A stretch of DNA of 64,000 bases from Lonicera japonica (Eukaryota; Streptophyta; Magnoliopsida; Dipsacales; Caprifoliaceae): positions 58,703,328-58,767,327 of the forward strand of contig CM038464.1 of NCBI GenBank assembly GCA_021464415.1, given 5' to 3'. Positions 1-64,000 of this stretch are shown here, one piece after another. Under the pieces are notes generated by a model that worked only from the letters and a program-made list of their open reading frames with translations, ran no database searches and was not told the origin of the DNA. The stretch's first letter is position 1. Each line of letters opens with the position of its first letter. The translations under genes were made by a program, and so were the position numbers.

Positions 1-154
1 CCAAAAAAAAATCCAGATGGTCTAACAAATCGCACTACCTGTGTCCAACATTGTCAATCATACGAATAAATTATAGGGTATGCCCAGAGAGAACCAGTGT
101 ATTCAATTTTATTTCAAACATTGATTCTTCCAAAACTTGATCTCCAAAAATTCT

Positions 155-1840
155 TCAAATGCGTTCTAACCAGAGGTGCCACACCACTGCCATTTTAAAG
201 CACCTCCAAAGTAACTTTTGTCTTCTTTTATTACCGCTAAAGCACCAATCGTTATACAGGAAGTTATGCCAAGTATTTGGAAATGCACCAATAGTCTCAA
301 ACTCCATTTTAACTTTCCCACGTATACACTGAGCAAACTTACAGTGCAATTAAAGATGGTCTTTCACTACCTATTTTGCAAAGAATGCACCACGATGGAG
401 AAACCGAAAGGTTGGGTCTTTTTATTTGGAGCGAGTAGCAAGTGTTCACCCTATTCCAAGCGGCAACCCATGAAATGATTTTCACTTTGGAGGGAAGCCA
501 TGTTTCAAAATCATTTTGTGAGGTACAAAGGTAATTTCATTAAGAGAGTCAATCAACAAATCGAGATACGATTTACAAGAGAACAATCCCAACTTTTCCC
601 CAACCCACAATCTCCTACCAGGATCTTTTTTAGAAAGTGGTGCATTTCCTACAATGGACATCAAACTTAGGAATTCATCCACTTCTCTAATATTGAGATT
701 TCTCCGCAAAGATAAATCCCATGACAGTGAGAAAAATCCCGAGACTACGGATGTTCTCAAACAATTAGTTTTGCAAGAGACTAATTATAGGAGGAAAAAG
801 ATACGATAATGATAGGTCATTAATCCACACATCTTTCCAAAATTGACATTGATCCCCCATCTAACAAAGGAGTCAAGACCATTAGATATAGCCTCTGACG
901 ATTACGATATGATCCTCTATCCACCATTTCAGAATTGCAACTATTTATGTGCAAAACATATTTGCTTTTGATTATTGATTATTGAACACCAAAGAGAATT
1001 TTGTTCGAATGGGAATCTCCAAAGCCCTTTCCCTAAAAAAGCCCAATTTTTTACTGGGGACTTTTGGATTAATCGGACAAAACAATTTTTTACTATAAAT
1101 ATTATTTTAAACAACATAATACTAACAAAACACAAATAGTTTTCAAAATGACATTAATTCTCCAACATCCAACCAATAAACATGCATACCCCAAGAAAAA
1201 ATTCAAACCCACTAATAATACTTAAAAAGCCCCAACCCAAGAGAAATTGGACTGGTCAACCTAAAGTACAATAGGGCCTTTAAAAGGGCCCAGCAACAGT
1301 TTCCAAAACTGTACCCAAAAAATTAAAAAGAGGGAAAGAAAAACAAATTAGGGTTTCAAACTTCAGCTGTCACTCTCTCTTCCTCCTTTTCTATGATTTT
1401 TCTTACTCGCTAGGTTTTCTACTCTTCCTCTCTCTACAACACAATAGCAACAATATGAGGAAAGAGAAAACCAAACTCTCTTTCTCTCTACAATTTCTTC
1501 CTCTCTCAAGGTCCCCTTTTTAAAAAAAAAATGTCGCCACAGTCAGCGATTAATCCCCCAACTTTTGAGCGCCGACCAGCATAAATCTGAGCAGCCATGC
1601 ACCGACTGGGGGCAAATCATGGATTAGTCAGCCCCAGTCAGGGATTTTTAGAACACTACTTCCTAGTTGCATTCCAATTTCTTAGGTGATCACTCTTGCT
1701 TTCTCCGGAGCCTTCCTGAAGAAAATCTCTAAAAAAAATCCAATTCTATTTGCCAAGAACCCACATCGCATTCAATCTCATTTGCTAAAGTTGCCATATC
1801 CTCTTTTTCGACATTAATACCAACTGACATTCTATATGTT
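155..1840 (-). mobile_element. LINE (L1-type) remnant, reverse transcriptase end and zf-RVT region
   Basis: Degenerate non-LTR retrotransposon read on the minus strand, in several frames. From about 1838 to 1740 it reads like the late RT domain (SVGINVEKEDMATLANEIEC). At 1048-941 comes NWAFLGKGLWRFPFEQ, the usual step after the RT. At 920-780 there is an FWKDVWI-type stretch, at 760-482 WDLSLRRNLNIREVDEFLSL, and at 349-155 the tail around KLLWRCFKMAVVWHLWLER. The order is that of plant LINE ORF2 C-termini. Stops and frameshifts are frequent and no endonuclease domain is seen. A hAT-like MITE (about 1050-1655) splits it. It lies where the 3' exons of the neighbouring helicase gene would be expected, so it may mark the point of truncation. 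Confidence 0.8.
1050..1655 (-). mobile_element. hAT-like MITE relic, related to the element at 40951-41642
   Basis: The stretch 1055-1160 matches the reverse complement of about 41440-41580, sharing GGATTAATCGG and the motif around ATCCAACCAATAAACATG. The right end, GGGATTTTTAGAACACTA at about 1638-1655, matches the terminal repeat CAATGTTCTAAAAATCGC of the complete copy. The left terminal repeat is not recognisable and no target duplication is visible, so this is a diverged or truncated relative. It interrupts LINE coding sequence, which continues on both sides. The middle (1160-1500) differs from the other copy but shares a CT-rich block and an AGGGTTT stretch. Confidence 0.6.
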
Positions 1841-2930
1841 ATGAATTGGCATAAAATATTAGGTCCACTCTAGAGTAAAGTGGTATTCTAGACCATTAGA
1901 TTAAAAATGAACTGATTTGGACAAGTTGTGTTTGCCATTGGCAAGAACTCATTTAGAGAGAAACCACCCATCAAAATCTGAACCATCTAATTTTAAACAA
2001 ACATTCCAGATTTCTTCAACTCTTCTCAAGAGGAGCCTAATCAAAAATATTACTAACAAAAACAAAAGAGGAACCAACACAATGCGGACAGACACGTCCG
2101 AAAAATATATATTAAAACCAGAAAAGATTTAAGAAGGAAAAAGCGAAACAAAAAGAAACTCGTATATGATGCAGGTTTATATTACCTGTTTGCGAGTTGA
2201 GAAAAACACAAGTATGGTTGCCTTAGTATGTTGGTTTATAAAACTCCACAAGAAATCTAGCTTTTGATCAAGAGGAACGATAATTGCCTTTTCTAACAAG
2301 CGTTTAGGAGTGGCAGTTGCAGACTTCTGGTCCACATTAAGGTACTCCAGGTCTTTCAATCTCACTCTTCCCAGACCCTTGCTTGAATCCGACAGAGTCG
2401 CAGAGAAAAGTAGTGTTTGCCTATCCTCTGGTAACTGTGAAATAATGGCATCTAATTCACTTCGAAATTCACGACCAAGGATACGATCTGCCTCGTCAAG
2501 AACTAAAACCTGTTCCCAATCAAGGAATATATTATCAGTTAGCGTGTATAGAACATACAGCTGCGTGCACAGTTGTGGTATCTTATGTATAGTTGTTCTT
2601 TCCTTGTTAGAATTAGTGTATGAGCTGTCACAGTAATTGTATGGTTGACTACACTCAAAATAGGTCTTAGGTATCCTGCACAAACACATTTGAGATAAAT
2701 GAAAATTGAGTCCAGCCATTTATCAATTTTGGACGTGTCAACGGGGGTCGGTTAGTGTTGGTTTTGTGTTGGGTCTTAGAGAAAGCAGATAATTTTTGCT
2801 TCCACCCGAACATGACCCGATAAGCTATCAGCTGATGTCTTCCGAATTCGTATACAGCTTGGTTTGTTTTCGGTGGCACGACCTGGCCCTACCCGTTAAG
2901 GAGATAAAAAAAAATTTCCACTAGATTAAG

Positions 2931-3170
2931 ATGTGTGAACATAGTTGTCAAAAGCTAAAGGCACACCGAGGCACCAAGGTCCTTGGAGCCTATTCGCAAG
3001 GCGCAGTTGCACGCTTTTTTGAAGCAAGGCGCACCTCATACAAAAACTTGAAATATATAATTCTTGTCATAATTTACACCACCAACTCTAATGTCATATC
3101 ATCTAAAGCAAAAAAAAAAAAAAAAAAAAATGCCTTGAAATATATAATTCTAGTAATAATTTAAACAATA
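2931..3170. repeat. GGCGC-rich repeat fragment and short direct repeat in RH32 intron 2
   Basis: At 2950-3030 there is a block of GGCAC/GGCGC-type words (AGGCACACCGAGGCACC, AAGGCGCACC) like degraded MITE or low-copy repeat ends common in plant introns. It is followed by a duplicated word, CTTGAAATATATAATTCT, at about 3050 and again at about 3135, flanking an A-run (3110-3130). I cannot assign a family. Confidence 0.4.
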
Positions 3171-3301
3171 GTAATGAAAATAACATAATAATAATGAACC
3201 AAAACGAAATAGAAAATAATTGTTTTTTTATTTCTAAATAATAAATCATTATAGATCCTAAACTTTCTTGATTTAATAAGCATTAGTTTTATTAAAAATT
3301 G

Positions 3302-3652
3302 GACAGGTAGTTTTTGCCACTAATTTAGACAGAAACTACTTTAAAAAATTGGACAACTAATTTTAATCTAAGAGTTAAGGTGTTTCCAACTCTCCTCTAG
3401 AGCGACAATGAAAGAGACTGATATCAAATGATTATTATTATTTCAAGACAAATCCATCTAATTTTTCAATTTTAAATCGTCTGACAGAATTTTGTATAGA
3501 GTTATTATCCAAGATAATAAAAATAATTTGATATTACGTTCTCTCATCATCGCTCTAGAGGAGAGTTGGAAACATCTGAACTGTTAGTTTAAAATTAGAT
3601 GTCCAATGTTTTTAATCGCATCTGTTTAAATCAGTGGCAAACACAACCTGTC
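3302..3652. mobile_element. Foldback MITE (about 351 bp, long terminal inverted repeats)
   Basis: The left half, starting GACAGGTAGTTTTTGCCACT at 3302, reappears inverted at the right end, whose reverse complement starts GACAGGTTGTGTTTGCCACT and ends at 3652. Similarity continues inwards through TTTCCAACTCTCCTCTAGAG (left 3384-3403; inverted right copy about 3550-3570), so about 155 bp of each arm can pair and only a short loop remains. Flanking target duplication is not clear. It sits in RH32 intron 2 and its transcript would fold into a long hairpin. Confidence 0.65.
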
Positions 3653-4511
3653 GAATTCTGAGCCATCTGTTTCTGAACTAACGGTACAGATTTATTACTC
3701 GCCCCTAAGCGATTGAAACAACTCTAGAGGAGCATGATACAGTCATTGCGTGTTAATTTTATAGCATTAGAACCACTTGTGTTCGTGTGTGTGTGTGAAT
3801 TTTATGTTGTGGAACTTGAAGAAAGAGACTATGTACACAATCCAAAAATCTTAAAGCATCATAGGAAGAACTCAAAATAGGGACACAAATAGAAGGATAT
3901 CAGGGTCCACTTGATAACAAAATGGAAAATGGTAGGAAAAACAATGTGTTTTTGTGAGAAGTTGGAAAATAAGCTAAGGGATGTGTTGAGATGTTATCTT
4001 GCTTTCTAGCTTTTTCCATGGAAATAACATCTTTGGGTGCTGAGGAAGAAAAATTTTCCACAAAAAACGAAGGTGGTTGGAGGACATCTACTAATAAAAA
4101 TAAGCATGAGATGGAGAAGATCTCACCGCATCCCTCAACTTATCTTCTAACTTCTCACACAAATCAATTAGTTTTGCTATCATTTTCCATCTTGTTATCA
4201 AACAGACCCTTGAAGATAAATTAAGTATGTCTGACCTGAAGGTGTGAACAGTCAAAATTTGGCGTGGCATTCATGTGGTGAAGAAGGCGACCAGGAGTAC
4301 AGACCAAAATGTTCAACTTATTTACATACTTTTTCTCTGCTTCTACATCCTTTCGACCACCCATCAGGAGGGCCGCACCAAAGCTATGATGTTTTCCAAC
4401 AGAATTCAGCACTTGATAAAGCTGGTATGCTAGCTCCCTTGTGGGTGATATTATGATGCTGCCTATCCCATCCTCTGGACCCCACCTCATTCTGTACAAC
4501 TTCTCTAACAC

Positions 4512-6269
4512 CTGGAATATCATCGTGCATCAAGTCACTTGTACTTTATGATGATGAATTCATTAGTATTACAAACACTTTTCACTAGCAGGTCATAAAA
4601 CCTCTCCTCAGTTGATCTGGGATATGAAACACCGATTAAATTGAAGATCAGATTTTTTAGTTGCCTTTTTCAGAGCCTCGTTTTCATGCCGTTTCAAGTT
4701 TCTAGGATATGCTTCATCAACATATTAAGAAAAAGGAACAATAAACTTAAACAATGGCCTCACTGAGCAGTTCTCTTGTCAAAAATAACTTTCCATCCTT
4801 TCCCATGAGCATATCTGTTTATGTACTTGCTTGGTAATTCTTCCTTTCTTCGAGGCACAGGCCAGTATTCACATTCATTTAGTCTCCGGGGTTATCAATG
4901 TCATACATATTTATTTTATTTTTTTTTCTGATTCAAAAAAAGATATATGACAGTGCCAATCCGTCCCTGAGGCTAAACATGAATGTGAATAGTGCTTCTG
5001 TGAGTGTAAGTGCCCTTGTGTGGCTGCAACAGTGTGCTGGCGGGCTACAAACTAGGGGGAGTTCATTTTAGATAGCCAGGGTGGGGTAAACTAATGTGCT
5101 ATATATGTGATCACTACTCATTTCCAATAAGACACCCACTTGAGGAAAAGCAAAACCAAGTGGGCTTGAGCCCAAAGCGCACAATATCTAAATGGGCTGG
5201 ATCAGGCCCGCCATTTTTAAACTATAAAACTATCTAAAACAACAAAGTAAAAAAATCCCAACAAATAATACCACTATGTTTGTGGATAAGGACCATAGCC
5301 CCTTAACTATCTCACCACATGACCACAAGCGACTCGTCATTTCTCTCACGACGTTTTTAGCACATCCAGCAACCCAATATCTAGTAAATCTAAGCCACTG
5401 TCCGAAGGCAACCAATTCTCGCCTCCAGAGAGTGCTCTCCCCTCTCCACCCCTTATCAACCTAAACACGACGAATCCTTTAACTTCACTCCTAAGAGGCA
5501 TGGGCATAGATACGTGATACGGATGCCCCCATACGGATTTTTCCAAAGAAAAAAAGAGAGTAGGAAACAGTTACTTTTGGAGATTAAGTAAATATTTTTA
5601 TATATGTGCATATAATGGTACATTAAAATAACGATGACGCTACTGTCAGTATTATTATTGTTCTTTACTTAGCCCAAGTGCAAGCTTCTTAGCTGTTTCC
5701 TAAATGACCCCTAAAAGAATGAATTAAAAGATGGGTACATCCCAAAGTTGGCCTAGCAGAAAGCAGCCCAACCCACCCTAACCCACACAGAATTAATCTA
5801 TGGTGGGTTGGTTCTATATATTATTTTGGCCCATTCTCAGCCTGCATTAGCCCGTAAGTTGCACATACAGTACTTTTTTTTTTTTGACAAGACAGTACTT
5901 GTTGAATGTAAGAACTTCTACCCAAATTGTACTTTAAACAATTACACCAACTCTTCAACCAGTCTCCATCTAGCTATCTCTCGTGAAGCAAACCTACTTC
6001 CTCACTCTTTCTGTTTTATTTCAAGCCATTTTCTTCAACTTTCCCTTTTTGGGTCCAGCTTGAGTTTGGTTCTTTGAAGGTCAAGAATTCGAAAACTTAA
6101 ACCACCACAATAAATTTTCTTTATGCTGGTTTTCAAATATTGATTTGTCATTATACCGATTTTTACTTTTTTTGGGGTCAGATTGCAAAAATAGTAAACG
6201 ATAGTGTTCATTTTGCATTAAAAAGAATATCTCCATTTTTGTTTACTATGGTGGTTGATGTGTAAGTAG
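4512..6269. other. Intron 1 of the RH32-like gene, part without recognisable content
   Basis: Noncoding DNA between exon 2 and the LINE in the same intron. I see only simple runs (T-rich at 4910-4930 and 5872-5884) and short ORFs without protein-like composition. Confidence 0.4.
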
Positions 6270-7545
6270 TTGATAGGAGAGAAGTTGGTGATTTAGGTAT
6301 TGTCGAAGGCTTGGAGGTGGGTAGAAGGTTAACTTATCTAACAGTGTGGTGGTGGCTGTTAATATGGATGTAGAGAAGCTTCACAGACTGGCTAAGGTAG
6401 AGTGTGATGGGGAGGGAGGGGATGGAGTGGCCATTAACTTATCTCGGATTGCCCCTGGGGAGAAACCCTTGCCATTTGACTTTTTGGGATCCCACGTAGA
6501 GAAAGTGACAAAAAAACTTGATGGTTGGAGAAAAAGTTCTCTCTCTCGGGGGGAGGATGACTTTGATTCACTCGTTTTTCGATAATGTCCTGACGTATTA
6601 TATTTCAAATACCAAGTGGGGAGCTAAGTGCATGGGGAAATTGATGCGTGATTTTTTGTGGGAGGTTAGTATAAACCACTTTGTTAAGTGGGAGGAGGTT
6701 GTTAAGTCTACAAAACGAGGAGGTTTGGGGATTGGGAATTTAGTTTTGAGGAATCAAGCTCTCCTTTGGAAAAAGTTATGGAGATTTCCGTCAAAACATT
6801 AGTCGCATCCCCCCCACCCCATGATACTCGAACCTAGGATCTATATCATGTTCGAGTGGGTCCTCCCAACTAGGCTGGCCCACTTGCTCCAGAACATGAG
6901 CAACTTGGCATTCAATTATACGTAGGAAACATGAGATTAAGGTTAACCAACAAAAAATATGGGATTAAGGACAACGGTTTTGGTTTTAAGGTGGTGCTAA
7001 ATGATTACCATGAATCTCCTAAGTACCCCAAAAGGATATGGTTGCTTCCTTAGGAATAGGAACATTAAACTCCAAGTTTCTAGGGGCTCTAGAGCAAGGT
7101 TTTGGCAAGATCATTGAGTGGAAAGTGCACCCCTTATGAATTTAGTCCGTCAATCTATATTGGCTGTCCTCTTTCCAAAATTCTTTTAAGGACGAGCTGG
7201 TCTTTTGAAAGTCAAATTTGTCATGTGACTGTCATTTTCTAGGGAATTAGGTTTTAGAAGGGATTTGTGTCCATCATGAAACTGTGGATTTCATTGTATT
7301 GTCTTATGTCATCAACTCTTATTTTTCTTTCTAGGGAAGGAAGTGATAGTAGATTTTGGTTGGGGATCTTTTCTTGTGCATCTTACTTTAATATCCTTTT
7401 GAATAATGTTTTCCACTCAGTCTTTGAACCACATGCTTTCGTTTAGAAGGATGCCATTCCCTTAAAAGTCTGATTTCTTGTATGGTCAACGTTTAAGAAG
7501 GTTAATACATGTGATGTGATTCAATCCAAGGCAAATTCTCCACAA
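6270..7545 (+). mobile_element. LINE (L1-type) remnant in RH32 intron 1
   Basis: Read on the plus strand, opposite to the host gene. After an IVEGLEVGR-like stretch (about 6280-6320) come VNMDVEKLHRLAKVE (6355-6400) and VEKVTKKLDGWRKSSLSRG (6498-6555). A frame change leads to GRMTLIHSFFDNVLTYYIS and GGLGIGNLVLRNQALLWKKL (6540-6785). Then follow SRARFWQDHW (about 7090-7120) and, at 7355-7530, a zf-RVT-like FSCASYFNILLNNVF with VNTCDVIQSKA. This is the usual order of a plant LINE ORF2 C-terminus, with many stops and frameshifts. A tRNA-like insertion of about 150 bp interrupts it near 6803-6950. Confidence 0.8.
6803..6950 (-). mobile_element. tRNA-like SINE fragment inside the LINE
   Basis: This stretch breaks LINE coding sequence between KKLWRFPSKH and the following KYGIKDNG-like stretch. 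On the minus strand it contains AGCCTAGTTGGGAGGAC, resembling a tRNA A box, and about 45 bp downstream GGTTCGAGTATC, resembling a B box. That pattern suggests a tRNA-derived SINE, but the element ends and a tail are not clear. Confidence 0.4.
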
Positions 7546-8300
7546 GCTCAACTGACCTAAGGAAGAGCATTTTCATTTCAACATTCAGCAACCAAGAATA
7601 GAATGAAAATCCACTAACAAATTGAAATAGGAATATAAATTATTAATTAATTCATGTCAGAGACAGAGAATAGAACAACCAGTTAACCACTCACCGGTAT
7701 GATGAATGCAAGAGACTTGCCAGTCCCAGTCTTGGAAGCGCCGATAATATTATGACCACAGAGTGCGTGAGGAATCGAAGCCCTTTGAATAGGTCTCATT
7801 TTGGTAAACCCCAATTTACTTAATGCATCTTTTGTCTTCTTAGATAGAGGCAACTCACTGAATTTGTCGCAACCAATGTACCTGGAGAACGAGTTATCGG
7901 AGATTCGGCCAATCGGAGTCTTAGAAGGCAAAGGTGGCCATGCTAACGGGTTGGAACCAGATTCAGGTTTCCCAAATTCAATCCACGATTCTAGCAGCTC
8001 GATCTCTTTCACCTCCGATATCCATTTGGATTTCAAATCTCTCATTTTTATTTCTTCCCAAATTTTAAGGTCTCGGTGTGAATTTTGAGAAGAGGATCAA
8101 CGAAACAAAACACAAGCAAACCTCAAGTAAGAAGCCTATTGATAATAAAATAAGGAAAATAGAAGAACAAAATTAATCTAATAGCAACAGCAAAAATAAA
8201 TAGCGGTGAAAAGGCAACCAACAAATAGCCAGAAGAAATTTCAGGTTGAAATTGCACCTGTGCTTTTTCCTTTAGCTCCAATAGCAGAGAAAGCGAAGGC

Positions 8301-8345
8301 CTTGGCGGTGGCGGTGGCGGTGGCGGTGACGGTGACGGTGGCGAG
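8301..8345. repeat. GGTGGC hexamer minisatellite upstream of the RH32-like start
   Basis: Four to five GGCGGT units followed by GACGGT units, about 255 bp upstream of the minus-strand start codon at 8045. It creates a spurious Arg-His repeat ORF on the minus strand. The stretch between it and the start codon would be the promoter or 5' leader of the helicase gene; no clear TATA box was identified. Confidence 0.55.
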
Positions 8346-8399
8346 GGCTAGGGTTCAGGCGGAGGTTTGGGGAGTGACCAGCAGCAGCCCAAATCTGTA

Positions 8400-9999
8400 A
8401 ATAGTAATGGCCCATCAATCGGACTATTTTGTGTATATATTTAATATTGAGTTGGGTTGAAATCAAGACTTATTTTATATGTTGAACCCAAGTTTGGTTC
8501 AAATTAAAACTCTTTATATGTTAAGCCCAAGTTCAGGCTAGTTCGTTTAAAAATTTGCAAGCATTTCCTCATCAGTAAACGATTTTATAAAATGAAAATT
8601 GTAAATTATTTTATGAACATCTAAATTCTAAATATAATCAGTATAAAATTACTCCAATAAACTAATATGCTCTTAAATGACTAAGTAAAATTGTATGATG
8701 TATGAAAATGGAGTTTAAACCAGAACAAGAGTATATATATATATAATATATTACACACTAATATTACTTAATACAAGCAAAAATTAGCCCAAAATTTAAT
8801 TTGAGCTTAAGTTTTCACATTCCACCCATCTCAAATTTAATTAAAATTTGATCCACAATTTAACGAATCCAACAGGCAGGATGCAAGCTTGCTTGGTCCA
8901 ACATACATGCTTATATATTACAAGAAAACCCACTAATCTTAGTCAAGATTTCACAAACATTTTTCATATTTTTTTTTTCCTTTATACAAGTAAGGATATT
9001 TATGGGTAATTCATTGAAAAATGTTGTATGAGAGGATAGAACTGAATCGCCCTATGTGAAATATATTATTGTTTGAGCCCAAACGTGGATCTAAGACTTC
9101 ATAATATTAGATTAGGTAAATGCAAGCCATTCGTCAGAATTTTCAAATATCAAATCAGAACTCACACCAAAACAAATGTACATATAATTATCTTTTTCTC
9201 TTTACAACTTTTTGGAGAAATTAAACCCACCACAATTTTAAATTCAAAAATTGCAATTTAATAAGATTTATACATTTGAAATTGTCTTATCAAATATGTA
9301 AAATAAAACTCACTATGACAATGAAACTATGTGATTTTTTCTTAATATAAAGCCATTAAATATTCCATGCATTTATAATTCTTTCAAATTTGACACAAGA
9401 ATATTAAATAAACCATTCAATTAAAACAATTTAAAACACTTACATCAGTATTTGCTACTCCTCTCTACTTCACGTGTTAATAATATTGTGTTTGGCAGCA
9501 AGCTATATACTTATGTATATTAAAATGATTTCTCTTAAAATATGTATGTATGCGGAATTTGAGGATCGTATTACTTAGGCCGATTCTAGGGTTTTTATCG
9601 AAAAACAATTTGCTCTGTGATAAGCATGTTGACTTACAAGGTTGTGCGACGTTTAACATATTTCTTGAAACAAGTTTATATTTCACTAACTTAGAAATTC
9701 AAGAAAAGTATGGATTTTACAAAAGGAAGCTAGCATGCTACATCACAATGATCATTAAAACTCTATCCGATCAAGTCAACAAAACATTGGACAAGACAAA
9801 AGGATTGATCACTCAATTGTTTTATTAATTTCATACACTTCAAGAGTATTACACATGCTAATAATTTAATTCATGAAGAATAAAAATCAAAGGAATATAT
9901 GAAAAGCATCAAGGAAAATTATTCAAGTGAAAATCAAATTGAAGAAATAAATCAAAGCATTTAAAGATTCGTTAATTCGATAATTGAGTGTGCTCAGAA
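8400..9999. other. AT-rich intergenic DNA without recognised genes
   Basis: I see AT dinucleotide runs (8733-8750) and scattered short ORFs. The longest (9550-9828, plus) has no motif I recognise. Some of this may belong to the LTR-like region that follows. Confidence 0.4.
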
Positions 10000-10980
10000 T
10001 TTATGTAAAGTTTCTTTATTGGTCAATATATATAACTCAAACATGTTCATGCATTGTTCATAAATTAAAGTCATAAGTAATTCATACGGTTGTGTTAATG
10101 ATCAAAATCAATTCCAACATGCTTAAAATCATCTTTAGAACACTCCCTAAGTTTTAGGAAGATTTGTATTTTGACTTTTCAAAAGAAGGTAGAAGTAGTT
10201 AGTCGACTACACACTTTTGGTATGAGTAGACTACATCAGTCGACTACATTGTCACCAAGGGAGTGGATTACACTGCAAAAGGCTACCCATGGGAAAGTTG
10301 GCAAATGTCTTGTTTTGACCCATAACTCTACAAAATAGTCTTAAACGGCCATATCCTTTAAGCGATTATTTACTGAAGGTCTTAGAGACATTTTAACATG
10401 CTTGGATCATTATATTCACTTATTATTCATATATTTACAATATTCCAATATTAAAGACTTTACATTGATCATATCATTCATCTTTGATCTAAAATTGTTA
10501 ATTAATCTTAATAACACTAATGTGGGCTTCATTTGTATCTTGTTAGCATTTGAAAGTTATTGTTCATTGGTGTGTATCACCAAACAACTTCTATTATTCA
10601 TTTGTGAAAGGATATCTAATAATTTAATAAGAAGGTTTTCTTGTGCTAATGTGGTGAGAAGAATCACATTTATTTAAGTGTTGTGAGAAGAATAACACTC
10701 ATTGAGTGTAGTGAGAAAAATTACACTTATATTAAAGTTTGATTTTCACCCATAAGAAAATTATTTAAGAGAACTTTTTGGGAGAATTGCAAGGGCACGA
10801 ACATATGGTTAAACAACCGAAAAGCGTGAACAAAACTTCTTGGTTTCTTATTATTCTATCTTTCTAAACTCAAGGTCTTTACTTATCATTGTTATTTAAT
10901 TTTGAGTTTATTTTTCTTGATATATTATTAAATATTTATCAAAGTAATTTTTAAATTAGGCATTATTTCGAAAAAAACCC
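10000..10980 (+). mobile_element. Possible LTR-retrotransposon terminal fragment
   Basis: The stretch has the character of a plant copia LTR: paired GTCGACTAC words near 10200-10250, GTGAGAAGAATCACAT-type direct repeats at 10650-10730, and a terminal block near 10790-10900. No primer-binding site, gag or pol is seen, so this is a weak call. Confidence 0.3.
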
Positions 10981-11103
10981 TATTCGCCCTTATATAGGGT
11001 TATTATCCAACCAACAAAGCGGAATCAAAACCCTAAGTCTAACCAAATTTTACGTAGTTAAAACCTATTTTGTGTTATCTAGCAATCAATCAAGCATACA
11101 AAG

Positions 11104-11450
11104 TAGGGGTGTTTTTGGTTTCGGTTGGGGTAGAGATTAGGGTACCCCAAACCCTCCCCAAACTTAATAGTTTGGTTTCGGTTCGGTTTGCTTATCTATG
11201 GAATCCAAACCCTCCCCAAATTATTCGGTTTCGGCCTAATTCTGTCTCATTTGGTTTTTTTATATTGCCAACACTTTAGTTAAAAACTACAGTAAAAAGA
11301 AAAAGCCAACACTGAAATTGCCCTAAAATTTGCACGAAATCTACACTAGAATATGCATTGAAACTGCACAAAAACAGCATGAAAATGCACCGAAACAGCA
11401 CAAAAATAACATTAAAATTTACACCGAATGTCTAAAACTACACTAAATCT
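11104..11450. repeat. GGTTTCGGTT-rich and GCACRAAA repeat tract
   Basis: A GGGGTGTTTTTGGTTTCGG opening followed by GGTTCGGTTT words, then degenerate roughly 20-bp repeats containing GCACCGAAACAGCAC and GCACAAAAACAGCATG (about 11320-11410). The composition resembles non-autonomous hAT-type repeats of plants, but no paired terminal repeat was found. Confidence 0.3.
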
Positions 11451-12540
11451 ACTTATAAAATATCCATAAATATGAAACAATCCACTAACAAAGTCTTTAT
11501 GAGCTTTCCTTTTTGGACTTTTTAAAAAGAGAATTAGTCATATTTTACGGTGACCTTTTCATCATGGTGATTTTCTAATTATTGTCGAACTTTGATAGCA
11601 AGGTAATGTGAAGGTGTACAAGTCTCTTATACAATGTCCTATTAGAAAATACAAATTGCAATTGTGTCTATCTGGTTATGTCGTGTTTACGCAGGTTGTG
11701 CTGGTTAAAAATAATACAATTCCATGTAATGTCATATTTGTATTCTCATTTTTCTTATTGTGTTGGGTCATGCCAAGCAAAAATATAAATTATCACCTCT
11801 AATATTAAAATTTGGTATCACCAATTAGGCAACCATGTAGTGGTTCAAAATCATGAATCTCATTCCCATGGATGAAACATGCTTCTATTAGGTTACATGG
11901 TATTGATACAAAGCTCCGATTAATCAACATGATGTAGGAAGTAGATGACATAGTCAATAGCTTTTTTCGAGATAAGTATAAATAAATTATAACGTTAAAT
12001 GTGACCAGAACACAATGCCAAAGAGGCAAGAAGAAAAACAACCAATGCAATTCTAAATTAGGGCCCCTTATATTTTGGAATAAGTAATTTCCACCTAGGT
12101 GGACCGGCATTTCAAACTATTCAACATTGATCCTTATTGCCATTCTCCTCAAAGAGCTTAATAATCACTGATGTGGTGTACTTGACTAAGCAATGTAATC
12201 ACAGCCACCAAGTCAATATTCTCTAATATATAAAACATGGTATCAAGTAGGAGGAAAATAATAATAATAAAATTATCAGGAATGGAGGTTGTTGTTTCAG
12301 TTGCAAGATGGCAATTAGGGCTCAGCTAAAGAAAGGGGAAATTTAATAATTCGAAGGGAAGGAAGAAGATTACGTCGTCGTTTTAATTAGTGAGTTTTTT
12401 ATTGAGGCAGCACCGCTTTGGTAGGAGTCAATTGTTTAATTGTTGTTTATTGCTTTAATACCCAATAATTCTAATTTTCATATTTCCTTTTATTATTTTC
12501 TTTTTGTAATAATTCTATTGGTTCGAGTGTCGGCTAAATG

Positions 12541-12552
12541 CTATATAAAAGG
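12541..12552 (+). promoter_or_regulatory. TATA box of the gypsy LTR
   Basis: CTATATAAAAGG lies about 235 bp upstream of the gag ATG and is followed by a CT-rich leader, as expected for an LTR promoter. Confidence 0.5.
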
Positions 12553-12776
12553 TGTCGAAGGTGTAATTTGGTTATAAAAAGGAATATATCAATCTTCTCT
12601 GTCTCTCTTTCTTCTCTCTAAGTAATTATTCTCCTTCTTCTCTATACTTTCTCTCTATCTTCTCTATAGTCTTCATACTTTATAATTCACTAATTCATAA
12701 AAATCAAGTTACAGCTGCTTCCTTACAATTAGTATCAGAGGAGCTATCCTTCTAATCACTTATACTGTAAACGAAA

Positions 12777-13166
12777 ATGGCAGGTGGTGCTGTGAATCAA
12801 TTGAAAGAGCAAGTGGAAGCAAATCAAGCAACCTTGGAGGTAACGGTTAAGAGCATAGAGGTCAGGAATGAAGAATTGGGAAATAGGCAAGATGAACTGG
12901 AAATGAAGATGGGTTTAGTACATACTTCACTCAATGAGCTTTTATTTACGTTCAACAAACAATTTGACTTGCTCAGGCATCAATTGGAGCCTAGAGGAGG
13001 AAGAACACAAAGTGAATCACCACCAACAGACCCTAGCCAGAAGGGCATATTGGAAACTCCTATTAAGACCATGGCTAGAGGGTATACAAACTTAACAACT
13101 GAAAAGGGCACTAGGATACGGTCGTGTGGACGCAGCTGGCCCGCATCAAACCGATCAAGTGACTAG
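12777..13166 (+). pseudogene. Gypsy gag, N-terminal fragment (129 codons)
   Basis: The reading frame starts at the first ATG after the primer-binding site (MAGGAVNQLKEQVEANQATL). It has a coiled-coil-like, Glu/Lys-rich first half (residues about 5-60), then FDLLRHQLEPRGG and SPPTDPSQKGILETP, a layout typical of plant Ty3/gypsy Gag N-termini. The core capsid-like domain and zinc knuckle are missing: from about residue 100 the sequence departs from Gag and ends at a stop. Gag would form the particle that packages element RNA; this fragment could not. Confidence 0.6.
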
Positions 13167-13170
13167 CCGA

Positions 13171-14820
13171 CAATCGAATTCAATTTTTGCAAAGTTAGGC
13201 ACCCAATTTCATTTCGGCGGAACTTAGGTGCTTAGGAGGCAATTGTGGGAGCATAATTTTGGAACACCAACACACACTCAGGGAAGACGTACTGTCGGAT
13301 TGGTTATAAAAGCCACCAGAAGAATCTACTCTCACCAACAAAAATCTCATTCTCATTCTCACCAACAAAAACTTGAACCAAATATTATAATTCTTCTAAA
13401 ATGGAAGCATTCCAAGAATAATTTAAAAACTTGAACCAAACGAGTCATAAAGGGTAAATTAGGTCATTATTCTAACATCATAGGTGTCCTCAACCCTATT
13501 TACATTAGCAAAAGTAGTTATTTCCCATTATATATCTTCCAACTTAGCTACCTTGCCTTTGTTATCCGACCATCATGATTGATTGGTAATCCTCTAGTCG
13601 GATGGAAATGAGAGCCCTCACAACCCCATGGGCTTTAGTTGTGGACTAATGGGCCATATCTAAAATTTACCTCCCACACAAATATATTCACTTATTATAC
13701 ATTTAAAATTTTCATTGTCGATACTCTAAAATAATTTGTTCAAATTGCGAGTTCACTAATATATAAAATCATAGTTACCCGACCTCGTCGATCCGGATAC
13801 CAATTCAACATGTTAATTATAGGTCCAACCCGTAATTTTTTTGTTAGATAGGTGAAACTTTTCATTAAATTTTTAAAAAAATTGTGAGTACTCCTAGATT
13901 TTATATTTACACCCTCTACAACAATATAAGAAAAAAAAAATTAATCACAATATAGAAAAAATTAATATGCATTTTTATTGTTTTAAAATTAAAATTTATA
14001 TAAAAAAAATATTGTACAGTTTATCAAGTAAATTTTACTATTAATGTAGCAAGTAACAACATGTATCATCACTCCAAATAATCTCAACCTAATACTTCAG
14101 CCATATTATATTTTTTAGTGCGAGGCGTACTCAAATTAATAATGCTTAAAAAGAAGAACTTCGATCAAGAAGTATAGTATCTATATAATGTTCTAAATTA
14201 AATATATAGAGAAACCGAAAAGATATTGTAACGTGATGTTCGGGTCAATTTTCGAGTAATTAAACGTACTTCATTACGAAACCCCCGGTACATTTGTGTA
14301 TATATAATAACTTAAGCTTGTAGTGGAGTTGTGTAATTGCTTAATCCGATAATGGAAAGGTGATGTATTTGATTCTTCTTGGTAGCAAGAATTATAAATA
14401 GGGCCCTCGTTCACTTTGTCAACCCGCCGGGCCAGCCCAGGTTTAGTAAACATGCTTATCTTGTATCCGGGAATTTACTATGGGAAATATATTAAAAAAA
14501 AAAAAAAAAAGGTTTAATAGTAAACCTAACTCTAAGTTTTAGATTCGGGTCTAAAGTAAAATATTATAAAAAGAAATATATATATATATATATATGTTTG
14601 GGTTTGAAAAACCCAAACCCACTGGAAGCTAGTTAGCAAGATAAGTTTAGGGAAAAGAGACTTGGAAACTAAATTGGAAAAGCTCATACCCAAAACAAAC
14701 ACAATCAATAAAAGAAAAATTAAAGGTACGTGAATCTAACGATGCTTCCTAGCAGGTCACAAATGATTATCCTTTGCCTACTCTGAAGTTGAGCCCAACC
14801 TCTTAGCACTCCAAGCCGAC
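13171..14820. other. Intergenic DNA without recognised genes
   Basis: AT-rich sequence with an A-run (about 14495-14511) and an AT microsatellite (14577-14596). 13220-13430 contains a repeated CTCACCAACAAAAA word (near 13332 and 13358) that may be the end of another LTR element. Confidence 0.4.
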
Positions 14821-15033
14821 TTAGCAGCTTGAATAGCCATTAATTTGAATCCTAGTCATTTTACGCTCCTCAATGACCCTTCTTTTATGAGCTTTCTTAA
14901 CCACCGTAGTAAAACCGTCATCAGCTGAAGAAGTATCTAATAAAAATGGAACTTGTATATATAGGAGATGCAGTGTCTGTGGGAGGTATCTGGAAGACGA
15001 GATCGTAGCATCAAGACTCACAGATTCAGCCAC
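14821..15033 (-). pseudogene. Possible LINE ORF1 tail fragment
   Basis: The 70-codon frame contains DGFTTVVKKAHKRR, resembling the FTTVV-basic segment near the C-terminus of plant LINE ORF1 proteins. No zinc knuckle or RNA-binding domain is present and the match is short, so this is tentative. Confidence 0.25.
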
Positions 15034-18000
15034 AAACTCAGAGTCATTACCATCCTCCGCATCTTGCTCGTATTAGTCCACTAAATGATAATCATTAAAG
15101 GCCTTAGAGGACTCAATATATGCATGCAAAGATGAATCACAACTATAATTTCTTGTAAGCGTGGGACTACCCTGAATAACTTGAACATACGATGATCTAG
15201 GAACCGAAGACACTGTGATCGGGAGAGAACATTATATTGAGCATAATGAACCTACAAAACATCACCCGAATCTATTATATATTAAGGCTGAAGCACCTGC
15301 CAAAACCAAGTAAAAAACAATACCCAAAATTGGTAAGATACCCAGGGTATCGACACCCAAAACCATATCAAAAATTAACGGTGTAATTAACCAGCATTGT
15401 ATTTATAACTAAACTTGAAATTACTCATGATGGGTTTGAGAGGTCGGAGAAATATATAGTGGTCGAGGCTTAAAAAGAGGTTTAATACCAAATAGATTGG
15501 TTAATAGTCAAATTCTAAAATGGAAATTTGTTAAATTAAATTATTTATTTGTCGAGTAAGTAAGAATGCAGGCATAAATTAGTGGATGAGTTAGTCTATA
15601 TGAAATGAAGCCTGTGATTACACTGTTGCGTACTTAAAACAACCAAACAAGTAGCATGAAAGATAGTGTAATGAATTGTCAATATTTTTTTTTTAGAAAG
15701 AATTATATTGTCAATAATTTATTAGCACAAGATATCGCTAGCTGGTCTAAGGAATTAGGGAGGGAGGGAGGGATTAATGAACCTTAAATCCTCTAATTTT
15801 TCTATGAAACTCCAAATTGGTTCGGAGTACGTAGTCTTACGGTTCCACAAGTATACAAATATATAAAATTATATTTTTCCAGTCAGATGGGCACAAAATT
15901 TTCTTAAACCTTAGCATGACATATAATTAATTTCAAAAAATCATACCCATCCCCTTTACGATACAATAACACTAAATTCGATCAATACGTTGAATTAAAA
16001 AGTGATCGATTACTTATTTTATATATATATAAGCACACAGGAAATTTAAATTGGATATTCAAGTCAGATCTGGTTAATTAAAACAAACAAGATCAACTTA
16101 TGATTAATTGCAAAGTTCTATCATACCACAAAAGTTGAAATTCATATCCAAAGTGGTTTTCGAAAGTGATCGATTACCAAGAGCATTCAAGAGATAATAT
16201 TCTTCGCCGTTACATATGTACATATATACTGCATGTGTTTTCTGGATACATGCAATACGTGATAAATTTAAACAAGATAGAACGATTTCAGAGGTACTAG
16301 ACACTAGTTAGATTAAATCCGTATCTTTTATTATGCACACGGATATATAAATATTATATTATATGTATAAAACACCGTGTTTGACCAAATTCATTTTTTT
16401 TGTAAAAATGTATAAGAATCCAATTGTTAAAAATATACATGTTATGGTGTGCATTAATTTTACGCCATTAATTGGATAAGTTTTATACATATATCAAGAT
16501 ATCAAATCAAAGATAAAACACTCACACCAATAATATATAAATACAATAAACTCTTACACACTAATAATTTTGTTTATAATTTAAATGCCATAACTTTAAA
16601 TAAATAATTCAAATTTTAATAAAATTTATATATATTTAAAATCTACTATCAATTGAACAAGATCCATTGTGACTATATAATTATGTAAAAAGATTAAGAA
16701 AAATTATTGAGTAACATTTAATGACGTATTTTATGTGTTTATACATTATTGATCAGCTCAATTTGTGTGTTCACGACACATCAACCCAATTTTTTGGACC
16801 GTTTAATTTTTAAATCATAGTGATCGACGCAACTAGATTATTTTCACATTTGGCATTGAGTTTAATTTGTGAAAAAAAATATGATTAAAAGTGTATAAAA
16901 AAAATTGAAATAAGATGGTCCAATCAAATTTATTTTTTATTTTTCTTATATAAAAACTGAACATATATTTCAGTTGTTTAGTATAAAATTATGAATAAAT
17001 TTTGATTTAGATCAGTTACACATCATTTTCTTTTATCCTATTGCAACATATATATGAAAGCTTTGATATAAACCGATCGATGCAGATCGGTTTATTATCT
17101 ACAATTTTTGTCAGCTGATTTTTTTCCTCATGTTTTAACAAAATTTATTATTAAAAAGTTGGTCCATATATGAATAATTGAAAGACCCATCCTATCTACT
17201 TAATCTGGTTAAATAAATAAATAAATAAAAAATGAAGAAGAAAAAAGAAAATAGTTCAAAAAGAGAAATGTTTAATCCGGCGCGTGGTTGCTCAGGGGTG
17301 ACAATCGATCCTACAGTACGGATTTTTTTGGTTTGCCTATGTACGGAAGATTCGATATCACCTGCACAAGTAAGACACATGCATCTAATTAAATAAGGAT
17401 ATTCTCTATTAAAATAATAAATCAATGTAAGGTTTTATATTAACTTATAATAGTGTTAATATTTTTAGATTTAAATCATTTTTAAACTCAAATTAGAATA
17501 TCTAATGAACTAGATTTGAATCAATTATTTTTAATTTTGGTTGTTCAAAATGTTAAATTAGGTAAAACAATTGGCTCAAAATAGATTGATTAGTATTTGT
17601 CGATTTAAATTAGTTACACGTTATTTTTTTTCATTATATTATTAGATTTTATTTATTTTACAGAGCCAGACAGCCCTAGTGTATATATATATATATATAT
17701 TTAAACATCATTACATGCATTATAAAGTGTCGATGCAGGTTTAGGTGAAATTGTACAAGCAAGATGGGCATGTTCTAGTTTTTGAATTCAAAACTTGTAT
17801 CGGGTGAGATGGAGTATATTTTTAGATGGATGGCGTTTGGTTATTCCCATTGTCAAACCTAGGTAGCAATCCTCACATTTTTCATGTGATTATATAGTTT
17901 GTTCAATTATTAAAACAATTTCGTTTTATCCTACCATTTGACACGGGTATACCTAGTATATATATGCATAACCATTGAGCTAAGAATATATTATATTTTT

Positions 18001-18359
18001 TCCATTTTAAATTATGTTTAAAAGTATATAAAAATAACGCATGCAGATGTATGGCGTGTACATTCATTTCTACTATTTGAAAATGTGAATTGTAAGACAT
18101 GTATATCTGGTTTAATTTAATATAAACTACTTATATATTAACCACTAACTACGTCCTAGGGTTCAAATTTATCATTAAAATTTTGATCATATTTTTTTTC
18201 TAACAATTTTATACCATTGTGGGTATTTACTATAAAACAAGATGTATTGTAACTATAACATTATTTGCGGAGAAAATCAATAAGAATAAATAAAAATTAT
18301 ATTATAATAGCACCTTAAGCACATTTTGGTTTTCACTAATCCAAACGTACACTAGCACA
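15034..18359. other. AT-rich intergenic DNA without recognised genes
   Basis: I found no exon-like frames here. There are AT microsatellites (near 16022 and 17683-17701) and simple T-runs only. Confidence 0.4.
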
Positions 18360-18570
18360 TCAATTATCTTTGAACACATTTGTCCATATTATGCGAGTGT
18401 TCGATACCTTCACGTCAGGCTTTTCAAAATAATATTGCTTTTAGTTTATTTTCCGGGCTAAGTAAATTGCGGGAATTGTTATTGCAAAACGAAAACTAAT
18501 TAGTTGATACTTACGGACACGTACACTCTATGAATATACATATACATGAAGAAATATCATATAAATTCAC
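18360..18570 (+). repeat. Diverged older copy of the host segment A region
   Basis: Words in the same order as 19935-20380 recur here: ACACATTTGTCCATATT with GCGAGTGTTCGATACC, then TTATTGCAAAACGAA, GGACACGTACACTCTATG and ATATACATATACAT followed by GAAATATCATATA. Compare CATTTGTCCATGTTC with ACGAGTGTCCGACACC, TTATTGCAAAACAAATC, GGACGCACCCTATACATAT and GAAATATATTATACAT further on. Similarity is partial, suggesting an old local duplication. Confidence 0.45.
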
Positions 18571-20196
18571 CAAATACTTAATTTAGTTGAGTAAATCATC
18601 TAAGTAATGTATAATTTTAAAACAGAAAATATAATTTTTTTTTAAAATAATTAATATTGTATTTTAACAAAGTGATAATTGATTTAAATAATATCAATAG
18701 CCAAAGTAAAAATGTAGTGCAAGAATAGAGATAGCCTGAAATGTTTACTTACTAATGCAATAGTTCTATTTTGGCATTAATTGGCAGTGCAAAAGGGCGC
18801 GTGTGGTCGGTGAGAAGGAATAATACTACAGTACGTACGGAAACTGCAATAGTAAGGACACATATTTATACACCCGTAACGATCTAAAATATTTGATATA
18901 CGAAAGATTCTTAATATATACATAAGTATAATAATCTTAACTTATAACTTGAGTGAGTTATTTTGAAAGAGAATTTAGATTATTATATATAGTATTAAAA
19001 TGGATACAAGATTATTACCACGTGAAATGCGGATATATATTATGGTTAGATGCGGCTAATATATAAGAGCCGAGATTGTTTGTGTGTAACCCCGTCAAGG
19101 GGAGAACTCGGGTGGTTACATATTTTGACCTTTATGCAATTACAACATCGGCTAGCTATTTTGTGGGTTGGTTACTGTATGTACAATTGTGAATCCGATC
19201 AGGGGTAATTAATTTAAAGAAAACCGTTTGAAAAATTATGTAGCGTAGTTTTAAGTACGATACTTGATTCTTGATACTTACGCTATATAAAAATATTTTT
19301 TTTAACCGAAAACTTGAAATGATTTTATAGCCATTGAAATCCCTTTCGGTTATAAAAACCAACTCATTGCTAAAAGTTATGAAGTATTGATATGGGCACG
19401 AGTACGAGACACGAGAAAAACACGATACAAGACAGGCGAGAAGGAGATTTTAAAAAACATAGGAGACGGATCGATATGGCATTTAAATAAAAATAATATA
19501 TTAATATTAAACAATAGAAAAAAAAATAGTTCACTTAAAACTGAATTAATGTACTTAACAAAATCATATAAATTTTGATAGTTCACAAAAAAAAGGTCAC
19601 CCTATTAACATAAAACTAGTGAAGCAAAAAAAGAGTGGAACTATAATAAAACTAAACAAATTAAAGAAAGTTCACAGTACGTCCTCATTCATATATTGAC
19701 CATCTAGTAATAAATTTTAATTTTGAACTTTCAAATTTTAGAAGTATGTCCCGTCGTGTTTACCGAGCGTATTTTGTGTGTCATAATAAAGTCATATGAG
19801 ACACTTCTAGCAAGTGTGGGAGGAGGTGTAAGGGGGCTTTATTTATTTGTATGATTAAAGAAAAGACTTAGACATCTCTTAACTTTTATTTTTTATTTTT
19901 AAAAAAAAAATTGCCGGACACACAGTTATATCCCTAAAAACATTTGTCCATGTTCTACGAGTGTCCGACACCATCACGTTTACTTATAAAATACCCGTGC
20001 TTCCTAAATTCAAAGGAGCTTTACTTTGCAAAATAATGCTTTTAACTTCTTTTTTTTTGGGGTAAGTAAATTAGAGGTATTTTTGATTTCGGTGGAGATA
20101 AAAATTAAGAGACCTAAATTCAAACCGAATTTGAAAGTCCGGTTCGGTTTTACAATGTTACTTTTCAAATTCAAATAAAAAATATTCGGTTTTAGC
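18571..20196. other. AT-rich intergenic DNA without recognised genes
   Basis: No coding signal. 20085-20190 has GGTTCGGTTT-type words like those near 11160. 19935-20075 is part of the diverged local duplication with 18360-18470. Confidence 0.4.
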
Positions 20197-20383
20197 TTCA
20201 TTTCTTTATTTTAATTTATATATTTTTTTTCAATTTAATTTTTTACGGGTCAATTCAACTCAGCTCGGTAGGGGTTGGACCGTTTGAATTTTTATTGCAA
20301 AACAAATCAAACTTAGTTCACACTTTCGGACGCACCCTATACATATACATAGAAATGGAGAAATATATTATACATATATATAT
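20197..20383 (+). repeat. Host segment A, left part (interrupted by MULE E1)
   Basis: Begins TTCATTTCTTTATTTTAATT and is nearly identical to 35865-36040. It ends at an AT run where MULE E1 is inserted and resumes at 29676. Together the two parts form one copy of a 324-bp segment whose uninterrupted twin follows MULE E2. Confidence 0.85.
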
Positions 20384-20394
20384 GGGAAATTCTA

Positions 20395-20590
20395 CTTACA
20401 CCACAAATTTAACTTAAATCCACCCAAAGGTAAAAAAGTACAAAAACAAGCTAAATTACACCACATTTTTCTTGTGGTAAAATTAAGATAAAATTAAAGA
20501 AAATGTGTGGTATTTTAAGTAAAAGTATAATATTTAAATTGTGGTAAAATTAAGAATTATTTGTGGTGGTAAGAACATATAATGTAAAGA
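20395..20590. promoter_or_regulatory. E1 subterminal TGTGGTR/ACCACA repeats, 5' end
   Basis: Several ACCACA/TGTGGTA words in both orientations follow the terminal repeat (near 20399, 20461, 20473, 20506, 20535 and 20560). The 3' end has a matching set (29515-29665). Clustered subterminal words are typical transposase-binding sites in TIR elements; here that role is inferred. Confidence 0.4.
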
Positions 20591-20774
20591 AAAAAAAAAC
20601 CAAATCAAACTCTACTACGACACTCTTCCCGCGTAAATAGTTGGCTTGAAGCCTTTTTTCACGGAATCAACAGATTTACAATGTAAGTGAATGCTCATTG
20701 ATAAGTATTGGTTGTTTATTATCATATATATCTACATTGGTAATGAAGTTTTTCATTTTTTTCTAAAAAGGGAA

Positions 20775-23700
20775 GAAGAAGATGAAAAACTTGAAGATTA
20801 TGTAAAGCATTCTAATATCTACATTGATAATGAAGCATTGTGTATTGAGGTATGTATATATATCCATCCTTTCCTTCCTTCAAAGCTTGTAAAAATGAGT
20901 TCCATTTTTGTAAAACGGAACACCGCTTTCGGTCATACAGAGCCGAAAAAAAAATACTTATTCAGCAACATGTTACTGATAATAAAATAATAAATCGGTA
21001 TTAACCTACCGATTAATATACAATTTACTCGGTAATTTTGTGACGATTTATAATAACATTATCGGCTATATATTGCCGAGTATTTATTTATAGTTTATTT
21101 TCTCTAAAATATTTTATTATATATTGCAGGGTTTATATTTTGTGTTAAAATCAGTAAATGATACCCAACAAACTAATACCGATGCTGTAGGTCCGATAGA
21201 ATTGGATCATGTTCCGATAGAAGTGGATCATGTTCTGATAGAAGTGGATCATATTTGTCGGACTGATCCTGGCGAGATTAGTCAAATTATTTCAGAAAAC
21301 TTCGCAAGCTATTTCTTGACAAACAAAGTAAGTACATGTTCACTACCATTTTATATTTTACTATAAGTTTTAGATAAGATGTTAAATTATTTATATCATT
21401 ATTATAGGTATTTGAGTCACGAATTGAGTTGTTCGATTGGTGTCAATGCATTGCCCGAAATCTAAACACAGTTATTGTCACATTGAAGTCAGAGAAAGAA
21501 ACTGTTGGTAGAAAAGGTAGATTGACATTAGGGTGTGAAATAGCAGGATTTTACAGAGATAATCGTAAAAGTCAAGATTAATCGGGAAATGAGAAAAAAA
21601 AAAGAATGAGGGACACTGCTACGAAAAAATGTGGATGCCCTTTTATGTTAAAGGGAGTTCCTCTCGGTGGTGATAGGTGGAAGGTGGAAGTCATATGTGG
21701 GGAACACAATCACATCATCCCAAATACTTTGATTGGTCATTCATTTGCAGGAAGGTTGAAGGGAGATGAGAAGCAAATAGTAAAGGATTTGTCTCTATGT
21801 GAAGTCAAGCCAAAGCAAATTTTGTCAACCCTTAAACAACGGGACCCAAATAACTTGGCTACAATGAAGACCATATACAACGTCAAGGCATATTTGAGGC
21901 TAAGGGATTTAGAAGGGAGAAGCATAGTGTAACAATTAATGAAAATGCTAGATGAAAAACATTATATTCATTATTGTCGCAGCGATCCTAACACAGATGA
22001 GATTACGGACATCTTTTGGGCACATCCAGATTCAATATTACTTGCAAGGTGTTTTCCCTCGGTGGTGATGGTTGATTGTACTTACAAAACCAATCGATAC
22101 CAATTACCTCTTCTTCAGATTGTTGGCAATACATCTACGTCGAAGGCCTTCTGCATTGCATTAGCATTGCTATATAAAGAGCGAGAAAACAACTATGAAT
22201 GGGCATATACACATTTGAAGAATTTGTTTGACCCCAATGCTCTCCCTAGTGTTTTCGTGAGCGATAGGGAACAAGCTTCCATGAATGCAATTGAGAAAGT
22301 TTTTTCGGATGCAAGTTTGTTGCTATGCACTTTTCATATATCGAAGAAAGTCGAACAACATTGTAAACCAATTTGTAATACAAAAGACGAGTGGACGAAT
22401 TTTATTCAAGGGTGGCACGATGTAATGCAAGCTGAGTCTGAAAAAGATTTCTTAGATATGTGGGAAGTATTTAAGAAAAACTGTCCACTTAAATTTGCAA
22501 AGTGCTTGAATTATTTAGCAACTACATGGCTCATTCACAAGGAGAGATTTGTGCTAGCTTGGACAAATAGGGTCAAGCATCGGGGTAACAGAACGACCAA
22601 TAGGGCTGAAGGTGCACATGCCAAGCTAAAGAGATGGATTGGGAGTTCGCAAAGGACATTCACAACCTTGTGGGAAGCATTGGACAATTTGATTAAAGTT
22701 GAAATCGACGAAGTAAAGGCAGATTTTTAACAAAGTATGATGAAGGTGCGACACTTTCACAAGTTTACGCAATTTAAAGAGCTAAGGTCTCACGTCTCTC
22801 ATTTTGCATTGACTAAAATAGTCGAGGAAATGGCAAAGATTCAATACATTGGAGTAGATGTTCACGTATGTGGCCATGTTGCTCGAACCGTCTATGGAAT
22901 TCCTTGTGCACATGAAATAATGCAATATGAATGAGAAGGACGACCAATTCCAATTTGTGCCATTGATAATCATTGGAAAAAGCTGTCTTTAGTACCGGAT
23001 GTTGAAGATATTGATTATGAGCCAGAGATGCAATTGTTCAAGAAAAAGTGGGCTGAGGCAACTCCTGATGAAAGGCACGTTATGTTGAAAAAGTTAAGGG
23101 AGATTGCTTGCCCATCAACAACTTTTCTTGTAGAACCGTCACCAATCATTTCCAAAGGGAGACCAAAGTCCAAAATGTCAGTGAAAGAGCGAAAACATGC
23201 GACATCTACAAAGAGAGATCCCTCAGGTTTTGAGTACGCAAATTTAAATACGAAATGTGGTACGATAAATAAGACAAAGAGCTTGCCGGTGAAAGAGACA
23301 AAACCAAAATTGTAACCTCAAACTAGAAGAAATGGCTCCCAGTTTGAGTATGCAATTTCGAAAAAGTCACATCCATTATTGTCATTCTTAGGCGAGAAAG
23401 AGACAATAGCATTGTTTCCGTTCCATCCAGTGAAGCAGACAAAACCAAAATTGCAACCTCAAACAGGGAAAAATATAGCCCAGTTTGAGTATGCAAATTT
23501 GAAAAGTTTTGGAGTAAATATAGCCATGAATGAAGTTACAAATAATTATATGTCATTATTACTTGAGTTTATTTGGCCGTTCCTAACAAAAGTAGAAGAT
23601 GTGAAGGACGACGGGAATTGCGGTTATCGTTGTGTGGGTTCGTTAATGGGCTACGACGAGGATAATGGTTGGAACAAAGTGCGTTATGCTTTGCATAAGG

Positions 23701-24149
23701 AAGTATTGATGCATCGAGGCCTTTATGAAAATATGTTTACTAAAAAAGTCGTTGAAGATGTTATCGGGATATTGAACTGTCACGATAGTCCTTGCCCACC
23801 TTCTAAATGGATGCAAATGCCAGAAATGGGTTACATCATAGCTTCAGCATACAAGGTTGTGTTAGTTTTGATATCAAAATTACAATGCCTAACATTCATG
23901 CCTCTTCATGACGCACCTAATCCTGAAATCCCACATAACCTCATAAGCATTGCATTTGTAAATGGTTGTCATTTTATGAAGTTGTTATTGGATAAAGATG
24001 CACCAATTCCACCCATTGCTTCATTTTGGCATAGATACCATACACACGAAGCAACTTCTTGGTCGGAAAATTACGATTCTAAAATTGATGAGTTTTTTAA
24101 ATTGGTGCCTGCATATGTCGCAGTTCTTGACTTTCATGATATCTTATGA
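20775..24149 (+). pseudogene. FAR1/MULE-type transposase fused to an OTU cysteine protease domain
   Basis: Exon 1 ends at GAG/GTATGT near 20850, exon 2 is 21130-21327 (GLYFVLKSVNDTQ...), and exon 3 starts at 21408; introns have GT-AG borders. Exon 3 stays in one frame to 24149: a FAR1-like zinc-binding region (KKCGCPFMLKGV...CGEHNH), a MULE DDE domain, a SWIM-like motif (CGHVARTVYGIPCAHEI), two to three KQTKPKLQPQT..FEYA linker repeats, and an OTU domain. In the 263-codon stretch starting at 21939 the acidic residues are D46 (VDCTYKT), D109 (SDREQ) and E224 (NRAEG), with the C-x2-H motif at C130/H133. The OTU nucleophile is C81 in DGNCGYRC (numbered from 23379), with a candidate His in CHFMKL. 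In-frame stops occur near 21579 and at 21930, 22728, 22932 and 23313. The enzyme would cut and paste the element in the nucleus; the OTU part would cleave ubiquitin-like conjugates. The first exon boundary is uncertain. Confidence 0.85.
20929..21079. repeat. Palindrome array 1 (TCGG-N10-CCGA), five units, in transposase intron
   Basis: Units start at 20929, 20962, 20995, 21029 and 21062, a 33-34-bp beat. Three are perfect TCGG-N10-CCGA. 20962 is TCAG-N10-CTGA, symmetric on both arms. 21029 is TCGG-N10-ACGA. The ten spacer bases differ from unit to unit. The array lies between transposase exons 1 and 2. Confidence 0.9.
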
Positions 24150-24597
24150 AGTGTAAGGTAGGTAGGCCAAGTTATTTTTTTTACACTGTATAGTATATGA
24201 TAACAATGTATTCATCAGTGAAGTAAATCTTGATGTTTTTGTTTTTTTGGGTGTGTAGACATGGCTTTCATGCCATTGAAAATTTCTTTGTAACATTGTA
24301 TAGTTAAGAATGACTTTTAATGAAAATGAAAATATTAATGGGTTCTTGTATGTTAGTTAATACTATATAAATGGGTTCTTGTTTTATGGGTACATTGTTA
24401 ACAATTTACTTATGAAATTAAGGAATATGCATTCCCATGAAAACATAAGCCAATACTATAAATTTATGGGTTCATTATTAAGAATGACTTTTAATGAAAA
24501 TAAAAATATTAATAGGTAATACATAAGAATTTACTTATGAAATTAAGGAACATGTATTCCCATGAAAACATAAGTCAATGCTATAAATTTATTGTAC
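24150..24597. other. E1 spacer downstream of the transposase-OTU gene
   Basis: AT-rich sequence holding a duplicated block: an ATGGGTTCTTGT word (24337 and 24369) and a TTACTTATGAAATTAAGGAA word with CCCATGAAAACATAAG (about 24408 and 24531). It would contain the 3' end of the transposase transcript. No ORF. Confidence 0.5.
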
Positions 24598-25244
24598 TCG
24601 GCGGTTTACAACCGAGTAAAAGAACCAAAATCATCATAATACAACCGATATAATGCACATAATTCGTCATCACATTGCCGAATACTAGCTATAATTTTAG
24701 CACTCTTATATCTGCCGAACAGAGAACTTAGATCCAAAATAGAGTCGGCGGGAGTTTGTCGAAATCAAATATTCGGCATTAAAAGGACGATAATTTTGTA
24801 AACATTCGTCAGAATAATACCACATTTTTAATAACAATCGGCGCTAATAGGCCGAGAGTTTTGTGAAAGGCAAAAAAAAATTAAGTCGGCTAGACACGAC
24901 CGAATTTAAAAAATCGGATATATAGTACCGAAAATATTATGTGTATCCGGCAATCTATTACCGAACAAAAAATTTCATTACAGATCATATTCAGTGAGAT
25001 AGTACTGAAAAATTGTATATCGGTCAAATAGTACCGAAAATATGTCACATTTTCGGTTTAACATTGCCGAAACAATAGGAAAACTTCGGTATAATGAGAC
25101 TGCCGAGCAGAATGGTTGGGGCCAAAACAATTTCGGTTATCAAGTGCCGAAATCTAGAATTCGGCAATTATGTGCCGAGAGTGATGTTTTTTTTCGGTAA
25201 CATTATGCCGATAATGATGTAAAAATTCAGCAAGAGTTAACCGT
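24598..25244. repeat. Palindrome array 2 (TCGG-N10-CCGA), about 18 units, in the convergent spacer
   Basis: Perfect units start at 24598, 24838, 24886, 24914, 25020, 25053, 25133, 25161 and 25194. Units with one altered base start at 24664 (TCGT arm), 24745 (TCGA arm), 24773 (ACGA arm) and 24947 (CCGG arm). 24991 is the symmetric TCAG-N10-CTGA, 25086 has N13, and 24631, 24806 and 25227 are more decayed. Start-to-start distances follow 28, 33, 33, 47, giving a higher-order period near 141 bp (28/33/32/48 and 29/33/33/47 are both seen, with one block of 28/33/44). The array separates the 3' ends of the two convergent genes. Confidence 0.92.
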
Positions 25245-25609
25245 AATTTCATAACTTCCAAAGAAAATCAACATTCAAAAGAAAATCAATATCCCAATTT
25301 GATGCCAAGTGAAATTCATAATATATTATCACAAAATTGGTCTACAACCTTGTCCATTAACACAAAACAAACTAATATTTGACCATAATCTAAGCGCTTG
25401 TATCTAGTACACAAAAATGATTCTACTAAGTCAAAAACCAATTAAAGCATAATCTAAGCACTAGATTTTACAAAAAAATATTCTAATTGTTTTTCCCATA
25501 ATCCAAGCGCTTCTACAAAAAAATACCAAGTCATAAAACCAACTAAACCATAGTTTAAGCACTACATTCTTCCAAAAAATATTCCCATTCAGATAACCAA
25601 GTCAAAAAA

Positions 25610-27761
25610 CTAGCATATGCAAATGTTTTCTACCGACATCGTTTCTTGCTTTGTGCTAAAAACACGACTTTTAACCCTCTTGCGTTGGGTAGGCTGTGTG
25701 GGCTGTATTGGATGTGCTGCAACTTCTTGTTCTTTACCTTTCTCGGCGGCTTCTTCTTCTTCACGTTCATTTTCACTAACTTGTTGATTACTTTCTTCTC
25801 TATTGCGATCATCTCCACTATCTTCTTCATTAATTTCTTCTCCACTACGTCCATCCTCCTCTTCAGCCACAGCCTTGCCGGTACCGTATATTGGGTCAAG
25901 AATTTCTATCACTTCTCTTAACAGCTTCTTGTTAACTTGCCCTTCCCCATCAAAATCAATTTGTTTCAAAAGCCCAACTGCCCTCCTACTTCAGCAATCT
26001 GCAATTATATACGAATACATAAACAAAAAGATTTACATATATAGAAATTAAATATGACTTATTAGTAAATTAAGAATTATTATTTTACAATGACCTTGTT
26101 TTCAACTCGATCTTGCACCTCAACTACTTTAGCTTTCCATATATGTTTAATTGCATTTTTGGGGTTCTGGACTAGCACGTGGCTTATCTTTGTGAACCAA
26201 CCCATGTAGTTAGCCCTAGCATCCCACGGATCCTTCACCGGTTCAGTGCGACTCATGTTCGCCAGTAAGTGATTTTCCCAACTTTCTTGAATCCAGTTGT
26301 CAACATTGTACTTGACTTTATATTGGCCCTATTTCTTCCCTCTTTGATCATTTGATGGCTTTATTGTTTTCTTTGGGATGGCCTGAACGCGTCCAAATTG
26401 TCGTAACACCCGGTCAGGGTAATATGGCTCCGCCACATTAAAATAAACTAATAAGCTGTTGTAATACACAAATTCTTGAAGCGGACGAATGTCTCGATGA
26501 GCATGGTAAGGATCCCAACAAACCTATGATAAAACAATGTAATAATTACATCAACAACATAAAAAATATTCAATAAATATATAAAGATTTGGAGAATTAA
26601 GTTCGCCTTATACGAATAACTTACTTCCTTTTCATTCAATGCATCTAGTTGTTCACGCAAAAGTACCACTCCTGCATTCCATCTCCAGGGGTGACCTTAG
26701 ACAACCACTTACATATTCTAGGCCATTTCTCATCATATTTTTGGTTGTATAGTGGTCTCCCTACATTAAAGTGCTCATATATCCAAGCCTACATTGATTA
26801 AAAAAAAACTTTATTTTAGCGGTAACTTAATAAATAATATGATCGAATCAGATAAAAAAAATTAATATACCTGTAAAAGCGTAAAGTAACCAACTATTTG
26901 CGCGGCATCAGCCCGAGATGCCTTTCCTAATTGACCAAATAAATATGCAAGAATAGCCATTCCCCAAGCATACCCACGTATAGCATCCAAGTCCTTAAGG
27001 CACTCTAAGTAGCTAATAGAAACTCTATTCCCAGTCTTGTCTGCAAAAATTGTACATCCTAAAAGATATAGCAAATATGCTCTCGCACATTGATCAAGGC
27101 GACTACTCTCGCTCTCTTGAGGTGTTCCTTTAAACATTGTTTTTAACCATTCTAACCTAACGGAACACGTATTCGTTTCCTTCATTGCCTCGTCAGTAGA
27201 AACACCAAGATACGTCTCTAACAAAGTAACCCCAATAGCATAGGTAAATTTCTTGCCTCCTCCGTGGACACACGTACCAATTACAGGAACACCTAGTATT
27301 TGACATACATCATCTAGGGTAATAGTCATTTCACCAAACGGGAGGTGGAAGGTATTTGTCTCGGGATGCCAACGTTCAACAAAAGCTGAGACCAAAGTTT
27401 TATCAATGAATTTGTACGTAAATTCAGCTAAATTCATAAGGCCAGATGCCTTTACGCGTTCCCTTACCCCTTCACACTTTTTGGTGATGTCCCATTCTTT
27501 CAACTTTTGGAAGTGATGTATGCATTTTAGAGGTTTTCGAGCATTTGGGTTGTTCCATATAGCATATGCTATATGGCTCTCAAAACTTGTTAGGACTGAA
27601 GAATCTTCTGGGCCTCCAGATATAGCACCCCCGCCACTACTTTCACTAGTACGATTCTCAAGATTAGACGGTGCTCTAATGGTCACTTGACTTTCTTGAG
27701 CTTTAGAAGTAATTGCTCGGCGTTTTCTCTCTGACATAGTTGGCGCTTTGCGAGTAGCCAT
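25610..27761 (-). pseudogene. Plant mobile domain (PMD, aminotransferase-like) gene of E1
   Basis: Four exons on the minus strand: 27761-26871, 26788-26625, 26523-26095 and about 25998-25610, with GT-AG borders. Start taken at MATRKAPTMSERKRR; a second ATG 39 nt upstream is in frame. The PMD signature is clear: FVERWHPETNTFHLPFGEMT, ITLDDVCQILGVPV, then AWIYEHFNVGRPLYN (exon 2) and VCWDPYHAHRDIRPLQEFVY (exon 3). The C-terminus is acidic and Glu-rich (EEINEEDSGDDRNREE) and ends in a basic KRVKS stretch. Breaks: a frameshift in exon 2 near 26667 (before VVLLREQLDAL), an in-frame TAG in exon 3 after QRGKK, and a frame change near the start of exon 4. PMD proteins occur both as host MAIN/MAIL1 factors in transcription and silencing and as cargo of MULE and gypsy elements; a role here in helping the element escape silencing would be inference. 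Confidence 0.85.
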
Positions 27762-28811
27762 CTTTTTAGAATAACACATGTTATTGGAGATTTTGCACAA
27801 GTTAAGGTTATAATTTTCACATAAAAAATTCTCATCATAATAATAACTAGCAGATAAAGTACCAAATATTTAATAATAACCAAGTTATCCAATACAAGAG
27901 AAAACTTAAAAATAACCCTTACCATATCTACCCTACCCACCCTTCCCCCCAATGAACATACGACATCACAAACCCTCTCCTTTTCTTTTTTTCCATCTCA
28001 TTACTACTTTCTTCATACACATACATATACACAACTAATCATAGCAATTAAATAAAAACCAATCTCATAGGGGTAGTGTACTGAGATTGTTACAAATTCA
28101 ATGTCCAACAGTTCAAAAAAATTACATATTAAAAATATAAAGGGCAGGATTCTATTGGTTTTCCATAAAAAAATTCTTGCAAATTTATTGCCAAAATTGA
28201 AAAAAAAAATACAAGGAAATAATTTAAGTTGCTCTTAATGATCAATCCCATTCTAAGTAAAAGTTAAAGCCAATAACAACAAATCCAAGTTTAAAATCAA
28301 ATTGTGAAGTCATATTAATTCAATTTTTTAAATGCACTAATATTATAGTCAAGTTTATTGGAAAAATAAAATGTTTAAGTCTATTTTGTGCTACAAATTA
28401 AATTCAAGCCAAAAAGTGGGAAGGAAATTAAACACACAATCAATAATGCGTGCATACAATTAGCCTAACACTAGAACTAAATCACAAATAGACAACCAAT
28501 TTTATCCGTAATTGATCTTTCTTTGCAAAAAGTGGTCAACATGGAGATATATAAAGGTATACTTTAATTAAGAACTTAAAGGTAATGAATATTAAAAAGA
28601 AAAAAAAACCATAAAATGTCCCTCTTTTTATGGGATTTTCTTCTGAAAAGGAAGGTCTCTCTATTTTACGATTTTTTCCTCTGAAAAGGAGTCTAACTCC
28701 ACCACCACTGACCCCACAACTTCTACATCAACACTTTTACTTTATTAATACAATTCATATGTTATATGTTGCTTTCATTATTTGTGGTCCATGACATTCT
28801 AAAGGAGAGTA

Positions 28812-28842
<31 letters not shown>

Positions 28843-29159
28843 ATAGCAAATATATAAAGCATCCAATTAAAAACATCCACGTACTTAAATCAATCAAGTC
28901 CTTTTTTCTCCTTAGATGTGAAATATATAGGTATACGTTATATATATATATATAGAGATATAAGCGATTTTATATATATACTACAAAAGCCCCAAAGTTA
29001 CAATACAAGTGAGATAAAACTAAAAGAGTTACAAAGTTTCATAAAAATTTTCAAGCAGCATAATCATTTGTATTTCTTTGTAGAGAGAGAAAGCTATTCT
29101 CAAAATTACAAGTATATGGTTAATGGGGGAAGAGATAGAGGCTACCTTAAAGGAATTAT
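27762..29159. other. E1 region upstream of the PMD gene
   Basis: AT-rich leader and promoter region of the minus-strand PMD gene, with an AT microsatellite (about 28812-28843) and a second at 28938-28955. A duplicated TTTTCCTCTGAAAAGGA-like word occurs near 28635 and 28675. No further gene recognised. Confidence 0.45.
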
Positions 29160-29365
29160 GACTGGCGGCGGCAAAGAAAGAGAAGGAAAATGAATCCACG
29201 CCGGAGGCGCGTAGGCAATGGCAGAGGAAGAGAAGGAAGATAAATCAGCGGTGGAGGAGCGCCGGCGAAGGCGTGTCGGCTGCTGTAGAAGAAGAGAAGG
29301 AAGATGAATCGGCGGCAGAGGAGCGTCGGCGGCGAAGGAGGAAGAGACGGCAAAGGAAGGCGGTG
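29160..29365. repeat. GC-rich, purine-rich tandem repeat near the right end of E1
   Basis: About three copies of a roughly 60-bp unit built on GAAGAGAAGGAAGATGAATC followed by GGCGG and GGAGGAGCG words (near 29176, 29229 and 29289). Base composition is far richer in G+C than the rest of E1, so it may be a captured host leader sequence. Both strands are open for 60-90 codons, which I regard as composition-driven. Confidence 0.6.
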
Positions 29366-29675
29366 GAGGCTTGACGAATTTCTAGGGCTAGTTTGTGCAC
29401 GAAGAGAAGCTGAAGGGGAGATGATGTGCGGCGTGGGTGAATTAAAGGGAAAGATAAATAAAATACTTACAAATATAAAATTTTTAAACTTAAATAAACA
29501 ATTAACTTAATTATTTGTAGTGGTGTTTTAAGAAATTTTAAGTACTTTTTAAGGTAAATTTAGTATATAGTACGTGGTGTATTTTGTGGTGGTTTAAGAA
29601 TTTTTTTGTACTTTTATGGTATTTTTCAGTTCGCGGTAATTTTCAAAAATTCTAGTGGTGTAAATAGAATTTCCC

Positions 29676-29826
29676 TATATATATACACACAACAATCAGT
29701 CAATCACCCAATCTCCTACGGACACACCCCTCTACGTTCTCGGTAGGCATTTATTTCACGTCAGTCTAGCAACAGACATAATTCCAATTATGCCCCTACT
29801 TTATGTGCTTGGTGATCACGAAATGA
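29676..29826 (+). repeat. Host segment A, right part
   Basis: Continues segment A after E1, from TATATATATACACACAACAA to CACGAAATGA, and matches 36041-36188 almost base for base. It stops 28 bp before the first base of MULE E2. Confidence 0.85.
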
Positions 29827-30085
29827 GAGTTCTTTTTTTAAATAGGTATATTTTCAAACTTATTTAGGAGTATGGGGTAGTTTTGAACTTATTTGTGGGA
29901 ATATGGTAGTTTTAAAAACGCCAGTCAAAGCCACATTTTTAAGCATAAAAATGCTAGTCAAACTAGCGTTTTTACACCGATTTAAAAAAAAAAAAAAGAA
30001 GTTAAAAACGCCAGTCAAGCTAGCGATTTTACAGTAAAAAACACCACCACCCCCAGCGTTTTTATGCAGCACAAAATTCACTCCC

Positions 30086-30352
30086 CCAGTCTCCTACCTC
30101 CGTCCTTCATTTCCTTCTCCATCATTCATTTCCTTCGAACTCAATAAAAAAAAACCGAAACTCAAACTGCCATTTCCACCGCAAGCGTCCACATCCCGCC
30201 GGAGTCGTCGTTCTCCCAGTCTCCCACCTCCGTCCTTCATTTCCTTTTCCATCATTAATTTCCTTCGAACTCAAAAAAAAAAAATCAAAAGTCAAACTGC
30301 CATTTCCACCGCCCAAGTCTCGCAATCGTCCACATCCCACCGGAGTCGTCGT
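30086..30352 (+). repeat. Tandem duplication in the leader of the GRF gene of E2
   Basis: Two copies of about 130 bp: CAGTCTCCTACCTCCGTCC at 30087 and CAGTCTCCCACCTCCGTCC at about 30218, each ending in CCACATCCCRCCGGAGTCGT. The second copy leads to a strong donor, GATCCGCAG/GTATGG at 30392, so this is probably a noncoding first exon. Confidence 0.65.
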
Positions 30353-30392
30353 TTGTCGCGCCATCTCCGTTCGTCCAGCTCCTCCGATCCGC

Positions 30393-31645
30393 AGGTATGG
30401 CACTTCTTGAGCCCTAATTTTTTTGTAGCTAGATGTTTCCATTTATGTTGGTTTGAACCATTATAGTTTGGATTGTTTTGTATTTGTTTGTGGGATTTCA
30501 ATTGGTTTATATAAGAATTTGTGGAATGAAGAAGGTGAGTTTGTGGGGGTTTCAGTTGGTTGGTTTAAGCTTGTGGGTTAGTAATTTCGAATTTTTTTAA
30601 TGAATGAGGTGGGTTTGTGGGGTTTAAGTTAGTTGGTTTATGGTTGTGGGGTTATTATTTTAGAATTTTTGGAATGAATGACGTGGGTTTGTGGGGTTTA
30701 ATTGGTTTATTTATGTTTGTAGGGTTACCATTTTTGATTTTTTGGAATGAATGAGGTGGGTTTGTGGGCTGTCATTGTCAAAATTTTGGAGTGAAGGAGG
30801 TGAGCTCGTGGGTATATTTTTAGGGTGGTCGGTGGTGTTAGATATAAGTGGAAAATCAAGTTTAATACTTGATTTTCCTGGATAAACAGTTGGAGTTTTG
30901 GAGAAATAATGCCCTTGTTAAAAATACTAAGGCTAAGAAGAAAAATTCATCTCGTAGAGTTTATAAGCATTCCATGAATGAGTTTGGACACGTTAAAGAA
31001 TTGCGAGTGCTGAGTAACAGAGATTCAAAAAGTAGTGTTGGTATTGCATTATCATGTATGATTAATTAAACCCCTACTAAAAGTTGTAATTAATTACTAT
31101 TTACTATAAATAGAAAAAATTCATTTTTTTTAGGTTTACACTTAAATAACATAAATTTAATTAAACCCCTACTAAAAGTTGTAATTAATTACTATTTAGA
31201 GATGGGAGATTCAATCATAAATCCTTAAAACTTTTGACAATTCATGAGAAGTCAAGTTTTTTCATTCCATCTCATTATTGTGTGTTATGAAATTATATTT
31301 TTCAATATTTGATATTCAATTTTTTAAACCGTGTTACAGCCCAAATGTTATTAATGTTATTAATTTTTTTAATGTTATTAATTTTCATTCCATCTCATTC
31401 ACATTTCATTAATTTTTCAAGCCATTACAGCTCAAATGCATTTCAAACAACACTAATTGAAGAGGAACAAAGTCACATCACATACATACATTACATAAAA
31501 ATACACGGTGTAACCTACATAAATTAAATCCTCTCTCTGTCACTAACACACACATTCCCACATATATACAATTTATTAATGTGAATAAACGTTATTGTGT
31601 CTAGTTTATAAAAACTATTTTTATGTATTGCATCATTTTGCGCAG
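30393..31645 (+). other. Probable leader intron of the GRF gene of E2
   Basis: Starts with GTATGG after the donor at 30392 and ends TTTTGCGCAG just before AATGTCTTC. It contains a GTGGGTTTGTGGGGTTT word repeated several times (30540-30760) and a 45-bp direct repeat around CCCCTACTAAAAGTTGTAAT (31073 and about 31166). Confidence 0.5.
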
Positions 31646-32087
31646 AATGTCTTCAAACTCTAATTCCAATTCTGGATCATCCTGTTCATATGTCACTTGC
31701 TTCTGAGGAGAGGTTGCCCCAACAAGAGTTTCATAGACGACGAGAAACCCCGGTAGAAGATTCTTAGGATGCAAAAATTTTGGTAATAATGGATGCAATT
31801 TTTTTGATTGGGTTGACAAGGAAAAAAGTGTGGATGAAAAGATGCAAGATATTCACAATAAAATGAGAGCCATACATCGCCAAAAAGAAGATTGGAGGGC
31901 TGTTGCTGAAGGGGTGAAAGAATTGAACGCCTATTTGTCTAAGCGTGTGGAAAGCGAGAGAAAAAATAGAGAAGAATTACAAAGGAAGTATGAGCAATGC
32001 AATAAAGCACTCAAGTGTGCCAGGAGTAGGGTGTATTTGCTTATGTTGCTACTTGCTCTGTCAGTTATATGTAACTTGTTTTATTAG
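31646..32087 (+). pseudogene. GRF-type zinc-finger protein with coiled coil and C-terminal membrane segment
   Basis: The frame from ATG 31647 to 32087 stays constant for 146 codons but holds two stops. After a Ser-rich start (MSSNSNSNSGSS) comes the GRF zinc finger: TCF*GEVAPTRVS*TTRNPGRRFLGC...GCNFFDWVD. The first stop (TGA, codon 20) sits where a zinc Cys is expected and the second (TAG, codon 30) where Trp is usual, so each is one base from the family residue. Residues about 62-120 are charged and helix-forming; the end, VYLLMLLLALSVICNLFY, is a membrane segment. Plant proteins of this small GRF-coiled-coil-TM type are common near MULEs; GRF fingers in other proteins bind single-stranded nucleic acid. 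It converges on the transposase gene. Confidence 0.8.
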
Positions 32088-32717
32088 GCGGTGTAGGTTT
32101 ATATGGAACACGTTATTGTTTTTTTTTGCATATATGTTATTTCAATATGTATGGATTTGGTTACACTCTATTTTTCTTAGAATGTGTAACGTTACATTGT
32201 AATGAATTTATATTAGTTAATGAATGGATGTCTTTTATATAAATTATACATATGGCAGGAGTAGGTTTATTTGTTAAGCTATGTACATATATGTAAATAT
32301 CGAATGTGCTTTTTTAATTTTCTCGTATTTAATGAAGATGTACATGAAACAGGTAGTTGTAGATTCACCATGGTCCTAAGGACCAACATTTGTTATTTTT
32401 ACATGAGGCTCATAAGTCTTCTGCTGTATGGGAGGGTGATGACCCGATGCCGGATAAACAAATAGATAGAGAGGAGTACATAACTAAATAAATTAATAAT
32501 TAACAAAAATATTAGCAATAACCCAAACATAAAAAATAAAAGCTATACAAAAATAATTAAAAAAATTAAAAAAGAAAAAGAAAACAAAACTAACAAAATA
32601 TATCGATGAATAACTTGATCGTATGCGAGCAGAGCAGGTAATTCTAATTATAATCAACTAATTATTATGTTGATTCGGAGTTAAAATTATAAATCTGTTT
32701 ATGGTGAACTATTACTT
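32088..32717. other. Central spacer of E2 between the convergent genes
   Basis: AT-rich, with an A-rich stretch at 32500-32600. The C-terminal part of the transposase, expected here on the minus strand, is not recognisable, so a deletion is likely. Unlike E1, no TCGG-N10-CCGA array is present. Confidence 0.5.
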
Positions 32718-34582
32718 TTATGGATATTGGTCTGGGATATTTATACATGTCCATGGTTTCTTTCCTTCGCTCTCTTGCTGTTCATCGTATTCTTTTATCA
32801 TGTCCATGTACTTATTGAATTTGGGTAAGCAGTAAGCAGTAACAGCCTTCCATATTAAGATCCTTAACGTTTCATCTGGTTTACATTTACTTGTGAAATT
32901 ACTGCGGACATGTCGCATACAAAACCTATGGTACGTCATCTGCTCTTGAAATTGTGGGTGGGAATTAATTACAGAAAGAATGCCCCTGTGGCGATCAGAA
33001 ATCAAGCATACCCCGTCTCTTCCCTTCACGACATAATGCCAAAGTCGCGTGAGAAAGTAATTACATGTGTCGTGACTTTCCTCATCGCTGTATCCAAACG
33101 CAAGTGGAAATATCCCTTCGCTGGCATCCATGGCCATTGCAACAAACAATTTCCCATTGTACTTACCACGTAGATGTGTCGCGTCTATACTTATAACAGG
33201 TCGGCAATGCATAAAGCCTTCAACAGATGCACTAAAGGCCCAAAAGTTCTTGTCAAAAATACGAAAATGCCCATCATACACCTTGCTTTTACACTCGTGG
33301 ATTGTGCGTGGGTTGTTGTACTTAATGGAGGCCAAATATCTGGGCATAATAGCATAAGAGTCTTTCCAATTGCCAAATAATTTTTCAATAGCCTTTTGTT
33401 TCGCATTCTATGCCTTCCAATATGAAATCTTGTAGCTATATTTATCCTTAACAAATGCAATGACAACGCGAATCTTAAGGCTTGGATCAACCTCAACCAA
33501 GTGTTTTACTTTGCTGGCAATGAATTTACAGTCTAAATGTTTGTGAGTTAATTTCAAATGATTAAATGTGCATGTGTGGGGACCCTCGTACTTGGTTATC
33601 TCAAATTGTCCGTGTTTTTTCTTCCTCTTACACGCACGAAGTCGCCATTTGCACCATTTTTCATGCAATTTACACCTAATTGCCCATGTATCTGCCTTTG
33701 ATTCATCGACGATAAATTCATTTGCATTCTTAATTGCAAAATGTTTTATGGCAATCTTCAACTCATTTTTAGTCTCGTACGTCAGCCCCTTTCGCAATTC
33801 ATTTTCATCTTCTAACTTCTCATTCATCATCAACTCCTCGTCCACAAAAGTAACATTATACTGTGTGTAGAACGATGGTATATCTTCAGCAGCCTGCTTA
33901 AACTGCTTCGATTCTCCCCTTTCATCACTTTCACTGTCACTGGATTCTGTAAAACTGTTAGAATCTGAGCCCCAATCCGTATCCTCTCCAGTGGTGTCAT
34001 CATATTCACCATCTCCACAGTCATGCATGGCCTCGGGGCCACCATCTCCACAATAATACATGGCCTTGGTTGTGGGTAGATTCGGATTGTAAATCTTCTT
34101 CTTACTCCCACCAAAGTCAAGCCTTCGTGATGGCTGCGAACTACTCGGCAACTTAGAAATATAAGTGCATTGTGTCGATGGTGGCGAGCTGTACGACCCA
34201 GACAATGGAAAATTTTCCCCAATTGGCCCTACATCATAATTCAGGACAATTTTTTCTATATACAACTCGATCACATTGACAAATGAAGCATTGAAAATAG
34301 TACCCATTGCAAACCGTAAGGTTCCGTTATCGTTAATTTCATGAATAAAGTAGTTACAAGTATTTGGAGACACAAACATTGGGCATCTACAGAAAATCTT
34401 TAACGTCGACGGTGATTGGTCAGATCCATAGCAGAATAAATAATTTGTACTAATTCCGAGTAGGTAACATCTTCATTTAAGATAATGCCACTTTTGTGCG
34501 GAATATCATAACCATAGCCATGCTCTTCGCTAATAATATGTCCGCCCCAATATAAAAGCGTAAAAATTTGTCGGTTTGCCAT
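32718..34582 (-). pseudogene. MuDR-type MULE transposase of E2, truncated and interrupted
   Basis: The N-terminus is MANRQIFTLLYWGGHIISEE, as in plant MuDR-type transposases. A 1-nt frameshift lies near 34415, after which STLKIFCRCPMFVSPNTCNY continues. The MuDR DNA-binding region (KADTWAIRCKLHEKWCKWRL ... GPHTCTFNHLKLTHKHLD) follows. At 33408 there is a stop (TAG) in SYWKA*NAKQKAIEKLFGNW, at a position usually Trp. The DDE core then reads HCRPVISIDATHLRGKYNGK with D55 and LISDRHRG with D118 (numbered from the Met at 33347), plus CMRH. The frame ends after CINIPDQYP, before the third catalytic acid and the SWIM zinc finger, so the protein could not be active. Product would act in the nucleus on the long TIRs. 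Confidence 0.88.
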
Positions 34583-35678
34583 TTTTCACCTTCAACACAA
34601 TTAATCAAATTTATCACTAGCTGATAATAAATAATATATTTTTAAAATAAATATATGATGTTAAAATAAGTACATATATACATTCTTCAACACACTTGAC
34701 TAAATATTCAAAATAAAAAATTATGCATTAAGCCATACGAAATATGATAATAAATAATATACTTATAATTGCCAAAGCGTACAATAAATAATGATAAAGA
34801 CATTCTTTAACATAAAACTCATTACTCATTAAAATAAATACATATATACAATTTTCAACATACTTAAATAATTGTTCAAAATAAAATATTAAGGATTAAG
34901 CCATACAAAATATGATAATAAATAATATACTTAAAATTACTAAGATATACAATATATGATGATAAACACTTTTTTTAACATAAAGCACTACTAAATATGA
35001 TAATAAATAATTTATTCAAAATTGTAAATCATCTCTTCCATAAAAAAAATAATTAATTATAATGTATTATATTTAGCAAAAAATAGAGGTTTTTTGACAC
35101 TTTTGTCCTATAGGAAAAAAATGTAAAACATTTGTTCCACTTCTGTCTTAAGGCACTCAACTTTTATTTTTAAGCATATTTATAATAATGAGACTGAAGT
35201 GTCTTAGGATAAGCGTGGAATGCTAATATCATTTTTCTATATTTATACTAACAAATAAATTTTTTAAAATTATAAAATAAATTTGTCAAAGAAAATAAAT
35301 CTTGAACATACATACATACATACATACATTGATTCCACAAATCTATATCATAAATCCACAAATCTATATCATAAATCAACATATATACATTACAATCAAA
35401 CATATTTCTTTCCCATTATAACTTGATATTATGTGAAACATAACAATATATATTAAAAAATCAACTTTGTAATAAACTAACCTTCTTCTTTTCAAGTGAA
35501 TAGATGGAGGTTTTGGAGTGTAATGGAACTTTAGGAATGAATGAATGAATGGAGCTTAAATAAAAATGGTGAATTTCAGGTGAGCTGATGAAAGTGGTGA
35601 GTTTTTTACGCGTAAAAACGCTATAGTGATCAGCGTTTTTACCACTCGAAATTTTTATTATTTTTTTAAAATCACTGT
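34583..35678. other. E2 region between transposase start and the right TIR
   Basis: Promoter and leader region of the minus-strand transposase. Very AT-rich, with repeated ATATGATAATAAATAATAT words (about 34742, 34912 and 34987) and a CATA tetramer run near 35308-35328. No gene recognised. Confidence 0.5.
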
Positions 35679-35864
35679 TTTGTGCTGCATAAAAACACTA
35701 GGGGTGGTGGTGTTTTTTACTGTAAAATCGCCAGCTTGACTGGCGTTTTTAACTTCTTCTTCTTCTTTTTTTAAATCGGTGTAAAAACGTGGCTTTGACT
35801 GGTGTTTTTAAAACTACCCTATTCCCACAAATAAATTCAAAACTACCCTATTCCCACAAATAAA

Positions 35865-36188
35865 TTCATTTCTTTATTTTAATTTATATAATTTTTTTCA
35901 ATTTAATTTTTTACGGATCAATTCAACTCAGCTCGGTAGCGGTTGGACCGTTTGAATTTTTATTGCAAAACAAATCAAATTTTAGACGCACCCTAGCTAT
36001 AACATATACATAGAAATGGAGAAATATATTATACATATATATATATACACACAACAATCAGTCAATCACCCAATCTCCTACGGACACACCCCTCTATGTT
36101 CTCAGTAGGCATTTATTTCACGTCAGTCTAGCAACAGACATAATTCCAATTATGCCCCTACTTTATGTGCTTGGTGATCACGAAATGA
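35865..36188 (+). repeat. Host segment A', intact copy (empty site for E1)
   Basis: Starts directly after the last base of E2 and matches segment A from TTCATTTCTTTATTTTAATT to CACGAAATGA. Where A is split by E1, A' reads ATACATATATATATATACAC without interruption. Hence the 324-bp duplication predates E1. Confidence 0.9.
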
Positions 36189-38770
36189 AATTAAAAGAAA
36201 ACCAGATGAAGCAAAAACCAGATGAGCCCTTCGCTACATTTTGCCCCAAAATAATCTCCGGTAAGCCTTTACATTTTGATTTCTCATTATCATTCTCATA
36301 CTCCTACTCCTACTCATTCACTCTCTCAGACTACCATCGACTTTCACTCCCCAAAATTTGTCTTCCTCTCCTCTCCACAACACTCCATCGACCGGAGCCA
36401 CCCCATCACAACAACTTGCGGTCTCTCTCTCTCTCTCTCTCGTACGTCTGGCTCTCTATGAGTTCTTCCCCATCTCTACTTTTCTATATGATTTAGGGCT
36501 TTCTAAACCACATGTGTTTCAAATTCCTGCAACGTTTGTTTTCGAAAATATTAGATCTGTGCAGTGGTGTTTATGTGCTTGTGCTGTGTATATGTGCTTG
36601 TACTGTGTGTGTATATATATATATATGCTTGTTGATCTTTTAAGGCCAGGGGCGGAGGCAAAGTGAGGGATAAATTTATAATTATTTTTAGTAAAGGCCA
36701 ACAAAATGAGAGTGTTCATGATTCTTATGTTATGATTAATTAATTAACTTTCTGATAATTAATTAATTAATATTTGGGCAGTAGTTTTGCTTGCACATAT
36801 TTTATCTGTCTGCTTCCTAGCTACACAAGAGGGAGGATGAGAAAAGATAGATATATATATAGAGACAGAAGAGAGGTGGGGGACAAATGGATATCCTCCA
36901 ATTAAATTGTACCGATGGATCTAAAATTTTCCATGCTACCATTTAAAGATTAAACTGGCGTATTAATTACTTTGTGCTTTTAAGAATAGAACACATGTAA
37001 AATATGTGGACAAAAATATATGGTCAAGTTATTAATAATAATCAAAAGTTAATAAGGGTTTCGGGTTGGTGTCCACTCGATCTATGCGGGCAGTTGATTG
37101 TCAAGTATTTAAGTTTGGGTTTTACATTTAGGGTTTTATACTATAAGGTAGTTTCTTCCGTTCTGAACCATCGTACGTAGTTTAGTCGTCTAGGAAGGGG
37201 TCTACAGCTTTCGGTAAGTTCAATTACTAGGTATGGGTTTCTTATTCATTTAATGTTGGAAGCATGTTTGTTAAGGTGTTTTCTATTACTATTTAAGAAT
37301 ATATATAGTAATTCATTTTTCCGATATTTGACGTATAGTGATGGGAATTTGTTGTTGCGTTATTTACTCGAACTTGTGTTTGATTGAGGCATTTTCTCGA
37401 TATAGACTGAATTTAATTAGGCTTTTTCATCTATGCATAGATCCAACATGAAATTATATTTTTCTTAAAAGGTATAGTCATATATAGGTTAGACTTTATT
37501 GCGTTGCGCACTTACGCTTACTTACGCACTTTACAAACAAATTAATATGATTATGTAATTTCCAAGCATTTTACAATTTTCAGGCATTTTCCTAAGTTAG
37601 GATGTGAACGGCATTTTTAAACATAGGCATTTTACTAAGTTAGGACATGATCGCGTAGCTAATTAATGCTTTCTAATCTATCATATTCCTGAGTCATTTT
37701 ATTTCTATTTACGGACCCTACTAACATAGGTTTACTAAGTTAGGACGTTACCGCATAGCTTATTAATGGTTTATAATCTATCATATACCTGAGTCATTTT
37801 ATGTCCATTGTACTTTTTTTGAAAAAGGAAGGTATAAGTCTCTTTCTACTATAGTAATAAGGAAAATACCTCAACTGTGAATTGAATCCAGAATTTCTAG
37901 ACCATAATGAACTCCTTTACCATTAGACTCACTCGCTCACTCACCTTCTAGTTCCTCCTTTCCTTTGTTCTAATGCTCTTTGTTTTTAATGCCATTATAC
38001 TTGCTTTAACGTGATGCACTTTTTGTATTTTTCTATGCTCCTTTAATGGGTAAATATCTAGAAAGTGAATACAGTTTTAGAATGTAGTGGAACTTTTGAT
38101 TGCTTAAGACAATTCTAAGTGAGAATTTTTGCTGACTTTATTTATATAGATATTTTTTCCATTTTTCTTGAAACCTTTTAGTTGACATCATGGTAATTTA
38201 ATACTGATTCAATCTATAAATGCCATAGTTGCGTAATTGTTTTGACTTTTGAGTTCTTCGTTCCTTGATGGCATATAAAAACCACCATTAAAATTTTCTA
38301 TGCATCACTTCACTTCCATTAATATATATGTGTTCTTTTGCTTGTATTACGTAATAGCTATTAATATTAATAGGAGTTGAACAGTTTGGTTTCTCCGATT
38401 ACCTTAGCCCCTGTTCAGTTATACTTCACTTCCAGTTTTTTAGTTTTCTGTTAGAAAGTCAACCTTACATTTACACTTTTCAATTCACTTCACTTTATTT
38501 TCTCTCTCATAAAACTTTTAAGACATCATAACTTTAAATCCAAAAATCGAAATTAGATAAAAAAATATTATTTAAAACCTTCTCATCGAGATCTATAAAA
38601 TAAGATCCATTGTGACTATTTTTTGAGTTTTTTTATGAGTTTTTTGAATTGGTTGAAAAAAACTCCAACAAAACCAAATTCACTTTTCAACTTACTTTTA
38701 CATTTCCCAACCTACTTTTTTTTTATATAGAAAACAAAATTTTTATTGATTTGCTAAAGGAATTAACAAA
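36189..38770. other. Region between segment A' and the sequence gap
   Basis: 36270-36450 is pyrimidine-rich with a (TC)n run (36421-36441) followed by GTACGTCTGG, resembling the first exon and donor of a plus-strand gene. No coding exon for the upstream RRM domains of the RBM39-like gene was found before the gap. 37560-37800 contains a duplicated block (ACTAAGTTAGGAC with ATCTATCATATNCCTGAGTC, near 37633 and 37736). Confidence 0.4.
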
Positions 38771-38870
38771 NNNNNNNNNNNNNNNNNNNNNNNNNNNNNN
38801 NNNNNNNNNNNNNNNNNNNNNNNNNNNNNNNNNNNNNNNNNNNNNNNNNNNNNNNNNNNNNNNNNNNNNN
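38771..38870. other. Assembly gap (100 N)
   Basis: Exactly 100 unknown bases, the conventional size for a gap of unknown length. It lies about 50 bp upstream of the first recognisable RBM39-like exon, so missing exons could be hidden here. Confidence 0.99.
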
Positions 38871-40239
38871 TTTGTTTGTGAAATATCATCGCTAATTGGC
38901 CAATGTCTATAAATTTTGAACATGCTTTAAATGCTCAATCAAGAGCCATGCTTATGCAGAAGTTTGATCGCAGTGGTATTGCCTCAAGGTTTGTCTGTAG
39001 TATCCATCTAATCCTTTTCATTGTACAGAATTGCAAAAACTTAATAATTATAATCCTCTTATAGTATTGCGGGGACTATTGGAGCACCCGTGCTTAATGG
39101 ATCAGCTCCAGCACAGCAAGCTGTTACCTTACCTGTTAATGGGCCAGCTGGCACTGTTCCTATTCCAGCTGTCCTTCCAGGACAAGTCGTTACTTCTATG
39201 GCTCCAGAGCCTGTAGGGGAACCCTAGCGAGTGTTTACTCTTGAAGAACATGTTTGATCCAGCCACTGAGGTTTGTAATGTCTTATCAGTATTGGTTCTT
39301 TACCCATAATTTTATCTTTAGGCTTTGGTATAGGGTGTTGAATAACTTTCACGTAGCTGAGAAGTAAATGGTATAAACATTTTTCATTAATTTATCGAGC
39401 TCTAATTATTGTTTATGTTTAAAATGGATATTTATAGGGTCGGTCTGATTAAAAAGTTGAAAATGTTGCAAAACGATTGAGTTTTTTATGAGAAGTTGAT
39501 AAAAGAAATGTTTAATTTGGTTAGTTCTCATTTTTCATGGAATTTTTTTTTCTTACCTATCACCCAAAGAATCGATTCCGCGGAAAAACTGAAAAAAGTA
39601 ATAGAGCTCTCACCAAATGACTGATCTTCTTCCCAACTTCTCTTAAAACTTAGTGTTTTAAATGATTTTCCAACTTTTCTATCAAAGGCACCCATAGCGC
39701 ATGCATTTATTCATAGTTTTATATACGAACATATAGTTTTTTAGTAATGGTTAAATATATTTTCCACCATTTAGTTTTCTGTCTAGGTGAAAAATATTTC
39801 ATTCCGTACCAAACGTTTCCTTAGTTTCTTTCTCCAATTCATTCTGTGTTGGAAGTGTTCATCTTTAAAGAAATGTTGCAGATGGATCCAGAGTTTGATT
39901 TGGACATTAAAGATGATGTGCAAGAAGAGTGTTCTAACTACGGTCGTGTGAAGCATATCTATGTTGACAAGTATGTGCATTAATTTCTACTCTACATTTA
40001 TTTCAGTTATTTTAATGTTTACCCCTTTTTTTTTTTTATTATTATTATTATTTTTTTTTGTCCATATTGCAATATTGCACGATACCGAGTTATTAGTTTC
40101 AAGTGTATAAATGTTTCAATTTCTGAATGGTACTAATTTAATTCTAATTTTATTTTTATATACTTCATATGTAGCCTACTAAACCTAGTTTAAACCTTAT
40201 AAGATGCTTTTAGTTCCCAGTTTTCTTCTGTTGTGGTTT

Positions 40240-40365
40240 TAGGTTGATCTGGGCTCTTGCCCAACTGGATGAAAACACAGGGCACCCGGTTCAAGCCCTC
40301 TACTTTGCGCCCTCCCTTCATCAAACCCTGGGTCAATGCTTGTATTAAAAAAAGAAAAGAAAAGG
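40240..40365 (+). mobile_element. Possible tRNA-derived SINE in RBM39 intron 3
   Basis: GATCTGGGCTCTTGCCCAACTGG (A-box-like) is followed by ACCCGGTTCAAGCCC (B-box-like) and then an A-rich tail ATTAAAAAAAGAAAAGAAAA. No target duplication was confirmed. Confidence 0.35.
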
Positions 40366-40950
40366 TCAATAGATTGACAATATATATAGAGAGATACATG
40401 CACTAGTTTTACGGGCACTGATGATGCGTATATGACTAGGATACAGGTAACTTCAAGCAACAAAGAAACAGTAATAAGTGGATTAGTGTTTAAGAACATC
40501 TATATACTTGCCAACGACTAGGATTCAAATAAATCACAGTGCTTACGCTACACCCTTAATTCTTTCTGGAATATTGAAACAAGCATGCAGGGGTTAACCT
40601 GAAAAAAATGTGACGGGGCCTCAGGCAATTGAAGTGCCTGTGGGCTTTGTATAATAGTAGATTATATATCTATGATATTACGCATAAGGGGGATATGGTG
40701 GCTATTTTGTTGATCTAGAAAGAAAAATACTTGTACTAGGTTCGACTCCCATAACCTTTTGTATAAATACATGTACGTCTAAACCACTCACCAACTATAT
40801 CAAGTGGTTATAAAATGTACTAAAATTTACACAATATCAACTTCACATGGTATAATATTGCACACGCATCGAGTGTACCGTGGTTCTAGTATATTAACTG
40901 CGTATTTATGTGCAATTTAGGCCTTTCCTTGCATGCTGTATGCATGTTTG

Positions 40951-41642
40951 CAGTGTTCTAAAAATCGCGCCTAGGCGGAAATCGGTCCTCTCCCGCCCGG
41001 CCTAGGGCTAGTCGTCTGTGTTTAGGCGCCGGAGTGATTAGGCGATGATTAGGCGCCGATTTTTGGTCTAGGCGCCGATTTTCCCGTTGGTTGTGGCTGA
41101 GACGTGGAAGAGAGAACGGGATTGAGATAGAGACGGAGATAGATAGAGAGAGAGAGTAGCGTACCTGTGAAGTCGTCGAAGCCGGTGAGAAATCGTCGAG
41201 GGTGAGATAGGTTGGGGCTTAGAAGATGTCGGCGAGAGCTAGGGTTTTGTTTTCGAAGTTGCAGCGGAATGGGTGCTGGGTTTTACGGGAAAAGAGATGA
41301 TATATATTTCATTTGGGTTTGTTTTATTAAGTTTTATTATTATTATTTTCACCCTATATATTTTTTATTATTTGTAATTTCACCCCTATTTACTTTTCTT
41401 TTGCTAATTTTATTTATTTATATTTTTAAAATTTGGACTTTTTCTAGAATACATGTTTTATTGGTTGGATGTTGGATAATTAATGTTAATTTGAAAGGTA
41501 TATTATATTTTATTAGTATTATGTTTTTTAAAAAATAATATTTTTAATAAAAAATGTTTTGACCGATTAATCCCCGATTAATCCTCTAGGCGCTAGGCCC
41601 CCCTCGCCGACCTAGGAGCGCCTAGCGATTTTTAGAACATTG
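40951..41642 (+). mobile_element. Non-autonomous hAT element, 692 bp
   Basis: Starts CAGTGTTCTAAAAATCGCGC and ends GCGATTTTTAGAACATTG, whose reverse complement CAATGTTCTAAAAATCGC matches the start at 17 of 18 positions. It is flanked by a perfect 8-bp target duplication, CATGTTTG (40943-40950 and 41643-41650), the hallmark size of hAT transposons. Subterminal regions are rich in TAGGCGC words on both sides. No transposase is encoded; the internal 108-codon ORF lacks motifs. Perfect flanks indicate a fairly recent insertion into the intron. Confidence 0.95.
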
Positions 41643-41957
41643 CATGTTTGTTGGGAGATTTTCTTTAAAGATGTGGGGAAAGAGAAAATATTACTTTAGC
41701 ATCTTTTACGTTTTTCCTGTACAAGTATTTAAATATAATGGTATTAACAATGATTGACTCAAGAAACCTCAGTCAAGTTACTGACGCACTATAGAGTTGT
41801 GAAAGTTGTTAATAAGCATTTAACAAATAGTCAAATATTAAAACAAGGATAGATTGATATATTTGTATCAGTTCAATAGTAACTGGATTCAGATCAAACC
41901 CTAATAACTGATTCATTAAAAAGATTTTTTTTTAAGTACTGACACCTGTCTTCTGAA

Positions 41958-42938
41958 TTGGCCATTTTGCATGTAATTATTGATTTGGCCATAGCATCAA
42001 TCATTCGTTGGAATTCTATTGATTCTTTCTCATGGGACTTAGAATTTCGCAGAAATTTAAATGATGATAAAATTGGGGACTTTTTGGAATTGTTAGATTT
42101 GGTTTCTAATTCTCAAGTATCTAGATTCGAAAGAGACTATAGATTGTGGATGGGGGAAAAGTCGGTACATTCTCTTGCAAATCGTTCTTTCACTTGCTCA
42201 CCAATTCGTCATTGGATCCTATCTTTGTGCCTCATAATTTTATTTGGAAAGTTGGTATTCCTCCGAAGGTGAAAGTTTTTGCTTGGCTGGCCTCTTGGAA
42301 AAGAGTTAATACCTGTGACTTGCTCCAAAAAAAGAGGCCAAATCTGGTCATTTCTCCTTCTTGGTGTACTCTTTGCAAAAAGGGATGAGAGAGCATCGAT
42401 CATATGTTAATTCACTGCAGTTTTTCCCAGTCATATGTGGAGTAAGGCGAGGGAGGAATTCGGAGTTATTGGAGCCTTGCCTAGCTCATGGCATGATTTA
42501 CTAGGCTTGGATTGGCAGTTTAGTGGAAATAAGAAGAAATCAAAATTGTTATGGAGATGTTGTTGCTTGGCATTAGCTTGGGGAATTTGGCATGAAAGGA
42601 ACGCTAGGACTTTTGAAGATAAATATTGCGAAGCCGGTGAAGTATGGTTTAAAAGCAAACAGTTAGCATCATTTTGGGCCATCTCTTCGAACCTGTTCGG
42701 ACCTTTATCAGTCTCAGATTTATGTGGGAATTGGAACGCAGCTATCCTGTAGTAGCCTTGTTTATGGCTTCATCTTTTCATTGTCGTTTGGTTTTTTGTA
42801 ATGCTTGGTATGTTGTAGCCTTTGGATAGTTCTTGAGGGGCTTTGGTGGACTACTGGTTCACTAAAGATGTAATCTATATTGTATCGCTTTAATCAGTTC
42901 TTAATAAAAGCGTTTTGTTTCTGATCAAAAAAAAAATT
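41958..42938 (+). mobile_element. LINE (L1-type) 3' end with poly(A), in RBM39 intron 3
   Basis: FSWDLEFRRNLNDDKIGDFL (about 42023-42082) is followed, after a frameshift near 42150, by GTFSCKSFFHLLTNSS and PPKVKVFAWLASWKRVNTCD. A zf-RVT finger, CTLCKKG*ESIDHMLIHC, has its first two Cys, a His and the last Cys but a stop inside. Then GNKKKSKLLWRCCCLALAWG and WHERNARTFED lead to a stop at 42750. The 3' UTR contains AATAAAAG and ends in an A-run (about 42929-42938). Sense orientation relative to the gene; 5'-truncated as usual for LINEs. It is close in sequence to the fragments at 155-1840 and 6270-7545. Confidence 0.85.
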
Positions 42939-44968
42939 AAAAACTGAAAATACAAGAAATCTGTGTTTTTTTACAGAATATTGAATTCAAATGTAAATTA
43001 ATGCTGATAGCTACCAACTATTCAGAGGCATTATCTTTGTGCGGAGCAATAGCAAAGCTATTATCTCTCTTGGACCTTTTAATTAAACACAAATCCGAAA
43101 AAATAAATGTGGTACTACTCCATTTTTTCATTTTATCAACCGAGGGAAGCAGCAGCACCCCCTACACGATCATATGGTTATTGTTCTTATTTTTTAGGTG
43201 CTAATGATGATTATGTCTTTTAACTACATTAGTTCGTTTGGGTTATGCAATTTAACATATTCTGCCTTCGTTTGTTTGCTAATACATGGTTGAACAATTG
43301 TTATATTTCTCTATTTCTGCAATAACAGGAAGTTGAACGAAACTCCCTGAACGTGTCTTGGTTTCAAATTCCTCCTTATAAGTCTCGTCTTTTTTCAAAA
43401 TTTATAAGAGGAGCTCTTTTTTCTGCAATAAAGGGTAATTTTTTAGTGTCATGGTCAAATGGAAGCAGAAGAAATCATAAGATGGGCTCTTCTTTTTTTT
43501 TTTTTTAAATTTATAGGATAGGTAGGTTTGTGTGCAATAATTGAGGGGGAGGGGGGGGTTGTTTTGCAAAACTTATAGGATAAATTTAAAGGTAAATTGC
43601 AAAATAACCCCAAACATATCTCTGTATATATATCTATGATGAAATTTTAGTATTATTGCTGATATGAAATGATCTTGATTTACAGAAACAGTGCTGGTTA
43701 TGTGTATTTGAGGTTTGAAAGCGTGGAAGCAGCAATGCGTGCTCAGCAAGCAATGCATAAGAGATGGTTTGCGCGCAGATTGATTGCTGCCATCTTCTTG
43801 GTAATATATATTTAGTTATTTACTTTTGACCCTTCCTTTTGCTTCAATTCTATTACTTTTTTTTAGAATTCTTTAAGGATATGTTTTGTTGCCTTCTTTT
43901 ACATTAAAAATGCCCAAATTACAATTTACCAAGGAATCAATTTCTGTGGTCAAACTTTTTTAGTCTTTTCGTTCCCTTTCCATAGAATTTGAAACCTTAG
44001 GTTGTTCTATATTAGCCTCTTATCTTTATTATAAGTACGCGTACAACTTTCTGTACACGTATACGCCTATTGGAACTTGACGCGCTACAATAATATTAAT
44101 TTAATTTCTTTCTTAATATGGGTATGGGATATTGAACACTGCTGATCGCAGTTCTGCTTATTTCATATAAGATACAGAATTGGAATTCATGTGCTATTGT
44201 TTTGATGGAAATGTTGCCATGTAGAATTATTCTGAAGGCATTCAATTAATCAACAGTCTTCCATGTAGACCAGTAAAATGCACTCTAATAGATTACGTCC
44301 TCCCTCCTGGATTAAGAGTTGTGGTTTCCATTTTGGCGCGTATAATTGATTGTACCTTATTTCATGATGGTGAATGAGTCCATTCTCGACCGTTGATTAT
44401 GATCAGATTTAGTGTCAATTAGGAGGACGTTTAATTAATTCGTACATGACTAGAAAATTGGAGGCTTGATTTGGGAAGAAGGTAGTATGTATTTATTGGA
44501 GTCCACTTTCCCTATGATTTGTAAAATGGTAGGCAGGAAATATTCATAGGTGCGTAGGATAGTAAATTTCCGCATGTGCAAAACTTTGAAAAGGTAAAGT
44601 TCCAGTCTTTGATTGAATGTACAGTATACATGACCAAAATGCCTATTTAAACAGTTGAGATGGTATCAGGGATTAAGATTGACGGCTTGAACGTAGAGTT
44701 GAGAATGAAAAATTTATAAGGAGCAAGTACCCAAGGGTCTTTGCGATTGATACCAAAAGTATACCTAAACTTCAAACAATTTTGAATCAGTTATATAGTT
44801 TGATATGTAAGTTTAAGGTATCATATTTCATGTGGCAAGGATTTGTTCCTTTTCTCTAATGAACAGTTCGATTTCTACGACTTTGTGCAGCAACCATACG
44901 AGTACGATGCCAATTCAAAGGAGCAGCATGAAGAAAATGTCAAGATGGTGACTGATTATCATTATTAG

Positions 44969-45909
44969 TCTTCCTAGTTTTAAATTTTTGTTGTGAATTT
45001 TTGATTATTGGGAATACAGATGAAGATTGTAGATTTATCTTTCAAATATGCCTGTGGTTAGAGAGATGCACATGTATGATAACTGTTATTGAGTCAGTTA
45101 CACGCCCAGTAGTGGTGGTGATGGTTTGGGTATATGTGTATTAGCTTTTTGAAGCATACATTCATACATAATCTGCCCTTTTCCTTTTCTCATCCTCCTT
45201 TTTGCACTGCCATATTTTTTATTGAATGTGTTATAAATGTTTTTCACACAATCATGCTTCTCACCCCACATTTGCAGTAAATTTTGACCGACCCCGCAAA
45301 TTCTTACGTAGATACCCTCTCCTGGAACCAAAAACTAGTTAAAAAACAAAATTACAATGTTTTTCGTTTAGTCCCAGCAAGTAGAGAGGTTGAAAAAAGA
45401 GGAACAAGGAATTTTTTGTGGAACAACACAAAATATTAAAAAATTAGTTCCAACATCGACCAAATGCTGGAAGAGTAAATTGTTACACTTGAAATGGTAA
45501 ATGATCATCTTGTTGGCTTTAGGTCAAATTATATTTTTAATTTTTGGGTGTACAAGATCGGTAGTGTGCTATAACATATTTTAACTTATGGTGGCTTTTT
45601 TCCTAAATAATTTTGGGTTAAGAGAGAACATATTTTCTTACGAGTGGTGAGTTGTAAGTTCTTACAAAAGTGGTGTGATAAGTAATATGTTGTAGGTACT
45701 TAAAACTTTTTGTTAGTAATGGGAAGGAAGTTTAGGGTTAATATGCAGTGTTTTACCTGGAAAAACGATTGATTTTTGAGAGGTTAGAAAATGAGATCAG
45801 TTATTTGGCGAGTGTTATCTTTTTCTTACATTTTACAAAACAGATTCGTTCTTGTTGCTCGAAAAAGTTTTAATTCCTTGAAGACTTTGGGGTCACGTTC
45901 TTTTGACAA
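44969..45909. other. 3' flank of the RBM39-like gene
   Basis: Noncoding; probably contains the 3' UTR. No TE feature or coding frame recognised before the copia LTR begins. Confidence 0.4.
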
Positions 45910-48145
45910 GATTTGCATTTCGAGTCAAAACTAGTTTTTCTTTCGTACCTAGATTGTACATTCATTGGTCTTGTTTTTGTAGTGTCTTGGTCTTATTTTT
46001 TTGAAGAGCGGTATAATTTTTATTATCCATTTTAGAATATTTTCACATAAATTTCAAAAATTAAAAAATGGATTTGAATTTTTTTAGTTGATCTTAAATG
46101 TTTTTTTTATGTGCTTTTATTTAGTTGATAGCTTATATTTGTCTAGATACAATCTTAACTCTTGTTTTACTTTTAATTTATATGTATAGATTTTTAATTC
46201 ATGTGAACACTTTGCTTGTTTTTGATTAGTTACATAGTTTGTTGTACTCCTTATTTGGAGAAAAACTTCTCTGGCACAGTTATTCCACAACAGCAATCCA
46301 CCTCAATATTTCAAACTAATCAAATTCTGCCACTTGTCAATTTTCTTTAAAATCATAATATAATTAAATACTCTCCTCCTCTCTCTCTCTCTGACGATAG
46401 AGGCGGCGACCACCACACCGACAAAGGTCAAAGGCGGAGTCGGGGTGCCACGGAGGTCGAAGGTGGAGCACGACGAAGCAGAGGGAGTGAGGTATTTCGA
46501 TTTAAGTCCGGCTGGTGGTGGTGTTGTTGTGGATTGGGTGCAACGGTAGAGTCTGGTGGATTGGGTGTGATGATGGGGATTGGTGTGATGGTGGAGTCTG
46601 GTTTGAGTCTAGCTATGGTGGTGGCGTTGGCAGTGGGTGGTTGTGGTTGATAGTAGGTGGTGACAGAGATGGAGAGAGATAGAGAGAGGAGGGTGTATAT
46701 AATTATATTGTGATTTTTAAAAAAAATTGACAAATGACAAAATTTAATTGACTTAAAATATTGAGATGATGCTGATGCAGAATAAACTGTTGCCGTTTTT
46801 CTCCCTTTGAGACTTTTTTAAAGTATTATTTTTCTTTTTCTCAATTATTTGTGGCCTTGATCCAAGCCATTAATTGAGCACATACATATATATACTCCAT
46901 CTCTCCTCTCCCATTTGAGCCTAAAGAGCCACAGCACACGCACACACTTTGAGCTCTAGAATTTTTGTATCTCTCTTTCTCTCTCATTTCTCTCTCTAGA
47001 TCTTTGAAAAACTAAAGTTCTTTTATGCTTTTCTTTTGTTTAAATCTAGAGATTTATTTTATTTTGGTTGTATATGCTTTTAAGATTCATCTCCTTCCTT
47101 GAGAGAGTGATTTGGGCATTGAAATCATTGCTTGGGGTTTTGTATTTTGGATTTGGGGTTTTGGAATCATAAATTTGAAGATCCGAAGTGTATTTTTGGC
47201 TATGTATCCGACTGTGGTGTGCTCGGTATTGTTGAGTGATTCGAATCTGTGTATATGAATCGGTGGTGCTCTATTTTGGACCTGCTGTGCATTTTTGGAT
47301 CAGATTTTGTGTGGACATTTCTTCATTAATTCAGGTATTATCGTTCTTAACTTTCTTGATCTGTTTATTGCTGAGCAAATTTATTTCTGCTGCTGCGAAT
47401 TTTGGTTTGTTCTTGGCTGTTTTTACTATTAAGTACTATTATATTTTGGCCTACGAATTCTAGCGTGTTGTATGCTCGAATTCAGTGCTATTTTAATCTA
47501 ATCTGAAGTATAGTATTGCTGTTATTTTTGCTGCTTCTAAATTCGTTTTTAAGTTGCAAAAATCTGTTGTACTTAACCTGCCTTTGGAGGATTGTTTTTT
47601 ATTGATTATTTGTGAGAAATCTATTCATGTGAGATTTGTTACATTTTTGATTTTGTTGGTGATCTATTGAGATAAATCTGGAACTTATAGATGCTAATAT
47701 TTTTGTTTTGAGCTTCATTGTGAATATTTGATTATTGTGAGGTTATCTCGGATAAATCTACTAGTGTTCGTTTAAGTTTATTGAGTCAGCTTGGTGAGGG
47801 AAGTGCGTACCCTTGGATTGTATGGGTTGTGCATTAGGATCCTTGTTATTCATTTTGTTCGTTTAAACTCTTGTAAAAAACTTTTAAATAGTGGATTTGT
47901 TTATGAGTTAGGGTTCCTCTGCGGATGTTTCTCTCACTTGAGAGTTTATCATGTGAAAAACCCTTGTCTTGCGATTGATTGATTAATTTATATTTTTTAG
48001 TTCATTAATTGCATCACTATCAGAAAAGGTTCTCAAGAATCTTGAAAAACTAAGTAAGCTTTTCTTAAAATTTGGTTTTGACATTTTAAAGGTAAACTTC
48101 TAGTTTATTTTATATTTGAAAAGGTAATCTATTGTGGGAATTTCA
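45910..48145 (+). mobile_element. Copia element P, 5' LTR (with TIR insertion)
   Basis: Matches the LTR copies at 49735-50147 and 54740-56398 in order, for example GTCAAAACTAGT, TAGTTGATAGCTT.TATTTGTC, GATCCAAGCCATTAATTGAG and TTCATTANTTGCATCACTATC. It ends GGGAATTTCA at 48145, followed by AGTGATATCAGAAG, a degraded initiator-tRNA primer-binding site. A 0.55-kb TIR element (46257-46804) splits it. The exact left border is uncertain by a few tens of bases. Confidence 0.7.
46257..46804. mobile_element. Long-TIR element (548 bp) inserted in the copia LTR
   Basis: The left 130 bp (GGAGAAAAAC..., CACTTGTCAATTTTCTTTAAAA, AATACTCTCCTCCTCTCTC) reappears inverted at the right end (reverse complement GGGAGAAAAACGGCAAC..., CATTTGTCAATTTTTTTTAA, ACACCCTCCTCTCTC). 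The same LTR at 55222 reads GTTATTTGAGACATTTTAAT straight through, giving the empty site. The target duplication seems to be only about 3 bp (TTT), so the superfamily is unclear. The interior is GGTGG-rich. Confidence 0.75.
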
Positions 48146-48206
48146 AGTGATATCAGAAGAGGTTTAAAAAAGGTTTAAACATCTTGTATGTTGAAATCCT
48201 TCACAA

Positions 48207-49080
48207 TGGAATTTTCGAAAGGTATTGATTCCACATTGGCTTTTACATCATGTTTTGATTCTGACTTGACAAAATTTGTTTAAAATAATGGTGAAAGTGA
48301 CTTAGATTCTCTTAATCAAGAACCTGCTATATTGTTTAAGCATTTTTAGAAAATTGTAAACTTCAGAAACAACATTTTTGCCGCTGAGCAAGGAAGACTT
48401 TTTATCAGAACAATTATTTTTCACATAATAGAAATGGACAAGGTAATTTTGTGCAAAATAAAAATAAAAATAAGTTTCAAAATAATTTTACACAAAATGG
48501 ATACAAGGACCTTATTCACATCCTATATTAAAAATGTAAGAAGTAGGGACATTATGCTAATAAGTGTCCTCACTCAGAATAAGGATTTTGATGATATTGA
48601 TGACATTATGAATGTTAATGCATGTGACACTTCTGATGTGGACAGTGATTTTGATGTGAATGTTAATTACATTGCTTTCATGAGTAGTGTAAGTTCTGAT
48701 AATGCTGAATCTGCTTCTAGTTGTTTTGATAATTCTGAAAATGAGTGTTCTGACGTGTTGAATTATAAAAAGATATATGCTTTAGAAACTAGAAAGTGTC
48801 TCAAACTTGGTAAAGCTAATAATAAACTTAATACCAAGATTGAGAACTTGAACACTCAAATAAAGTTGAGCGTCGAAGAGTCAATGATTCAATGTCAATC
48901 TTTTGAGCATGAAAAAGTGAAATTTCTTTCTTTCAAAATTAAAGAATTTGAAGGTTCAAACAATGTTTTGGAATAAAAATACAAGGTTGCTTTAGTCGAA
49001 AATAAAGAAACAAAATAGAAACTTTTAAGAGCTTTTAGAAAGTTAAATGATTTTGAAAAGTGATTAAAGAAACTTGAAAG
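48207..49080 (+). pseudogene. Copia gag of element P, internally deleted
   Basis: Begins MEFSKG like the gag of element M but jumps directly to IDSTLAFTSCFDSDLTKF, which in M comes only after the UBN2-type gag domain; about 230 codons are missing. Two stops follow. Downstream the frame at 48434-48976 has the degraded zinc-knuckle area (KNVRSRDIMLISVL in one frame, KKxGHYANKC in another) and an Asp/Ser-rich stretch (DTSDVDSDFDVNVNYIAFMS). No protease, integrase or RT follows before the 3' LTR. Confidence 0.7.
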
Positions 49081-49734
49081 TATTCTAAGTTCTCAAAAAG
49101 TGGTTTTTGATAAATCCGGATTGGGGTTCAAACCTATTTCGAGTTCTAAAGACAATGATAAAAGTAAAACTGTCTTTGTTAAGCAAAGTGATGTGGGAAC
49201 TTCTAATCAAACTCAAATCATTGTTCTCAAAAGAGAAAGACAATGAATTAGCCTTATTGTCCGAATTGTGACGTGTTTGGTCGTACTTTATCTTCTTGCT
49301 TTCGAATTCATAATAGACCGAACCGTGGATAGTTTCATTACAAGAAATACTTTGGATATTCTCATAAAAATTCCTTTGGGTACAATAAGAATTATTCAAA
49401 ACAAAATCCTAAAAGAGTAAGAAGAGATCATTTCTATCAAAATGGTAATAAGCAAATTAGTTTAAAGACATACAAAGCCATTAATTGGTAAATTTCATAT
49501 CTAATCTATTGTTTTACTGTTGAAAATATATTATTTCAGATTTGTTATTGCTGGAAATATGCACTGTTTAGGTAAGTTGTAAAAATGTTGTTATTAGATC
49601 GAGTTGTATTTTTACATTCAAGGGGAGTCTGTGGGGAGATGGACTTTGTTGTGGGGTAGATGGACTTTGTTGTGATCAAGAATTGATAGGCTAGGATGTA
49701 TTGGTCAAGAGAGTGAGTGCCAAATGGTTATTTG
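49081..49734 (+). other. Element P interior after gag, to the 3' LTR
   Basis: Degraded internal sequence with AAGTATTCTAAGTTCTCAAA shared with element M, then a purine tract with TTCAAGGGGAGTCTG near 49617 followed by LTR-like DNA. No pol domains seen. Confidence 0.5.
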
Positions 49735-50147
49735 GCCTACAGTATTTTGTAGCATTTCGCGTCAAAACTAATCCTTCTTTCGTGTCTAGATTCCACACCC
49801 CTTGGTCTTATTTTTGTAGAGTCTCGTCGTCTTATTTTTTTGAAAAGCGTGCCGTATTTGGGAAGAGGATTAAATGCGGCATTGTAAAAAGAACATGTAT
49901 AATTTTTATTATTTAATTTTTTTTAATTGATCTTAAATGTTTTTTTTTTATGTGCTTTTATTTAGTTGATAGCTTGTATTTGTCTAGATACAATCTTAGG
50001 CTCTTAGCCCTTGGTTTACTTTTAATCTAAGGTGTAGATTGTTGATCCATGTGAACATTTTGCTTGTTTTTTATTGGTTGCACATGTGGGTTTATTGTAT
50101 TGCTTATTTGAGACTTTTTAATGAGTTATTTAAAAAAATTTACGCAT
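49735..50147 (+). mobile_element. Copia element P, truncated 3' LTR
   Basis: Starts near GGCCTACAGTATTTTGTAGC and follows the 5' part of the LTR as far as ACTTTTTAATGAGTTATT. It then breaks and the sequence turns into an inverted LTR of element M, so about 1.3 kb of the LTR is missing. Confidence 0.65.
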
Positions 50148-51168
50148 CTGAGTGTGACTTGTGATTTTGAAAACCCCAAATTTCGAATTCAAGCCTAAGC
50201 AACAATTTCACACAAAGAATAATCAAGATTATCACACAAATCACTATTTCAAGTTAAGAGATGGATATTCAAAGTGTATCTATCAATAATCAAGCAACTT
50301 TATAGATTAAAACACTATAAAACCTAAGAACCTGTGTTTTTCAATCTATTTTAGAGAAAGATGGAAAAAACGAATGAGAGAGAAGAAGAGAAAAACTAGG
50401 GCTCAAATTTTCTTTTTTGTGTATGCATGTGTTTAGTGCCGCAGCTCTAGGGCACAAGAGTGATATTATATATATGTGCGTGTGTGGAATAGATGGTTAA
50501 GATCATTTCAATCCAATGGTCAAAAAGAAAGGAGAAATATATATGTATTAACTCATTTAAAAAAGGTCTCAAACTTGTGCAATCAGTTAAAAATTAGCAA
50601 AGTGTTCACATGAATCAACAATTACACCATAGATTAAAAATAAATCAAGGGCAATTAACATCATAATAAAAGCACAGAAGCCCTTTTAAAAAGCAACACT
50701 TATTAATATTTTTTTTAAAAAAAATCCATTTTAAAATTTTTTGGAACTTATGCAAAAATATACTAAAATGGATAATAAAAATTATACTTGTTCTTTTTAC
50801 TGCGCTGCATTTAATCCTCTTCTTGAATACGGCTTCAAACACACTTTAAAAAATAAGACCGAGGGGTGTGCAATTTTAGACACGAAGGAAGGACTAATTC
50901 TAGACCGAGGGGTGTTTAGAAGCCACTTTTTGAGAACTTAGAATACTTTCTAAGTTTTTTTTATCCCTTTTCAAAGTCATTTAACTTTTTAAAAGCACTT
51001 TGTAAGTTATTATTTTGTTTCTTCATTTTCAATTAGAGAAACTTTTATTTTTGTTCCAAAACATAGTTAGAATCTTTCAATTCTTTTACTTTTGAAAGAA
51101 ACTTCACTTTTTCATGCTTAAAAGTTTGACACTAAATAATTGACTGTTCCACACTAAACTTTTTTTGT

Positions 51169-52608
51169 TCAAGTTCTCAATTTTGGTATTAAGCTTATTA
51201 ATGGAAGTTTGAAACTAATTATAGTTTTTAAAGCATATATCTTTTTATAATTCAACACATTAGAACATTCATTTTCAGAATTATCAGAACAACTAGATGC
51301 AGATTCAACATTATCAAAACTTACACTACTCATGAAAGCAATGTAATTAACATTAGCATCTGAATCATTATCCAAATCAGAAGTATCACAGGCATTAACA
51401 TTCATAGTGTCATCAATATCATCAAAATCCCTATTCTAATTATTTCTAGAGGGACACTTAGTTGCATAATGGCTATACTTCTTACACTTTCTACATTGGA
51501 TGTGACCAAGTTCCTTGTATCCATTTTGTGCGAAATTATTTTGAAATTGATTTTTATTTTTATTTTGCACAAAATTTCTTTGTCCATTTCGCATAGTGGC
51601 CATACTTCTTACACTTTTTACATTGGATGTGACTAAGGTCCTTGTATCCATTTTGTGTGGAATTATTTTGAAATTGAAATTGATTTGTATTTTTATTTTG
51701 CACAAATTTTCTTTGTCCATTTCTATCATGTGGAAAAGAATTGTTCTGATACAAACACCTTCCTTGTTTTGCGACAAAAGTGTTTATGAACTTGACAATT
51801 TTCTTAAAATGCTTAGACAATTTCGCAAGTTCTTGATCAAGAGAGTAAGTCAATTTCACTATTATATTAAACAATTTTTGTCAATTTAGGATCAAAAGAT
51901 GATGTAAAAGCCAATGTGGAATCAATACTTTGATTTTTATTTTTACCTCTGAGATTTTTTTAAATCCAGTTCCATTTCAAAAACTGTAAGTTTACTTGAT
52001 AAAATCTCGAGAGAAAATGTGTTAAAATCATTCGACTCTTCAATAGCATATTTTTTTGGTTCAAATTTATCGATCAATGATCTCAATATTTTTAAAACAA
52101 TTTCAAAATCAGAGTATTTTATTCTATTGGCAACAAGTTTGTTGACTAAATTAGTTATCCTCAAGTAAAACTCATCATATTTTTCATTTTCCTCCATCAT
52201 AAAAGTGTGAAATTGATTTACCAACATTTGGACTTTTGACCGCTTTACATTTTCATCACCTTTATGGGCTTTTATCAAAATATTTCATGCTTCTTTTGAA
52301 GTTTTACAAGTGGAGATTCTTTTGAATTCAGATTCACCAACAGCCATAAAAATAGCATTTTTACCCTTATTATTGGATTGAGAGCTTGATTTCTCATCGG
52401 CTGTCCATTCAGACATTGGTTCAGGTTTAATTATTGCATCAGTACCAGTCCTAATAGTTTTAGTAGGAGATGTGTATTTAGCCTCAACCATAAACCAAAC
52501 TTCATCTCCTAGAGCTTGTAAAAAGGTAGCCGTACATACTTTCTCATATTGAAAATTGTTTCCATCAAAAGTTGGCGGACAATTCAAAGTTCCTTTTGAG
52601 AATTCCAT
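51169..52608 (-). pseudogene. Copia gag of element M (UBN2-type) with duplicated zinc knuckle
   Basis: Starts MEFSKGTLNCPPTFDGNNFQ. The UBN2/retrotran_gag_2 region follows: KRSKVQMLVNQFHTFMMEEN, EFYLRITNLVNKLVANRI, IVLKILRSLIDKFEPKKYAI. An in-frame TGA after TCKTSKEA (52285) replaces the usual Trp. Further frameshifts occur near 51930 and 51590. The zinc-knuckle stretch is present twice: IQCKKCKKYGHYA and IQCRKCKKYSHYATKCP, each preceded by NGQRKFVQNKN-like sequence, from a tandem duplication of about 130 bp. The Asp/Ser-rich tail (DTSDLDNDSDANVNYIAFMS) matches element P. Gag would build the cytoplasmic particle. Confidence 0.8.
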
Positions 52609-52677
52609 TGTAAATATTTTGAAAAATAGAGAAGGATTTTAAAATACAAGATGTTTAAACTTTTTTTAGTATAACCA

Positions 52678-52689
52678 CCTCTGATACCA
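52678..52689 (-). other. Primer-binding site of copia element M
   Basis: On the minus strand TGGTATCAGAGG follows the LTR end (AATTTCA plus AG), matching the 3' end of initiator Met-tRNA at most positions. It fixes the LTR border. Confidence 0.7.
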
Positions 52690-53950
52690 CTTGAAATTCC
52701 TACAATGGATTCCCTAAAAATAATATAAACTATAGGTTTACTTTAATAAGCATGTCAAATCTTAATTTTAAGAAAAGTGTACTTAATTTTTAAGATTTTT
52801 AAAAACCTTTTGTGATGGTGATGTAATTAATGAACTAAAAATAGAAATTTATCAATCACATGGTAAATTCTCAATTGAGAGAGACATCAGGAACCCTACC
52901 TAAGAACAAAATCCACTATATAAAAAGTTTTTACAAAGAGTTTCAACAGACAAAAGGAATACATGAAGACCATAATGCACATCTCATACACACTAAATGG
53001 TACATAAATTCTTTCACCAAGCCGACTCAATAAACTCAAACTTACAATAGAGGATTTTCGAGATAACCTCACCAACCAAGAATCAAAATAAACGAATAAG
53101 CTCAACCAACAGAGGTATATTCCATAAGTTCCAAATTTGGTAAACTTAAAAGTTTCAAAAGATTTTGCACAAACAAATTACTAACACCATAATTAGGTAA
53201 GAATATGATAGAACTTTACAAACCAAATCACATATGAACAAAATCCTAACAAATGATCAATAAAAGAGTCTTTAAAAGACAACATATTTATGACAATTTT
53301 TTCTCACAAAAATAGCTTTTAAAAAACAACAAATAACAGTTTATATGAATTGTTTTTTAGAGCAACAAATAGCAGCAAAATTAATAGTTCAGAACAGATT
53401 TACGCAGCAATAAACAACAGTAATAACAGCAATAAAAACAGATTATATGGACTGTTTTCACAGTAATTAATAACCAAATAGAATCTGATTTTTTGCAGGA
53501 AAAATTAACAGCAATGAGAGCTTATAACCAACAATTTTCATATTCATTTTATACTAAAACTTAGTACACAAAACACACAAAATCTTAATTATAAGAACAC
53601 ATTCATCCAGCAAAAACAACAGTGGCAGCAGCAAATTCAACACCCAAAATATGATAAATCTTGCATATAAAATAACAAAAAGGTTAAGAACAATTTTACC
53701 CAGTTTTAAGAAATGCCCACTGCAAAAATAAAAAGATAGAACTTGAAATTCAGAGGAGAAAAGCTTCCAAAGATCAAGACCAAATCCACAGCAGTTCCAA
53801 ACAAAATTACATAGCAGTGCAGACAAATTCGATTGTGACTTACAATTTCGAAAACCCAAATTTCAAATTCAAGCCCAAGCAACAATTTCACACAAAGAAT
53901 AATCAAGATTATTACACAAATTACTCTACCAAGTTAAGCGATGGATATTC

Positions 53951-54558
53951 TGTAAATCCCACATCGAAAAGTGGGGGAAACCTTGAGACCCATATATGTA
54001 AACCTTGGTGCCTAACTAAGCGTGAGGCCTTTTGGGTGGTAAGCTACTAAGAACAAAACCGTGAGGGGTATGATGGACTGGCCCTGAGGGGTTGCAGGTC
54101 GCTTTCGCCCAAAGCGGACAATATCACACTGGCATGGAACCGGGTTGTTACAAATGGTATCAGAGTGGACCCCACAGAGTACAGTGTGCCGACAGGATGT
54201 CGGTCCCCTTGAGAGGGGATGATGTAAATCCCACATCGAAAAGTCGGGAAAACCTTGAGACGGCATGGGACCGGGGCATTACAAATGGTATCAAAGCGGA
54301 CCCCACAGAGTACAGTGTGCCGACGAGGATGTCGGTCCCCTTGAGGGGGGAGGATGTAAATCCCACATCGAAAAGTCGGGAAAACCTTGAGACCCATATA
54401 TGTGAACTTTGGTGCCTAACTAAGTGTGAGGCCTTTTGGGGGGTGAGCCATGTCAAGAACAAAATCGTGAGGGGTCTGATGGACTGGCCCTGAGGGGTTG
54501 CATGTCGCTTTTGCCCAAAGCGGACAATATCACACTAGCATAGGACCGGGGCGTTACA
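53951..54558 (+). mobile_element. TRIM retrotransposon with three LTRs and two internal domains
   Basis: LTR1 53951-54152 starts TGTAAATCCCACATCGAAAA and ends GTTGTTACA. The internal part begins AATGGTATCAGAGTGG (primer-binding site) and ends in the purine tract GAGAGGGGATGA. LTR2 54223-54283 is only 61 bp, with the middle deleted. A second internal part (AATGGTATCAAAGCGG ... TTGAGGGGGGAGGA) follows. LTR3 54355-54558 starts TGTAAATCCCACATCG and ends GCGTTACA. No protein is encoded. The element sits in the 5' LTR of copia M: flanks GGATATTC and GTGTATC are continuous in the other LTR copy at about 50270. No 5-bp target duplication remains. Confidence 0.9.
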
Positions 54559-54739
54559 GTGTATCTATTAATAATCAAGCAACTTTCTAGATTAACACAC
54601 TATAAAAACTCAGAACTTGTGTTCTATAATCTATTCTAGAGAGAGATGGAAAAATGAATGATAAAGAAGTTGAGAAAAACTAGGGCTCAAATTTTTGTGT
54701 GTGTATGCGTGTCTCGAAATGTCCAAAGGGGGAGATTAT

Positions 54740-55295
54740 ACGTGCCATTCTTCGGCCTACAGTATTTTGGAGCATTTTGAGGCAAAACTAGTCCTTTTTT
54801 TGTGTCTAGATTGCACACCCGTCGGTCTTGTTTTTGTAGAGTCTCGGTCTTATTTGAAGAGCGTTTGAGGCTGTATCCGAGAAGAGGATTACATGCAGTC
54901 TCAGTCTTATTTTTTTGAAGAGCATTTGAAGCCGTATCCGCGAAGAGGATTAAATGCAGTGCGGTAAAAAGAACGGGTATATTTTTTATTATCCATTTTA
55001 GTATATTTTAACATAAGTTCCAAAAATTAAAAAATGGGTTTTTTTTTTTTTTAATTGATCTTAAATGTTTTTTTTATGTGCTTTTATTTAGTTGATAGCT
55101 TGTATTTGTCTAGATACAATCTTAGCCCTTAGTTTACTTTTAATCTATGGTGTAGATTGTTGATCCATGTTAACACTTTGATTGTTTTTGATTGGTTTCA
55201 CATGTGAGTTTATTGTACTCGTTATTTGAGACATTTTAATGAGTTATTTTTCTTTTCTCATTTATTTGTGGCCTTGATCCAAGCCATTAATTGAG

Positions 55296-55327
<32 letters not shown>

Positions 55328-56398
55328 GATATATCTCCCATTTGAGCCCTGAGAGCCACAACACGTAGCACATACACTTTGAGCCTTAGAATTTTCGTAT
55401 CTCTCTCTCGATTGAAGAACTAAAGTTCTTTTATGATTTTCTTTTGTTTAAATCTAGAGATATATTTGATTTTAGTTGTATAAGCTTTTAAGATTGATCT
55501 TCTTCCTTGAGAGAGTGATTTGGGCGTTGAAATCATTACTTGGGGTTTTGGAATCATAAATTTAAAGATCCGAAGTGTAATTTTGGCGATGTATTCGACT
55601 GTGGTGTGCTCGATATTGTTGAGTGTTTTGAATTGGCTGAAAATCTGTTGCTGTTTTTGCTATTTCCGGAAAATCTGATTATGTATAGTATTATTGCTGT
55701 GAAATTTCTGTTGCGAAAACTGTTTATATAAATTATTTTTGAAGCTGTTTTTATGCTGGAAAAACTGAATGTAAACTGTTTTATTTGGCTGCATTTTTTT
55801 TTTGTTTTGATTGTTCTTTGTGCTAAATAAATCCGTTTTTAAGTTGCAAAAATCTGTCATACTTAACAAGCCGTTTGAGGATTTTTTTTATTGATTATTT
55901 ATGAGAAATCTATTCATGTGGGATTTGTTACTTTGTTGATTTTGTTGGTGATCTATTGAGATAAATCTGGAACTTATGGATACTTATATTTTTGTTTGAG
56001 CTTCATTGTGAATATTTAATTCTTGTGAGGTTATTTAGGATAAATCTACTAGTGTTCATTTGAGTTTATTAAGTCGGCTTGGTGAGGGAAGTGTGTACCC
56101 TTGGATTGTATGGGTTGTGCATTAGGGTTCTTGTTATTCCTTTTGTTTGTTTAAACTCTTGTAAAAACTTTTAAATAGTGGATTTTGTTACGAGGTGGGG
56201 TTCCTCCGCGGATGCTTCTCTTACTTGGGAGTTTATCACGTGAAAAACTCTTGTCTTGTGATTGATTGATTAATTTATATTTTTTAGTTCATTAGTTGCA
56301 TCACTATCAGAAAAGGTTTTCAAGAATCTTGAAAACTAAGTTAGCTTTTCTTAAAATTTAGTTTTAACATTATAAAGGTAAACATCTAGTTTCGGGAT
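54740..56398 (+). mobile_element. Third copia LTR (plus strand), 3'-truncated
   Basis: Preceded by a purine tract, CCAAAGGGGGAGA (54721-54733), as for a 3' LTR. It follows the LTR of P from GGCCTACAGTATTTTGG to AAAGGTAAACATCTAGTTT and then stops about 40 bp short of the LTR end. It contains a locally duplicated TCTTATTT..GAAGAGC stretch (54847-54940). It also provides the empty site for the TIR element in P's LTR. Confidence 0.7.
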
Positions 56399-56419
56399 TT
56401 TTTAAATTGTTCTTTTATG

Positions 56420-57694
56420 GGGGTGTATTCAATTTAGATTTTATAGAATTTTTTTGGATTTCAAAACTGAATGGATATTCAATTGGGATTTAAAAAAGTC
56501 TTTTTAAATCTTATGATATTCAAAACTCAATAAACTTTGAAAGATTTTATAGGTGGATAGATTTTGATGGATTTGGGGGTGTTTTTATGCATAACAAATC
56601 CATCAACAAATTTTCTCTTCAAGTGAAAAGTTTCACATGGATTTCTTTTCCATCTTTCTCCCAACTCTAGGTATTATTTCTTCTTATCTCTATAATTTAT
56701 TAAGCTCTTCCACTCCATACTCTCTGTCTAAAACCTTTTTTTTTTCAAATTATATGTATTATTTTTTCTTCGTCTTTATAATCTATTTAAATCTCTTTAA
56801 TTCATTCACTCTATCTAAAGCCTTTTTTTCGATTTAGATATTGCTACTTTGAAAGTTTTAATTATTTAATTAGTCATATTCTTCCTAAACTATAGAGATG
56901 TCGCCTCCTTTATTTTTTCTCTCCCATTTTATGAATTTTTTTAAACATAAGATGAAAATCGAATATAAATGGCAAAAAACTCAATCCATCGGGTTTTTAA
57001 ATTCGATCTAAACTGTTTGCGGTGGATTTATAATTTACTTATTACTAAAGTTGTAATCATTTTTTTTATTATTTATCCTTTGATTTTTTATTATAACTAG
57101 TTTTTATATACGTGCGTTGCACGTGATTGTAGTGCTTGACAAATGTCATTAAGTCTATTAATGAATATGTATATACTAAAAATTGAATAATTAGTATGAA
57201 ATAAAAATAATAATAACATATTAACAAAACATAGTATCAAGTGTAAAATTCAATTAATGATTATAAGAGAATCATAAAAATTTGTTGCATTGAATTTTTT
57301 TAGTAAATAGGTGGCCATAAAATAATAAAAATATAAATTAAGAGGACAATAATGAGAATGAAGGGAGTTATGATAATTATAATAATGTTTGAATGTAGTA
57401 GTATGAATTTGTATAATGTATTTCGTTAATTGTATTTATATTTTTGATAATGTTATTTTAAACTTGTAATTAATTTATTTTATTGTTTGTCGTTTGATTT
57501 TTTATTTCTTTGATGGATTTATTAAAATTTGCAGAAATTCATGGACTTATTAAAATATGCATAAATCCAAAAGAATTGATGCATTAAAATATATCAGATT
57601 TTTTAAGGATTTAAAACAATTTATTGACTTAAAATAATTCACGGATTTTAAAAAGTCAGTTAAAGTCTTTTAAAATCTGAATTGAATACACCCC
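56420..57694. mobile_element. TIR element (about 1.28 kb) with GGGGTGTATTCAATT ends
   Basis: The left end GGGGTGTATTCAATTTAGAT matches the reverse complement of the right end, GGGGTGTATTCAATTCAGAT, and similarity continues about 10 bp further. Subterminal TATTCAATT words repeat near the left end. No transposase and no clear target duplication. The 66-codon ORF at 56637-56837 is composition-driven. Confidence 0.7.
57097..57480 (-). mobile_element. Helitron-like 3' end nested in the TIR element
   Basis: On the minus strand the sequence ends CTAG followed by T (57100-57097). About 9 bp inside is a hairpin, ACGTGC-AAC-GCACGT (57124-57110). This is the classic Helitron terminus. The other end (expected TC) was not found. 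An imperfect direct repeat around CGTTTGATTTTTTATT (57047-57095 and 57462-57508) flanks the region. Confidence 0.4.
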
Positions 57695-57785
57695 TTTAGA
57701 GTTTCATTATTTTGTAATTATTTTTTAAATATAAAAAGTAGTTAAAGTAGGATTTAAGTAGATTTCTTGTCCATGGAGAAAATAT

Positions 57786-58195
57786 GGTTTAGAGAAAAAA
57801 TGTTGATGAGTGAAATTGGGAGAGAAAAATAAAGCTTCGTAGAATTCTTTAAATGATAATGATATTAGCACTCCATAAAAATACTATAATACTTTAAATC
57901 ACCATTAGTAACATTTTATATGGATGTTCTGCGGCACTTCTTTGTCATTATAAATAATTTTAGTTTTATAGTATTTTGTAGAACGTTAATATTATTACCC
58001 TTCTTTGAATGACACCAATTTTATGAGATTTTAAAATGCCACAATTTGCGTGATTTTGAGCTGTCACAAAATTTAGTAATCTCATAAGAAACTCATAAAG
58101 AATTTAATGAATCTTTGAATCACACTTTAGATCACATGAAAAGAATACACCTTTGAATAGTTGTCAAATCCCTCATCTTAGTTTTCAACTATTTT
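57786..58195 (+). repeat. Segmental duplication, copy 1
   Basis: From TGGTTTAGAGAAAAAATGTTG to CATCTTAGTTTTCAACTATTT this matches 58978-59424 throughout, with scattered differences. It includes a Mutator-type MITE shared by both copies. Confidence 0.85.
57855..58000. mobile_element. Mutator-type MITE, 146 bp, copy 1
   Basis: Ends are inverted: GATAATGATATTAGCACTCC and, reverse-complemented, GGGTAATAATATTAACGTTC. Flanks TTCTTTAAAT (57845-57854) and TTCTTTGAAT (58001-58010) form a 10-bp target duplication with one mismatch, fitting the Mutator superfamily. Confidence 0.7.
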
Positions 58196-58384
58196 AAAAA
58201 AAGTTGATTTACCTTTTGACTCTCATTTACTGACCTTTATTTCACTTTTGCAGTAAAAGTTAACATTATTTTCTCTTTGACGCCTATTTGGACGTATCCC
58301 GTCTGGTCAAAAAGTCAAGCTATTAAGTGTATTTTTTAATACTAAAAACTCCTGTTGCTAGATTTAAAGTTTTATAAAACTTTT

Positions 58385-58977
58385 TTTAAAAGAGTATATC
58401 TCACTTGATTCATATCTAAATGATGCGATTCTCATATGTTGGAAAACTATTATAATAAAGATTACAAATACACAAATAATATTCAATAATAAGTTAAATC
58501 GTTGCCCAAGTGGGTAAAAAATCACATTTAAAAAAAAAAGTTTTACGAAGTCATTTTTACAAGGCTATATCTAACTTGATTCGCATTCAAATGATTTGAT
58601 CCACATATGGTTGGAAAGCTCTTACAACATAGATTATAAATACGATAATAATATTCAATAATAAGTACTTTATATGTCTCTAAATCTCTGCCAAAGTTGA
58701 TAAAAAATCACATTTAAAAAAAAAAAGTTTCACGAAGCCATGTTCACAAGGCCATATTTCATTCGATTCACATCCAAATGATGTGATAAGCATATGGTTG
58801 GAAAACTCATATGCAAATTATAAGTACGTTAATAATATTCAATAATAATCATTTTAACATGCCTCTTAATTGTTGCTAAGAATGGTAAAAACTTACATTT
58901 TTAAAACAAGTTTTACAAAGTCATTTTTATAAGGCTATATCTCACTCGATTCACATTCAAATGATGCAATTCACATA
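58385..58977 (+). repeat. Tandem satellite, about 170-186-bp period, just over three copies
   Basis: Copies begin at about 58393, 58562, 58748 and 58931 with a TATATCTCACTTGATTC-like word, followed by CATATGGTTGGAAA and AATAATATTCAATAATAA and ending in a TTTTACGAAGTCATTTTTAC-like word. The last copy runs into the second segmental copy. Confidence 0.85.
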
Positions 58978-59424
58978 TGGTTTAGAGAAAATATGTTGAT
59001 GAGTGAAATTGGAAGAGAGAAAAATATAAAGCTTCAGTGAACTAAGCTCTTTAATTTTACGTAGAATTATTTAAAGGGTAATTATATTAGCACTCCATAA
59101 AAGTACTATAATATTTTAAAACCACCATCAATGACATTTTATATGGATGTTTTGTGATACTTTTTTGTCATTATAAATAATTTTAGTATTATAGCATTTT
59201 TTGTAGAATGTTAATATCATTACTCTTCTTTAAATGACACCAATTTTATGAGATTTTAAAATATCACAATTTTCGTGATTTCGAGCTCTCACAAAATTTA
59301 GTAATCTCATAAGAAACTCATAAACAATTAAATGAACCTTTGAATCCTACACTTCAGATCACATGAAAAGAGTACACCATTGAATAGTTGTCAAATCCTT
59401 CATCTTAGTTTTCAACTATTTATA
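58978..59424 (+). repeat. Segmental duplication, copy 2
   Basis: Second copy of 57786-58195, displaced by about 1.19 kb. It has an extra stretch (about 59025-59060) absent from copy 1. Confidence 0.85.
59076..59225. mobile_element. Mutator-type MITE, copy 2
   Basis: GGGTAATTATATTAGCACTC at the left and ATTACTC at the right, equivalent to the MITE in copy 1. The right flank is TTCTTTAAAT and the left flank ATTATTTAAA. It was duplicated with the segment rather than inserted separately. Confidence 0.65.
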
Positions 59425-60169
59425 AAAATCTTGTTAAATTAAGTTGTTTCTTCAATCCATTTTCTAGCGGATTTTTTGGGTCTTTTTTTTCGGGTTTTAG
59501 GATTGGTTTGATTGTAAAGTTAAAAAATTTTAGAAAATAACTACCCCTTTATTTTAAATTAGTATATTTTTTTTCGGAATGTGTTAAATTAATGGTCTCA
59601 TTTTTCTATAAATTAACACACAAGTACTAATTCTTACAATCTAAAATATTATTATTTTAACTATTAACAAAGTCATTAAGACTATTACTTTCGAATGGAG
59701 GAAGTAATTTTATGAGAGGTTGAAATAAAAAAGAAATACTTTGGTGATATGTTTTTTATTGAAAACTATTCTTACACGTAAATAAAAAAAATTGTCTTGC
59801 ATGGAAAACAAAAGTAGTAATATTTTCTTGTTACAAACCGAATTTGTTCCTCATTATCATTATTTTTTTCTTGTTCATATAAAGTAATTACTCATTGCCT
59901 TGAAAATTAAAATTATAATAAATTTCTTTGAAAAACTGAAATAGTAAGAATAATTTTTAGTGACGGACACATCTCATTTTTAATTTTTTTATTGATTTTC
60001 TTATTTTGCTCCTACATTTAATTTTTAAAATAATAATCATATGACGGGACTCCAACCAAAAAACTCGAGGTTATAAAGAAAGTTTTTTAACATGAAACTA
60101 TTTCTTCATTCATTATATTTTTTTTTATTTTAATTTAAATATATATATATATATATATATAAATATAAT
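59425..60169. other. AT-rich intergenic DNA
   Basis: No gene or TE recognised. An AT microsatellite lies at about 60139-60160, directly before the 321-bp tandem pair. Confidence 0.4.
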
Positions 60170-60800
60170 AAAGCGAGCACATGCATCATTTATGGAATAT
60201 CTAGTATAAATTAAAAGTAACTTTCACTCGTTTTCATTACCATAACTATCATGAAAGGTAGGTTTGCTCTGCGTGGTACCACTTTCGTAAGCGGATGTAA
60301 CTACCACATTTGTATAATTTTCCGGTCTTAAACTAATAGTACCATTTTTATTTTTTAAATATCTTAAATAGATAATTCTACTTTTTATTTGGGACATAAT
60401 TACTACCAAATTTATATACACTTTATATATTAATAGTATTGCATTTATTTTTCAAATATTCTCAATTTAAATATTTATATATATAAATATAAAGCGAGCA
60501 CATGCATCATTTATGAAATATCTAGTATAAATTAAAAGTAACTTTCACCCTTTTTCATTACCATAACTCATGAAAGGTAGGTTTGCTCTGCGTGGTACCA
60601 CTTTCGTAAGCGGATGTAACTACCACATTTGTATAATTTTCCGGTCTTAAACTAAGAGTACCATTTTTATTTTTCAGATATCTTAAATCGATAATTCTAC
60701 TTTTTATTTGGGACATAATTACAACCAAATTCATATACACTTTATATATTAATAGTATTGCATTTATTTTTCAAATATTCTCAATTTGATATTCATATTT
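60170..60800 (-). repeat. 321-bp tandem pair with a conserved open frame
   Basis: AAAGCGAGCACATGCATCAT starts at 60170 and again at 60491, and the two units are nearly identical. On the minus strand each has an open frame (60421-60224 and 60740-60558) containing VVIMSQIKSRII, RYLKNKNGT and SLRPENYTNVVVTSAYESGT. Copy 2 lost a few bases near its end, so its frame stops at HELW instead of HDSYGNENE. I do not recognise the protein family; it could be a duplicated exon fragment. Confidence 0.8.
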
Positions 60801-61049
60801 TTTATATGGAACATATATAATTAATGTACCGAATCTCATAACATAAGAATAAGTTATTTTCTTGACCCTTGATTGTTTATTTCCTTTAACTATTGATCAC
60901 GTAGAAATTAGTGTTTTTAAAAGATATCAACATCAAAGTGAACTACCAATTTTAGGTGGAGAAAAAAATAAGCGGGCGCTCGATCGAGTGCCATAGGGGA
61001 TAATATCATGCTAGAGTTGGAGCCAAATCTAATCTTCATAGAATAATAT

Positions 61050-61315
61050 TAGATGCTCTAGCTAAAAGTGTGCTGACGAGAGTGTCAATCCCCTTAAGAG
61101 GGGAGGATGTAAATATCCCCCATACCCAGGGGAGGATCCTGATGTGCCTAGATACGAGCAATGCTAGATTTCTACTAGTGTGATGTGTTTTTGGGGTTGT
61201 TCACATGTTAAGAATAAAATTGTAAGATGCCGTGGAGTCTACCTATCCGGATTTCGTCTTGAGCGGGGTGGTGTCTAAGTATCAGAATGGACAATATCAT
61301 GATAGGTCCGTAGTT
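61050..61315 (+). mobile_element. TRIM relic related to 53951-54558
   Basis: GTGTGCTGACGAGAGTGTCAA, CCCCTTAAGAGGGGAGGA and TGTAAATATCCC match the internal domain, purine tract and LTR start of the TRIM. Near 61287 GGACAATATCATGATAGGTCC corresponds to the LTR end. Heavily decayed. Confidence 0.55.
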
Positions 61316-61542
61316 TAGTCGTTCATCTTTTTTCACACAATTCTCTAACTTTTAATTTTTTTAAATATTTTTCTTCTATTTATATTTTATATAAAGTGTG
61401 CGTAGTACGGATATACATATTAATTTTCATGTCGGATCCAACCACTGAACTTAAAGGTATGATAACATAGAACAATCTAATATTGGGGACTAGGGACAGT
61501 TAGCACCATTAATATGAAAATAAATGCACCATACAATAATTC

Positions 61543-61545
<3 letters not shown>

Positions 61546-61588
<43 letters not shown>
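61546..61588. repeat. (GA)n microsatellite
   Basis: Uninterrupted GA dinucleotides for about 43 bp. Confidence 0.95.
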
Positions 61589-61591
<3 letters not shown>

Positions 61592-61599
61592 TGCTTGTC

Positions 61600-64000
61600 C
61601 TTCTATGGATGATTTTACATTATCCTCATCTTTTATTCCAATGTCGAAAGCAATTTTAATTAATAGTTTTGATAATTTATGTGTATAAATTAAAGGTGTT
61701 ACACATAATTACAAGATTTTCACTTTGTGCTCCAATGACGGACTTACACATTCATGAGTTGATTAGGTAATTAATGTATTACTACTAAGCACCGAAATTT
61801 TTGCACATTCACATTGCACAACTATTAGATATGTTCATGAGTTCGTTTTTTCTTTTCAGTTTTAACTTCTAAAACAATTTAAAAAAACAAATTAAAGTTT
61901 TCTCTTAAATATAATATAAGATTAATGTATATAATTTTTTTTTTTTTTTAATTTTTAACTCAGAAAGTAACTGAGTTAATCCACTTTCTAAGTTAACCGA
62001 AACAACTTTATTACATTGTCAAGTGCACCTCCTTCGTTTTAGGGTTAAATTGGAAAATTTGTGTGGACATGTTCTGTATTTTTAATTTTCTTGATATTAC
62101 ATTAGAGGCCAATCCATTTAATTCTATTTTCAAGAAAATAAAATAATAAAAAATAAGAGGTGAACTTAGGTATCTCTTGTCTTTTAATTAAAGTTATCTT
62201 ATAAACATAAATTCTCCCCCCGGGCGTATATTGATTATAACCAATTGCTTCTTTGTTAATCTTAGTTGTGCACAAAATATAAGTAGTATATAACTGAAAT
62301 CGGTTATTTCTTGTAGAAGAATGTTAACTTTATACCTTAAAATTATATGTTAACATATATATGCTATATATATAATATATATATATATATATATGCATAA
62401 AAAGTATTAGTTTGTATAAAAAAATTTGTCATTAATTAATAAATATTGTGCGGGTGTTCTTAATACACCCACTGACCCACGTATATTGTTCTTTTCACCC
62501 CAAAATAATTCTGAATAATTAATAGATTTTCTATCCAAATAACCCCTAACTATGCTCTTCGCCCATCTTCAATTTATTGTGTCCTTAAAGGATGAAACTT
62601 TGGAAAAGTAAAAATAAAAAATGCAGATGACCAGTAAATGGAAAATTCTGGATAGAAAATTGATCTCAAAAAACACAACTCGTACTTCTTCTACTTCTTG
62701 TTTATTGGTCCAGAAACTTTATAATACTACAGAGTGTTCGGATTAACTTTCGAGCATTTCGATTAATTCCTATTTGCGGAAGAAGACTCATACTTCTACT
62801 ACTGTTATCAAATAATCATCAATTTCAAAGATATTTAAGTAACCTCTATTTTTAGTGTGGCCAAAATCAAAAATAGTTATCTTGAATTAAAGATCCGAGA
62901 TACCTAATCGATTTGAATCAAGGAGAGAACAAAACGTTTGTTCGCAATCAATCTTTGAGGTATCTATAAAATGAAGTGGGCTTCTTAATTAAAATTGGAT
63001 TAAAAGTGAGATTAACACTTATAATTTGATTTAAATTCCATCCTTCAACTAATTATTAGGGTATACCTGTGCTAGACCACACAGTGAGCCGTAAATAAGC
63101 TTCGACAATACAAGAAAAGAAAACAACTTTGACCAGCCTAAATCGGCACATTTTGGTCCGTCTATTTTTAGCACACCATCTACTCTGATCTAAAGTTTTC
63201 AACAATTGAAACTTAAGTTTGGTCTTTAGTTTGGAAAATCTAAAATTGAGACCAGATTTGATTGTCTCATTTTTCATTTTTTGAAGGGTCTTAGAAATTA
63301 TCACATTTTTTTCTTCCAATTATAATATTAGCATACTTTTATAGCAAATTATAATTAAGGCCAAATGTCAAAATAGTCCAACCCAGTTTGTCACTTCTTT
63401 CAAAAATTGTCCAAAAATCGGGCCAATGTACCGTGAACACTCTTTTTAGATTATGCAGACTAAGTCAATAATGTACAGTCCTATAAAGTATTTCCTTAAA
63501 TATTTCAATATTTTTTTTTAAATTTTTTTTACATAATTTAATGGTTGCGATAGATCTTATTTTATTGATATTTATAGTATGTTTTGATTATATATATTTA
63601 TTTTATTAAAATCTGAAATTTTGAATTAAAGGTATACCATTTCTATTTTAAACAAAATTGACGAGAGATAAAGTAATTTGGAAGAGTCTAGAATGTAAGG
63701 AGTGTATGTTGTATTCGTGTATGTATGTCTTGAGATTGATTTGACATTAGTGTGAGTGTAAGAATGAATCTAAAGGTGGAGAATGAATGAGACATTAAGA
63801 GAAAATTTTTAAACCTTAAGACTAGACTGCCTTTTAAAGTGAGATTTGGATTAATTTTGTGTTCCTTATTATATAGACGGGAGAATATATTAGTTTGTGC
63901 ACAAAGGACTTCGTTAGGGATTTATTTTTCAAGTGATGCGAGGAAATTTTTATAGTTCGTTTGATAGCAATATAAAAAATGATAAATAAAAACATACGAT
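61600..64000. other. AT-rich intergenic DNA to the window end
   Basis: AT microsatellite at about 62368-62394 and T-runs (61928-61941). No coding exon recognised; the 87-codon frame at 63056-63319 (minus) has no motif I know. Confidence 0.4.

Follow-up and report, generated by a model that had tools for sequence, protein, structure and literature searches.

What might read the array of short palindromes that lies between the two convergent genes of the MULE element E1 (Table 1)? The original prediction for the window, by which we mean the whole 64-kb stretch of DNA analysed here, described nine perfect and about nine decayed units of the palindrome TCGG-N10-CCGA, with constant half-sites and widely differing spacers, and took them for a cluster of sites of a dimeric DNA-binding protein.

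The element and its two site clusters

E1 has the structural features of a MULE, terminal inverted repeats (TIR) and a target-site duplication (TSD), which at 9 bp falls within the 8-11 bp of MULEs, the TSD being weak evidence on account of its low complexity. Its termini are GGGAAATTCTACTTACACCAC and an inverse copy with one change, giving a TIR of about 21 bp. The gene order is transposase gene, array, and convergent plant-mobile-domain (PMD) gene. The encoded MULE transposase domain matches PF10551 above the cut-off (E 2.2e-23), and the PMD matches PF10536 (E 4.1e-45); the top protein match for the PMD gene comes from Lonicera macranthoides, at 93% identity over 89% of the query. In this copy a stop codon separates two transposase frames, and some other E1-type copies have longer open transposase frames. 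The OTU-like frame of E1 gave no Pfam match, and the best match of its homologue at locus L008, Otubain, is non-significant (E 0.22).

Table 1. Features of E1 within the window
Feature	Position	Strand	Details
MULE element E1, 9,292 bp	20384..29675	.	terminal inverted repeats GGGAAATTCTAYTTACACCAC
Left target-site duplication	20375..20383	.	TATATATAT; low complexity, weak evidence
Right target-site duplication	29676..29684	.	TATATATAT
Putative transposase-gene intron with upstream cluster	20850..21129	+	GTATGT donor, GCAG acceptor between open pieces
Upstream cluster	20929..21079	+	units 20929, 20962 (2 mismatches), 20995, 21029 (1 mismatch), 21062
MULE transposase core	21582..22730	+	weak FAR1 match 21582-21932; MULE domain 21933-22730
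Transposase C-terminal region, OTU-like segment	22935..24149	+	DGNC...H pattern, by eye
Convergent-spacer array, TCGGY-N8-RCCGA units	24598..25244	+	unit starts often 28 or 33 bp apart
Convergent gene with plant mobile domain (PF10536)	25610..27761	-	PMD exon 26862-27761; weak DUF1985 match

A recount of the convergent spacer returned the nine perfect units, which start at 24598, 24838, 24886, 24914, 25020, 25053, 25133, 25161 and 25194 and span 24598-25211. At gap 10 a further four units carry one mismatch and four carry two, so that the decayed class comes to eight rather than about nine. The single exception described earlier, the unit at 25086, is indeed the only perfect N13 pair in E1; two N38 pairs complete the perfect pairs at gaps up to 40 other than N10. 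The earlier description of the array was thus correct but too narrow, as it lacked a second, upstream cluster, in which three units are perfect (20929, 20995 and 21062) and successive units are 33, 33, 34 and 33 bp apart. This cluster is probably intronic in the transposase gene, given the splice donor and acceptor sequences that stand between open transposase pieces.

The whole 64 kb holds 12 perfect units against 0.13 expected by chance, a number reached in none of 100 shuffles, and all 12 are confined to the two noncoding clusters of E1, with single one-mismatch units at 21258 and 27717. Half-sites lie 14 bp apart, centre to centre, and neighbouring units commonly start 28 or 33 bp from one another. 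The base just inside the half-site is also constrained in the perfect units: a Y follows the left half-site in 11 of the 12, and an R precedes the right one in all 12. CpG observed/expected is 1.75 in the convergent array and 1.92 in the putative intron (on 20851-21129), compared with 0.68 in the window.

The 10-bp gap is enriched across the genome

The original prediction had made the density of the N10 spacing elsewhere in the genome a point to be checked. Across the one genome read (886 Mb), where only perfect matches were counted, TCGG-N10-CCGA occurs 16,127 times and its backwards control 3,987 times. As the backwards control holds no CpG, other gaps were taken as the better control: gaps 0-30 combined give 133,165 pairs, or about 3,901 for each of the gaps apart from 10, a figure that is slightly low if counting allows one match per start. 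N10 is therefore far commoner than other gaps, and the excess of some 12,000 sites over the other-gap expectation means that any binder would have many loci. The extended form TCGGY-N8-RCCGA accounts for 13,879 of the 16,127 N10 pairs, with 765 for its backwards control. From the first places listed, ten 9.9-kb loci were chosen for their clusters; in them gap 10 accounts for 55 perfect pairs, followed among gaps 0-40 by gap 23 (9 pairs) and gap 3 (5 pairs).

Half-sites are conserved outside CpG in the convergent array

A search with E1 gave 30 loci, one of which (L016) is E1 itself; 20 others could be aligned over the convergent array, giving 21 rows, while two (L018 and L020) were left out as too short and seven had no match there. 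In these rows the array stretch measures 395-812 bp and holds 4-11 perfect units. Outside CpG, half-sites differ from the majority base at 38 of 1,031 positions (0.037), compared with 222 of 1,980 in spacers (0.112), 1,007 of 10,019 in linkers (0.100) and 38 of 474 at the inner Y/R positions, so that half-sites change at about one third of the spacer or linker rate. When the half-site mask was shifted circularly over 20 rows (the identical L015 removed), none of 611 shifts was as conserved outside CpG as the half-sites themselves (observed 0.0378, shift mean 0.111, lowest shift 0.0615). In the family of loci L006, L008 and L012, for which 14 rows (two of them partial) of a higher-order repeat some 123 bp long were aligned, the non-CpG mismatch rate is 0.029 in half-sites, while spacers reach 0.141 and linkers 0.124. 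Units were chosen where the consensus came close to the motif, which biases these comparisons mildly toward conservation.

At CpG positions of the convergent array the picture is different: mismatches number 82 of 1,032 in half-sites (0.080), 18 of 276 in linkers (0.065) and 33 of 84 in spacers, and half-site CpGs are thus retained no better than linker CpGs. Among the 82 half-site CpG mismatches in E1 copies 72 are transitions, which make up 72 of all 120 half-site mismatches. An excess of CpG transitions is a mark of cytosine methylation. Judging by the substitutions, site loss proceeds largely through CpG transition.

The upstream cluster (four units, 25 rows, with 5 of the 29 other loci contributing no row) has non-CpG mismatch rates of 22/400 in half-sites (0.055), 263/4,556 in linkers (0.058) and 83/800 in spacers (0.104). 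Taken alone over 24 rows it does not clearly show half-site conservation, as 21 of 150 shifts were as low or lower, and its fraction of variable columns exceeds the shift mean. The substitution test put forward with the original prediction came out in its favour for the convergent array outside CpG.

The earlier note had also allowed for a satellite that keeps a hairpin. A satellite or hairpin-forming repeat that is homogenised with no bound protein would be in keeping with the higher-order tandem repeats of 115-148 bp found in several arrays and with the near-perfect palindromic spacers seen at some loci elsewhere. Homogenisation would also preserve spacers and linkers, yet these change outside CpG about 2.7 to 4.9 times as fast as half-sites, a contrast on which homogenisation of whole arrays was rejected as the cause of the conservation. 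Arrays of different families, moreover, have little else in common, blastn at E 0.01 finding only stretches of 15-84 bp between them. A hairpin or other covarying structure was rejected because paired spacer positions match at about the rate expected from composition, or less, in four groups of 12, 25, 11 and 20 units. With no such co-variation and with unconserved spacers, we consider this explanation very improbable.

Some related elements carry the same geometry at the predicted place

By their protein-level matches, most of the ten cluster loci are E1 relatives. The OTU-like region of E1 is matched by L005 (28% amino-acid identity) and L008 (38%), L011 matches both of these loci, and a piece of L005 matches the E1 transposase at 52%. 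An upstream frame, which we took for an N-terminal transposase exon, is common to L006, L008 and L012. The array of L008 lies past the end of the OTU-like segment; that of L005 has the end of this segment on one side and an opposite-strand PMD gene on the other, which corresponds to the layout of E1. An upstream cluster is also present in L008 (6202-6354) and L012 (4417-4450); upstream, L005, L006 and L011 show no more than isolated perfect units. The array-bearing loci L006, L008, L011 and L012 contain no PMD match and are possibly deletion derivatives. L010 resembles L014 over 104 bp.

A search with the transposase core listed 144 places, from which we sampled six relatives whose transposases are 50-67% identical to that of E1 in amino acids, and examined 1.1 kb of each at the predicted array place, a position that was fixed before any sequence was seen. 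Arrays were present in three of the six predicted spacers, with five (L048), seven (L050) and four (L053) perfect units against a Markov expectation of 0.01 or less each. All 16 perfect pairs in these three spacers have gap 10; the remaining gaps between 0 and 30 had none. Steps of 33 bp occur in L048, L050 and L053 and a 28-bp step in L050; across 12 arrays a neighbour step of 33 bp is found in seven, of 34 bp in five and of 28 bp in two.

The remaining predicted spacers, L049, L051 and L052, contain no perfect TCGG-N10-CCGA unit, so that in this small sample the motif is missing from three of six relatives, two of which (L049 and L052) have other tandem repeats in its place. The L049 spacer holds 5.9 copies of a 148-bp tandem repeat (L049:1-871); on its source contig the transposase and PMD matches converge, yet the repeats differ from the E1 type. 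Inverted repeats of a different geometry, AGCGA-N15-TCGCT and CTGGG-N5-CCCAG, occur five times each within the L049 repeat. L051 has repeated words and no comparable tandem array; at L051:600-1100, words resembling CCGAGCTTGATACC recur in one orientation.

The recurrence of the geometry in diverged families, together with half-sites that are conserved outside CpG, spacers that are free to vary and the lack of spacer co-variation, bears out the proposal that the convergent array would be made up of sites that a DNA-binding dimer reads, which we regard as well supported at the level of sequence.

Within about 3 kb downstream of other PMD matches (L045-L047), none of the three loci has an N10 pair, which gives no support to the presence of a PMD alone as a predictor of the motif. 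Beside the PMD gene of L047 (L047:2590-2766) lies a different CpG-rich palindrome, TGTCGCGCGACA, in short tandem repeats, which is possibly the target site of another family.

A second motif with the same geometry

The predicted spacer of L052 holds 3.6 copies of a 124-bp repeat, within which six perfect ACTCACC-N8-GGTGAGT palindromes follow one another at steps of 34, 90, 124, 34 and 90 bp; a decayed unit falls within the long step. This palindrome occurs 583 times genome-wide against once for its backwards control. Its gap specificity is judged from the L052 spacer only. Exact inverted repeats of 7 bp also occur there at gaps 4 to 16 (nine at gap 8 and six at gap 10), several of which read one and the same palindrome in a shifted or overlapping register. 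The agreement in geometry was a post hoc observation, made in one of the three families that lack the TCGG array. A corresponding reading, ACTCGGY-N8-RCCGAGT, fits some of the TCGG arrays (L014, L053 and most of L048); the ACT flank is not shared by E1's own units. With equal geometry and different letters, the L052 sister family offers a natural specificity swap for finding the protein residues that read the site.

These findings bear on the idea of a host DNA-binding protein that is drawn to the arrays, which would then serve as an enhancer, an insulator or a terminator in the space between the convergent genes. Such a role would suit their placement, within a putative intron and between convergent genes, and also the wide spread of the site across the genome. 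The other letters of L052 and the other repeat of L049, however, fit better with an element-encoded binder that changes together with its sites, and we know of no host factor with a TCGG-N10-CCGA site; we hold this reading to be improbable.

Candidate element-encoded binders

The palindromic half-sites, the free spacer, the phased clusters, the tandem-repeat turnover and the different letters of a sister family agree with the expectation for sites of an element-encoded dimer. Transposase binding is the main rival to PMD binding among such proteins: the arrays would be internal sites for a dimer of the FAR1/WRKY-GCM-type zinc finger, serving the transposition complex or promoter/intron regulation. 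Four short elements with MULE-like ends (L007, L009, L013 and L014) bear arrays without any match to E1 proteins, as a cis requirement for mobilisation predicts, and the right inverted-repeat arm of L013 (4533-4645) contains two units (4539 and 4573). One of the two E1 clusters sits in the transposase gene, and the array-bearing families are related through their transposase. MULE transposases bind terminal stretches, however, and those of E1, 20384-20928 (545 bp) and 29330-29675 (346 bp), contain no TCGG or CCGA, while its larger cluster lies mid-element. MuDR-type transposase sites, which are likewise short and are read by a MULE-encoded protein, as those of the E1 arrays would be, sit in the terminal repeats, whereas the E1 arrays are internal. 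Transposase binding is, in our judgement, unlikely.

The reading that we prefer is that the arrays are bound by an element-encoded dimer, probably the PMD product, that would act in cis against silencing in the manner of VANC; we give it a probability of about 45%. The dimer would read TCGGY half-sites that face each other across 8 bp. Its source may be the convergent gene, the PMD being favoured as binder because it is the accessory gene of the element, because of its weak similarity to DUF1985, and because the available text of PMC5418596 already speculates in this direction. The DUF1985 match in the E1 PMD exon lies below the Pfam cut-off (E 1.2e-4), and 7 of 34 homologues match the domain at E 0.01 or better (best E 1.3e-4, with member 1 under the Pfam cut-off). 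The AlphaFold model of the PMD (P0001, mean pLDDT 76.2) matched the fold of no solved structure at E 0.001 or better and the protein matched none by sequence, which leaves DNA binding by the PMD without structural support. Once bound, the PMD protein would protect the CpG-rich arrays from DNA methylation or from silent chromatin, in the way that VANC does in Arabidopsis VANDALs, and families may split through a joint change of half-sites and binder, as from TCGGY to TCACC, under a constant geometry.

As described in the accessible portions of PMC5735166 and PMC10398659, VANC proteins bind short noncoding motifs in fast-changing tandem repeats and induce methylation loss; DUF1985 is a domain of these proteins (PMC5735166). 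E1 has the VANDAL-type combination of a motif that is dense in noncoding and sparse in coding DNA, and of tandem repeats that vary between copies. According to the same portions of the two papers, VANDAL21 and VANDAL6 are likewise Mu-like transposons with a dense short noncoding motif upstream of the transposase gene or in introns, with gain and loss of tandem repeats between copies and with a motif that differs in related families. The motifs read by VANC are described there as short and non-palindromic (YAGTATTAY; AGTTGTCC/AGTTGTAC), in contrast to the fixed-gap palindrome of E1 with its 28/33-bp steps, and those of VANC21 are arrayed in one orientation, unlike the E1 palindromes. The accessory gene also differs, encoding a PMD in E1 and VANC with DUF1985 and DUF287 in the VANDALs. 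By this analogy we infer that the arrays may have a VANDAL-like target role, as the original prediction had suggested.

That a PMD serves a MULE as anti-silencer is not new, having been put forward as speculation for MULE-captured PMD genes (PMC5418596). The captured genes in the available text of that source resemble E1 in that a PMD gene lies within a MULE, and differ in being transposase-PMD fusions of grasses and Amborella, whereas the E1 PMD is a separate convergent gene in Lonicera and is accompanied by a candidate cis target. A literature search by titles and abstract starts, which covered few subscription papers, returned no report of such arrays in PMD-MULEs. The array of fixed geometry beside a PMD gene provides a concrete probe sequence for the anti-silencing idea.

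A broader and more tentative proposal, which we find somewhat unlikely as it stands, is that PMD proteins borne by MULEs of the E1 kind are sequence-specific dimeric anti-silencing factors, forming a second VANC-like system whose targets are phased palindromes that switch letters. The host PMD proteins MAIN and MAIL1 maintain silencing. If the proposal were true, MAIN and MAIL1 would be kin of a transposon DNA-binding factor, and binder and target would co-evolve with the architecture unchanged.

The neighbourhood of E1

Part of E1 and 434 bp outside the element (window 19950-25700) recur identically downstream (G000:C2, offset +65,463): all 5,751 bp compared are the same in the two copies (L015 and L016), 65,463 bp apart, which reflects either a large duplication that is very recent or a duplicate introduced by the assembly. 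Directly to the right of E1 lies a neighbouring element (window 29857-35866) with long inverted arms of 93 and 85 nt (94% and 88%) and a transposase-like frame, recognised by eye, at 32718-33407 on the minus strand. A 118-bp direct repeat, 97% identical, occurs just left of E1 (20197-20314) and at the right end of this neighbouring element (35865-35982).
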